This document shows, one piece after another, positions 1-38,091 of a DNA stretch of 38,091 bases. Where the stretch lies: the NCBI GenBank assembly GCA_003671055.1, contig QWPV01000022.1:1-38091 (forward strand), read 5' to 3'. Position 1 is the stretch's first letter; the number at the start of each line of letters is the position of its first letter. The stretch comes from Planctomycetota bacterium. Lineage in GTDB: Bacteria > Planctomycetota > Phycisphaerae > Phycisphaerales > SM1A02. The position numbers were made by a program, and so were the translations under genes. A model generated the notes under the pieces. The model was not told the origin of the DNA. It did not search any database and saw only the letters and a list, made by a program, of their open reading frames with translations.

Positions 1-145
1 TGCCCGTGCGAGGAAGACTCGACACAATCTTGACGCTCGTGGGGAGCGCTGCGGGCACAACTTGTTCACCAGCGGAGCTCGGCTGAACGGCAAGCGTGCT
101 TCCAAGAACAGTTGCGAACAAGACGGCATTGATTCGGTTCATCAT
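1..145 (-). CDS. Branched-chain amino-acid-type ABC transporter solute-binding protein, N-terminal fragment
   Basis: This partial gene runs off the left edge; only its first 48 codons are present. It starts ATG-ATG (either Met could be used), with GAGAA about nine bases upstream. The N-terminus is a short basic stretch, a hydrophobic run and an Ala/Ser-rich end, which looks like a Sec signal peptide. It is followed by VKIVSSLPRTG, the usual first beta-strand of periplasmic binding proteins of the LivK/Peripla_BP type (known family pattern). From this I infer a periplasmic ligand-binding subunit of an ABC importer. No permease or ATPase is visible, and the ligand cannot be told from so short a piece. 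It lies downstream of lpxB on the same strand, with about 60 bases between them. Confidence 0.5.
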   Translation of the reverse strand, partial: MMNRINAVLFATVLGSTLAVQPSSAGEQVVPAALPTSVKIVSSLPRTG

Positions 146-207
146 GTGTAGGTTCTCTGCATCAATCGGCGTACGTTAATGGTGTAAGGTGAGTCTATCG
201 AAAGCGC

Positions 208-1437
208 TCAACTGTGCGTGACCGTCAGTTCACTCTGATCACCCGGCAACCCCTTTGACGCGACGATGGAATCGAGCGCGGCATTTGTAATCGAACCTGT
301 TCGAGCGAGATGCTCAACAGCGAGCGACGCGAGGAGGCCAGGATCGCGATCTCCGAATGAGTTCGCGACGCGACGAAGGTCGTCGGATGCTTGTGCGCGC
401 TTCCGTCCATCACCCAAAATTTCGAGTGCTGCAGCCGCAACTTTTTCTGGACCACCCGAATACGGCACGAACTCGGGAACAATCTCACGACCTGCCACAA
501 TGTTGGGCAGTAATCGGTACGGCGCTTTCAACACGAATTTCCCGAGGATCACCGAGAACAGGCTGGTGCGATAGACACCGACCATTGGCTTCGCTTGTCG
601 CGCAAGATCAAGACTCACGGTGCCACTGACTGCGAGCGCGAGTTCTGACCAATCGATCGCGCCCTCAAGTCCGCCGACTTTCACATGCACTGCGCTCGGA
701 AGCCGTTCGAACTGTTCGCGGAAGAGTCGTGCGTTCGACTCAGTGGTTGCAACAACGGTCGCAACCGCGCTGCGATGCCGACTTTGAATGAGTTCGAACG
801 CGCGCACGATCAACTTTGCGTTCGCTCTGATTTCGTTTGTTCGAGATCCAGGGAGCAGCAGAATCCTCGGACCACCGGGCGGAAGACCTTCGCGGTCTTG
901 CTTCACGACATCGAGATCAAGCGGTTGCGAAAGCACAGGATGCCCAACGTACTTCGCGACGAACTGACGCTCGCGAAACCACCGTTCCTCGAAAGGAAGC
1001 AGGCACAGCAACCCATCCGAAATTCTGCGCACACGATTCGCACGCCACTCGCCCCATGCCCACAATTGCGGCGCGACCAAGTTGAGTACACGCGTGCCAC
1101 GCAGTTTGAGTTTCGCGGAGAGCGGCAAATTCGCCGATGGTGAATCCACCGCGAGATGCACGATCACTTTGCGGTGCTCGCCCCAACGCAGAATCTCTTG
1201 ATGTATCTTGCGAATTTCATTCGCGCGCGTAATGCCAGCCAATCCCATCACGCCATCGCTGGCGGTGTTTTGCATCAATGTCGCGCCCGCGGCTTCCATA
1301 TGTGCTCCGCCCCACGCAACAATCTCCCAATCTGGGCAGCGTGCTTTGAGCGCAGCAATAACCGGCGCGGCGTGAAGATCACCCGAGGGCTCAAACGCGG
1401 TCACGAGGATGAGGCGGCGATCAGTCTGTTCTGCCAT
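208..1437 (-). CDS. lpxB: Lipid-A-disaccharide synthase LpxB
   Basis: This is a 409-residue protein, close to the family's usual 380-400. It transfers GlcN-acyl from UDP-2,3-diacylglucosamine to lipid X to make the lipid A disaccharide, at the inner face of the cytoplasmic membrane. The N-terminus has EPSGDLHAA, matching the GT19 ExSGD signature (canonical AGEASGD; here Phe replaces the Gly before Glu). Later come LLPGSRTNEI, typical of the nucleotide-sugar-binding half, and NIVAGREIVPEF, matching the conserved NI(I/V)xGREVVPE motif. Start is ATG at 1437. The gene diverges from aspS across about 140 bases, and no other lpx gene is next to it. Its presence argues for an LPS-type outer membrane. 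The stop codon lies inside TTGAGCGCTT, a sequence that recurs at other gene ends in this window. Confidence 0.95.
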   Translation of the reverse strand: MAEQTDRRLILVTAFEPSGDLHAAPVIAALKARCPDWEIVAWGGAHMEAAGATLMQNTASDGVMGLAGITRANEIRKIHQEILRWGEHRKVIVHLAVDSPSANLPLSAKLKLRGTRVLNLVAPQLWAWGEWRANRVRRISDGLLCLLPFEERWFRERQFVAKYVGHPVLSQPLDLDVVKQDREGLPPGGPRILLLPGSRTNEIRANAKLIVRAFELIQSRHRSAVATVVATTESNARLFREQFERLPSAVHVKVGGLEGAIDWSELALAVSGTVSLDLARQAKPMVGVYRTSLFSVILGKFVLKAPYRLLPNIVAGREIVPEFVPYSGGPEKVAAAALEILGDGRKRAQASDDLRRVANSFGDRDPGLLASLAVEHLARTGSITNAALDSIVASKGLPGDQSELTVTHS

Positions 1438-1579
1438 TGATGCGCGAAGGATACGGGATTCTTCGCTCTCGGATCGTCTCGGTCGCGCGCTTTCATGCCG
1501 TGCCTCAAATCCATCTCTGCGCTACCCTTCCCCTCTTCATTCTTCCTTAAGTTTCGTCCCCTTTCGAATTGCCTCTCCC

Positions 1580-3379
1580 ATGCTTAAGCGCACACACATG
1601 TGCGGCTCGCTTCGTACGAGCCACGTTGGTCAAGAAGTCGTCGTGTCTGGATGGGTCAACACCTATCGCGATCAAGGCAAGGGGCTGATCTTCTGCGATC
1701 TTCGGGACCGTGAAGGCTTGGTGCAAATCGTTTTCAATCTCGAAGAAGTTTCAGCCGAACTCGTGGCGCAATCGCGCGAACTTCGGCGTGAGTATGTTGT
1801 GAGCATCCGCGGACTTGTGCGTCCTCGCTCGGGCGGCGCGAATCCCAAACTTGCCACCGGCGACATTGAAATCGTCGCGAGCGAAGTGGAAGTCCACAAT
1901 GCCGCGGAAGCGCCGCCGATTCTGCCCGATGAGTATGAGGCAGCGAAGATCAACGAAGAGACGCGGCTTCGCTACCGCTACATCGATCTTCGTCGTCCAC
2001 GCATGCAAGAGATTCTTCGCACGCGTTCACGCGTGACGAAACTCGCGCGTGACTACTTCCAAGCGAACGGCTTCCTCGAAATCGAGACCCCACTGCTCAT
2101 CAAGACTACGCCAGAAGGCGCGCGCGACTTCATCGTGCCGAGCCGTTTGCACGAAGGAAGTTGGTACGCGCTGCCGCAAAGTCCGCAGCTTTTCAAGCAG
2201 ATTCTCATGGTGGCTGGTTGCGATCGATACCTGCAAATCTGCAAGTGCCTGCGCGATGAAGATCCGCGCGCAGATCGTCAAGCGGAATTCACGCAGATCG
2301 ATCTCGAGATGAGTTTCATCGAGCGCGAAGATGTGATGACGATGATGAGTGGCTTCGTGAGTCTGCTGTGGACGGAACTTTTCCAGTACGACATCGGCAC
2401 ACTCCCCCGCATCACCTACGCCGACTCCATGGAGCGCTACGGCATCGATCGCCCCGACACGCGCTACGACCTCGAGATTCGCGACGTCTCTGCGATTGTC
2501 GCGAAGACTGAATTCGCCGTCTTCAAAGATGCACTGCAACTCGACCGACGCGGCAAGAAGGGCGTCGTGAAAGCGATTCGAGTCCCTCAGCCCAATGAGA
2601 AACTCACGCGCAAAGTGCTCGATGGCTACAGCGATTTTGCGAAGGGCTTCAAGGCTGGCGGCATCCCATTCACCAAGCTCGGCGCGAATGGTTTCGAAAC
2701 CGGCGTCGCGAAGTTTATGGAGCCTGTGAAGGCTGAACTCATTGCGGCACTCGGTCTCGTGCCGGGCGACATCGTGCTGTTTGCCGCAGATCACTGGGAT
2801 ATCGCAACAAAAGTCCTCGGCGAGCTTCGACAGAAAGTCGCGCTTGATCTCGGCATCATCCCCGAGGGCAAGTGGAACTTTGTGTGGGTCGTCGACTTCC
2901 CGATGTTCGAGTACGACGAAGAGGGCAAGCGTTGGGTTGCGCTGCATCACCCATTCACCAGCCCAAATCCTGGACAGTTCGATATTCTCAACACCGATCC
3001 AGGCTCATGTCTTTCTGCGGGCTATGACCTCGTGCTCAACGGCAGCGAGATTGCGGGTGGTTCGATCCGCATTCACAACACGAATGTGCAAGATCGCGTG
3101 TTCGATCTCATCGGTCTCTCGAAAGAAGAAGCCGCGATGAAGTTCGGCTTCCTTCTTGATGCATTGAAGTACGGCGCACCACCGCACGGCGGCATTGCGT
3201 TCGGACTCGATCGACTCGTCATGCACATCGTGGGCACCGACAACATTCGCGATGTCATTGCGTTCCCCAAGACGCAGAGTGGCATGGATCTCATGATCGG
3301 CGCGCCCGGCCCTGCGGATCAATCGCAACTCGATGAAGTGCACGTGAAGAGCACGTTCAAGGCCCCCGCGCATGCATAA
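1580..3379 (+). CDS. aspS: Aspartyl-tRNA synthetase, bacterial type
   Basis: This 599-residue class II synthetase charges tRNA with aspartate in the cytoplasm. The N-terminal OB-fold anticodon domain begins at the chosen Met (CGSLRTSHVG, VSGWVN). The catalytic core shows motif 1 (RYRYIDLRRPRMQ), flipping-loop sequence ETPLLIKTTPEGARDF, motif 2 (RDEDPRADRQAEFTQID) and motif 3 (GLDRLVM). Between motifs 2 and 3 is the roughly 110-residue GAD insertion typical of bacterial AspRS. The frame is open for 57 codons upstream, but that part is low-complexity Ser/Arg and matches no AspRS, so ATG 1580 is preferred. The anticodon loop reads RDQGKG, with Gln where other bacterial enzymes have Leu or His. 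Whether it is discriminating therefore cannot be read off simply. The stop overlaps the next gene by eight bases. Confidence 0.96.
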   Translation: MLKRTHMCGSLRTSHVGQEVVVSGWVNTYRDQGKGLIFCDLRDREGLVQIVFNLEEVSAELVAQSRELRREYVVSIRGLVRPRSGGANPKLATGDIEIVASEVEVHNAAEAPPILPDEYEAAKINEETRLRYRYIDLRRPRMQEILRTRSRVTKLARDYFQANGFLEIETPLLIKTTPEGARDFIVPSRLHEGSWYALPQSPQLFKQILMVAGCDRYLQICKCLRDEDPRADRQAEFTQIDLEMSFIEREDVMTMMSGFVSLLWTELFQYDIGTLPRITYADSMERYGIDRPDTRYDLEIRDVSAIVAKTEFAVFKDALQLDRRGKKGVVKAIRVPQPNEKLTRKVLDGYSDFAKGFKAGGIPFTKLGANGFETGVAKFMEPVKAELIAALGLVPGDIVLFAADHWDIATKVLGELRQKVALDLGIIPEGKWNFVWVVDFPMFEYDEEGKRWVALHHPFTSPNPGQFDILNTDPGSCLSAGYDLVLNGSEIAGGSIRIHNTNVQDRVFDLIGLSKEEAAMKFGFLLDALKYGAPPHGGIAFGLDRLVMHIVGTDNIRDVIAFPKTQSGMDLMIGAPGPADQSQLDEVHVKSTFKAPAHA

Positions 3380-4703
3380 TCACGGACGCACGCAGACGAT
3401 CCTCATCCTCTGCGCGCTCGTGATTGGCGTGTTCGTTGGTGAATGGAGTTTCCGCAGCAACGGCGCACTTCCCGCAGATTCAGGTTGGATGCTCGCAGGC
3501 AATCTGTTGCTCTTGCGTCCATTGCAGATGATTCTGATTCCACTTGTTGTCGTTGCAGTGATGCACGGCATCAGTTCGATTGGAAATCCGAAGCAACTCG
3601 GCAAGCTCGGACTGCTTGTTGCGGGCTTCTACTTAGGTTGCATGTTGTGCGCAGCAACGCTCGGCACGCTGCTTGTTGAAACGATTCGTCCTGGTGATGG
3701 ACTCACCCTCGTTGAAAGCCAAACGCTTCTCGACATGGGTGACTCAGCGTTCAAAGCTGACACACGCGTGGGAGCGCTCACCGCCAATCAAGCAACAGGC
3801 ATCGGCGGCGCATTCAAAAACATCGCAGAACAACTGCTTCCGAAATCACCGCTCGGTGAAATGGCCGCAGGCAACACGATCGGCGTGATCGTCTTCTCCA
3901 TCGTGCTCGGACTCGGGCTCGCTGCAGGCGGCGACAAAACCCAACGCGCGCGCGAAGTCGTCGAAGGATTGTTTCACGCGATGCTCACCGTGATTCAGTG
4001 GATCCTCTGGCTCATGCCGATCGGACTCTTCTGCTTCCTCGTCGGCATCGTCGGACGCGTGGGTTTAGGAAGCATCGCGGGACCAGTGGGCGGCTACATG
4101 CTCACCGTGTTGCTCGGTCTCGCAATTCACGGCTTCTTGATTCTCCCACTGCTCACCTGCGTGTTTGCAAGATCAAATGGTTGGACATTCATGTGGAGCG
4201 TCCGACGCGCGCTCTTCACAGGATTTGCAACAAGTAGTTCGAATGCGACGCTTCCCGTAACGGTGCGTGAATGCACCACCAACGGCGGCTGTTCACCGAA
4301 GGCAACCAACTTCGTCATCCCACTCGGCGCAACGCTCAACCTCGACGGCACTGCACTCTACGAAGCGGTCGCCGCACTCTTCCTCTTCCAACTCTGCGGC
4401 GTCGATCTCACCACCACCGACCTCGTCATCGCAGTCCTCACCGCAACGCTCGCAGCAATCGGCGCCGCAGGAATCCCAAGCGCTGGACTCGTCACGCTCG
4501 TCATCGTTGTCGCCGCAGTCAACACCAGCCTCGAAGGCAGAGGCGTAGAAAAGATTCCGCTCAGCGCCATCGGCATCATCATCGGCGTCGACCGCCTCCT
4601 CGACATGGCCCGCACCACCATCAACGTCTGGGGCGACTGCGTGGGCGCAAAGATCGTGACGCGTGTGCTTGAGCGATCGAGCGCTCAAACACGCGACGCC
4701 TGA
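3372..4703 (+). CDS. Dicarboxylate/amino acid:cation symporter (DAACS family)
   Basis: This 443-residue inner-membrane protein is of the GltP/DctA/GLT-1 type, importing acidic amino acids or C4-dicarboxylates with H+ or Na+. It starts with an ATG eight bases inside the end of aspS, with AAGG about nine bases upstream, so translational coupling is likely. Hydrophobic segments run throughout. The family hallmarks are clear: SSSNATLP (serine-rich reentrant hairpin 1), then VIPLGATLNLDGTAL (the NMDGT motif as NLDGT), then AAGIPSAGLVTL (hairpin 2). Length agrees with the family's 420-450. Substrate (glutamate, aspartate, serine or C4 acid) cannot be fixed from the motifs alone. The C-terminal codons lie in the first copy of a 21-bp direct repeat. 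Confidence 0.93.
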   Translation: MHNHGRTQTILILCALVIGVFVGEWSFRSNGALPADSGWMLAGNLLLLRPLQMILIPLVVVAVMHGISSIGNPKQLGKLGLLVAGFYLGCMLCAATLGTLLVETIRPGDGLTLVESQTLLDMGDSAFKADTRVGALTANQATGIGGAFKNIAEQLLPKSPLGEMAAGNTIGVIVFSIVLGLGLAAGGDKTQRAREVVEGLFHAMLTVIQWILWLMPIGLFCFLVGIVGRVGLGSIAGPVGGYMLTVLLGLAIHGFLILPLLTCVFARSNGWTFMWSVRRALFTGFATSSSNATLPVTVRECTTNGGCSPKATNFVIPLGATLNLDGTALYEAVAALFLFQLCGVDLTTTDLVIAVLTATLAAIGAAGIPSAGLVTLVIVVAAVNTSLEGRGVEKIPLSAIGIIIGVDRLLDMARTTINVWGDCVGAKIVTRVLERSSAQTRDA

Positions 4704-4793
4704 GTCGAAAGCGAGCGAAACCGCGCGCCTGCAACGCACTTGACGAGTTTGAGGCAACGCGCGGTCAGTCGCGAGCGCTCAAACACGCGACGC
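4679..4793. repeat. 21-bp direct repeat pair plus inverted repeat between convergent genes
   Basis: An identical 21-base string starting GAGCGCTCAA occurs at 4679-4699, in the last codons of the symporter gene, and at 4773-4793, across the last codons and stop of the sigma-like gene. Between them CCGCGCGCCT (4721-4730) can pair with AGG (4752-4754) and CGCGCGG (4758-4764), forming a possible bidirectional terminator stem without a clear T-run. A second small stem TTGAGCG/CGCTCAA (4669-4675, 4682-4688) overlaps the first copy. Confidence 0.5.
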
Positions 4794-5585
4794 TCGCAGC
4801 GGCACCTGAAGAAAAATGCGCTGCGACGCCATTGTCTCGCGGTCGGCACGCGTGAACGCACCGCGGGCGGCATGTTCAACGAACTCTTCACACGAATGCA
4901 GAAAGTCGAGCAAGAACTCCACGCCATCCACGGCGATCAACTTTCGGGCTTTGGATGCATGCCTGAGCGAGTAGATCACACCCTTCTGGACCTCACACGA
5001 CGGCGTGATTCGGCCAAGATCTCGACCGAGGAGCGCGTCGACAAAGATCGCAGCGAATCCATGGGTTCCCTGAAGCAACCCGCGGTGGCAGGCCGTCGGC
5101 AAGCGGCTTGCAGCACCACGCCCTTCGCGATCGAAGTATGTAGCGCGCAATGACTCTGCGACAGCCTTGACCACGCGGCTGCTCGCGCACTCCGGCGCGA
5201 TTGCGATCGTCGACGGCTTGACGAGCTGATGCACATGATGACAGCACAAGTCGCTGCGATGCGCATCCACACGATTCACCGATCGCCGCGCGTTCTTCAC
5301 CATCGTCGACAGGTACGCACGCAGTCCGCATGCGCCGCTATATCCTCGAAGCACTTCTGGGCACTTGGTAATAACAAGCGCGACAGCCTGCCGCGCATCG
5401 TCATCAGCGCTCGGTAAAACCCCGTGCGGAGATGCCAGCAACTCGACGATCGCGGCACGCGCTCTCTGATCCCCTTGCACAGCGCGCTGGACGAGGTGCC
5501 AATCTTCCTCGTGTTTGATTTCATTTCCCTGGTTGATTTCATTTCTACGTGGTCGCAGACATCCGTAATCCTCTCGGCTCGCCAT
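4779..5585 (-). CDS. Divergent ECF-type RNA polymerase sigma factor-like protein
   Basis: The call is from motif order, not overall similarity. After a short basic N-terminus comes EEDWHLVQRAVQGD (sigma region 2.1-like). An Asp-rich stretch then leads to GLRAYLSTMVKNARRSVNR, which fits region 2.3-2.4 of ECF sigmas (LRxWLxxIARN). Near residue 200, FVDALLGRDLGRITPSCEVQ followed by GVIYSLRHASKARKL fits the region 4.2 helix-turn-helix (sxxEIAxxLGxxxGTVKSRL) but is strongly diverged. About 50 residues follow region 4. I chose ATG 5585 because AAGGAG lies 12 bases upstream; the open frame extends further with no ribosome site. No anti-sigma gene is evident. The 120-residue linker between regions is long for an ECF, so this may be an unusual subgroup or a decaying gene. 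The stop codon lies in the second 21-bp repeat copy. Confidence 0.5.
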   Translation of the reverse strand: MASREDYGCLRPRRNEINQGNEIKHEEDWHLVQRAVQGDQRARAAIVELLASPHGVLPSADDDARQAVALVITKCPEVLRGYSGACGLRAYLSTMVKNARRSVNRVDAHRSDLCCHHVHQLVKPSTIAIAPECASSRVVKAVAESLRATYFDREGRGAASRLPTACHRGLLQGTHGFAAIFVDALLGRDLGRITPSCEVQKGVIYSLRHASKARKLIAVDGVEFLLDFLHSCEEFVEHAARGAFTRADRETMASQRIFLQVPLRASRV

Positions 5586-5704
5586 ATTTCTATTGTTCTC
5601 CTTGATCCACATCGCAGCACATCCACATCGAATCCGAATCGATGCGCTGACTGCCTGCACAAACAGTACGCGTGCCACATGCCGACTTCAAGTCGGTGAG
5701 AAAA

Positions 5705-5719
5705 TTCAAAAAATTTGAA
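5705..5719. promoter_or_regulatory. Small A/T-rich inverted repeat in the sigma-like / YbjN-like divergent region
   Basis: TTCAAA and TTTGAA flank a three-base AAA spacer. It lies in the 260-base divergent spacer and is the most A/T-rich spot there. It could be an operator or part of a promoter; there is no further support. Confidence 0.2.
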
Positions 5720-5845
5720 GGCTCATGCAGCGTAATTCCCTTCTCGGTACGTCTAGTGGAGCGAAGCAAGACGACTCGGCACTATGACCAATCGTTGGTC
5801 GTGGACGGGAATTGTCGCTTCTCAACTGCCAAAGGAGTCAACAGA

Positions 5846-6412
5846 ATGTCTGAAGGAAAAAAACGACCGAGACCAGGCCGTTCGCGCGGCGCAATTGCCC
5901 CTCGCGGCACACTCTTGTCCAATGATGCGTCCACGGTTCCAGCGTTGCTCCCTGCATTCGTGGATGCCGGCTTTGAGGCGATGAACCTCTCGCGTGCGGA
6001 CGACGGAATAGCGACGTTCCGCCACACGACAACGGGACTTGCCCTCCACTTCAGCGATCAAGGGGGTTCCCGTCTGATGTTGACTTGCTACTTGGGAATC
6101 GGAGAGGAGCAACCCGTTGACGTGCGCGAGACCTTCGCGAAGAACCTCAACGCCAACCTTTGGGGGAAGTTCATGATCGATCCCGATGGTGACCTCCAGA
6201 TCACGCACGTCATCGTTCGCTGCTCTGCGCTGTATCAGCCGCAGTTGATGCAGACCATTCATGCATTCGCGGGTCTGTGCACCTATGTTCGTGACACGTG
6301 CGATGTCGACAAACTGCTGACCAGCTCGAAGCGTCGAAAACCTCGCCCCTCTGACGGAAAGAGCATCGAGGGCTTCGATCCCCGTGATTGGATGAACGGT
6401 TTGGAGAGTTGA
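5846..6412 (+). CDS. YbjN/CesT-like domain protein
   Basis: The predicted product has 188 residues. The start is set by AAAGGAGT seven bases before ATG 5846; the frame is open further upstream but without a ribosome site. The first 40 residues are basic and Arg/Pro-rich, probably disordered. The rest matches the alpha/beta pattern of YbjN-type or type III chaperone-like domains. It has a helix with ALLPAFVDAGFEA, strands around ALHFSDQGGSRLMLTCYLGI, a helix RETFAKNLNANLWGKF, strands of FMIDPDGDLQITHVIVRC, and a long helix QLMQTIHAFAGLCTYVRD. Such domains often act as small protein-binding modules. The partner here is unknown; the next gene, a tail-anchored protein on the same strand, is a candidate. 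I infer a cytoplasmic location because no signal peptide is visible. Confidence is good for the gene and moderate for the fold. Confidence 0.6.
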   Translation: MSEGKKRPRPGRSRGAIAPRGTLLSNDASTVPALLPAFVDAGFEAMNLSRADDGIATFRHTTTGLALHFSDQGGSRLMLTCYLGIGEEQPVDVRETFAKNLNANLWGKFMIDPDGDLQITHVIVRCSALYQPQLMQTIHAFAGLCTYVRDTCDVDKLLTSSKRRKPRPSDGKSIEGFDPRDWMNGLES

Positions 6413-6439
6413 CACGCTGACGCTGACGTCGCCGGCAGG

Positions 6440-6472
6440 GATGCTCCGCGCGTGCTCATCGCGCGGAGCATC
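6440..6472 (+). terminator. Perfect 13-bp G/C-rich hairpin between two co-oriented genes
   Basis: GATGCTCCGCGCG (6440-6452) and its exact reverse complement (6460-6472) flank a seven-base loop. It begins 28 bases after the YbjN-like stop and ends about 50 bases before the next start. There is no T-run after it, so it could act as a Rho-type pause, an mRNA-stabilising stem or an attenuator rather than a simple intrinsic terminator. Confidence 0.5.
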
Positions 6473-6523
6473 TCACGGCAAATTCGGTTCCAACCATTTG
6501 AAACCTTAGAGCAAAGGACACTC

Positions 6524-6862
6524 ATGTCAGAACTTGATGATCTCATTCGGGATGATGCATTAAAGGGACAACGCATTCGTGAAATGAACGAAATGCGTGA
6601 TCAGCGATGGGTCGATTGGCAACGACAGGGCGGGCAGCATCTCGCCGACGCGCGCCAGAAGTGGTACGACGACCAAAACTCTCGTGATGACGAAGGGCTT
6701 GGCTACGTGCACGAAAGTTTGAGGTTGCAATCTGGCAATACCCAGATGCCACGCGCCGAACCAAGCCCCATTTTGGAGGGATTCATTCGCATCATCTTTG
6801 TCGGCATTTTCGTTTTTGTCGGCATCTTTGTGATCAAGAGTTGCATCAACAACTCAGCTTGA
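6524..6862 (+). CDS. Small C-terminally anchored membrane protein of unknown function
   Basis: The predicted product has 112 residues. ATG 6524 is preferred because AAAGGA sits about eight bases upstream and the residues before it do not look coding. The first 75 residues are very hydrophilic, rich in Asp, Glu, Arg and Gln, and likely helical (DQRWVDWQRQGGQHLADARQ). There is then a Pro-containing break and a single hydrophobic segment near residues 82-106 (GFIRIIFVGIFVFVGIFVI), ending in a short polar tail. With no signal peptide, the soluble part should face the cytoplasm. I do not recognise the family. It follows the YbjN-like gene on the same strand, separated only by the hairpin, which suggests a functional pair. 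Confidence 0.6.
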   Translation: MSELDDLIRDDALKGQRIREMNEMRDQRWVDWQRQGGQHLADARQKWYDDQNSRDDEGLGYVHESLRLQSGNTQMPRAEPSPILEGFIRIIFVGIFVFVGIFVIKSCINNSA

Positions 6863-6929
6863 TCAGTGAGCCGTGATCGCGAAATGCTCTACGCGCAGCC
6901 ATCGTGCGGCGCATCTCTTGGCATGCACA

Positions 6930-7043
6930 TCAACACTTCGTGCATTGGTAGACGATCTCGCTTCCGATGACGCTTCCGAACAGGTTCGTGTACAGCTCGT
7001 CGTACATCGTTGCCCACGAGTCATAGGGACGTTCGTCTTGCAT
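6930..7043 (-). CDS. Possible 37-residue small protein or methyltransferase N-terminal remnant
   Basis: A short reading frame runs from ATG 7043 to TGA, just downstream of trxB on the same strand. The predicted peptide begins MQDERPYDSWATMYDELY and ends in a CTKC pair. The YDxWAxxYDELY pattern resembles the N-terminus of class I SAM methyltransferases, so this may be a truncated relic. A G-rich stretch lies about ten bases upstream as a weak ribosome site. Its residue usage looks more protein-like than the overlapping frames, but the length is too short for confidence. Confidence 0.22.
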   Translation of the reverse strand: MQDERPYDSWATMYDELYTNLFGSVIGSEIVYQCTKC

Positions 7044-7089
7044 GCGTCAATTCCCCGCCCCCTCTTCACTTGTGTTCCGACCTTCACGC

Positions 7090-8076
7090 TCAATGCACGC
7101 CGTGCGTTGCGAGATACCGCTCGCAGTCGATCGCGGCTTGGCAGCCCATGCCCGCTGCGCTGACGGCTTGGCGGTACGTGGAGTCTGCGACGTCGCCTGC
7201 TGCGAAGACGCCCTTGAGGTTGGTTTCGCTTGAGCGGCTACTGAGATGGACGTAGCCCTTCTCGTCGAAGGTGATGCCGCTGTCTTTGATGAACTTCGTT
7301 GCTGGGGAGTGTCCGATGGCGACGAAGAGGCCTGCGACTTCTAGCAGCGACGTTTGCTTCGTCTGGACGTTCTCGAGTTCGAGCCCTGTGATGCGATTCT
7401 CGCCTTGCACGTTCGTCACAACAGTGTTCCAGAGCACTTCGACCCTTGGATGCTCGAGCACGCGCGTTTGCATCGCGCGAGAGGCTCGGAAGCTGTCGCG
7501 TCGGTGGATGATGTAGACCTTCGCTGCGAACTTCGTGAGGTAACTCGCTTCTTCCATTGCGGTGTCGCCACCACCAACGACCGCAAGCACTTTGTTGCGG
7601 AACACTGGCAGTGCGCCATCGCACACTGCGCATGCGCTCACGCCGCCACCGTTTTGCGCGAGTCGAAGTTCATTCGGGCAACCGATCCAGTTTGCTGTTG
7701 CGCCTGTTGCGATGATCACGCTGTGCGCTTGAATGACTTTGCCATCGCAGAGTGTGAGACGCATCGGCGTGGATGCGAAGTCGCATGAAACAACATCGTT
7801 GTCGAGCACTCGCGTGTCGAAGCGCACTGCTTGATCGCGAAACTTATCCATCAACTCAGGACCAGTCACGCCGTGCGGAAAGCCGGGATAGTTTTCGACT
7901 TCGGTCGTGAGCATCAATTGCCCACCTGGAAGCACAGGTGCGGGCACTGTTGCGGGAACACCAACGATCGCAAGCGGGCTCAGACTCGCACGCGCTGCGT
8001 AAATCGCCGCGGTCCAACCTGCGGGACCAGATCCGATGATGACGACCTTTTCAACAGCCAATGTACTCTCGCTCAT
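7090..8076 (-). CDS. trxB: Thioredoxin reductase (NADPH, FAD)
   Basis: This 328-residue cytoplasmic flavoenzyme passes electrons from NADPH to thioredoxin. The N-terminal FAD site is IIGSGPAGWTAAIYAARA (GxGxxG). The redox centre is CAVC followed by DGALPVF, the expected CxxC position of low-molecular-weight TrxR. The NADPH domain shows VVGGGDTAMEEA and HRRDSFRAS, the basic HRR.xxR pattern that prefers NADPH. The C-terminus has GVFAAGDVAD, contacting FAD. Length and domain order are standard. ATG 8076 overlaps the stop of the upstream exported-protein gene as ATGA, so the two are probably coupled. Its stop lies in TTGAGCG, as in several other genes here. No thioredoxin gene is in the window. 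Confidence 0.95.
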   Translation of the reverse strand: MSESTLAVEKVVIIGSGPAGWTAAIYAARASLSPLAIVGVPATVPAPVLPGGQLMLTTEVENYPGFPHGVTGPELMDKFRDQAVRFDTRVLDNDVVSCDFASTPMRLTLCDGKVIQAHSVIIATGATANWIGCPNELRLAQNGGGVSACAVCDGALPVFRNKVLAVVGGGDTAMEEASYLTKFAAKVYIIHRRDSFRASRAMQTRVLEHPRVEVLWNTVVTNVQGENRITGLELENVQTKQTSLLEVAGLFVAIGHSPATKFIKDSGITFDEKGYVHLSSRSSETNLKGVFAAGDVADSTYRQAVSAAGMGCQAAIDCERYLATHGVH

Positions 8077-9536
8077 TGCCCTGCCCCACCCTCACGGCTC
8101 AACGCGCGAAGCGCTGGCCAAAGCACGAAATCGTCCGTTGCACCGCCTGCCGCGTGCTTCGAGTAACCGCTCGGTTCATGATCATCGTTGCGCGCGAAGA
8201 GAATGCAGCCCTTGACTTCCTCGCGGCCAAACTCGCTATCCACTGCTTTCGCATTCGGCAACGCGCGATAGATCAAGTGACCGTACTTCACGTCATAGGG
8301 ATCAAAGTCGAAGCGCTTCGGAATGTAGACCGCGTAGGCCTTCTCGATGTCGTTGGGCCAATCGCCGAACTGGCTGCGATACGCGCACAATCCAGCAGCG
8401 AGCACCGTGCCGTTCTGCTCCGTGACGAGACGACGGCGCAGTGCGAAGAGTGACTCGATGTCCTTCACCGCAAGCACAACTGCTGCGTATCGCACGGTGT
8501 TCAATCGCGACATCTCGGTGGGCACGCCCATGATTGGGTCGTACTGTCGAAGGCGCCAGCGTCGCCACCAGTTGTCGTAGATGCCCTTCAACTTTGCTTC
8601 GGATGCGTCGAGCGATCCGTGCACGCCTGCGATGGATTGCCAACGCTTCGTCGAACCGAACTGCGTCAGTGGCTCTTCTGCAGATTGAATTTGACTGAAC
8701 ACTGCAGCGAACTTTTCTTGATCGGGTTGACCAGATGCGTCGAACACTTCTGCGATCAACGATTCTGCAACGATTCGATCACCCTCGGGCATCTCGAGTC
8801 GTTTCAGGCGCTCGTTGTCGGAAGGCTTGAGATAGGAATACTCCTTCGTCGCAAGCTTTCGCGTGAGTTCGCCAGGAAGTTTCGCGTAGTACGTCCACAG
8901 CACATCGCGATGCACGCTGAGGCTGTCGGCGAGCAAAGTCATCGCCACAACCTTCTCCTTGTACATCGCACAATCGCACGCTTGGCGAAGCACGCGCAAG
9001 TGTGCAACTCCGACTGCGAACGCCGCGTCGAAATCGCCTGCTTCACACTGGCGATACATGTCGGCAACCACAAGCGCGCTCATCGTGCGCAGTGCGTCGA
9101 GGTACGGAAACGAAATTTTTCGGAGATCGCCGTCGGTTCCAATGAGTGCGGTCAGTCCGTGTTCGATGAAGCGCGGATCCACGCCTTCCGTTCCATACGG
9201 AACGCCGAGCACCTGCGCGGACTGCACATCTTGCAGCACCTTTAAGAATGCTTGATTCGCAACAGCCCACTTCGCGGTCTCATCCCAACCATCCATGCCC
9301 GGATAGATCGTCGTGAGATTGAAGTCCGCGCCCACGGGCTGAGGGGATGGCGTGACATCGAGGAATGCCACCAGCAACTTCGGCGCACTCTTTCCCGCGT
9401 CAGCAACGCGTGCGTAGGGCTCATTGAGCTTGGCGAGAACGGCAGCCACATCGGTTTCCATCGCCGGTGCGGTTGCAGCGACGACGAGAGTCACGAGCGC
9501 AGTCACGGACGCGGCGGAGCGGAGATTCAGGAGCAT
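8073..9536 (-). CDS. Exported protein of unknown function
   Basis: The predicted product has 487 residues. ATG 9536 is chosen because GAGGTG lies ten bases upstream and the sequence from it is a classic signal peptide: MLLNLRSAAS, then a Val/Leu/Thr-rich core ending ATAPA. The mature part is mostly helical, rich in Ala, Leu, Asp and Arg, with a run of Trp/Arg (NWWRRWRLRQYDP) near two thirds and the pattern FGDWPNDIEKAYAVYIPKRFDFDPYD (shown only as landmarks FGDWPNDI and FDFDPYD) near the C-terminus. The latter reminds me of planctomycete proteins that compare sizes of prepared content, but I cannot name a family. It has few cysteines and no lipobox. The ATGA overlap with trxB suggests co-translation; a functional link to redox chemistry is only a guess. 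It is divergent from purD. Confidence 0.7.
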   Translation of the reverse strand: MLLNLRSAASVTALVTLVVAATAPAMETDVAAVLAKLNEPYARVADAGKSAPKLLVAFLDVTPSPQPVGADFNLTTIYPGMDGWDETAKWAVANQAFLKVLQDVQSAQVLGVPYGTEGVDPRFIEHGLTALIGTDGDLRKISFPYLDALRTMSALVVADMYRQCEAGDFDAAFAVGVAHLRVLRQACDCAMYKEKVVAMTLLADSLSVHRDVLWTYYAKLPGELTRKLATKEYSYLKPSDNERLKRLEMPEGDRIVAESLIAEVFDASGQPDQEKFAAVFSQIQSAEEPLTQFGSTKRWQSIAGVHGSLDASEAKLKGIYDNWWRRWRLRQYDPIMGVPTEMSRLNTVRYAAVVLAVKDIESLFALRRRLVTEQNGTVLAAGLCAYRSQFGDWPNDIEKAYAVYIPKRFDFDPYDVKYGHLIYRALPNAKAVDSEFGREEVKGCILFARNDDHEPSGYSKHAAGGATDDFVLWPALRALSREGGAGQ

Positions 9537-9674
9537 GGAGCAGAACACCTCGAAATCGGAATAGAAACTCTGCGCAGATTCACGCAGACACAAGCAGCAG
9601 CAATGTATCGCGATCCTCGCTCCCGTACACTTGCCGCCCGTTTAGCCTCCGCACTCCAAAGGATCCCACTGCCC

Positions 9675-10988
9675 GTGAGTAAGTCTCTCCGCCTCCCCGA
9701 AAAAATCAATGTCCTTCTCCTTGGCACAGGTGGTCGAGAGCACGCGCTCGCGTGGAAGATGAAGCAGAGCCCGCGATTGGGACAGTTGTGGGTTGAAGCA
9801 GGCGCGAACGCGGGGATTCTCGAAATCGGAAAGGTCTGCCCAGAGCCAACGAGCGGCGATGTGTTTCGCCTTGGACAATGGTGCGATCGAGAAAGCGTGA
9901 ATCTTGTTGTGATTGGTCCAGAGGGACCGCTCTCTGAGGGACTTGCCACCAAGCTCGCCGCGCCACATCGACAAGTGTTCGGGCCATCGAAAGAGGCCGC
10001 GCGCCTTGAGTGGGACAAAGCATTCGCGAAGCAAGTCATGCGCCATGGAAGCGTGCCCACTGCGGACAGCAAGGTGTTTACTGATCTTGAACAAGCGAGA
10101 ACATTCGCGCTCACGCGTACCGACGGTTGCGTCGTCAAGGCGACGGGACTTTGCGCGGGCAAGGGCGTCATCATTTGCAACAACGCAACCGAAGCGCTCG
10201 CTGCGATTGATCTGTTCCTCGTGCAAAAAGCCTTCGGCGATGCAGGTTCGACAATTCTCATCGAAGAAAAGCTCGGCGGCGCGGAGATGAGTGTGATCGC
10301 ACTGACGGATGGTCGATCGTTCACGATTCTCGATCCCGCGCAAGATCACAAACGCGTTGGCGATGGCGACACCGGTCCAAACACTGGCGGAATGGGCGCG
10401 TTCAGCCCAACGCCTAACGCATCAAAGGAACTCCTCCATCTCATCTATCGCGATGTCTTCATCCCAACGATTGATGCGATGAAGCGGCTCGAGATCCCGT
10501 TTCGCGGCGTGCTCTATGCCGGAATCATGCTCACACCTGCGGGACCAAAAGTGCTTGAGTTCAATACGCGCTTCGGTGATCCTGAAACGCAGCCAACGAT
10601 GGCGCGATTGAAGAGCGATATCTTGTCGCTGTTGTGGGCAACAACCACAGGAAATCTCGCCGAAGTCGATGCCGAATTCGATTCGCGCGCCGCATGCTGC
10701 ACGATGGTGTGTTCGAAGGGATACCCCGGTGCTTTCGTGAAGGGGCTTCCGATCACTGGCATGGGAGAAGCGCGCGCAATTGAGCGTGGCCCACGCGAAG
10801 ACATTGTCCTTTTCCATTCGGGTACATGCCGCGGCAAGGGTGGCGAAGTGCTGACGAACGGCGGTCGGGTGATTGGGGTCACGGCGCTGGCAGGAACCGT
10901 CGCGCGCGCAGCCGAACTTTCGAGAGCCGCCGCTGCGAAGATCAAGTTTGAAGGCGCGTTCTATCGCACGGACATTGGTGTCGGCTGA
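9675..10988 (+). CDS. purD: Phosphoribosylamine-glycine ligase (GAR synthetase)
   Basis: The enzyme joins phosphoribosylamine and glycine using ATP, the second step of purine synthesis. The predicted 437 residues fit the family (about 420-430). The N-terminal signature is VLLLGTGGREHALAWKM. VVIGPEGPLSEGLA follows, then the ATP-grasp core with VVKATGLCAGKGVIIC and IEEKLGGAEMSVIALTDG. DPAQDHKRVGDGDTGPNTGG and LEFNTRFGDPETQP are the classic PurD substrate and metal-binding motifs. GTG 9675 is chosen because AAAGGA lies about ten bases upstream and the residues after it match PurD. The open frame extends another 141 codons upstream, but that part is antisense to the exported-protein gene and looks spurious. 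No other pur gene is adjacent. Confidence 0.95.
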   Translation: MSKSLRLPEKINVLLLGTGGREHALAWKMKQSPRLGQLWVEAGANAGILEIGKVCPEPTSGDVFRLGQWCDRESVNLVVIGPEGPLSEGLATKLAAPHRQVFGPSKEAARLEWDKAFAKQVMRHGSVPTADSKVFTDLEQARTFALTRTDGCVVKATGLCAGKGVIICNNATEALAAIDLFLVQKAFGDAGSTILIEEKLGGAEMSVIALTDGRSFTILDPAQDHKRVGDGDTGPNTGGMGAFSPTPNASKELLHLIYRDVFIPTIDAMKRLEIPFRGVLYAGIMLTPAGPKVLEFNTRFGDPETQPTMARLKSDILSLLWATTTGNLAEVDAEFDSRAACCTMVCSKGYPGAFVKGLPITGMGEARAIERGPREDIVLFHSGTCRGKGGEVLTNGGRVIGVTALAGTVARAAELSRAAAAKIKFEGAFYRTDIGVG

Positions 10989-11176
10989 GGTCGTTAAAAC
11001 CTCGGACCCCGTCAGTGTGAAGCGACCGCAATGACCGGAAACCTTTGCGATTTTTCCAAACTCTCACTCCCGTTTGAGGTTTGTTCTCGTATATTCCATC
11101 AAGAACCAATGATCCGGCGCACCTCCCGTGTCGCCTGACGTCTGTGATTGCGTAGCCCCTTTAGGAGTTCAGCTGC

Positions 11177-14100
11177 ATGCATTTTCACCGCCTGCCTCTC
11201 TGCAAGTCGCTTTTGTCTCGCCCCTCGTCGCTCGTCAACACCGGTCTCGCGCTCGTTGCGGCGTTCGGTATTGGATTTGAAGCGGCGAAGGCTGCTCCAG
11301 TTTCCGCGCCCCCACCAATCGTGAATGGAGATGGCGGCGTCGATGAGACGGGTCTCGCGCCACGCATCCGTGGACGCAAGAAGTTGCCAGGGGAAATCGT
11401 GCTCCCTCGTCACCGCCTCACGCAAGAACTCTTACCACTCACCGGCAAAATCATCGTGAAGTTCAACGATGAAGTCGGCGCACGCGCACCGATGGCAGAC
11501 AGTGCCAACGTCGTATCGATGTCGGGCATCGACATGCAAGAAGTCACGGCGATTCTTGCGGAGAACAAGGGCACGCTTCGTCAGTGGATCAACAAGAGTC
11601 CCGCTCGACTTCGCGCGATCGAAGTGCGTGCAGAAAATCAGAGCGGTCGCCATCAGCCAGATCTCGCGGGAATTGTCGAAATCGACAACGTTCCTTCCGA
11701 ACGCATGCAAGCAACCGCGCAAGCGTTGCAAGCACTTCCGTTTGTTGAGTGGACCAGCATCGATCCGCTTCCTGCGATTCATCAGCAAGGCTGCGATGCG
11801 ATGAATCCAGTGACATGCAACGAACCAAACATTGCATGCCCCGATCCACGATTGCTGAATTGCAATCCTGATCCAGGTGGGCAAAACCCGATTTACGGTT
11901 GCGCGGATGTCGCCTGCTGCACCTTTGTCGGCACGATCGATCCAACCTGTGTCGCTGACGATTCTCCGCGCGGTTGGGACTTCCTCTGCGCCGCCATCGC
12001 GAACCTCGGTTGCAGTGGACAGATTTACGATCCTGCACAGAGCCCACAATTGACTGGATACAAGCGCTACGACGCGTGCTTCACGTCGTACTTGCTTCGC
12101 GCGGAAACGCCAGGCGGCGCCTGCGATGGTGGTGGTGGATGGAGTTGCCCTGAACCAAATGTTCCCACTAATCCACCTGGATATTGGCTGGGTTCAGCAA
12201 CATTCGTCGGACCTGAGTGGTCCGCTCCCGGCGCTCCAGTTGATCCAGTCGCTTGGCCATCCTTTATCGTGAACAACGTGCAGCAAGGCCTTTGCTTTGA
12301 ACCCCATGGTGGTGCTGGCTGCAGTGAACCCGCTTGCTGCGCATCCGTCTGCGTGATCGATCCGACATGCTGCAACGGAAACTTGGGATGGGATGCCGCG
12401 TGCGTCGACATCGCCGTGATATCGCCTGCGTGCGTCGGTGTAGCAGTCCCTGGTCCAACACCCGATGTCTTCGTTCCATTCCCTGCCGCTGGTCCGCTTC
12501 AAGGCGGCGCACAGTTCTACCTCACCGATCGGATTGTTCCTGAAGATGGCTTCACTGACCCCCTCAATAACATCTGGAACGGCCTCGGAAACTACAACGG
12601 CCGCGGGTTCGATCTCACTGGAATGGCGACTTGGCAAACGCAGTTTGCGAATTGGTATCAGGGCGGAATCGCTCCGATCCTTTATGGCGAAAGCATCAAC
12701 GTTGCTGTCATTGAGTTTGCCGCGTTCACTAATCACGAAGAGTTCATCCGCAGTGCACCACCAACGGATCCTGCTGATCCTGCGCTCTGGGCCAACGTCT
12801 TCTCTGGTCCAAGTTACGCGACTCCTCGCGTGACTCCTGAGTCCGGTCAAACGATCGTGCTCATGCCACAGAATTCACCAGAGCACGGAACCGCCTGTCT
12901 CGGTGAAATCGTCGCTGGTGAAAATCAGTTCGGCGTCACAGGCATCGCCAAGAATGCACAGGGATACTTCTTCCCGATCGTCAGCGCTGAAGAAGGCGGA
13001 CGATCGCAGAATGCACTCACATCGTGCTGGGAAGTCTTCACCTTTGGCGACGTTGTGAACAACTCTTGGGGCTACCCAGGCATCGGTCCGATGGATCGTC
13101 TCGAGCCACTCGCGACGTTGGTTCGCGTCGGATCAGACCTCGGTATCACGCAGTGCTGCTCAGCTGGTAACGACGGCATAGCGATCGCGGATGCGCCATT
13201 CGACACGGGCGCAATCATCGTTGGCGCGTTTGGTCCCGGTGGCGAGTACAACCCACCAGGCGCATGCTGCACAAACGGTCTTGTTCGCCAATCCTTTAGC
13301 AACTACACCAACCCGGAAGCAGAAAACGGCACAGTGCACTGCTCAGGTTGGGGAAGCGCAGTTTGCACTACTGGTTACGGCGCACTCTTTACAGGCGCGA
13401 ACGGCGCGACTGGCATCGACGACAACGAGGCCAACCATCTTCGCACTTACACGTCGGGCTTCAACGGCACGAGTTCTGCAGCACCAACGATTTCAGGCTT
13501 GGTAGCAATTCTTCAAGGTTGGTCTAAGCAACTCTACGGCGCGCCGCTGATGCCAGAGCAGATTCGTGGTTCCCTCACAGGGCGCCCTCAGTGCGACGTC
13601 AGCCGCTCGATGGAAGCTGAAGGATCAAACGTCGCAGACTCCTGCTGCCAGACACCAGATGGTTGCATCCCTGACGATTGCGATTGCTTCTTCAAAGTCA
13701 TCAATATGTTCCCAACACCCATCGCGAGCGCTTACTCGATTCTTTCGAGTGGCTTCTACGATGGCGACCAGATGGGCTTTGAAATCTTGACCGGCACCGG
13801 AACGCCGCCGATCACGAACTTCAAGATCCGTGCACAAGATCTCAACTTCAACAAGGTGCTGTCGACACGCATGCACTACGGCACGCGCGTCGAAGGCTTC
13901 ACTTACCTCGCAACAGGTTGGACAACCGATGTTCGTTGTCGCACGCCAAATCTCGAGCAGAACACTGCGAACATCTTTAATATGCGGCTGGACATTGTTG
14001 CTCGCGCAACACGCACTCCCGTCATCTTGCTCGCGTACATGTACGACCGAGTAAACCGTCGCTACCTGTACATCGGGAACCAGGTTCTTGGTCCTGCGGA

Positions 14101-14275
14101 CTCGACGATGAACTTCACCGTTCCTGGATACCTCGGCTATGACAACTACGTCGGAGTAGATGACGAGTTTGAGATCCGCATCTATACCGCTGGCCTTGGC
14201 AACGTGAAGCAGTACTCAGTCTGGTACGACTTCATCGACCTCGCGGTCAATGATCCGCTGATTCCAGTCCCGTAA
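11177..14275 (+). CDS. Secreted subtilisin-like (S8) serine protease with Cys-rich modules and a Glu in the Asp position
   Basis: This is a 1032-residue secreted protein; AGGAG is nine bases before ATG. An N-terminal signal region (FGIGFEAAKAAP) is followed by a propeptide-like segment at about residues 90-205 (GKIIVKFNDE ... FVEWTSIDP). Two Cys-rich modules follow, including CCASVCVIDPTCC. The protease core is near residues 500-790. It has NVAVIEFAAF with Glu513 where S8 enzymes have the catalytic Asp, PEHGTACLGEI with His570, SAGNDG with oxyanion Asn665, and NGTSSAAP with Ser766. After about residue 810 comes another Cys-rich piece and a beta-rich C-terminal domain with no catalytic motif. 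It stands alone between purD and a strong terminator. It could be an active protease with an E-H-S triad or a catalytically weak relative. Family assignment is firm; activity is not. Confidence 0.85.
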   Translation: MHFHRLPLCKSLLSRPSSLVNTGLALVAAFGIGFEAAKAAPVSAPPPIVNGDGGVDETGLAPRIRGRKKLPGEIVLPRHRLTQELLPLTGKIIVKFNDEVGARAPMADSANVVSMSGIDMQEVTAILAENKGTLRQWINKSPARLRAIEVRAENQSGRHQPDLAGIVEIDNVPSERMQATAQALQALPFVEWTSIDPLPAIHQQGCDAMNPVTCNEPNIACPDPRLLNCNPDPGGQNPIYGCADVACCTFVGTIDPTCVADDSPRGWDFLCAAIANLGCSGQIYDPAQSPQLTGYKRYDACFTSYLLRAETPGGACDGGGGWSCPEPNVPTNPPGYWLGSATFVGPEWSAPGAPVDPVAWPSFIVNNVQQGLCFEPHGGAGCSEPACCASVCVIDPTCCNGNLGWDAACVDIAVISPACVGVAVPGPTPDVFVPFPAAGPLQGGAQFYLTDRIVPEDGFTDPLNNIWNGLGNYNGRGFDLTGMATWQTQFANWYQGGIAPILYGESINVAVIEFAAFTNHEEFIRSAPPTDPADPALWANVFSGPSYATPRVTPESGQTIVLMPQNSPEHGTACLGEIVAGENQFGVTGIAKNAQGYFFPIVSAEEGGRSQNALTSCWEVFTFGDVVNNSWGYPGIGPMDRLEPLATLVRVGSDLGITQCCSAGNDGIAIADAPFDTGAIIVGAFGPGGEYNPPGACCTNGLVRQSFSNYTNPEAENGTVHCSGWGSAVCTTGYGALFTGANGATGIDDNEANHLRTYTSGFNGTSSAAPTISGLVAILQGWSKQLYGAPLMPEQIRGSLTGRPQCDVSRSMEAEGSNVADSCCQTPDGCIPDDCDCFFKVINMFPTPIASAYSILSSGFYDGDQMGFEILTGTGTPPITNFKIRAQDLNFNKVLSTRMHYGTRVEGFTYLATGWTTDVRCRTPNLEQNTANIFNMRLDIVARATRTPVILLAYMYDRVNRRYLYIGNQVLGPADSTMNFTVPGYLGYDNYVGVDDEFEIRIYTAGLGNVKQYSVWYDFIDLAVNDPLIPVP

Positions 14276-14301
14276 TCTGCCTCACATTCTTTCGCACTTT
14301 C

Positions 14302-14338
14302 GCCGCCCTGCAGTTCACTGCGGGGCGGCTTTCTCTTT
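14302..14338 (+). terminator. Intrinsic terminator after the S8 protease gene
   Basis: A 12-bp stem (14302-14313 with 14318-14329, one G-T pair) encloses a TTCA loop and is followed by TTTCTCTTTGT. It lies 26 bases after the protease stop. Confidence 0.85.
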
Positions 14339-14357
14339 GTGGGCAACCGTGTACCAA

Positions 14358-14384
14358 AGTTTCAGTAGATTCTGAAACTATAGT
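14358..14384. promoter_or_regulatory. Palindromic candidate operator and -10 box upstream of the GbsR-like gene
   Basis: AGTTTCAG (14358-14365) and CTGAAACT (14372-14379) form a perfect 8-bp inverted repeat with a six-base spacer, centred about 50 bases before the start codon. TATAGT at 14379-14384 abuts it and resembles a -10 hexamer. A dimeric winged-helix repressor encoded just downstream would be expected to bind such a site, so autoregulation is a reasonable inference. Confidence 0.5.
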
Positions 14385-14419
14385 TCTCCGCGCTACTTCG
14401 GGTGCTATCGTGCCTGACC

Positions 14420-14998
14420 ATGGCTTCTGCCCTCACTCCAACCGCACCGCCAAGCGCGCCTGTGCGTGACGCGGATCTTCTTGAAGCGCAAGATCGATTC
14501 ATCGCGCTCTGGGGCGAGATGGGAACACGTTGGGGGGTGCAACGAGCGATGGCAGAAGTGCACGCACTGCTCTTCATCGCTGGCGAACCAATGGCTGCTG
14601 AAGAAATCATGACGCGGCTTGGGATCTCGCGTGGAAGCGCCTCCACCTGCGTGCGACAACTTGCGGATTGGGCACTTGTGCAGTGCGTAAAAGTCCGCGG
14701 CGACCGACGCGAGTTTCATCAGGCTGAACAAGATGTGTGGAAACTCTTCATCACGATTCTTCGGGCGCGCAAACGTCGTGAGTTTGATCCGTTAGTGGAG
14801 CAACTCGCGTCGTGCAAACCATCGAAGGGTGCAGGTCGCCGCAGTGATGCCTACGCACAGCACAATACGCGCATCGATGAACTGCTTGAACTCCTGAAAG
14901 TGTTCGAATCACTTTCGAATGCGGTTTCAAAATCGGAGAAGGGCTTTGAGCGCGCAGTGAAGACGCTCGGCAAAGTGCTAGGAGCGGTAGGCCGATGA
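14420..14998 (+). CDS. GbsR/MarR-family winged-helix transcriptional regulator
   Basis: The predicted product has 192 residues. Start is ATG 14420, about 35 bases after a TATAGT box, with no good ribosome site, so translation may use a very short leader. The first 20 residues are Ala/Pro/Thr-rich. A helix with FIALWGEMGTRWGVQRAMAEVHALLF leads into the winged helix-turn-helix (landmarks AEEIMTRLGISRGSAST and LADWALVQCVKVRGDRR). The GbsR-like arrangement is supported by the phrase GISRGSAS and by the long C-terminal helices that would form the dimer interface. Members typically repress genes for osmolyte import or envelope functions, but the ligand here is unknown. A palindrome upstream is a likely self-operator. 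Its stop overlaps the next gene as ATGA, so the two are one transcription unit. Confidence 0.8.
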   Translation: MASALTPTAPPSAPVRDADLLEAQDRFIALWGEMGTRWGVQRAMAEVHALLFIAGEPMAAEEIMTRLGISRGSASTCVRQLADWALVQCVKVRGDRREFHQAEQDVWKLFITILRARKRREFDPLVEQLASCKPSKGAGRRSDAYAQHNTRIDELLELLKVFESLSNAVSKSEKGFERAVKTLGKVLGAVGR

Positions 14999-15384
14999 GT
15001 GCACTCCTCAGTGGACACGCAGCGTTGCGCGCGGATGACGATGCGGTCACGGGTGTTGTCCACTCGGTCTTGTGGCACCTTGTCGGCGGGACGCTCGACG
15101 TTCGCGCGGAGGTCGAAGGCGCAAACGCACGGCTCTTCATCACCGGTTCAAGCGCCACAATCGCGCCAATCTCGATGCGGGTTGAAGGTCTCGCTTGGAC
15201 GCTCCTTAGCGGCGAGGGCTGGAGCGAATGGCGGCTCAGTGGCTGCACGATTGGAGGTGTCGCGGTGCAGTTTGATCTTGTGTCGATCACCACCGCGGGG
15301 CGAGAGAACACCGTGCTTTTCACGAACCTCCCCGCTGCACTCGGGCTCATGGGCGCGACATATCTGCAACCCGCACTGTCGTAA
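14995..15384 (+). CDS. Unknown small protein coupled to the GbsR-like regulator
   Basis: The predicted product has 129 residues and its ATG overlaps the regulator's stop by four bases. It lacks a signal peptide and membrane segments. The composition (alternating short hydrophobic strands, many Gly, Ala, Ser and Thr) suggests a beta-rich soluble domain; landmarks are SVLWHLVGGTLDV, RVEGLAWTLL and WSEWRLSGC. I do not recognise a family. The coupling suggests it is either controlled by, or modulates, the regulator. It converges on rsmG, with only 21 bases between the two stops. Confidence 0.6.
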   Translation: MSALLSGHAALRADDDAVTGVVHSVLWHLVGGTLDVRAEVEGANARLFITGSSATIAPISMRVEGLAWTLLSGEGWSEWRLSGCTIGGVAVQFDLVSITTAGRENTVLFTNLPAALGLMGATYLQPALS

Positions 15385-15405
15385 CGCGCAATGCGCGATG
15401 CGCGC

Positions 15406-16239
15406 TTACAGAAAATACTTCGCGGGCGTCTTGCGCATCTTTTCCATCACCACGATGGTGTTGGTCGGCGTCTTGATTTGATTGATGACTTGGGCGTGCA
15501 ATGAGTGCAATCGCGCCTTGGAATCCTCAACCTCTTCCGCAGCCTTCTCGCCTTTGATCGCAAGCATCACGCCACCGATGCGCAGATACGGGACAGCAAG
15601 TTGCGCGAGCGGACCGAACGCGCCCACTGCGCGTGCGACGATCACATCTAGCGTCTCGACGATGCCGTTCTTCTTGTTGTCTTCGGCCCGCGCGTTTAGC
15701 ACGGTGACATTCTTCAATCCAAGATGCGTGACGACCGCTTTCAAGAATCGCGCCTTCTTGCCAGTTGCTTCGAGCAACGTCCACTGCACATCCGCGCGGC
15801 AAATCGCGAGCGGAATACCTGGAAGCCCGCCGCCTGAACCAAGGTCCATTGCAGTGGTGACTTCAAGTGCGTCGAGTGGTGCAAGCAAACTCAATGAATC
15901 AAGCACATGTCGCTGCCACGCGCTCTCCTTCGTGATCGCAGTGAGATTGAATTTCTCATTCGTCGTGAAGAGCAACCCGAGGTAGCGCTCGAGCAACAAC
16001 AGTTCTGACTCTTCAAGCTCAACGCCCTGTTCCTTCAACGCAGCAACGACATTCGCATCACGCGCAATCGGCTCTGGTGCTGGCACGAATTCAAGCCAGG
16101 CATCGAGTTCAACCTCGCGCGCGCGAAGACGCTCAGCCTCCGAGGGATCGGGTTGCTTCTTTGCTGCAGGCTCGACTTGCTTCACGGCCGCGGCTGCGAC
16201 CTTGTGCGTGTGTCCGTTGGGAAAATGAAACTCACTCAT
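15406..16239 (-). CDS. rsmG: 16S rRNA (guanine-527-N7)-methyltransferase
   Basis: RsmG (GidB) methylates N7 of G527 in 16S rRNA using SAM. The predicted product has 277 residues, longer than the usual 205-240 because of an Ala/Lys/Pro-rich N-terminal tail of about 60 residues. The SAM site is MDLGSGGGLPGIPLAI, the standard GidB signature. Upstream is NEKFNLTAITKESAWQRHVLDSL, abbreviated here to the landmarks KFNLTAI and RHVLDSL. Downstream are EATGKKARFLKAV and IVARAVGAFGPLAQLA. ATG 16239 has AAGGAC eight bases upstream and overlaps the rodA stop by eight bases. It is the last gene of the long minus-strand envelope operon. The N-terminal tail with HTHK looks poorly conserved and may be disordered. 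Confidence 0.93.
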   Translation of the reverse strand: MSEFHFPNGHTHKVAAAAVKQVEPAAKKQPDPSEAERLRAREVELDAWLEFVPAPEPIARDANVVAALKEQGVELEESELLLLERYLGLLFTTNEKFNLTAITKESAWQRHVLDSLSLLAPLDALEVTTAMDLGSGGGLPGIPLAICRADVQWTLLEATGKKARFLKAVVTHLGLKNVTVLNARAEDNKKNGIVETLDVIVARAVGAFGPLAQLAVPYLRIGGVMLAIKGEKAAEEVEDSKARLHSLHAQVINQIKTPTNTIVVMEKMRKTPAKYFL

Positions 16240-17425
16240 CGAATCGGTCCTTCTCGCCGCTACCCACGCGGTGCATTCCAATGGCTAGCAGAATACCAGT
16301 CATGATCCACGAGGCGACGAGACTTGAACCACCATAGCTCACGAACGGAAGTGTCACACCGGTAATCGGGAGAACTCCGATGGTCATGCCTGTGTTCACG
16401 AAGGTTTGCGCGAAAAGAATCGAACCGATTCCCACCGCAACAAGCTTGGAAAATCCATCGCGCGCGCTTGCCGCAACCAGAAGTGCCCCCGCGGCATAGA
16501 TCGCCATGAGGAGCCACACTAGCCCGCCACCGAGCATTCCATAACGGCAGCACACCACCGCGAACACCATGTCATTGTGCTCTTCAGGAAGCGCGTTCAG
16601 TTTCACGAGCGCTCTCGCGTGAGATTCTTCGTTGCCGAACACGCCGCCACTTCCCACGAGTCGCATTGCGCGCCATCCTTGAAAGCCGATGTCGTTCTCG
16701 AAGCGCGTGTCGCCGCGAACTTGCGCAACGATCGCGTCAATCCGCGCCTGTTGATACGGTTTGAGTGCTGCGAAGTATCCGAGAGGAATGAGACATACGG
16801 CGAGCGCGATGATCGTCGAGAGATGCACGAGTCGCGCGCCGGCAACCACCAAGATTGCAAAGAGCGTTGGTCCGAAGAGCAGCGCGCTACCGAGATCTGG
16901 TTCAAGCACAATGAGCGCGACGGGCACAATGAAGAGCAGCGCTGGCACGATGAGACTTCGCAAGGATCGTGGACTTGCGCGAATACTGAGCCACTGCGAA
17001 AGGCACAAGATAAACACGATCTTCGCGAGTTCACTCGGTTGAAGATCAAACGCACCGAGTGCAATCCATGCACGCGCACCGTTGCGTGGCGTGACGAGTG
17101 AGGCTGGCGCAAACGGTACGAGCACGAACACCAACAACCCGAGAACGAGCGCGCACAGCACCCAGCACGCAACGCGCAGCATGCGCGGATGTGGAATTGT
17201 TGCGAGTACTGCTGCGAGAATTCCAACGAAGAGAAAGATGCCTTGACGCGCAGCGAGTTCCGGACGCGTCAATGAAATCGCGCTGATCCCCAGCAGACTC
17301 ATTCCGAGCGCCGCGCCCACAGGCAGCCACGCGAACGTTGCGAAGCGCACGCGCCGCCGTGTCACATCATTCGTGCCACTAAAGAGCGACGCTGGCCCCA
17401 TGCTGTCGCGCATGACGCGACTCAC
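16232..17425 (-). CDS. rodA: Rod-shape SEDS peptidoglycan polymerase RodA
   Basis: RodA is a multi-pass inner-membrane glycosyltransferase that polymerises lipid II and works with PBP2 in side-wall growth. The predicted product has 397 residues with about ten hydrophobic segments. Signatures include NGARAWIALGAFDLQPSELAK, abbreviated to ARAWI and QPSELAK, then EPDLGSALL, LKPYQQARI and LPEEHNDMVFAV, where the Asp matches the catalytic Asp of SEDS proteins. VNTGMTIGVLPITGVTLP is followed by FVSYGGSS. The NTGMTIG wording and the PBP2 neighbour favour RodA over FtsW. GTG 17425 is used as start because it overlaps the PBP2 stop as GTGA and has GGAG upstream; ATG 17413 is an alternative without a ribosome site. 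Confidence 0.9.
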   Translation of the reverse strand: MSRVMRDSMGPASLFSGTNDVTRRRVRFATFAWLPVGAALGMSLLGISAISLTRPELAARQGIFLFVGILAAVLATIPHPRMLRVACWVLCALVLGLLVFVLVPFAPASLVTPRNGARAWIALGAFDLQPSELAKIVFILCLSQWLSIRASPRSLRSLIVPALLFIVPVALIVLEPDLGSALLFGPTLFAILVVAGARLVHLSTIIALAVCLIPLGYFAALKPYQQARIDAIVAQVRGDTRFENDIGFQGWRAMRLVGSGGVFGNEESHARALVKLNALPEEHNDMVFAVVCCRYGMLGGGLVWLLMAIYAAGALLVAASARDGFSKLVAVGIGSILFAQTFVNTGMTIGVLPITGVTLPFVSYGGSSLVASWIMTGILLAIGMHRVGSGEKDRFDE

Positions 17426-19758
17426 TTGCGCTGCTCCGCTGCGTGCGCGCGTGCGGCTTCACTTCCGAGATATCCCTCAGCTGCGAGTGCGCGAAAGACC
17501 TGCGCCGCAACCGGACCCGCAACTTTTCCGCCCGAACCACCGTGTTCGAGGAGCACCGCAACTGCGTACTGTGGCGCTTCACCTTTGGGCGCGACCAGTC
17601 CAACAAACCATGCATGATCTGTTCGCACTCGCGCATCCGTTTCGCCATCTGCATCGTTGTCGAGTGCAAGCAGTGATGCGGTTGCCGTGCCAGTCTTGCC
17701 CCAGATCGTGAGCGCATCAATATCGAAGAGCGGTTCCTTCACGCCATTCTCAAGCGTCACATGATGACCAGTGCCATGCGAGGCTGACACCGACTGCCGC
17801 AATCCAGCGAGCGCGTCTTCCACAGCCCACGCAGGAAGTCCAAGCACTTCACCGCGCGGAATTTCTGTGCGACGAATCACAGTCGGTGGAATAAAAACAC
17901 CGCCGCGAGCAAGCGTGGCAAACGCATTGGCTGCTTGCAGTGGCGTCCAACTCAATGCGCCTTGTCCGATGCCCAACAACACTGGGCTGGTGCGATCTCG
18001 TTTCAACTTCCAGTCTGCGATTTGCGCCGCATCAGGCATCGATGCTGCAGCAGTTCCACTCCACGTCGTCTTTCCATCTGCTTGCACGCGCTCGACGGCG
18101 CAGTCCGCATCAAGTGCACGACCGAGTCCAAACGCGCCGAGCCAACGCACCAATCGTTCCGTGCCCAAACGATCTGCGAGTGTGTAGAAGAAAATATTGC
18201 AACTCCGCGCAAGTGCTTCACTCGCAGCGAGCGGACCATGCACTGTGCTGCGTCCTTCCGTCGGTCGATAGATCCAGCAGCGCACGCTGTCGACAGCATC
18301 AGGAAAGAAGTGCCCCTTGCACTCAATCGTCTCGCCCTGTTGCACGACGCCTTCAGCAGCCGCTGCAACAAACACCAACGGTTTGAGAATCGAGCCAGGT
18401 GGATACACGCCTTCAAACGCACGAAAAATCTGCGGCTGCTCAACGGTTCGTTGCACTGCATCCATCGCACGACCTTCGCTCAGCGTCGGCGTGCTTCCCG
18501 CAGCCAGTACTTCACCGCTGGCAATGTCGAGCACGACGAACGCGCCGTTGAGTTTCCATCCCACAGGAAGCGGCCCTGCGCGAGGCGAACCCTCGGGATC
18601 CCATCCGCGTTGCCACTGCTGAATCTCCGCGAGGCCTGATTCCTCGCTGAATAACGCTTGCACGCGTGCCTGCAATCGAATGTCAATGGAGAGCGTGAGG
18701 TCTTGTCCGGGGACAGGAGCAAATCTATTCTCAACGCTGTGCTCAAGGTCGCGCTCCACAACACCGCGCAATCCTCTGAGGTGATCTTCAGCGCGTCGCT
18801 CGATGCCGCTTGAGCCGACGATGTCGCGGTCGGCGCGATAGCCGCCGAGGTCGATGATGTCACTCGAGCCTTCAGCGAACAGCCGCCGACGCGCGAGGTC
18901 TTCTGGATACACCTGCGTTCGCGTGCTGCCGAGAAGATGATCGAGCACGCCGTGCAATTCAACTTTCACCGGCTTGTTCGAACGCACGGGAGAGACAAAG
19001 TCTCGCCGCGGCAAATCAAACGCAACATGCTCCCACGCACGAATCCGTTCACTCGCAGCCTGCACCGTCACCGTCTTGGGATACGCATCACTGATGCGCT
19101 GGAACGCAAACGCGACTTCATCACTCACATCAGTCAGCAGCACATGCGCCTCGCGTTGCGCTGCGACGATCTCTTGCTCAATGCCTTCAATCCTCGCGTC
19201 CGCGCCGTAGCGACGCAGTGCCGCATCACGAAGCGCCTCTCGACGCGTCAACGCTTGACGCTCTGCGCGCGCGACGATTTCATCGAATCGCCGTTCGAGT
19301 TCGCTTCGATCAAACCCACCCGCTTGCGCGATGAGACCGAACACCTGCGTTTCAAGCGTATTCTCCCACGCATCAAGGCGCTGCAGCACTTCCAATGTGC
19401 GCCGCTGCGGGCTCAGCGTCGCCCACGCAGCCTTGCCAATCTCTTGCAGCGCTTGCGCACGCGCGCGATTGGCCGCCCATCGACCTGTAATCGCGTCGTA
19501 GTCGACAAGCACATTCCAACTCGCACGATCCGAGGCGAGCACTTCGCCCCGACGATCAAAAATCGTGCCGCGCGACGCAGGAAGCAACCGTCTCGTGGTG
19601 AGATACCGCGCGGTCTCCTTCGCGTGCGCCGCGTGTTCGAAAAACGCAAGCCGAAAAAGTTGCGCGCCGAGCAGCATAAGCATCACACAACCCACTGCTC
19701 CGAGGAGAAGCAGTCGTCGCTGAAAGCGATCGAGAAGTGGCGCGGCTCGGTTCAACAT
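17422..19758 (-). CDS. mrdA: Penicillin-binding protein 2 (elongasome transpeptidase), unusually long
   Basis: This class B PBP cross-links peptidoglycan in the periplasm. The predicted product has 778 residues against about 630 in E. coli. An N-terminal membrane anchor (LLLLGAVGCVMLMLLGAQLF) is followed by a dimerisation-domain motif, ASRGTIFDRRGEVLA. Roughly residues 80-220 are a charged, helix-rich insertion full of Arg, Glu and Ala that I do not see in standard PBP2. The transpeptidase has Ser456 in PPGSILKP (SxxK), Ser519-Cys-Asn521 (SxN) and Lys688 in GKTGTA. The phrases VRCW after a C-x-G-H stretch and SCNIFFYTLADRLG are PBP2-like rather than FtsI-like. ATG 19758 lacks a clear ribosome site, but upstream codons overlap mraY. 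It lies between mraY and rodA in the operon. Confidence 0.9.
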   Translation of the reverse strand: MLNRAAPLLDRFQRRLLLLGAVGCVMLMLLGAQLFRLAFFEHAAHAKETARYLTTRRLLPASRGTIFDRRGEVLASDRASWNVLVDYDAITGRWAANRARAQALQEIGKAAWATLSPQRRTLEVLQRLDAWENTLETQVFGLIAQAGGFDRSELERRFDEIVARAERQALTRREALRDAALRRYGADARIEGIEQEIVAAQREAHVLLTDVSDEVAFAFQRISDAYPKTVTVQAASERIRAWEHVAFDLPRRDFVSPVRSNKPVKVELHGVLDHLLGSTRTQVYPEDLARRRLFAEGSSDIIDLGGYRADRDIVGSSGIERRAEDHLRGLRGVVERDLEHSVENRFAPVPGQDLTLSIDIRLQARVQALFSEESGLAEIQQWQRGWDPEGSPRAGPLPVGWKLNGAFVVLDIASGEVLAAGSTPTLSEGRAMDAVQRTVEQPQIFRAFEGVYPPGSILKPLVFVAAAAEGVVQQGETIECKGHFFPDAVDSVRCWIYRPTEGRSTVHGPLAASEALARSCNIFFYTLADRLGTERLVRWLGAFGLGRALDADCAVERVQADGKTTWSGTAAASMPDAAQIADWKLKRDRTSPVLLGIGQGALSWTPLQAANAFATLARGGVFIPPTVIRRTEIPRGEVLGLPAWAVEDALAGLRQSVSASHGTGHHVTLENGVKEPLFDIDALTIWGKTGTATASLLALDNDADGETDARVRTDHAWFVGLVAPKGEAPQYAVAVLLEHGGSGGKVAGPVAAQVFRALAAEGYLGSEAARAHAAEQRK

Positions 19759-19772
19759 TGAATCAAATAGAA

Positions 19773-20963
19773 TCACCGCATCTTTACAGATGCGAGCGCG
19801 AGCATACCGAGGATGATTCCGATGACCCAGAAGCGGATGACAACTTGCGTTTCTGCCCAACCACGTTTTTGGAACGTGTGGTGAATGGGCGCCATAGGGA
19901 AGATGCGTACCCCTCCGCTGAGTTTGAAGAAGCTCACTTGCAGAATCACGCTGGCGCCTTCGACGACGAACACGCCGCCCAACACGACGAGCAATGCTTC
20001 CTGACGAATCGCCACAGCGATGACGGCGAGGAGCGCGCCGAGTGGCAATGATCCTGTATCACCCATGAACACGCGCGCAGGATTGCAGTTGAACCACAGG
20101 AATCCAAGACACGCGCCAGCCATCGCGCCAGCGACCACCATGAGCTCGCCTGCGCCTGGAACATGCGGAACCATCAAGAAGAACGCCGCGTCTCGTGATG
20201 CGGCGACGAAACAGAGCACCATCATCACGAAACTTGCGATGACCATTGTGCCTGCTGCAAGTCCGTCGAGCCCATCGGTGAGGTTGACGCAATTCGAAAA
20301 ACCCGTAATCCAAAACGCGCCGATGGCTGTGAAGGCCACGATCCCTAGGATCCAGACACTCGGATTCAGTGCAGCGCCCTCAAGCGCGGTGCGCGTCGAA
20401 GGCTCATAGGTTCGTTGAAAGGGAAAGTTGAAGGACACCGCAGCTGGGTTCGTGTCGCTCGATGCTGCGAAGTACAACGCGACTGCGATGAGGAGCGCGC
20501 CGCCTGTTTGCAGGAGCAACTTCTCTTTGGTGCGCAGACCGTGACGAGTCGTCGAAGCTCGGCGCGCTGCTTCCAACTTCAGCCAGTCATCGAAGAAACC
20601 TATGCCGCCAAACCACACCAGCGTGACGACGGTGAGCAGCACATACTTGCTGTGCACGATGTCCGCGAACAATGCCACCGAGAGGAAGATCGCGCCGCAG
20701 ATGAGAAGGCCACCCATCGTGGGTGTGCCGCGCTTGTCTTGAGAGAGTTTGTTGATCGTGTCGTCGAAGAACTCTGGGTTGTCTCCGATTTTTCGTCGAC
20801 GCAGCCAAACGATGGTTCGGGGTCCAGCGATCAGCACGATGGCGAACGCGAAGAGCACCGCAGCGAACGCGCGGAACTCAAGTTGCGTCAGCACTTGAAT
20901 GACTCGGTAGAGCCCGATCGAGTCAAGCCAAGTTTGGTACTCCTGCGTCAGGAAGTAAAGCAC
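19773..20963 (-). CDS. mraY: Phospho-N-acetylmuramoyl-pentapeptide transferase MraY
   Basis: MraY attaches phospho-MurNAc-pentapeptide to undecaprenyl phosphate, making lipid I at the inner membrane. The predicted product has 396 residues and about ten membrane helices, with a somewhat longer loop around residues 145-185 than average. Family motifs are KRGTPTMGGLLI, GFFDDWLK (Asp-rich motif), NCVNLTDGLDGLAAG (the NLTDGLDGL signature), FMGDTGSLPLGALL and the C-terminal PIHHTFQKRGW (HHxxE-type loop; here HHTFQKRGWAE). The start is GTG 20963 with AAGGA eleven bases upstream. It follows murF after 41 bases and precedes PBP2 by 14 bases, so it belongs to the same operon. Confidence 0.95.
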   Translation of the reverse strand: MLYFLTQEYQTWLDSIGLYRVIQVLTQLEFRAFAAVLFAFAIVLIAGPRTIVWLRRRKIGDNPEFFDDTINKLSQDKRGTPTMGGLLICGAIFLSVALFADIVHSKYVLLTVVTLVWFGGIGFFDDWLKLEAARRASTTRHGLRTKEKLLLQTGGALLIAVALYFAASSDTNPAAVSFNFPFQRTYEPSTRTALEGAALNPSVWILGIVAFTAIGAFWITGFSNCVNLTDGLDGLAAGTMVIASFVMMVLCFVAASRDAAFFLMVPHVPGAGELMVVAGAMAGACLGFLWFNCNPARVFMGDTGSLPLGALLAVIAVAIRQEALLVVLGGVFVVEGASVILQVSFFKLSGGVRIFPMAPIHHTFQKRGWAETQVVIRFWVIGIILGMLALASVKMR

Positions 20964-21004
20964 GTAGAGCGAGTCCTTAAACAGAGGTCAGTCGTGGACT
21001 CACT

Positions 21005-22441
21005 TCATCGGAGTTCTGCGAGGAATCGCTCCATTCTCGCACCGCGAGATCCCTTGATCAAGACATGAGTTCCCGGCGTCGCATGCGAGCGCGCAGCATC
21101 AACCGCATCGCTGCCGAACTCCGCGAACTCCATGGTTGCGCCGAGGCCGCCTTCGACGCGATATCCATCGGCAACTTCTCGCGCGAACGGACCGACCGCG
21201 ATGAGTGCGTCAAGCGATGTCCGCGCCGCCGCCCTTCCAATCTCACGGTGAAGTTCGGCCGCTTCCACGCCGAGCTCTCGCATTTCGCCTAAAAACACCA
21301 CGCGTCGAGGTGCGGATGCTGCCAGTTCAGCAAACGTACGAAGCGCTGCGAGCATGGCGTCTGGATTCGCGTTGTAGGTGTCGTTGAAAAACGTCACGCC
21401 CGAGCGCTCTTCCCGCACGAACCGCATCTCTGAAGGAACCACGGATCCGATGCCTTGGAGCACGGACGCAAGGTCGACTCCAAGCGCGAGCGCGGTAGCG
21501 ATAGCCGCTGTCGCGTTGCGCGCGTTGTGCTCACCGGGAAGCGAACACACGCACTGCACTTTCACGCTCTGCGGGATCGACGCAAACACACCGCCTCGCA
21601 CGGCGATCTCGATCGTTTGCGATCCATCCGGCAATACTTCGCGGCTGACCAGTTGAACCTCAGCATCCTCCGACGCGCCGAAGCGCACCTCGCGGATGCC
21701 CCGACGCGCGAGTTCGAGCGCGCGCACCTCGTTCGTGAGCGGTCCTTGACCAGCTGGAAACACCGCCGTGGCGCCTCGCGCGAGCGATTCGAAGATCGAC
21801 GCCTTCTCCTTCGCGACCGCCTCAATCGAACCCATACCTTCGAGATGCGCACGGCCCGCGAGCGTGATCAGCGCAACATGTGGCGCAACGATCTTCGCGA
21901 GCGGCAAGATCTCGCCGGGATGATTCATCCCAACTTCAGCGACGAGATATCGATGTTGCGCGCGAACGGACAACATCGTGAGTGGCACGCCGATGTCGTT
22001 GTTGAAACTCTTCACGCTCGCGCTGGTCTCACCGACTTGCGCGCACGCGGCCTCAATCAATCGCCTCGTCGTGGTCTTTCCCGCGCTACCCGTCACCGCA
22101 GCAACAGCGAGTGCTGCGAGCGTCCCTCGCCAAGCGCTTGCAACATCCGCGAGTGCCGCGCGAGTGTTGTTCACGCACAGCAATGGAAACTTCGCCGCCT
22201 CTATCCCATCGGGCACGCGCTCGACAATTGCGCCCATCGCACCTTGCTCGAATGCCTGCGAAAGATAGTCATGCGCATCAAATCGATCGCCGCGCAGCGC
22301 GACGAAGAGTTTGCCCTGCATCGACTCGCGTGTATCTGTCGCGATGCCGAATGCTTCGCACCGCGGCGCACTCGTCCACGTACCTCGCACCGCTGCGGCA
22401 ATCGCAGGAGCAGTCAGAAAATCCGTGTGCGCCGCATTCAC
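21005..22441 (-). CDS. murF: UDP-MurNAc-tripeptide:D-Ala-D-Ala ligase MurF
   Basis: MurF is a cytoplasmic ATP-dependent ligase that adds D-Ala-D-Ala to the UDP-MurNAc tripeptide. The predicted product has 478 residues. N-terminal ATDTRESMQGKLFVALRG and FDAHDYL match the Mur ligase substrate domain. The P-loop is AVTGSAGKTTTRRLI. VAEVGMNHPGEI is the MurF-specific motif, with the usual MNxPGEI wording. FNDTYNANPDAMLAAL opens the C-terminal domain. The start is GTG 22441, overlapping the murE stop as GTGA, the same coupling seen between PBP2 and rodA. No ribosome site is needed if translation is coupled. Confidence 0.95.
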   Translation of the reverse strand: MNAAHTDFLTAPAIAAAVRGTWTSAPRCEAFGIATDTRESMQGKLFVALRGDRFDAHDYLSQAFEQGAMGAIVERVPDGIEAAKFPLLCVNNTRAALADVASAWRGTLAALAVAAVTGSAGKTTTRRLIEAACAQVGETSASVKSFNNDIGVPLTMLSVRAQHRYLVAEVGMNHPGEILPLAKIVAPHVALITLAGRAHLEGMGSIEAVAKEKASIFESLARGATAVFPAGQGPLTNEVRALELARRGIREVRFGASEDAEVQLVSREVLPDGSQTIEIAVRGGVFASIPQSVKVQCVCSLPGEHNARNATAAIATALALGVDLASVLQGIGSVVPSEMRFVREERSGVTFFNDTYNANPDAMLAALRTFAELAASAPRRVVFLGEMRELGVEAAELHREIGRAAARTSLDALIAVGPFAREVADGYRVEGGLGATMEFAEFGSDAVDAARSHATPGTHVLIKGSRGARMERFLAELR

Positions 22442-23952
22442 CGCGCTGCTCCATCGATGCGTCGCTTGAGTGCTTCCTCTGCCTTCTTCCGATCATCGAA
22501 GGAAAATTTCTGCTCGCCAATGATTTGGTAATCCTCGTGTCCCTTGCCTGCGATCAAGACGACGTCGCCTTCACCAGCGCTCGACACTGCGAATGCAATC
22601 GCCTTCGCTCGATCGATTTCTACGACAACATTCGCCTTCGTCTGCGCAGGCACCCCACTCTTGATTTCAGCGATGATCGCTTGAGGATCTTCGGTGCGCG
22701 GGTTGTCGCTCGTGATCACAACATCATCAGCGCCTTCGCACGCGACCTGCGCCATGCGCGGCCGCTTCGTGCGATCTCGATCTCCGCCACAACCGAACAC
22801 CACGCGCAATCGTCCACCTGGCGCGAGTGTTGGGCGAAGTGCGCGAAGCACATTCGCCAGCGCGTCATCAGAGTGCGCGTAATCGACCAGTACGCTGAAT
22901 CCAGCGCCGCCCGTTGCGACTGGTTGCAGTCGACCGGGGGGCGCCTCGCAACGCGCAAGAACCGCGAGCGCTTCTTCAAGCGGCACTCCCACACTGCGTG
23001 CAGCCGCGAGTGCTTGCAGCGCATTCATCGCGTTGTGACGACCTACAAGCGGCAACATCAATCGGTGCTCGCATCCAAGCGCAGATCCGCTGAGCAACAA
23101 CTCCATGCCCGTTGCACTCATCGATTCAATGGCTGCGAAAAACTCTGCTTCCGCATCGATCAGACTTGTGCGCCACACACGAGCACCGCGCGCGCGAGCC
23201 GCGTCGATCATCACAGTTGACCATGCATCATCCACATTCACAATCGCCGTTCCCTCTGCGGTGAGCATGGAGAAGAGTTTGGCTTTCGCCGCCGCGTAAT
23301 GCTCCATCGATCCGTGGTAATCAAGATGATCACCGGTGAGATTCGTGAAGAGCGCGGTCTTGAATGCAAGCGCGGCGACGCGCTTCTGATCGAGCGAATG
23401 ACTCGACACTTCCATCGCGACTGCAACGCATCCATTGTCGAGCATGCGGGCGAACATCGACGAGAGTTCAAACGCTGGCGGGGTCGTCAAACTCGACACG
23501 GTGCGCTTGACACCATCATCAATCTCCACCGTGCCGATCAACCCGCAGCGACGCGAACCCTTCGTCAAGAGTTGCTGCAACAGATAGCTCGTCGTCGTCT
23601 TTCCATTCGTGCCCGTGATGCCCACCACATGAAGCGCGCTCGCGGGGTTCCCGTGAAATCGTTCTGCGAGCACGCCCGCTGCTGCTGCTGGATCGTCGAC
23701 GATCGCGAGCGCGACAGATGCATCGGTTCCCTCGGGCAACACCGTTCCCGTAGGACCAACAATTGCTGCGGCTCCCGCTTCAAGTGCCTGCGCGATGTAT
23801 GCGCGGCCATCGGCTTTCACGCCAACGCGCGCAAGGAACAAGCAACCCCGCTTCGCACGTCGCGAGTCTTCGCACAGACTCCAGATCTCAGGGTCAGTAC
23901 TGAGTGGTGCGTCGGCAAGCGAAAGTCCGGCAATCAATTTCGAAAAACGCAT
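22438..23952 (-). CDS. murE: UDP-MurNAc-dipeptide:meso-DAP ligase MurE
   Basis: MurE adds the third amino acid to UDP-MurNAc-L-Ala-D-Glu in the cytoplasm. The predicted product has 504 residues. The P-loop is GITGTNGKTTTSYLL. The carbamylated-lysine region follows in the central domain, and LTGDHLDYHGSMEHYAAAK is the usual MurE metal-binding stretch. The specificity motif is SDNPRTEDP. DNPR with the Arg is the signature of meso-diaminopimelate-adding enzymes, whereas lysine-adding ones have a different motif (known family rule), so the wall is probably DAP type. ATG 23952 is used, 11 bases after the stop of the AI-2E-type gene; the upstream extension overlaps that gene. The ribosome site is weak, consistent with coupling. 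Confidence 0.95.
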   Translation of the reverse strand: MRFSKLIAGLSLADAPLSTDPEIWSLCEDSRRAKRGCLFLARVGVKADGRAYIAQALEAGAAAIVGPTGTVLPEGTDASVALAIVDDPAAAAGVLAERFHGNPASALHVVGITGTNGKTTTSYLLQQLLTKGSRRCGLIGTVEIDDGVKRTVSSLTTPPAFELSSMFARMLDNGCVAVAMEVSSHSLDQKRVAALAFKTALFTNLTGDHLDYHGSMEHYAAAKAKLFSMLTAEGTAIVNVDDAWSTVMIDAARARGARVWRTSLIDAEAEFFAAIESMSATGMELLLSGSALGCEHRLMLPLVGRHNAMNALQALAAARSVGVPLEEALAVLARCEAPPGRLQPVATGGAGFSVLVDYAHSDDALANVLRALRPTLAPGGRLRVVFGCGGDRDRTKRPRMAQVACEGADDVVITSDNPRTEDPQAIIAEIKSGVPAQTKANVVVEIDRAKAIAFAVSSAGEGDVVLIAGKGHEDYQIIGEQKFSFDDRKKAEEALKRRIDGAAR

Positions 23953-23963
23953 CGCGAGTGTGC

Positions 23964-25322
23964 TCAGTCGTGCTGAATGGGAAGTGGATCGGCTACGCGG
24001 CCAGCGGCCCATTCCTTGAGTCGAGGCAAGACTTGTCGTTGGATCGCAATCTTTCCGCAAGCCGCCGCAGGAATTGCGAGCAACATGCCGTACACGCCAG
24101 CGATGGAACCACCAGCGAGAATCGCAACGACGATCGTGACAGGATCAAGATTCGTTGCCTTGCCCGCAATGATCGGCGTGAGTATGTATCCCTCGATCGA
24201 TTGCACAATCGTGAACACGACGCTCGGCCACAACACGATCGCGATCAAGCCCATGCGTTGCTCGACAGGAAGTTCGAACTGCGCGATGAAGAGCATGCCG
24301 ATCGCAACTGGAAGTCCAACGCCGCCGAGATACGGAACGATCGACAACGCACCCGTGAGCACTCCGAGCGCGATTGCATACGGCACTCCGCAGATCTGCC
24401 AACCGACCGCAAAGCCCACCGCCATACACACACAGATGACGATGCGACCGCGCACGAATCCTGCGACAGCGCGATCCATATCCGCGACAACACTGAAGAT
24501 GACTTCCTTCTTTTCGTCGGGCACAAGCTCTTTAACGAATGCGACCACGCGCGGAAATGACACGCTGAAGAACCAGAAGTAGAACGGGATCAAAAACGTC
24601 ACGAGGCTGATGCGAAGCACTGCCAACGCGAAGGCGAGCATCTGGCTCGCGCTACTGCCGAGCAACGAAACCCACGGGATTTCAAGCGTGGAAATGCCAG
24701 CAGCAACTTCACCGACGATTGCAGATGTTGCGCTCCTCGGCTCCGCTGTCACAACGGGAGTTGCAGCTTCAACCACGACGCTGCCGTCCACACCTGTTGC
24801 TACATCAAGCCCCATCGGATGGCCGAATTGTTCGAGAAGATCCGATGCGGTCTTCTGATACTCGTCAGGAAGGGATTCAACGGCACTCGTGATCGCGCTG
24901 TCGTAACGACCATTGCGCACGCCATCGAGAAGTTCAACTCCCTGACCAACAACAAGTGGAAGTCCGATGGCAATCGTGATGCCGAAGACAAGCCCACTCG
25001 TCAACAGAATCACACTCACCGCAACCGGGCGCGACACGAAGCGAAACGTGCACAGGTAGCAGACAACGGGTTCGAACAAATACGCAAGCGCAAGCGCGAC
25101 GAGCAGCGGCACTGTGACTGTGCGCATCTGATAGCCCATGTACAGAATCCACAAGACAAGACCTACGACGAGAATGTCGCGGATGCCTTGAATCTGCCAG
25201 AGATGCAATTTGCGGAGATCAGGAGTCGCGGTTGCCTTTGCCTTCGAGGAAGCACCACAACTGCAAGTGGAACCGCAGCAGCCAGAGGTTTCAGGTTCTA
25301 AAGGTTTCTCGGGAGTCGCCAT
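23964..25322 (-). CDS. AI-2E family transporter (PF01594-type) with Cys-rich N-terminus
   Basis: The predicted product is a 452-residue polytopic inner-membrane protein. Hydrophobic segments begin at about residue 50 (ILVVGLVLWILYMGYQM, VPLLVALALAYLFEPVV). A long periplasmic or cytosolic helical stretch follows. The C-terminal half has the family hallmarks YLGGVGLPVAIGML and a final IIAGKATNLDPVTIVVAILAGG, abbreviated here as NLDPVTIVVAILAGG, followed by GVYGMLLAIPAAA. Members export diverse small molecules or act as Na+/H+ antiporters, and most do not move AI-2, so substrate is unknown. An unusual feature is the short cytosolic N-terminus with GCCGSTCSCG, four cysteines in eight residues. 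ATG 25322 has GGAG eight bases upstream. It is the first gene of the minus-strand run into murE. Confidence 0.85.
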   Translation of the reverse strand: MATPEKPLEPETSGCCGSTCSCGASSKAKATATPDLRKLHLWQIQGIRDILVVGLVLWILYMGYQMRTVTVPLLVALALAYLFEPVVCYLCTFRFVSRPVAVSVILLTSGLVFGITIAIGLPLVVGQGVELLDGVRNGRYDSAITSAVESLPDEYQKTASDLLEQFGHPMGLDVATGVDGSVVVEAATPVVTAEPRSATSAIVGEVAAGISTLEIPWVSLLGSSASQMLAFALAVLRISLVTFLIPFYFWFFSVSFPRVVAFVKELVPDEKKEVIFSVVADMDRAVAGFVRGRIVICVCMAVGFAVGWQICGVPYAIALGVLTGALSIVPYLGGVGLPVAIGMLFIAQFELPVEQRMGLIAIVLWPSVVFTIVQSIEGYILTPIIAGKATNLDPVTIVVAILAGGSIAGVYGMLLAIPAAACGKIAIQRQVLPRLKEWAAGRVADPLPIQHD

Positions 25323-25420
25323 CCGTGGAGCTCCAGTCAAGGGTAGAGCGCCAGAATTGACGCCCGTGAAGTGGCACGCATCCTACTTCACACCAGCGGG
25401 AAAATGCGGAGCTCTCCCTC

Positions 25421-25504
25421 AGGCGAAGCGGATTCACTCCGCGAGCCGTACGAAAGCGCGTGATGAATTTGCCGCTTGGGGCAGAATTCATCAGAAGCGC
25501 TCAA
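25421..25504. repeat. REP-like palindromic repeat unit, copy 1
   Basis: The 84-base unit has two hairpins. The first is GCGGA-TTCAC-TCCGC. The second, at 25462-25492, has arms GATGAATT and AATTCATC plus TGCC/GGCA, a loop GCTTGG and one bulged G. AGCGC before and GCGCT after the second stem can extend it. The unit ends in AGCGCTCAA. Confidence 0.75.
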
Positions 25505-25507
25505 ACA

Positions 25508-25591
25508 AGGCGAAGCGGATTCACTCCGCGAGCCGTACGAAAGCGCGTGATGAATTTGCCGCCCGGGGCAGAATTCATCAGAAGCGCTCAA
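25508..25591. repeat. REP-like palindromic repeat unit, copy 2
   Basis: This is a near-identical 84-base unit starting three bases after copy 1. The first hairpin is as in copy 1. The second hairpin (25549-25579) keeps both arms unchanged, while the loop reads GCCCGG instead of GCTTGG. Confidence 0.75.
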
Positions 25592-25611
25592 CTAGCACGC
25601 AACTACGACTC

Positions 25612-25696
25612 AGGCGAATGCCGGCTTCGCCGGCGAGCCGTACGAAAGCGCGTGATGAATTTGCCGCTTGGGGCAGAATTCATCAGAAGCGCTCAA
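25612..25696. repeat. REP-like palindromic repeat unit, copy 3 with a different first hairpin
   Basis: The second hairpin (25654-25684) and the intervening CGAGCCGTACGAAAGCGCG are as in copies 1 and 2. The first hairpin is instead GCCGGC-TTC-GCCGGC, a different sequence with the same stem-loop form at the same place. Confidence 0.75.
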
Positions 25697-25724
25697 CTCT
25701 CGCTCAACTCTCGCTCAACTCTCG
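25692..25724. repeat. Three tandem copies of an 11-bp unit
   Basis: CTCAACTCTCG is repeated exactly three times at 25692, 25703 and 25714, starting within the end of repeat unit 3 and finishing seven bases before the stop of the Minf_1886 gene. The unit looks like an amplification of the AGCGCTCAAC end of the palindromic repeat. Confidence 0.7.
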
Positions 25725-25731
25725 CCGCCGC

Positions 25732-26142
25732 TCAGCCGCGACCGATGGAGGTTGCGAGCTCGCGTGGCGAGAAGGCTTCGTCAAAATCGTAGACGTTGCC
25801 GAAATCCTCGAGCCGATCCTGTTCGTTTCGGCTCATGAGTCCCGCCTCAATGAGGGTGTAGACCATCGTGCCGAAATCCCCGGTTCGCTGCACCCGCCAG
25901 TGGGCGAGCACGGCAGGCGCGAGGAACCCGTACTGGCTGATCGCGAGGTCGCGCAGTCCGAAACACAGTTGCTGCCCCGTGATGTGTCCACCTCGGAACG
26001 GCTCGTTCGCGTGCACAGACTGCGTCGCATGCATGCGCTGCACCGTGTGCTGGAGACCCTGCTGCAGAAACTCATACGCCTCAAGCGGATAGGGTCCACG
26101 GGCGAGAAGAAATTCATGGAGTTGAGCGCGGTCGAGTGGCAT
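25732..26142 (-). CDS. Minf_1886 family protein (uncharacterised)
   Basis: The predicted product has 136 residues, as expected for this small family common in Planctomycetota and Verrucomicrobiota. The recognised pattern runs YPLEAYEFLQQGLQHTV, then HITGQQLCFGLRDLAISQYG, then WRVQRTGDFGTMVYTLIEAG, then a C-terminal EDFGNVYDFDEAF. Its function is unknown; it lacks a signal peptide and membrane segments, so it is probably cytoplasmic. ATG 26142 matches the usual family N-terminus; a TTG 54 bases upstream extends the frame with a better A/G-rich leader and cannot be excluded. It points toward the repeat block, which begins right after its stop, and diverges from the OmpA-like gene. Confidence 0.85.
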   Translation of the reverse strand: MPLDRAQLHEFLLARGPYPLEAYEFLQQGLQHTVQRMHATQSVHANEPFRGGHITGQQLCFGLRDLAISQYGFLAPAVLAHWRVQRTGDFGTMVYTLIEAGLMSRNEQDRLEDFGNVYDFDEAFSPRELATSIGRG

Positions 26143-26316
26143 GGGGAGTTCGCTGATCCTATCGGCGCGCGCAGCGAGTTTCCCGCAAGAGAGCAAGTTC
26201 TCTTTCTCAACACGCGCAATTGTTGCGCACTTTTCACCCGAAGCAGAGTGCGGACGCTACACTCGCTGCCGTTCAAGGACTAGCTGCCGTTTTACCTTTG
26301 AACAGCGCATCTGCAG

Positions 26317-26332
26317 TCGGTTTTTAAACCGA
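26317..26332. promoter_or_regulatory. Short inverted repeat upstream of the OmpA-like gene
   Basis: TCGGTTT and AAACCGA flank two bases, about 70 bases before ATG 26403. AAAAGGAG follows immediately but has no start codon at a usual distance, so it is probably not a ribosome site for a missed gene. It may be an operator. Confidence 0.25.
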
Positions 26333-26402
26333 AAAGGAGCCTCGATCACGGAACGATCGAAGCACGCGCTTCCTACTTTCAGCGGCAGCACAAGGCATTC
26401 GT

Positions 26403-27248
26403 ATGCGCTTCAACTTACTCGCTCTCGGCACCACAACACTCGCCTTCGCCACACTCACCGGCTGCATCCCTCAGACGCAGTACGACGATTTGATGACGAA
26501 CAATCGCAGCCTCAAGCAACAGGTCGCACAGTTGCAAGGCGAACTCGATACATCATCAGCGAACGAAGAAATGCTTCGTAAGCAGCTTGCAGAAGCCGCT
26601 GCCGATCTTCTCAAGGCAAAGACTCTTGCAGGTGCGAGCGATGAAGATATTCAAGCGCTCACCGATCGTTACAACAAGTTGCTCAGCCAAGTGAACGCAC
26701 TTGATGTGCTTCCTACTGATGTGTCTGCAGCACTCGAAGATATCGCTGCAGCGAGCGGTGGCTTGCTCACCTTCGACAAGGCCAAGGGCATGCTTCGCTT
26801 CTCGAGCGATGTCACCTTCGACTCTGGTTCTGCGCAGTTGACGGAGAAGGCGAAGAATGTGCTCGCGCAAGTCGCTGCTGTGCTGAACGGAAATTCTGCG
26901 AGTGGCCTCGAAGTGCAAGTTGTCGGGCACACCGATTCGGTGGCCATCCGCAAAGCAAACACTGTTGCGCAACACCCCACCAACATGCACCTCTCTGCGC
27001 ACCGTGCAATTTCAGTGCGTGAGACTCTTGTGAGTGACGGCGTTGGCGCGAACCGATTCATGGTTGCTGGCTACGGCGAGTTCCGTCCTGTGACGGAGAA
27101 TTCAACCAAGGGCGCGCAAGCCAACCGCCGCGTCGAGCTCTACCTCAAGCCAAGTACCGAGACCACGCCAACCGTGACCGCAACGGAAACTACCGTGACT
27201 GCACCAACGCCAGTCGCAGCCACGACCGACGACGACAACGTGAAGTGA
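26403..27248 (+). CDS. OmpA/Pal-like peptidoglycan-associated lipoprotein
   Basis: The predicted product has 281 residues. The N-terminus is a lipoprotein signal: a basic start, hydrophobic core and the lipobox LTGC, giving Cys21 as the lipidated residue. About residues 25-100 are a likely coiled coil (NNRSLKQQVAQLQGEL, EEMLRKQLAEAAADL). The OmpA-type domain covers about 130-245, with VTFDSGSAQLTEKAKNVL, VVGHTDSVAI and the NRRVELYL ending that contacts peptidoglycan. The expected TDxxGxxxxNxxLSxxRAxxV pattern is present as HTDSVA ... NMHLSAHRAISV. The last 35 residues are Thr/Ala/Val-rich and probably disordered. I infer an outer-membrane lipoprotein tethering the membrane to the wall. AAGG lies eight bases before ATG. 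It is a single-gene unit with its own terminator. Confidence 0.9.
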   Translation: MRFNLLALGTTTLAFATLTGCIPQTQYDDLMTNNRSLKQQVAQLQGELDTSSANEEMLRKQLAEAAADLLKAKTLAGASDEDIQALTDRYNKLLSQVNALDVLPTDVSAALEDIAAASGGLLTFDKAKGMLRFSSDVTFDSGSAQLTEKAKNVLAQVAAVLNGNSASGLEVQVVGHTDSVAIRKANTVAQHPTNMHLSAHRAISVRETLVSDGVGANRFMVAGYGEFRPVTENSTKGAQANRRVELYLKPSTETTPTVTATETTVTAPTPVAATTDDDNVK

Positions 27249-27290
27249 TCGAACTCGCACCCAGTCGATTCGACAATCTGTGCACATCCC

Positions 27291-27332
27291 GAGAACCGCG
27301 CCCCGTACCTCCGCGGCGCGGTTCTCGCTTTT
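27291..27332 (+). terminator. Intrinsic terminator after the OmpA-like gene
   Basis: A perfect 12-bp stem, GAGAACCGCGCC (27291-27302) with 27315-27326, encloses a 12-base loop and is followed by GCTTTTCC. It begins 43 bases after the stop. Confidence 0.8.
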
Positions 27333-27551
27333 CCGCGGTTCTGCGAAGAGATGCGCGAACTTTTCGGACGCTGCCTGCGTACCGAAACACCAAATGCTCA
27401 CCCATCCTTCACCTTTTCTCATTTGGAAAACCTAATTCCTGATCTAGACTCAAGGCACTTCACCCGCGAATGCATTCAGATGCATCGGCGGTTGTTGTGA
27501 TTCCATGAATTGTCCTGCTGACTGTTACCTCATCCTGGAGACTGACGAACG

Positions 27552-30527
27552 ATGCGACACGCATTCCCTGCCTTTATATGTTTGGCGACGAGTCTTGTTT
27601 TCGCCAACGCCACCCTCGCGCAAGTCGTCACCTTGCATGAAGTTCGCGTGGATCAACCGGGTGCCGACACCGAAGAGTATGTCGAGGTCAAGGGCGCACC
27701 GTTGTCCTCGCTCAAGGGATACAGCCTCATCGTCATCGGTGATGACGACAATCAATTGCCTCCTGCGCAGAACGGGGTGATTGAACAAGTCATCTCGCTC
27801 AGCGGATCCATTCCTGCGAGTGGATACTTTGTCGTGGGCACGAGCTCGCTCTCGCTTGCAACTCCAAATCTCATCAGCGCACTCGGGTTTGAGAACATCG
27901 ACAACCTGACCATCTTGCTCGTGCAAGGATCAACCGCCGTCGTTGGCGACGATCTTGACATCAACGACGATGGCATTCTCGACACAACTCCGTGGGCATC
28001 GCTCGCAGATAGCGTCGCATTCTGGAACGGATTCTCTGACGGCACCGTCGATGACTTCGTCTACTCACTCAATCGCGTTGGACCGGATGCGGGAGTTGTG
28101 CCTTACGCCGCATGGAAGTGCGAACTCGCTTCGCAGTGGAATGTCGGCACACAAGATCCGTACGCGGGCATTGATTCGCCCGGTGCTGCAAACGGCAGTT
28201 GCGCGCCAGAACCTGTGAAGATCAACGAGATTCGAATCGATCATCCTGGTACGGACACCGATGAATACTTCGAGTTGAAGGGAGCGCCTGGCGCATCGCT
28301 CGCTGGTCTCACATATATCGTGATCGGCGACGGATCCAATGCTGCAACGAAGAACGGCGTCATTGAATGTGTCGTTCCGCTCGGCGCGTACAGCCTCGGC
28401 GGCGACGGACTGCTCTCTGTTTCGAAACTTGCAACGCTCGTCTTCGCGGGCAGCGTCGATGTTGGTCCGGTTGCGGCGATCAACTTCGAGAACTCTGACA
28501 ACGTCACCCACATGCTCGTCTCAGGATTCACCGGCGCTCTCGCCGCAGATCTCGACACCAACGAAGACGGCGTACTTGATGTCCTTCCATGGACCGCAAT
28601 CATTGACTCCGTCGCTCTCGTCAAGCCAAACACAGGCGTGCCTGCGGCTGGCGATGAGTGGTGGTACTCCCCAACAACCGTGGGACCTGACACGAGTTTC
28701 GTTCCAGGACATGCGTATCGATGCACACCAACGGGTGGATGGAAGATCGGACCATTCGACGGCGCGGCAGCCGGACGCGATTCCGCTGGCGATGTCAACG
28801 ACATCTGCTCGAACTGTGGTCCAGGAACGGGCAGCTGCTATGTTGCGGTGCTCACTGCAGGTTGCTCCGACACAGACTGCTGCAACGCAGTCTGCATCAC
28901 CGATCCAACCTGCTGCGACACAACATGGGACGCAGGCTGCGTCACGATTGCAACCGGCACTTGCCTCAACGGCGCATCGCCTCCAGCACTTCTCATCAGC
29001 GAACTCCGCGTCTCGGATCCATCGGGCACCGACATCAACGAGTATGTCGAACTCAGCGGCGCGCCTGGAACTTCGCTCAACGGCGTCACGCTTGTGGTGG
29101 TGTCTTCAGCGAATGCAGGCGTGAACCAAGGCAAAATCGAAGCGACCGTGAGTTTCAACGGACTCTCCATCGCGAAGGACGGCTTGCTCCTCGCGACCGA
29201 AGCATCCTTCACGATGAACGCGTTCCCTGATGCACTTCGCTTCCTTTCGTTCAACGATTCAGGCACGAAGAACTACTTCCTCGTTTACAACTTCACCGGC
29301 ATCGTCGGTGATGACCTTGATGCCAACGATGACTGCACACTCGATGCAAGCCCATGGGGTAGCGTGATTGATGTGGTTGCGCTTCTCGACAATGAAGTGA
29401 ACTGCAACTACGCGGCCATCAGCGTTGGTCCTAACGGCACGCAACTCGCGCCGCACTTCTTCCGATGCGCAGACGGTTCGCCTCGCATGGGTCGCTTCGA
29501 TCCATTTGATCTCACCGGTTATGACACACCAGGACTTCCACCGAGCGCGATCTGCCCTGCGATCAACTCGTGTGGCGTGAAGGGTGGAACGGACTGCCGC
29601 GTGGCCGTCGCAACTCCTGGATGCTCCGATGCAGTCTGCTGCGACAGCGTCTGCAGTCGCGATCCAACCTGCTGCGAAGTCGTGTGGGATCAGGCGTGTG
29701 CAGATCTTGCGAATTGCTCGTGCTATCCACCAGTCATTGTGGCTGATGTCCGCATCAACGAGATTCGTATGGACGACACCGCACTGTTGACCGATCAACA
29801 AGAGTTCTTCGAACTTGCTGGTGCTGCCGGAACGGATCTCGTCGGATTCACCTACGTGGTGATCGGCGACGGCACTGCTATCCAAGGCTCAGGCGTTATC
29901 GAGTGCTTTGTCAATCTCGATTGCACCACGATTCCAGCGAGTGGCTACTTCGTGGTTGGAACAGCGACCTTCACTGGATCGATTGCGAATCTCGTGAGTC
30001 CATACATCGTCTTTGAGAACAGTGACAACGTTACGCACATGCTCGTGTACAACTTTACGGGCACGATTGGTATGGATCTCGATGTCGATAATGATGGCGG
30101 ACTCGACTTCACCCCTTGGAGTCAGATTGTGGACTCCGTCTCAATCATTGAGTCAGCCACACTTCCTCCAGTAGGTACCGAGTACGCATACAGCGCAAAT
30201 CGCGTTGGACCAGATATCTCAGGAACAACACCAAGCGTGCCGTTCCAAGTGAGCTTCTGCTCAACGACAGGTGCGTGGGCAATTGGTACGCAAGATCCTG
30301 CAGCTGCGACAAGTCTTGACACTCCTGGCGCTGTGAGCGTCGGCTGCGACAAGACCACCACTCCATGCGTGAGCGACTTGAATGGCGACGCCGTCACCGA
30401 CGCCGCTGACCTTGCGTCGCTTCTCAACGGTTGGGGCGCATCTGGCGCGACCGATCTCGATGGCAACGGCGTCACGGATGCCGCTGACATCGCAGCCCTT
30501 CTCAACGGCTGGGGCCCCTGCCCGTGA
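27552..30527 (+). CDS. Secreted four-module lamin-tail-like protein with Cys-rich modules and C-terminal dockerin
   Basis: This 991-residue protein begins with a clear signal peptide ending NATLAQ; GGAG precedes ATG by eleven bases. Four related modules start near residues 25, 221, 479 and 731 with the pattern (I/V)xE(I/V)RxDxPGxDxxEY(V/F)EL and GxSLxGxT, which I read as lamin-tail-domain (LTD)-like. Each holds a Ca-loop-like DxxxDG and then PWxxxxDSV, for example DLDINDDGILDTTPW. Cys-rich modules with CCNAVCITDPTCC and CCDSVCSRDPTCC separate modules 2/3 and 3/4. The C-terminus from about residue 938 has two dockerin-type loops (DLNGDAVTDAAD, DLDGNGVTDAAD), each followed by LLNGWG. The protein is probably surface-exposed or secreted and calcium-dependent. 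No cohesin is in the window, so partner and role are unknown. Confidence 0.85.
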   Translation: MRHAFPAFICLATSLVFANATLAQVVTLHEVRVDQPGADTEEYVEVKGAPLSSLKGYSLIVIGDDDNQLPPAQNGVIEQVISLSGSIPASGYFVVGTSSLSLATPNLISALGFENIDNLTILLVQGSTAVVGDDLDINDDGILDTTPWASLADSVAFWNGFSDGTVDDFVYSLNRVGPDAGVVPYAAWKCELASQWNVGTQDPYAGIDSPGAANGSCAPEPVKINEIRIDHPGTDTDEYFELKGAPGASLAGLTYIVIGDGSNAATKNGVIECVVPLGAYSLGGDGLLSVSKLATLVFAGSVDVGPVAAINFENSDNVTHMLVSGFTGALAADLDTNEDGVLDVLPWTAIIDSVALVKPNTGVPAAGDEWWYSPTTVGPDTSFVPGHAYRCTPTGGWKIGPFDGAAAGRDSAGDVNDICSNCGPGTGSCYVAVLTAGCSDTDCCNAVCITDPTCCDTTWDAGCVTIATGTCLNGASPPALLISELRVSDPSGTDINEYVELSGAPGTSLNGVTLVVVSSANAGVNQGKIEATVSFNGLSIAKDGLLLATEASFTMNAFPDALRFLSFNDSGTKNYFLVYNFTGIVGDDLDANDDCTLDASPWGSVIDVVALLDNEVNCNYAAISVGPNGTQLAPHFFRCADGSPRMGRFDPFDLTGYDTPGLPPSAICPAINSCGVKGGTDCRVAVATPGCSDAVCCDSVCSRDPTCCEVVWDQACADLANCSCYPPVIVADVRINEIRMDDTALLTDQQEFFELAGAAGTDLVGFTYVVIGDGTAIQGSGVIECFVNLDCTTIPASGYFVVGTATFTGSIANLVSPYIVFENSDNVTHMLVYNFTGTIGMDLDVDNDGGLDFTPWSQIVDSVSIIESATLPPVGTEYAYSANRVGPDISGTTPSVPFQVSFCSTTGAWAIGTQDPAAATSLDTPGAVSVGCDKTTTPCVSDLNGDAVTDAADLASLLNGWGASGATDLDGNGVTDAADIAALLNGWGPCP

Positions 30528-30570
30528 TTGAGCGCTTCTGATGATTTCTGCCCCAAGCGGCAAAATCATC
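30528..30570. repeat. Inverted single copy of the REP-like hairpin with a compensated base pair
   Basis: Read on the minus strand this is the second hairpin of the 25.4-25.7 kb units, with arms GATGATTT and AAATCATC, TGCC/GGCA, the same GCTTGG loop and the same AGAAGCGCTCAA end. Compared with those copies one base of each arm has changed and pairing is kept. It begins one base after the stop codon of the lamin-tail-like gene; the first hairpin of the full unit is missing. Confidence 0.75.
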
Positions 30571-30590
30571 GTGATTGAATGAAATCCATC

Positions 30591-30629
30591 ACCGCCCTCG
30601 GACACTCGTCCGAGGGCGGTTTTCTTTTT
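30591..30629 (+). terminator. Intrinsic terminator after the lamin-tail-like gene
   Basis: A perfect 12-bp stem, ACCGCCCTCGGA (30591-30602) with 30609-30620, encloses a six-base loop and is followed by TTTCTTTTT. It leaves little room for a promoter before the MlaE gene. Confidence 0.9.
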
Positions 30630-30675
30630 GCGTCGGACAGCGATGCGCGGCGATGAGTTACGCTTGCGCCGCTGC

Positions 30676-31512
30676 ATGGAACTCGTTCTTGATCGTTTCG
30701 CTTCTCTCGGTCTCAGCGTTCGACTCTTCCTCGATCGCATCGGTCGCTTCTCGCGATTTGCAAGTCGCACGCTGACGCTTGTTTTCACGCAGCCTTCGAC
30801 GTGGATGCGCTGGCGACAGATTGGACCGCTGCTGTACTCCGTTGGCGCGTCAAGCGTCATTGTGGTGAGCATCACTGGCGCATTCATCGGAATGATCCTC
30901 GCGCTTGAAGGCTTCGATCAATTTGCTGCGCTCGGACAAGAAGCGCAGATGGGCGGCGTGATCGCAGCAGCCGTCGTGAAACAAATCGGTCCCGTGCTTG
31001 CCGCGGTGATGCTCGCAGGCCGCGTGGGCGGCGCACTCGCGGCTGAACTCGGCACGATGAAAGTCACCGAGCAACTTGATGCGATGCGCGCGATGAGTGC
31101 AGATCCGATCAAGACGCTCGTCGTGCCACGCGTGGTTGCGTGCGTCATCATGACGCCGATTCTCACGATCTATTCAGATCTCCTCGGCATTCTCGGAAGC
31201 TTCGGCATCATCTGTGGCATGTACGGCGTCACGCGCGCCGACTACTGGTACTCCACCACGCAATTCCTCAGTGGATGGGATCCGCTCAACGGCGTGATCA
31301 AGAGCCTCGCGTTCGGGCTCGCGATCGGTCTCATAAGTTGCTACCGCGGATTCCGTTGCGAAGGCGGCGCTGCAGGCGTCGGTCGCGCGTCGACGCAGAG
31401 CTTCGTCGCCAGCTTCCTCACCATCATTGTGGTGAATCTCTTGTTAGCGCAGTTCCTCCAGTCATTGCAGCGTTGGATTGATCCCGAAACACTCCGCACT
31501 CTCGCGAGTTGA
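30676..31512 (+). CDS. MlaE/YrbE-type ABC transporter permease
   Basis: The predicted product has 278 residues and belongs to the permease family that moves phospholipids or other lipids between inner and outer membranes. After an N-terminal amphipathic helix come VSITGAFIGMILALEG, AAVVKQIGPVLAAVMLAGRVGG, the hallmark ELGTMKVTEQLDAMR (ELGtMkvtEQIdAl), VVPRVVACVIMTPILT and a C-terminal GLISCYRGFRCEGGAAGVG, abbreviated as CYRGF and GGAAGVGRAS, then a final membrane helix. All are typical MlaE motifs. ATG 30676 fits the family N-terminus; ATG 30643 in the same frame is an alternative, and neither has a clear ribosome site. It is followed after 19 bases by the transglutaminase-like gene. The partner MlaF ATPase and MlaD substrate-binding genes are not in the window. 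Confidence 0.88.
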   Translation: MELVLDRFASLGLSVRLFLDRIGRFSRFASRTLTLVFTQPSTWMRWRQIGPLLYSVGASSVIVVSITGAFIGMILALEGFDQFAALGQEAQMGGVIAAAVVKQIGPVLAAVMLAGRVGGALAAELGTMKVTEQLDAMRAMSADPIKTLVVPRVVACVIMTPILTIYSDLLGILGSFGIICGMYGVTRADYWYSTTQFLSGWDPLNGVIKSLAFGLAIGLISCYRGFRCEGGAAGVGRASTQSFVASFLTIIVVNLLLAQFLQSLQRWIDPETLRTLAS

Positions 31513-31531
31513 TCGCAGAGGAGATTTTCGC

Positions 31532-32794
31532 ATGCACGGCTTGAAGCACACACTTGGGCTTTCCGCACTCCTGCTCTTCACCTCACACGCCTTCGCGCAG
31601 GTGAAGGATCCATTGCTCACAAGCCCGGCAACGCAACCCACATCGACGAGCGATGAGAACGCGCCCGTTGTGATGATGCGGAGTTCCCCGAAGATTTACG
31701 AAGTCGAGTTCGAGGTGATGGTGGGTTCGCAAGGCGCGGTTGGTCAAAACGGATCCGTGCTGTGGCAACTCGGACCGACGACCTTCACGATTCCCCTGAT
31801 TCACAAGGGCACGAATGCAGATCTCGATCCGTCGTTTGGTGGCGCGCGAGTGTGGATCGAGGGCAAGGAAGTTCCGTCAGCCCAACTCAAGATCGTTATG
31901 CACCCTACGCATGCGGGCGCAACCAAAGTTGATGTGGGAATGCCGAGCGCGAATTGCACGAGTATCCGCGTGAATGTCCTTGCGCGAATGCAACTGTGGG
32001 ACATCGAGATCGATGAAGCCGCCGCGCGAAAGATCACGTGGCCGCGCGAATGGCCTGAGGATACGCGCGCCTTTCTCGCTGAAGATGATTTCATTCATCC
32101 GAGCGATCCGCTCATCGCCGCATTCGTGCAGCAAACCACCAAGGGAAATCTCCGCGGCGTTGCCCCCTACGATGCAGCGAAAGAACTCGTCCTCGCGACG
32201 CTCAAGAATTTTCGGCAGTACTCCACGCAATACACCTTGCGCGGCTGGAACAGTTCGATTCGCGGCCTGAACTTCGGTGGAAACTTTTCCAACGCCGCGA
32301 TGCTCGGCAATGGCACCTCAGTCGATGCTGCACTCAGTTGCGTTGCCGTGCTGCGCAATGCAGGCATTCCTGCGCGAGTCGTCTATGGAGGCACACGAGA
32401 AAACGGCGCCGTCCGAGGCGGCGAGCGCTCAAGTGCAACAACCTACATGACATGGTGCGAGTTCTATCTGCCGACCGCGGGCTGGATTCCCTTCGATCCC
32501 GGCTACCTCAAATCGCGCGTGAATGGCACGATGGATCTTTCGAAGTCATGGAAGGGTTTCGGCAACATGGATTGGCTCGATGAGTGGGTCCCCTATTCCT
32601 ACGCACCGATCCCACGCGGCAGCAACTGCGCCGATTGGCCAGCGCTCTGGGGATGGAGCGGACCCTCAGTCGGTTGGACACCACAAAACATGGTGAATAA
32701 CAATGCGCAGAGCGCGATCACGAATGTGACGCTGCGATTCACGAGCCGCGGCAAAGGAAAAGTAGATCGCGAAATCGTGCCTCGCACGCCGTGA
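31532..32794 (+). CDS. Exported transglutaminase-fold protein lacking the expected catalytic Cys and His
   Basis: The predicted product has 420 residues. The start is well set: AGAGGAG lies eight bases before ATG, and the N-terminus is a signal peptide (GLSALLLFTSHAFAQ). About residues 35-190 are a beta-rich region as seen before bacterial transglutaminase cores. The core is recognised by LRNAGIPARVVYGG and EFYLPTAGWIPFDP. Aligned to the usual GxCxDxAxLxxxLLRxxGIPAR and HAWxE(V/F)YLPGxGW pattern, the nucleophile Cys is Ser263 (GTSVDAALS) and the His is Met306 (YMTW), while the Asp is kept (Asp322). Cys270 is nearby but out of register. I infer a fold retained for binding rather than catalysis. 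It follows mlaE closely, so the pair may act together in the envelope. Confidence 0.75.
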   Translation: MHGLKHTLGLSALLLFTSHAFAQVKDPLLTSPATQPTSTSDENAPVVMMRSSPKIYEVEFEVMVGSQGAVGQNGSVLWQLGPTTFTIPLIHKGTNADLDPSFGGARVWIEGKEVPSAQLKIVMHPTHAGATKVDVGMPSANCTSIRVNVLARMQLWDIEIDEAAARKITWPREWPEDTRAFLAEDDFIHPSDPLIAAFVQQTTKGNLRGVAPYDAAKELVLATLKNFRQYSTQYTLRGWNSSIRGLNFGGNFSNAAMLGNGTSVDAALSCVAVLRNAGIPARVVYGGTRENGAVRGGERSSATTYMTWCEFYLPTAGWIPFDPGYLKSRVNGTMDLSKSWKGFGNMDWLDEWVPYSYAPIPRGSNCADWPALWGWSGPSVGWTPQNMVNNNAQSAITNVTLRFTSRGKGKVDREIVPRTP

Positions 32795-32799
32795 TGCAC

Positions 32800-33627
32800 T
32801 CAGCGTCGCTGCGGCATTCGCTTGGGCGCTTTCCGCACAACGCGCGTCGCACCGATAATGATCCGTTCACCGTCGCGCGCGCCGATTGTTGTTTGCGACT
32901 TCGTTTCGTGCACGCCCACACTTGTTCCTGCGACGGTTCCTTCGGCGAGGATTCCTGAGAGCGTCATAGACGCAGTCAGGGTTGCCGCGTCGCGCATGCC
33001 AACCGAGAATCGTTGCCGAATTCCAAGTGACTCGCCGAAGGACGGCAACATCTGTTGCGCAATTTCCTTGCGCTTTGACATCGCATCAAACGCAGCGATA
33101 CAAACTGTCGCGCGCAACTCCGCAGCACGGCGCGGCACGGTGCGAAGATCTGCGGGTCCCGGAAGCGCGTTCGCGAATGCGACGCCATCCGATGCGATCG
33201 ATACTGCGGTGACGCCTGCTGCAACCCCGAGCATGCCGCCGTCGTCATCCGCGTCAAGCACAAGTTGCAATCGCGCGTCGAACGCGGAGCCTGGTGGCAC
33301 TGCGCCTGGCAGCGGGAACTCAAACGTTGCGTCGATTGGAACAATGTGCGCGGAGCTGTTCCGTGCCGTGCAGGCGCCCGTGACTTCCATGCGTCGCGTG
33401 CTATCAGGGAGCAAGAGAATCGCGGGGATCGCGTATTCCCATTCCAATCGAACGCCCTCATCGCTCGCCACTGATCCACGCCAACTCCATCCGCCATCCT
33501 CTGCGAGTTCACCGTCGCAGGCTGATTCGATAACTTCACCACTCGTGGTGCGCACGACGATTTTCATCGGCGGCACAGTCGCGACGTGGAAGACTCCAAT
33601 CAATGCGGGTGCGAGAAGTATGAACAT
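32800..33627 (-). CDS. Probable exported protein of unknown function
   Basis: The predicted product has 275 residues, read convergently with the transglutaminase-like gene with only five bases between stops. ATG 33627 begins MFILLAPALIGVFHVATV, a possible uncleaved signal or membrane anchor, though it is short of positive charge. The body is beta-rich (RLEWEYAIPAILLL, ATFEFPLPGAVPPG, RLQLVLDADDDGG) followed by an Ala/Thr-rich helical or strand part, and ends in a basic tail (VVRKAPKRMPQRR). LDADDDGG looks like a calcium-binding loop. I recognise no family. The reading frame is long and its residue use is sensible, so the gene is likely real; the exact start is uncertain because a TTG lies two codons upstream and no strong ribosome site is seen. 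Confidence 0.6.
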   Translation of the reverse strand: MFILLAPALIGVFHVATVPPMKIVVRTTSGEVIESACDGELAEDGGWSWRGSVASDEGVRLEWEYAIPAILLLPDSTRRMEVTGACTARNSSAHIVPIDATFEFPLPGAVPPGSAFDARLQLVLDADDDGGMLGVAAGVTAVSIASDGVAFANALPGPADLRTVPRRAAELRATVCIAAFDAMSKRKEIAQQMLPSFGESLGIRQRFSVGMRDAATLTASMTLSGILAEGTVAGTSVGVHETKSQTTIGARDGERIIIGATRVVRKAPKRMPQRR

Positions 33628-33750
33628 ATGCAATCGGTTGTCTTCTCAATATCCCATTGAGAACGCTGTGCGGGAACTATTCATGATCCGCTACGCGTAT
33701 CAACAGCGCTGATCTCGTCCAGTCGTATCGATTACGCAGGCAAACGCGTG

Positions 33751-34773
33751 CTACAACCGGGCGATAAGTGCGTCTGCGAAACCAAGCGTGCTCAGCGAAC
33801 CACCCAAGTCGCCGGTCTTCGCTCCTTCGGCGAGCGCCTTGTCATAGGCGTTCTTGATGCGCGCGCCAGCGGCTGCAAACTTCGGATCGCCACGCGACTG
33901 CGTCATCCAATTCAGCATCATCACGCCACTCATAACCAGCGCGAGCGGATTTGCGATCCCCTTGCCCGCGATGTCAGGCGCGGAACCGTGCACTGCTTCG
34001 AACACGGCGCCCTTCTCGCCAATGTTCGAACCCGGCGTCACGCCGAGCCCGCCCACCAGACCTGCACAGAGATCGCTCATGATGTCGCCGTAGAGATTCT
34101 CCGCGAGGATCACATCAAAGCGCGTCGGGTCTTGCACCATGCGCATGCAGGCCGCATCGATGATCATCTCTTCGTAGCCGATGTCGGAAAATCCTGCGTT
34201 ATGGACCTCTTGCGCGCAGCGGATGAACATGCCATCGGTGAGCTTCATGATGTTCGCTTTATGGAACACCGTCACCTTCTTACGGCCTCGCTCGCGCGCA
34301 TAGCGGAACGCAAACTCGGCAATGCGTCGGCATGCAGGCTCCGTTGTGAGTTTGATACTCGTCGCCACTTGCGGCGTGAGCTGATTCTCGAGACCTGCGT
34401 AAAGACCTTCTGTGTTCTCGCGAATGATGACGAGATCCACGTGCTCATAACGCGTCTTCACGCCGTGCATGTTGCGCACTGGTCGCACCGCCGCATAAAG
34501 ATCGAGTGTCTTGCGAAGCAGCACATTCACGGAACGGAATCCACTTCCGATCGGCGTCGTGCATGGACCCTTCAACGCAACGCCGCATTCCGCGATCATG
34601 TCGAGCGTTGATGCTGGCAGCAGTTCCTTCTCCCCCGCGCGCAAGGCTGCTTCGCCTGCATGCCGTTCGATCCAGTCAATGCCAACACCTGTGGCGTCAA
34701 TAACCTTGCGAGCAGCGACTGCGACTTCGGGACCGATCCCGTCACCGGGAATGAGAACGACTTTCGTGGACAT
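33751..34773 (-). CDS. NAD-dependent isocitrate dehydrogenase-type decarboxylating dehydrogenase
   Basis: The predicted product has 340 residues, the size of the NAD-type IDH / isopropylmalate dehydrogenase family rather than the 415-residue NADP enzyme. The N-terminus is VVLIPGDGIGPEV. Substrate-binding residues lie in SVNVLLRKTLDLYAAVRPVR; SxNxxLRK is the IDH form, since isopropylmalate dehydrogenases have a hydrophobic residue there. RENTEGLYAGLE, KANIMKLTDGMF, DVILAENLYGDIMSDL (metal-binding Asp) and EAVHGSAPDIAGKGIANP complete the site. I infer the TCA-cycle conversion of isocitrate to 2-oxoglutarate with NAD. Homoisocitrate or tartrate dehydrogenase are less likely. The frame is open 63 codons upstream of ATG 34773, but that part overlaps the divergent gene and does not resemble the family. 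Confidence 0.88.
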   Translation of the reverse strand: MSTKVVLIPGDGIGPEVAVAARKVIDATGVGIDWIERHAGEAALRAGEKELLPASTLDMIAECGVALKGPCTTPIGSGFRSVNVLLRKTLDLYAAVRPVRNMHGVKTRYEHVDLVIIRENTEGLYAGLENQLTPQVATSIKLTTEPACRRIAEFAFRYARERGRKKVTVFHKANIMKLTDGMFIRCAQEVHNAGFSDIGYEEMIIDAACMRMVQDPTRFDVILAENLYGDIMSDLCAGLVGGLGVTPGSNIGEKGAVFEAVHGSAPDIAGKGIANPLALVMSGVMMLNWMTQSRGDPKFAAAGARIKNAYDKALAEGAKTGDLGGSLSTLGFADALIARL

Positions 34774-34830
34774 AGCGTGAACTCGGAGAATGGACAGTTG
34801 TGAATCAGAAAGTCTCGCACAATAGCGCAC

Positions 34831-34848
34831 CCCCGCGACCCTGCGGGG
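34831..34848. promoter_or_regulatory. G/C-rich inverted repeat in the IDH / FAD oxidoreductase divergent region
   Basis: CCCCGC (34831-34836) and GCGGGG (34843-34848) flank a six-base loop. It sits 20 bases before the GTG start chosen for the FAD protein and about 60 from the IDH start, so it could be a shared operator. If the FAD protein really starts at 34800 it would instead be coding. Confidence 0.25.
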
Positions 34849-34868
34849 AGCCGTATGATCGACTTCGC

Positions 34869-36101
34869 GTGGCGATCCACTCTCAAGATTCTTCATCCAC
34901 GATTTCCGATGCCGAAGTCGTGCTGATTGGCGGTGGCATCGCGGCGCTGTGGAGCCTTGCACGGCTGCGCGCGCGTGGATTTCGCGCTGTTCTCATTGAG
35001 CCCGCGCAGCTAGGGCAAGGGCAATCGCTCGCGAGTCAAGGCATCATTCACGGTGGGCTGAAGTACACGCTCAGCGGACTCTTTAATGCGCGCGCAGCAG
35101 CGATTGCGGGGATGCCCGAACGGTGGCGCCAGGCACTTGCTGGCGAGCCTTTATCAGGCGACCCCAATCTGAGCACCGCAAAAGTCTTATCGCCCTACTG
35201 CTATCTCTGGCGCACCGGAGGCATCGCGGGAACGCTCGGCATGATCGGCGCGCGCGTGGGACTGCAGACGACGCCGATTGCGATTGAAGGCCAAGATGTG
35301 CCTGCCCTTCTTGCGAACACCAAGGGCGGCGTCTATCGCGTTGATGAACCAGTAGTCGACTCGAAGACCGTACTCGGAACGCTGCGCGACGGGCTCGCTG
35401 ATTCGATGCTCGCCGCGGATGGTGTCGCAGGAATTGGATGGGATGGAATGGTGCTGCATGTGCGCTCGCCGAGCGGTGCCTCCACCACATTCGCGTCTGT
35501 TCGTCAGATCATCGTCGCTGCGGGAGCGTGGAGCGATCAAGTCCTCACACAACTCGGCGCACCGAACAATGCGCTTTTTCTTCGCCGACCATTGCACATG
35601 GGTGTGGTTCGCGCACGCGAGTCAAGCGCATCGCTAACTGCGTTTTTCGGCCATTGCGTTGACGGCAAAGAAACACGCGTGACGATTACGAGTGCGCCAG
35701 ATGCGAATGGCCGCATGATCTGGCAAGTCGGCGGTCGACTCGCGGAAGAAGGCGTTGCGATGACTGACGCGCAACTGCATGCGCGACTCAAAGCTGAGTT
35801 GCGCCAGGTGCTGCCAAATCTTGCGGTGGACGCGCTTGAGTTCGCGAGCTACCGCATTGATCGCATGGAGTTCAAACATACGACGCGTCAAGAAGATGCC
35901 GAACTGCATCGTGTAACGAACACGCTGAGCGTCGCACTTCCGCTCAAACTCGCACTCGCGCCACTGCTTGCCGAACGTATTGAGGCTGATCTCCGCGCGC
36001 AAGGCATCGCCACGCATGAACGCGCAACGCCACCGATAGCCACGCTCGCGCAACCTGCACTCGGCGTGTTTCCGTGGGAGCAACTCCCTTGGACGCGTTA
36101 A
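34869..36101 (+). CDS. FAD-dependent oxidoreductase of the DAO / glycerol-3-phosphate dehydrogenase type
   Basis: The predicted product has 410 residues. The N-terminal dinucleotide fold is AEVVLIGGGIAALWSLARL, with the GxGxxG position as GGGIAA, ending the second strand in LIEPAQLGQGQSLASQGIIH, where QGQSLASQGI resembles the flavin-contacting stretch of DAO-fold oxidases. QIIVAAGAWSDQVLTQLG is the second FAD motif. The C-terminal third has FASYRIDRMEF and a Leu-rich helix. No signal peptide is visible, so it is probably cytoplasmic. The substrate is not evident. GTG 34869 begins 15 residues before the FAD motif as usual; GTG 34800 in the same frame has GGAG upstream and would add 23 residues. 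The end overlaps the aldo/keto reductase gene, so the two are a unit. Confidence 0.8.
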   Translation: MAIHSQDSSSTISDAEVVLIGGGIAALWSLARLRARGFRAVLIEPAQLGQGQSLASQGIIHGGLKYTLSGLFNARAAAIAGMPERWRQALAGEPLSGDPNLSTAKVLSPYCYLWRTGGIAGTLGMIGARVGLQTTPIAIEGQDVPALLANTKGGVYRVDEPVVDSKTVLGTLRDGLADSMLAADGVAGIGWDGMVLHVRSPSGASTTFASVRQIIVAAGAWSDQVLTQLGAPNNALFLRRPLHMGVVRARESSASLTAFFGHCVDGKETRVTITSAPDANGRMIWQVGGRLAEEGVAMTDAQLHARLKAELRQVLPNLAVDALEFASYRIDRMEFKHTTRQEDAELHRVTNTLSVALPLKLALAPLLAERIEADLRAQGIATHERATPPIATLAQPALGVFPWEQLPWTR

Positions 36102-36871
36102 AACTGCCTCGTCGAACCCTCGGACGCACCGCACTCGAACTCGGTGTCATCTCATTCGGCGCATTCAAGATCGGCCGCAACACGCAGACGAAGTACGCGC
36201 AGCCGTACGCGCTTCCCGACGACGCAACCGTCCGCGCGCTCCTCGATCAAGTGCAACGCTCGGGCGCGAATCTCATCGACACCGCCCCAGCCTACGGATC
36301 AAGTGAAGAGCGCCTCGGTGCGCTGCTCACGCCACACGATGCGATGTTCGTCTCCACCAAGGTCGGCGAGAGTTTTGAAGACGGCATCTCCACCTACAAC
36401 TTCTCGCCCGAAGCCGTTCGCACAAGCATTCACGCAAGTCTTACGCGACTCCGACGCCCGCAACTCGATCTCGTCTTCATCCACTCCGACGGCAACGACA
36501 CGCACATCCTCAAGCACGATCGCGCACTTGAAACGCTTGCCGAACTCAAAGCCCAAGGCGTGATTCGACACCTCGGTTTCAGCGGAAAAACGGTTGATGG
36601 CAACCGCCAAGCACTTCGAAGCGGACTCGTCGATGCACTCATGATCGAGTTCCACCCCCTCGAAGACTCGCATCAACGCGTCATTCAAGAAGCACACGAC
36701 GCCGGCGTCGGCGTCCTCGTCAAGAAACCACTCGCCTCCGGCCGCATCGCCCCCGAAGTCGCGATCCCCTTCTGCCTCGCACAACGTGGCGTAACAAGCC
36801 TCATTATCGGCACAAACTCACGCGAGAACTTCGCAACGAATTGCCGCATCGCGGCTTCGCTATTCGATTGA
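36089..36871 (+). CDS. Aldo/keto reductase
   Basis: The predicted product has about 260 residues, slightly short for the TIM-barrel NAD(P)H-dependent AKR family (280-330). RRTLGRTALELGVISFGAF is the usual first strand. Catalytic residues are visible as Asp and Tyr in NLIDTAPAYGSSEERLG, Lys in FVSTKVGE and His in DLVFIHSDG. HLGFSGKTVDG, VLVKKPLASG and the cofactor-phosphate region SLIIGTNSRENF follow. Substrate unknown. The start is uncertain: TTG 36089 has GGGAG eight bases upstream; GTG 36074 in the same frame has none. Either way it overlaps the FAD oxidoreductase stop, so the two are translationally coupled and may act in one pathway. Confidence 0.85.
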   Translation: MDALKLPRRTLGRTALELGVISFGAFKIGRNTQTKYAQPYALPDDATVRALLDQVQRSGANLIDTAPAYGSSEERLGALLTPHDAMFVSTKVGESFEDGISTYNFSPEAVRTSIHASLTRLRRPQLDLVFIHSDGNDTHILKHDRALETLAELKAQGVIRHLGFSGKTVDGNRQALRSGLVDALMIEFHPLEDSHQRVIQEAHDAGVGVLVKKPLASGRIAPEVAIPFCLAQRGVTSLIIGTNSRENFATNCRIAASLFD

Positions 36872-37455
36872 CGGCGCATGCAGCACCCTCGCCGCGAAAC
36901 TCGATCGCCACGCTGACGGTCATTTTCGAATCGTCAAGCTGCACTCCGTGAAGGCCCAAAGGGAATTGATCTCCAAGAATTTCTTGTAGATTTCTTTTTC
37001 TTGCATCGACGCAAATTAGTCGCAGCTGGGTGAACAATTCGCGTTGATTACCGCGCCCAGAACTAGCCTCGATCGAACCGAATTTGGCACCTTTTTGACT
37101 CGCGATGGGTCCACATGGGCTAATAACCTACTAAGCTGGCCAGATTCACCCACACGAAATCCTGAAGACCGATAAATTTTTTCGGCAACGCATACGTTTT
37201 GAGACCACGTTTTGGGATGCGGCACAGCTCTTTTGATAAACCCCATTCATCAATAAAGCGTCGCCGATAAGGGAGATAGGTACGCGAAAAACCACACGCG
37301 AGTCCGACAATATCTTTAAAAAATGCGGCGATTGTTTGCAATCCACCCCGAACCTGCCATTCTCTCCCCGCGTAAAGAGGGTTTTCACCCCAAGGCAAAA
37401 AATGTCCCGACCTGAGTTAAGACTGTTCATTTTCAAGTCGAGAGAAGAACTTACC
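36872..37455. other. 584-base A/T-richer spacer without a supported gene
   Basis: This stretch is visibly richer in A and T runs than its neighbours, especially from 37000 on. The minus-strand frame at 37120-37398 reads somewhat like a protein (landmarks FKDIVGLACGF, FIDEWGLSKELC), but it has no ribosome site, no recognisable family and overlaps other open frames. CCGA and TCGG flank a T-run near 37170-37186. It may be a decayed foreign segment or a long leader of the RCC1-like gene. Confidence 0.4.
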
Positions 37456-38091
37456 ATGTCCCACTGCAACGAATCAGCCCCTCGTCAAGCCGCCACTTTC
37501 ACCACATGCCGTCTGGCATTGCTCATCGCGACTCTCGCGATCATGGTGACTCCAACTTTTGCCACCCCAGCTCCGCAGCTGGCACCGACTAGCACGTCGG
37601 TTGTTGGCGTTGGTGCAGGAACATCTGCAGCAGCAACTCCACCGGTCTCGCCACAGTTTGGGCAGAGTGTGGAGCAAACCGGCTCCAACTTTGTTTCCAT
37701 AGCTGCTGGAACAAGCCACAGTCTTGCCCTCAATGGCTCCGGCGTCGTGACCGCTTGGGGACGAAGCAGTGAAGGACAATGCACAGTTCCTGCAGGAGTT
37801 TACAAAGCAATTTCAGCCGGCGGACTTTTCTCCTTGGCGATCAAGAGCGACAACACGCTTGCCGGTTGGGGAGCCAATGGAGCTGGCCAGACAACTGTTC
37901 CTACTGGAACATTCACCTCAGTCTCCGCTGGCTCTAGCCATGGAGCTGCCATCAGAACTGACGCAACTCTTGCGCTTTGGGGCTCCAACGCCAACGGCCA
38001 AACGACTGCACAAACTGGAACATACTTGGCAGTAGCGGCTGGTGGATCTCACACCATCGCCATCAAAGCAGACGGAACATTGAAGGGTTGG
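37456..38091 (+). CDS. Secreted RCC1-repeat protein, N-terminal fragment
   Basis: The first 212 codons are present and the gene runs off the right edge. After a polar start, a hydrophobic run ending TPTFA gives a plausible signal peptide of about 37 residues, then a Ser/Thr/Pro-rich linker. From about residue 80 repeats appear with a period near 40 residues: (V/I)(S/A)AGxxHSLAL followed by GxVxAWGxxxxGQxxVP. Examples are SIAAGTSHSLAL, AISAGGLFSLAI and SVSAGSSHGAAI, with AWGRSSEGQ, GWGANGAGQ and LWGSNANGQ. This is the RCC1 / beta-propeller pattern; seven repeats usually make one propeller, so much is missing. It is probably a secreted or surface beta-propeller. AGAAG lies about ten bases before ATG. 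Its partner is unknown. Confidence 0.85.
   Translation, partial: MSHCNESAPRQAATFTTCRLALLIATLAIMVTPTFATPAPQLAPTSTSVVGVGAGTSAAATPPVSPQFGQSVEQTGSNFVSIAAGTSHSLALNGSGVVTAWGRSSEGQCTVPAGVYKAISAGGLFSLAIKSDNTLAGWGANGAGQTTVPTGTFTSVSAGSSHGAAIRTDATLALWGSNANGQTTAQTGTYLAVAAGGSHTIAIKADGTLKGW

Follow-up and report, generated by a model that had tools for sequence, protein, structure and literature searches.

Short dispersed palindromes of the REP/BIME/REPIN type are described, in PMC3733652, as lying mostly between convergent or same-direction genes, as occurring both singly and in clusters, as forming families that differ between species, and as having ends that give stop codons. According to the same source, RAYT enzymes probably move the GTAG REPs, and the CGTC REPs are a puzzle, since they are said to lack a dedicated transposase. 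We found that a palindromic repeat of a Phycisphaerales genome shares all of the former traits, and that it resembles the CGTC REPs in being an orphan. In contrast to REP/BIME/REPIN elements, its unit of about 84-105 nt consists of two unlike hairpins in fixed order, has no conserved GTAG tag and no linked RAYT found (25 loci), and keeps a frame common to several genera in which the stems are exchanged. With a probability of roughly 0.6, these repeats represent a REP-like family of mobile hairpins in Phycisphaerales that is orphan and non-autonomous, with two hairpins on a conserved frame. We did not meet the family in the openly accessible literature searched, including PMC3733652, PMC6006769 and PMC8266576, and it may have been described elsewhere.

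The window, that is, the whole stretch of 38,091 nucleotides analysed, contains three head-to-tail 84-nt units on the plus strand, spaced by 87 and 105 nt, and one 5'-truncated inverted copy on the minus strand (Table 1). The sequence-only reading had described three tandem units and one inverted hairpin, and this was borne out, with the correction that the inverted copy comprises hairpin 2 and the tail only. Its observation that one arm pair of hairpin 2 had changed on both sides also held (GATGAATT/AATTCATC in units 1-3, GATGATTT/AAATCATC in the inverted copy). Two details of its description needed correction: the loop of unit 2 is GCCCGG instead of GCTTGG, and a bulged G adjoins the inner stem. 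Folded as single-stranded DNA, each full unit formed two hairpins, with z values of -3.2 to -3.4, and the truncated copy gave a z of about -2. The truncated copy is framed by two GTGATTGA direct repeats, part of which, the TTGA, consists of letters of the copy's own tail; the left repeat holds the TGA stop (30525-30527) of a predicted gene at 27582-30527. A covariance-model match at 22792-22865, within a Mur ligase gene, was weak (E 0.043) and was taken as chance.

Table 1. Positions of the repeat units and adjoining features in the window.
Feature	Position	Strand	Details
Full two-hairpin unit 1	25421-25504	+	hairpin 1 core 25428-25442, linker, hairpin 2, tail CAA
Unit 1 hairpin 2 with foot AGCG/CGCT	25455-25501	+	
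Full unit 2	25508-25591	+	98% identity with unit 1; loop GCCCGG
Full unit 3	25613-25696	+	hairpin 1 stem differs: GCCGGC/GCCGGC
Short tail mini-repeats (CGCTCAACTCT and similar)	25690-25724	+	3 in a row, behind unit 3
5'-truncated copy	30528-30570	-	only hairpin 2 (arms GATGATTT/AAATCATC) and tail
Left direct repeat GTGATTGA	30524-30531	strand-neutral	TCAATCAC on minus strand
Right direct repeat GTGATTGA	30571-30578	strand-neutral	
Intrinsic-terminator-like hairpin and T-run	30592-30629	+	behind truncated copy

Unit 1 matched a further place in its own genome with an E as low as 6.7e-37, which is beyond chance. Searches at E<=10 gave 58 matches with blastn and 102 with a covariance model, so that the copies are not confined to the window. 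Numerous copies lay in spacers at gene ends and showed paired changes in their arms, as the sequence-only reading had anticipated for a mobile or functional element. The own-genome family was set at 75 places in 55 sites, these being 75 of the 76 model matches at E<=0.0063, with one opposite-strand reading at contig C10 left out. By blastn, covariance model and site contexts, the genome thus holds many dispersed, mostly extragenic palindromes, as is required of REPs. All four genomes examined from the genus were positive at E<=0.001 (63, 61, 21 and 56 matches), and relatives occur in other genera of the family, the carriers amounting to 18/181 genomes under a strict pattern. A further scan listed at least 118 stretches, of which 57 served for the context count in ten records described below; the other 61 comprised 35 from the congeners G001-G003, one 275-nt scrap and 25 from other phyla, which may be chance matches and were not counted. 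Stem variants are particular to the species, and some of them exist as near-identical dispersed copies: among copies in the loci read, 9/39 in G003, 9/28 in G001 and 8/14 in G002 were at least 97% identical to a copy at another locus.

The stem letters vary between copies, species and genera, and the pairing is kept. Across an alignment of 33 copies, pairing was seen in 98.1% of 792 cells, as compared with 90.0% after shuffling and 30-43% when the arms were slid, and 61 cells were changed on both sides against 22.3 expected from shuffles. This percentage leans towards structure, because 8 of the 41 extracted copies, including the truncated copy of the window and a hybrid hairpin, were dropped where hairpin 1 or its surroundings could not be aligned. 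A second set from other genera, made up of the 12 distinct 43-nt sequences among the matches listed and obtained with a search pattern that fixes the frame letters, was likewise 98.1% paired, with 11 two-sided cells against 2.6. Uncompensated arm differences, which would speak against the sequence-only reading, did exist but were a minority, namely 15 of the 792 cells and the hybrid hairpin C18:9026, in which one arm position is mismatched. Minimum-energy folds of 10 representatives contained hairpin 2 in 10/10, hairpin 1 in 8/10 and the foot in 6/10, and one representative, L403, folded no better than its shuffles (z -0.9). Hairpins also appeared to be combined as modules, since hairpin-1 types A, B and C were each found with both hairpin-2 types.

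Such module exchange would also fit if no dedicated enzyme were involved and the repeats spread through template switching during replication and through gene conversion among palindromes. The hairpin 2 loop inverted within copy C10:5713, the uneven spacing of the tandem copies (87, 93 and 105 nt), the short tail repeats and the direct repeats on either side of the truncated copy in the window are consistent with this explanation. However, near-identical full units dispersed at different loci, and a frame present in several genera, are explained more easily by a recognising protein, and we regard this enzyme-free explanation as improbable.

Candidate movers were also considered. Five Y1/RAYT-like genes are present in the own genome, all outside the window and flanked by a different repeat, ACAGGCA. 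None of 25 Y1/RAYT loci read (121 kb, covering part of the carriers' Y1 genes) held an element. PF01797 gave no match in G001, G002 or G003 at E<=0.01, and NF047646 at E<=1 gave nothing beyond one weak match (E 0.021) in G001, which was rejected as false because it lies antisense to a ketosynthase-like frame. A genome-contig search with one RAYT-like protein gave no match. The elements do not carry a conserved GTAG or CGTC tag: neither motif preceded the hairpin 2 foot or hairpin 1 on the element strand in any of 33 own copies. These copies, which form the main own subfamily, had GTAG in 11/33 and CGTC in 3/33 behind the tail when read on the other strand. CTAC, which is GTAG on the other strand, stood right after the CAA behind the foot in 11/50 tails of G000 and 12/29 of G001; over all species, GTAG in this position was found in 24/226 tails, 23 of these 24 in two species. 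The tails of CGTC REPs mostly fit CCA, according to PMC3733652, whereas those of the two-hairpin family fit CAA.

These data bear on an ordinary REP/RAYT relationship, in which a host Y1 tyrosine transposase (RAYT or TIRYT) moves the units and has been lost, missed or unlinked in some species. The five own genes and the CTAC-bearing tails favour it, as does the higher frequency of PF01797 matches in carriers (13/18 genomes, as compared with 56/163 non-carriers; p 0.004, kinship ignored). Nevertheless, the element-free Y1 loci, the foreign repeat beside the own Y1 genes, the scarcity of GTAG in tails and the near-identical dispersed copies in G001-G003, which carry 21-61 copies each and gave no Y1/RAYT gene, make this explanation unlikely, and the Y1/RAYT genes now in these genomes are probably not the mover. 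The interpretation given in the sequence-only reading was partly supported, by the dispersed gene-end copies, the paired changes and the sites empty in congeners (see below); a RAYT link was not supported, and the REP tag is not conserved. The paired changes are compatible both with selection on structure and with the copying of whole palindromes. The host does have genes fitting TIRYTs, Y1 genes flanked by terminal inverted repeats (named after PMC3733652), with repeated ends of their own; these ACAGGCA ends are unlike the two-hairpin unit. Elements of the IS200/IS605 type and their miniature derivatives resemble the family in having hairpins near their ends, and differ in that no Y1 gene with two-hairpin unit ends was found among the 25 loci. 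A recurrent neighbour gene was rejected as the mover, as 632 predicted proteins from 148 loci yielded just four families present in at least three genomes, which we take to be an ABC ATPase, a dehydroquinate synthase, a prepilin and GroEL. Phage carriage was rejected as well: the frame pattern matched one viral contig, apparently at an ordinary terminator hairpin, and hairpin 2 of the window had no match in viral contigs.

For the mobile orphan family that we prefer, the unit may be recognised by its folded single strand together with unpaired frame letters, namely TCA before hairpin 1, CSARA before the hairpin 2 foot and CTCA after hairpin 2; the frame can be written CSARAGCG/GCGCTCAA. The fixed TCA and CTCA could be cutting sites, by analogy with the cutting letters of IS608. 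A trans-acting enzyme would copy or move the unit as single-stranded DNA, much as TnpA-REP does with REPs, and the paired arm changes would have accumulated because only copies that still folded were moved and because hairpins were exchanged as modules. More tentatively, this may be mobile DNA whose stems are freely exchanged and in which nothing is constant but the fold and some 20 letters that are unpaired or belong to the foot. It would spread in genomes without a Y1/RAYT transposase, which would then imply either a recognising enzyme of a new kind or a host enzyme put to a new use.

Neither of the two window sites is occupied in G001, G002 or G003, so that the window copies look like insertions. 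Six junctions were compared across the three congeners; 15/18 were without an element, 2/18 held that species' own type and 1/18 was not read. Junctions B and C are occupied in two species, and three more such cases were met by chance; these could be kept positions or hot spots. A general target-site duplication was rejected, as flanking direct repeats averaged 5.84 nt (57 copies) against 5.41 nt in re-paired flanks, a value reached in 12/300 shuffles and inflated by tandem tails. The family adds another orphan REP-like case, in Phycisphaerales, with a frame common to genera and with filled and empty sites comparable between sister species. Two questions can thereby be put to the test: by what means orphan REP-like repeats move, and whether the paired changes in the arms are due to selection for folding in the course of movement or to a function at gene ends.

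Such a function, in which selection would keep the element as a stabiliser of RNA 3' ends, a terminator or a gyrase site and ordinary recombination would account for most of its spread, would fit the gene contexts, which were assigned with a simple purpose-made gene caller, not from annotation. In the own genome, 27/45 intergenic sites lay between convergent genes, as compared with 8/87 other junctions (p 1e-9; element sites removed from the background by subtraction). The same enrichment was seen in G001 and G003 together (14/35 sites, 3/57 other junctions; 7/40 loci gave no element by regular expression) and in ten other genome records (15/42 sites, 18/179 other junctions). In 125 copies a neighbouring gene ran towards the tail; its stop lay within the tail in 13 of them and 1-30 nt away in 42, and some elements thus provide the stop codon of the neighbouring gene. 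The paired changes and the junctions occupied in two species also agree with a gene-end role. Against it stand the predominantly empty congener sites and the terminator-like hairpin already present behind the gene at window site 2 and at site D in all four species; that at 30592-30629 occurs in G001, G002 and G003, all without the truncated copy. No T-run of at least 4 followed hairpin 2 on either strand of the window units, as judged by eye, in contrast to an intrinsic terminator. A comparison of the window with Rfam gave nothing at gathering scores, nor at E<=1 in 25200-31000, and at 10 other loci found just a tmRNA and two tRNAs beside elements and none on them. Taken as the main explanation, a gene-end function seems quite unlikely. 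Between same-direction genes both orientations occurred, with 60 elements antisense and 33 in the sense direction (p 0.007, each tandem copy counted on its own), suggesting that there is no strict RNA strand, though there is a bias. As to the inverted doublets typical of BIMEs and REPINs, units followed one another head to tail in the window and in the listed arrays of its genome, and opposed pairs were common in G003.

The repeat in the window is a folded DNA unit of about 84 nt with fixed unpaired letters, occupying sites that are empty in congeners and amplified in a form of its own in each species. The complete unit has the layout TCA - GGC - GAA - hairpin 1 - GCC - GTACGAA - AGCG - hairpin 2 - CGCT - CAA, in which hairpin 1 is a short stem enclosing TTCAC or similar, and hairpin 2 has a longer stem, interrupted by a single bulged base, on the foot AGCG/CGCT. 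In unit 2, CAA replaces TCA at the unit start. The sequence-only reading had assigned a GCTTGG loop to the second hairpin of each unit, which does not hold for unit 2 (GCCCGG); the inverted copy that it described is present, but without hairpin 1. Folding gave z values of -3.2 to -3.4 for the three tandem units and about -2 for the single truncated copy. Ten representatives from eight genomes were also folded, with z values of -3.6 to -7.3 in nine and -0.9 in L403. Their minimum-energy folds contained hairpin 2 in all ten, hairpin 1 in eight (absent in L046 and L257) and the foot in six (absent in L403, L046, L098 and L257). At one locus of the source genome (C10:5713-5810, L045), the loop of hairpin 2 has the opposite orientation to that in the other units, as if the hairpin had been flipped.

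Two-hairpin units in the window and Y1/RAYT-like genes elsewhere in the source genome
Feature	Position	Contig or stretch
Head-to-tail unit 1	25421-25504	window
Head-to-tail unit 2	25508-25591	window
Head-to-tail unit 3	25613-25696	window
Truncated copy, inverted	30528-30570	window
Y1/RAYT-like gene L031		C68
Y1/RAYT-like gene L032		C79
Y1/RAYT-like gene L033		C25
Y1/RAYT-like gene L034		C29
Y1/RAYT-like gene L035		C98

The source genome (G000; 2.85 Mb in 100 contigs, the window being C16) yielded 58 matches to one unit by blastn and 102 to R1, a covariance model built from 33 copies, both at E<=10. We used 75 of the 76 R1 matches at E<=0.0063, representing 55 sites; the weaker rows were mostly the same palindromes read on the opposite strand. 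Among the 33 copies, standard pairs filled 98.1% of 792 cells, as compared with 90.0% in shuffles and 30-43% in slid controls, and two-sided changes affected 9 of 24 pairs and 61 cells (22.3 in shuffles); these figures flatter the fold, which had been worked out on the very copies tested, with 8 of 41 copies omitted. A second set, drawn from other genera among the matches listed and comprising 12 distinct hairpin-2 sequences, was likewise 98.1% paired, with two-sided changes in 4 of 13 pairs (reached by 11 of 500 shuffles) and in 11 cells (2.6 in shuffles; 0 of 500). One hybrid copy, at C18:9026, has a mismatched arm position. Hairpin-1 types A, B and C were each found in combination with either arm version of hairpin 2, so hairpins 1 and 2 behave as modules that assort. 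Some copies retain hairpin 1 beside an alternative second hairpin, AGCGAAACCGCGCG...CGCGCGGTCAGTCGCGAACGCT, and another genus has a similar type, GCGAAAGCGGGC...GCCCGCCAGTCGCGAGCGCTCAA. In G001 (L378, L389 and L419), an extra small hairpin, CACCGACTCCGTCGGT, follows several units like an added module.

Both window sites have syntenic flanks in the three congeners G001, G002 and G003, with large pieces 70-76% identical, and neither site holds an element in any of them. Together with four further junctions, 15 of 18 congener comparisons were empty: D (C6:21769) in all three; B (C18:13936) in G002 and G003, G001 carrying its own type; A (C18:9026) in G001 and G002, the two read; and C (C6:12933) in G002 and G003, with nothing in the approximately 230 nt read, and G001's own type in G001. 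Three more junctions, among the pairs compared, are filled in two species (G000 C7:15693/G003 C60, G000 C44/G001 C12 and G000 C22:32731/G003 C8), and come from loci fetched for holding elements, which biases them to occupied pairs. Others are filled in one species only (G001 C7 versus G000 C75, and both spacers of G000 C46/G001 C2). Copies sharing at least 97% identity, over 95 nt, with a copy at another locus made up 9 of 39 in G003, 9 of 28 in G001 and 8 of 14 in G002 among the loci read, these being genomes in which no Y1 gene was found.

R1 matched 7 of 61 genomes at E<=0.001: all four of the genus (G000, 63; G001, 61; G002, 21; G003, 56) and 3 of 33 others of the family (G031, 13; G025, 2; G017, 1), with none in 24 genomes from other families of the order, the filters being more stringent and the model leaning towards its own species. 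Laxer filters gave 77 matches in G031 at E<=1. Of 181 genomes in the family, 18 contained the frame pattern of unpaired and foot letters, WCSARAGCGAG-N20-50-GAGCGCTCAA, and its reversed control matched once among the 181, in G022, which is a doubtful carrier because it has a single forward match besides. Between species the stem letters vary and the frame, partly fixed by the search pattern itself, stays.

As to the transposase of the suggested REP/RAYT system, the source genome has five Y1/RAYT-like genes of approximately 386-411 aa (one partly masked), all outside the window, whose best NCBIfam model is the REP-associated tyrosine transposase, below its cut-off. They are flanked by short ACAGGCA/TGCCTGT-type repeats (one side masked in L035) and fit the TIRYT kind described in PMC3733652, forming a separate TIRYT-like family. 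The frame was absent from all 25 Y1 loci read (5 from the source genome, 20 from carriers). G001, G002 and G003, 94-100% complete, gave no Y1 match at E<=0.01 and no NF047646 match besides one false hit in G001. GTAG lies behind the tail on the other strand in 11 of 50 copies in G000, 12 of 29 in G001, 1 of 42 in G003 and 0 of 105 elsewhere; neither GTAG nor CGTC precedes the foot on the element strand in any of 33 copies of the source genome. Because the tag is not conserved and none of the Y1 loci read is linked to the repeat, we file the unit as one that works like a REP without membership in the REP/RAYT system. PF01797 matched 13 of 18 carriers versus 56 of 163 non-carriers (p 0.004, without kinship correction), and by this excess Y1 transposases may have had a past role for the elements. 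By analogy with REP and IS200/IS605 chemistry (PMC8266576), the unit would move as a folded single strand and be cut near TCA/CTCA.

The 45 classifiable intergenic sites of the source genome comprised 27 convergent, 14 same-direction and 4 divergent spacers, as compared with 8, 54 and 25 other junctions at the same loci (p 1e-9); one further site lies inside a predicted gene and nine were unclassifiable. Convergent spacers likewise held 14 of 35 sites in G001 and G003 versus 3 of 57 other junctions, and 15 of 42 versus 18 of 179 in ten other genome records, among the matches listed. Genes flank 174 copies on either side, and in 125 of these a gene points at the tail, its stop lying within the tail in 13 and 1-30 nt away in 42; at junction C, the tail's TGA is the stop codon of the orthologous gene in both G000 and G001. 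Same-direction spacers held 60 antisense and 33 sense copies, tandem copies counted singly. REPs, according to PMC3733652, are located in convergent or same-direction spacers and their ends supply stop codons; the two-hairpin units are alike in both respects. Four tandem units (L036:575-924 and 937-1270) directly abut a tmRNA gene, and at L344 a unit sits behind a tRNA-like sequence, the corresponding G001 junction (L389) being occupied too. In the window, 27582-30527 encodes a predicted 981-aa protein with internal repeats and no Pfam match, whose C-terminal LNGWG repeat has DNA matches elsewhere in all four genomes of the genus.
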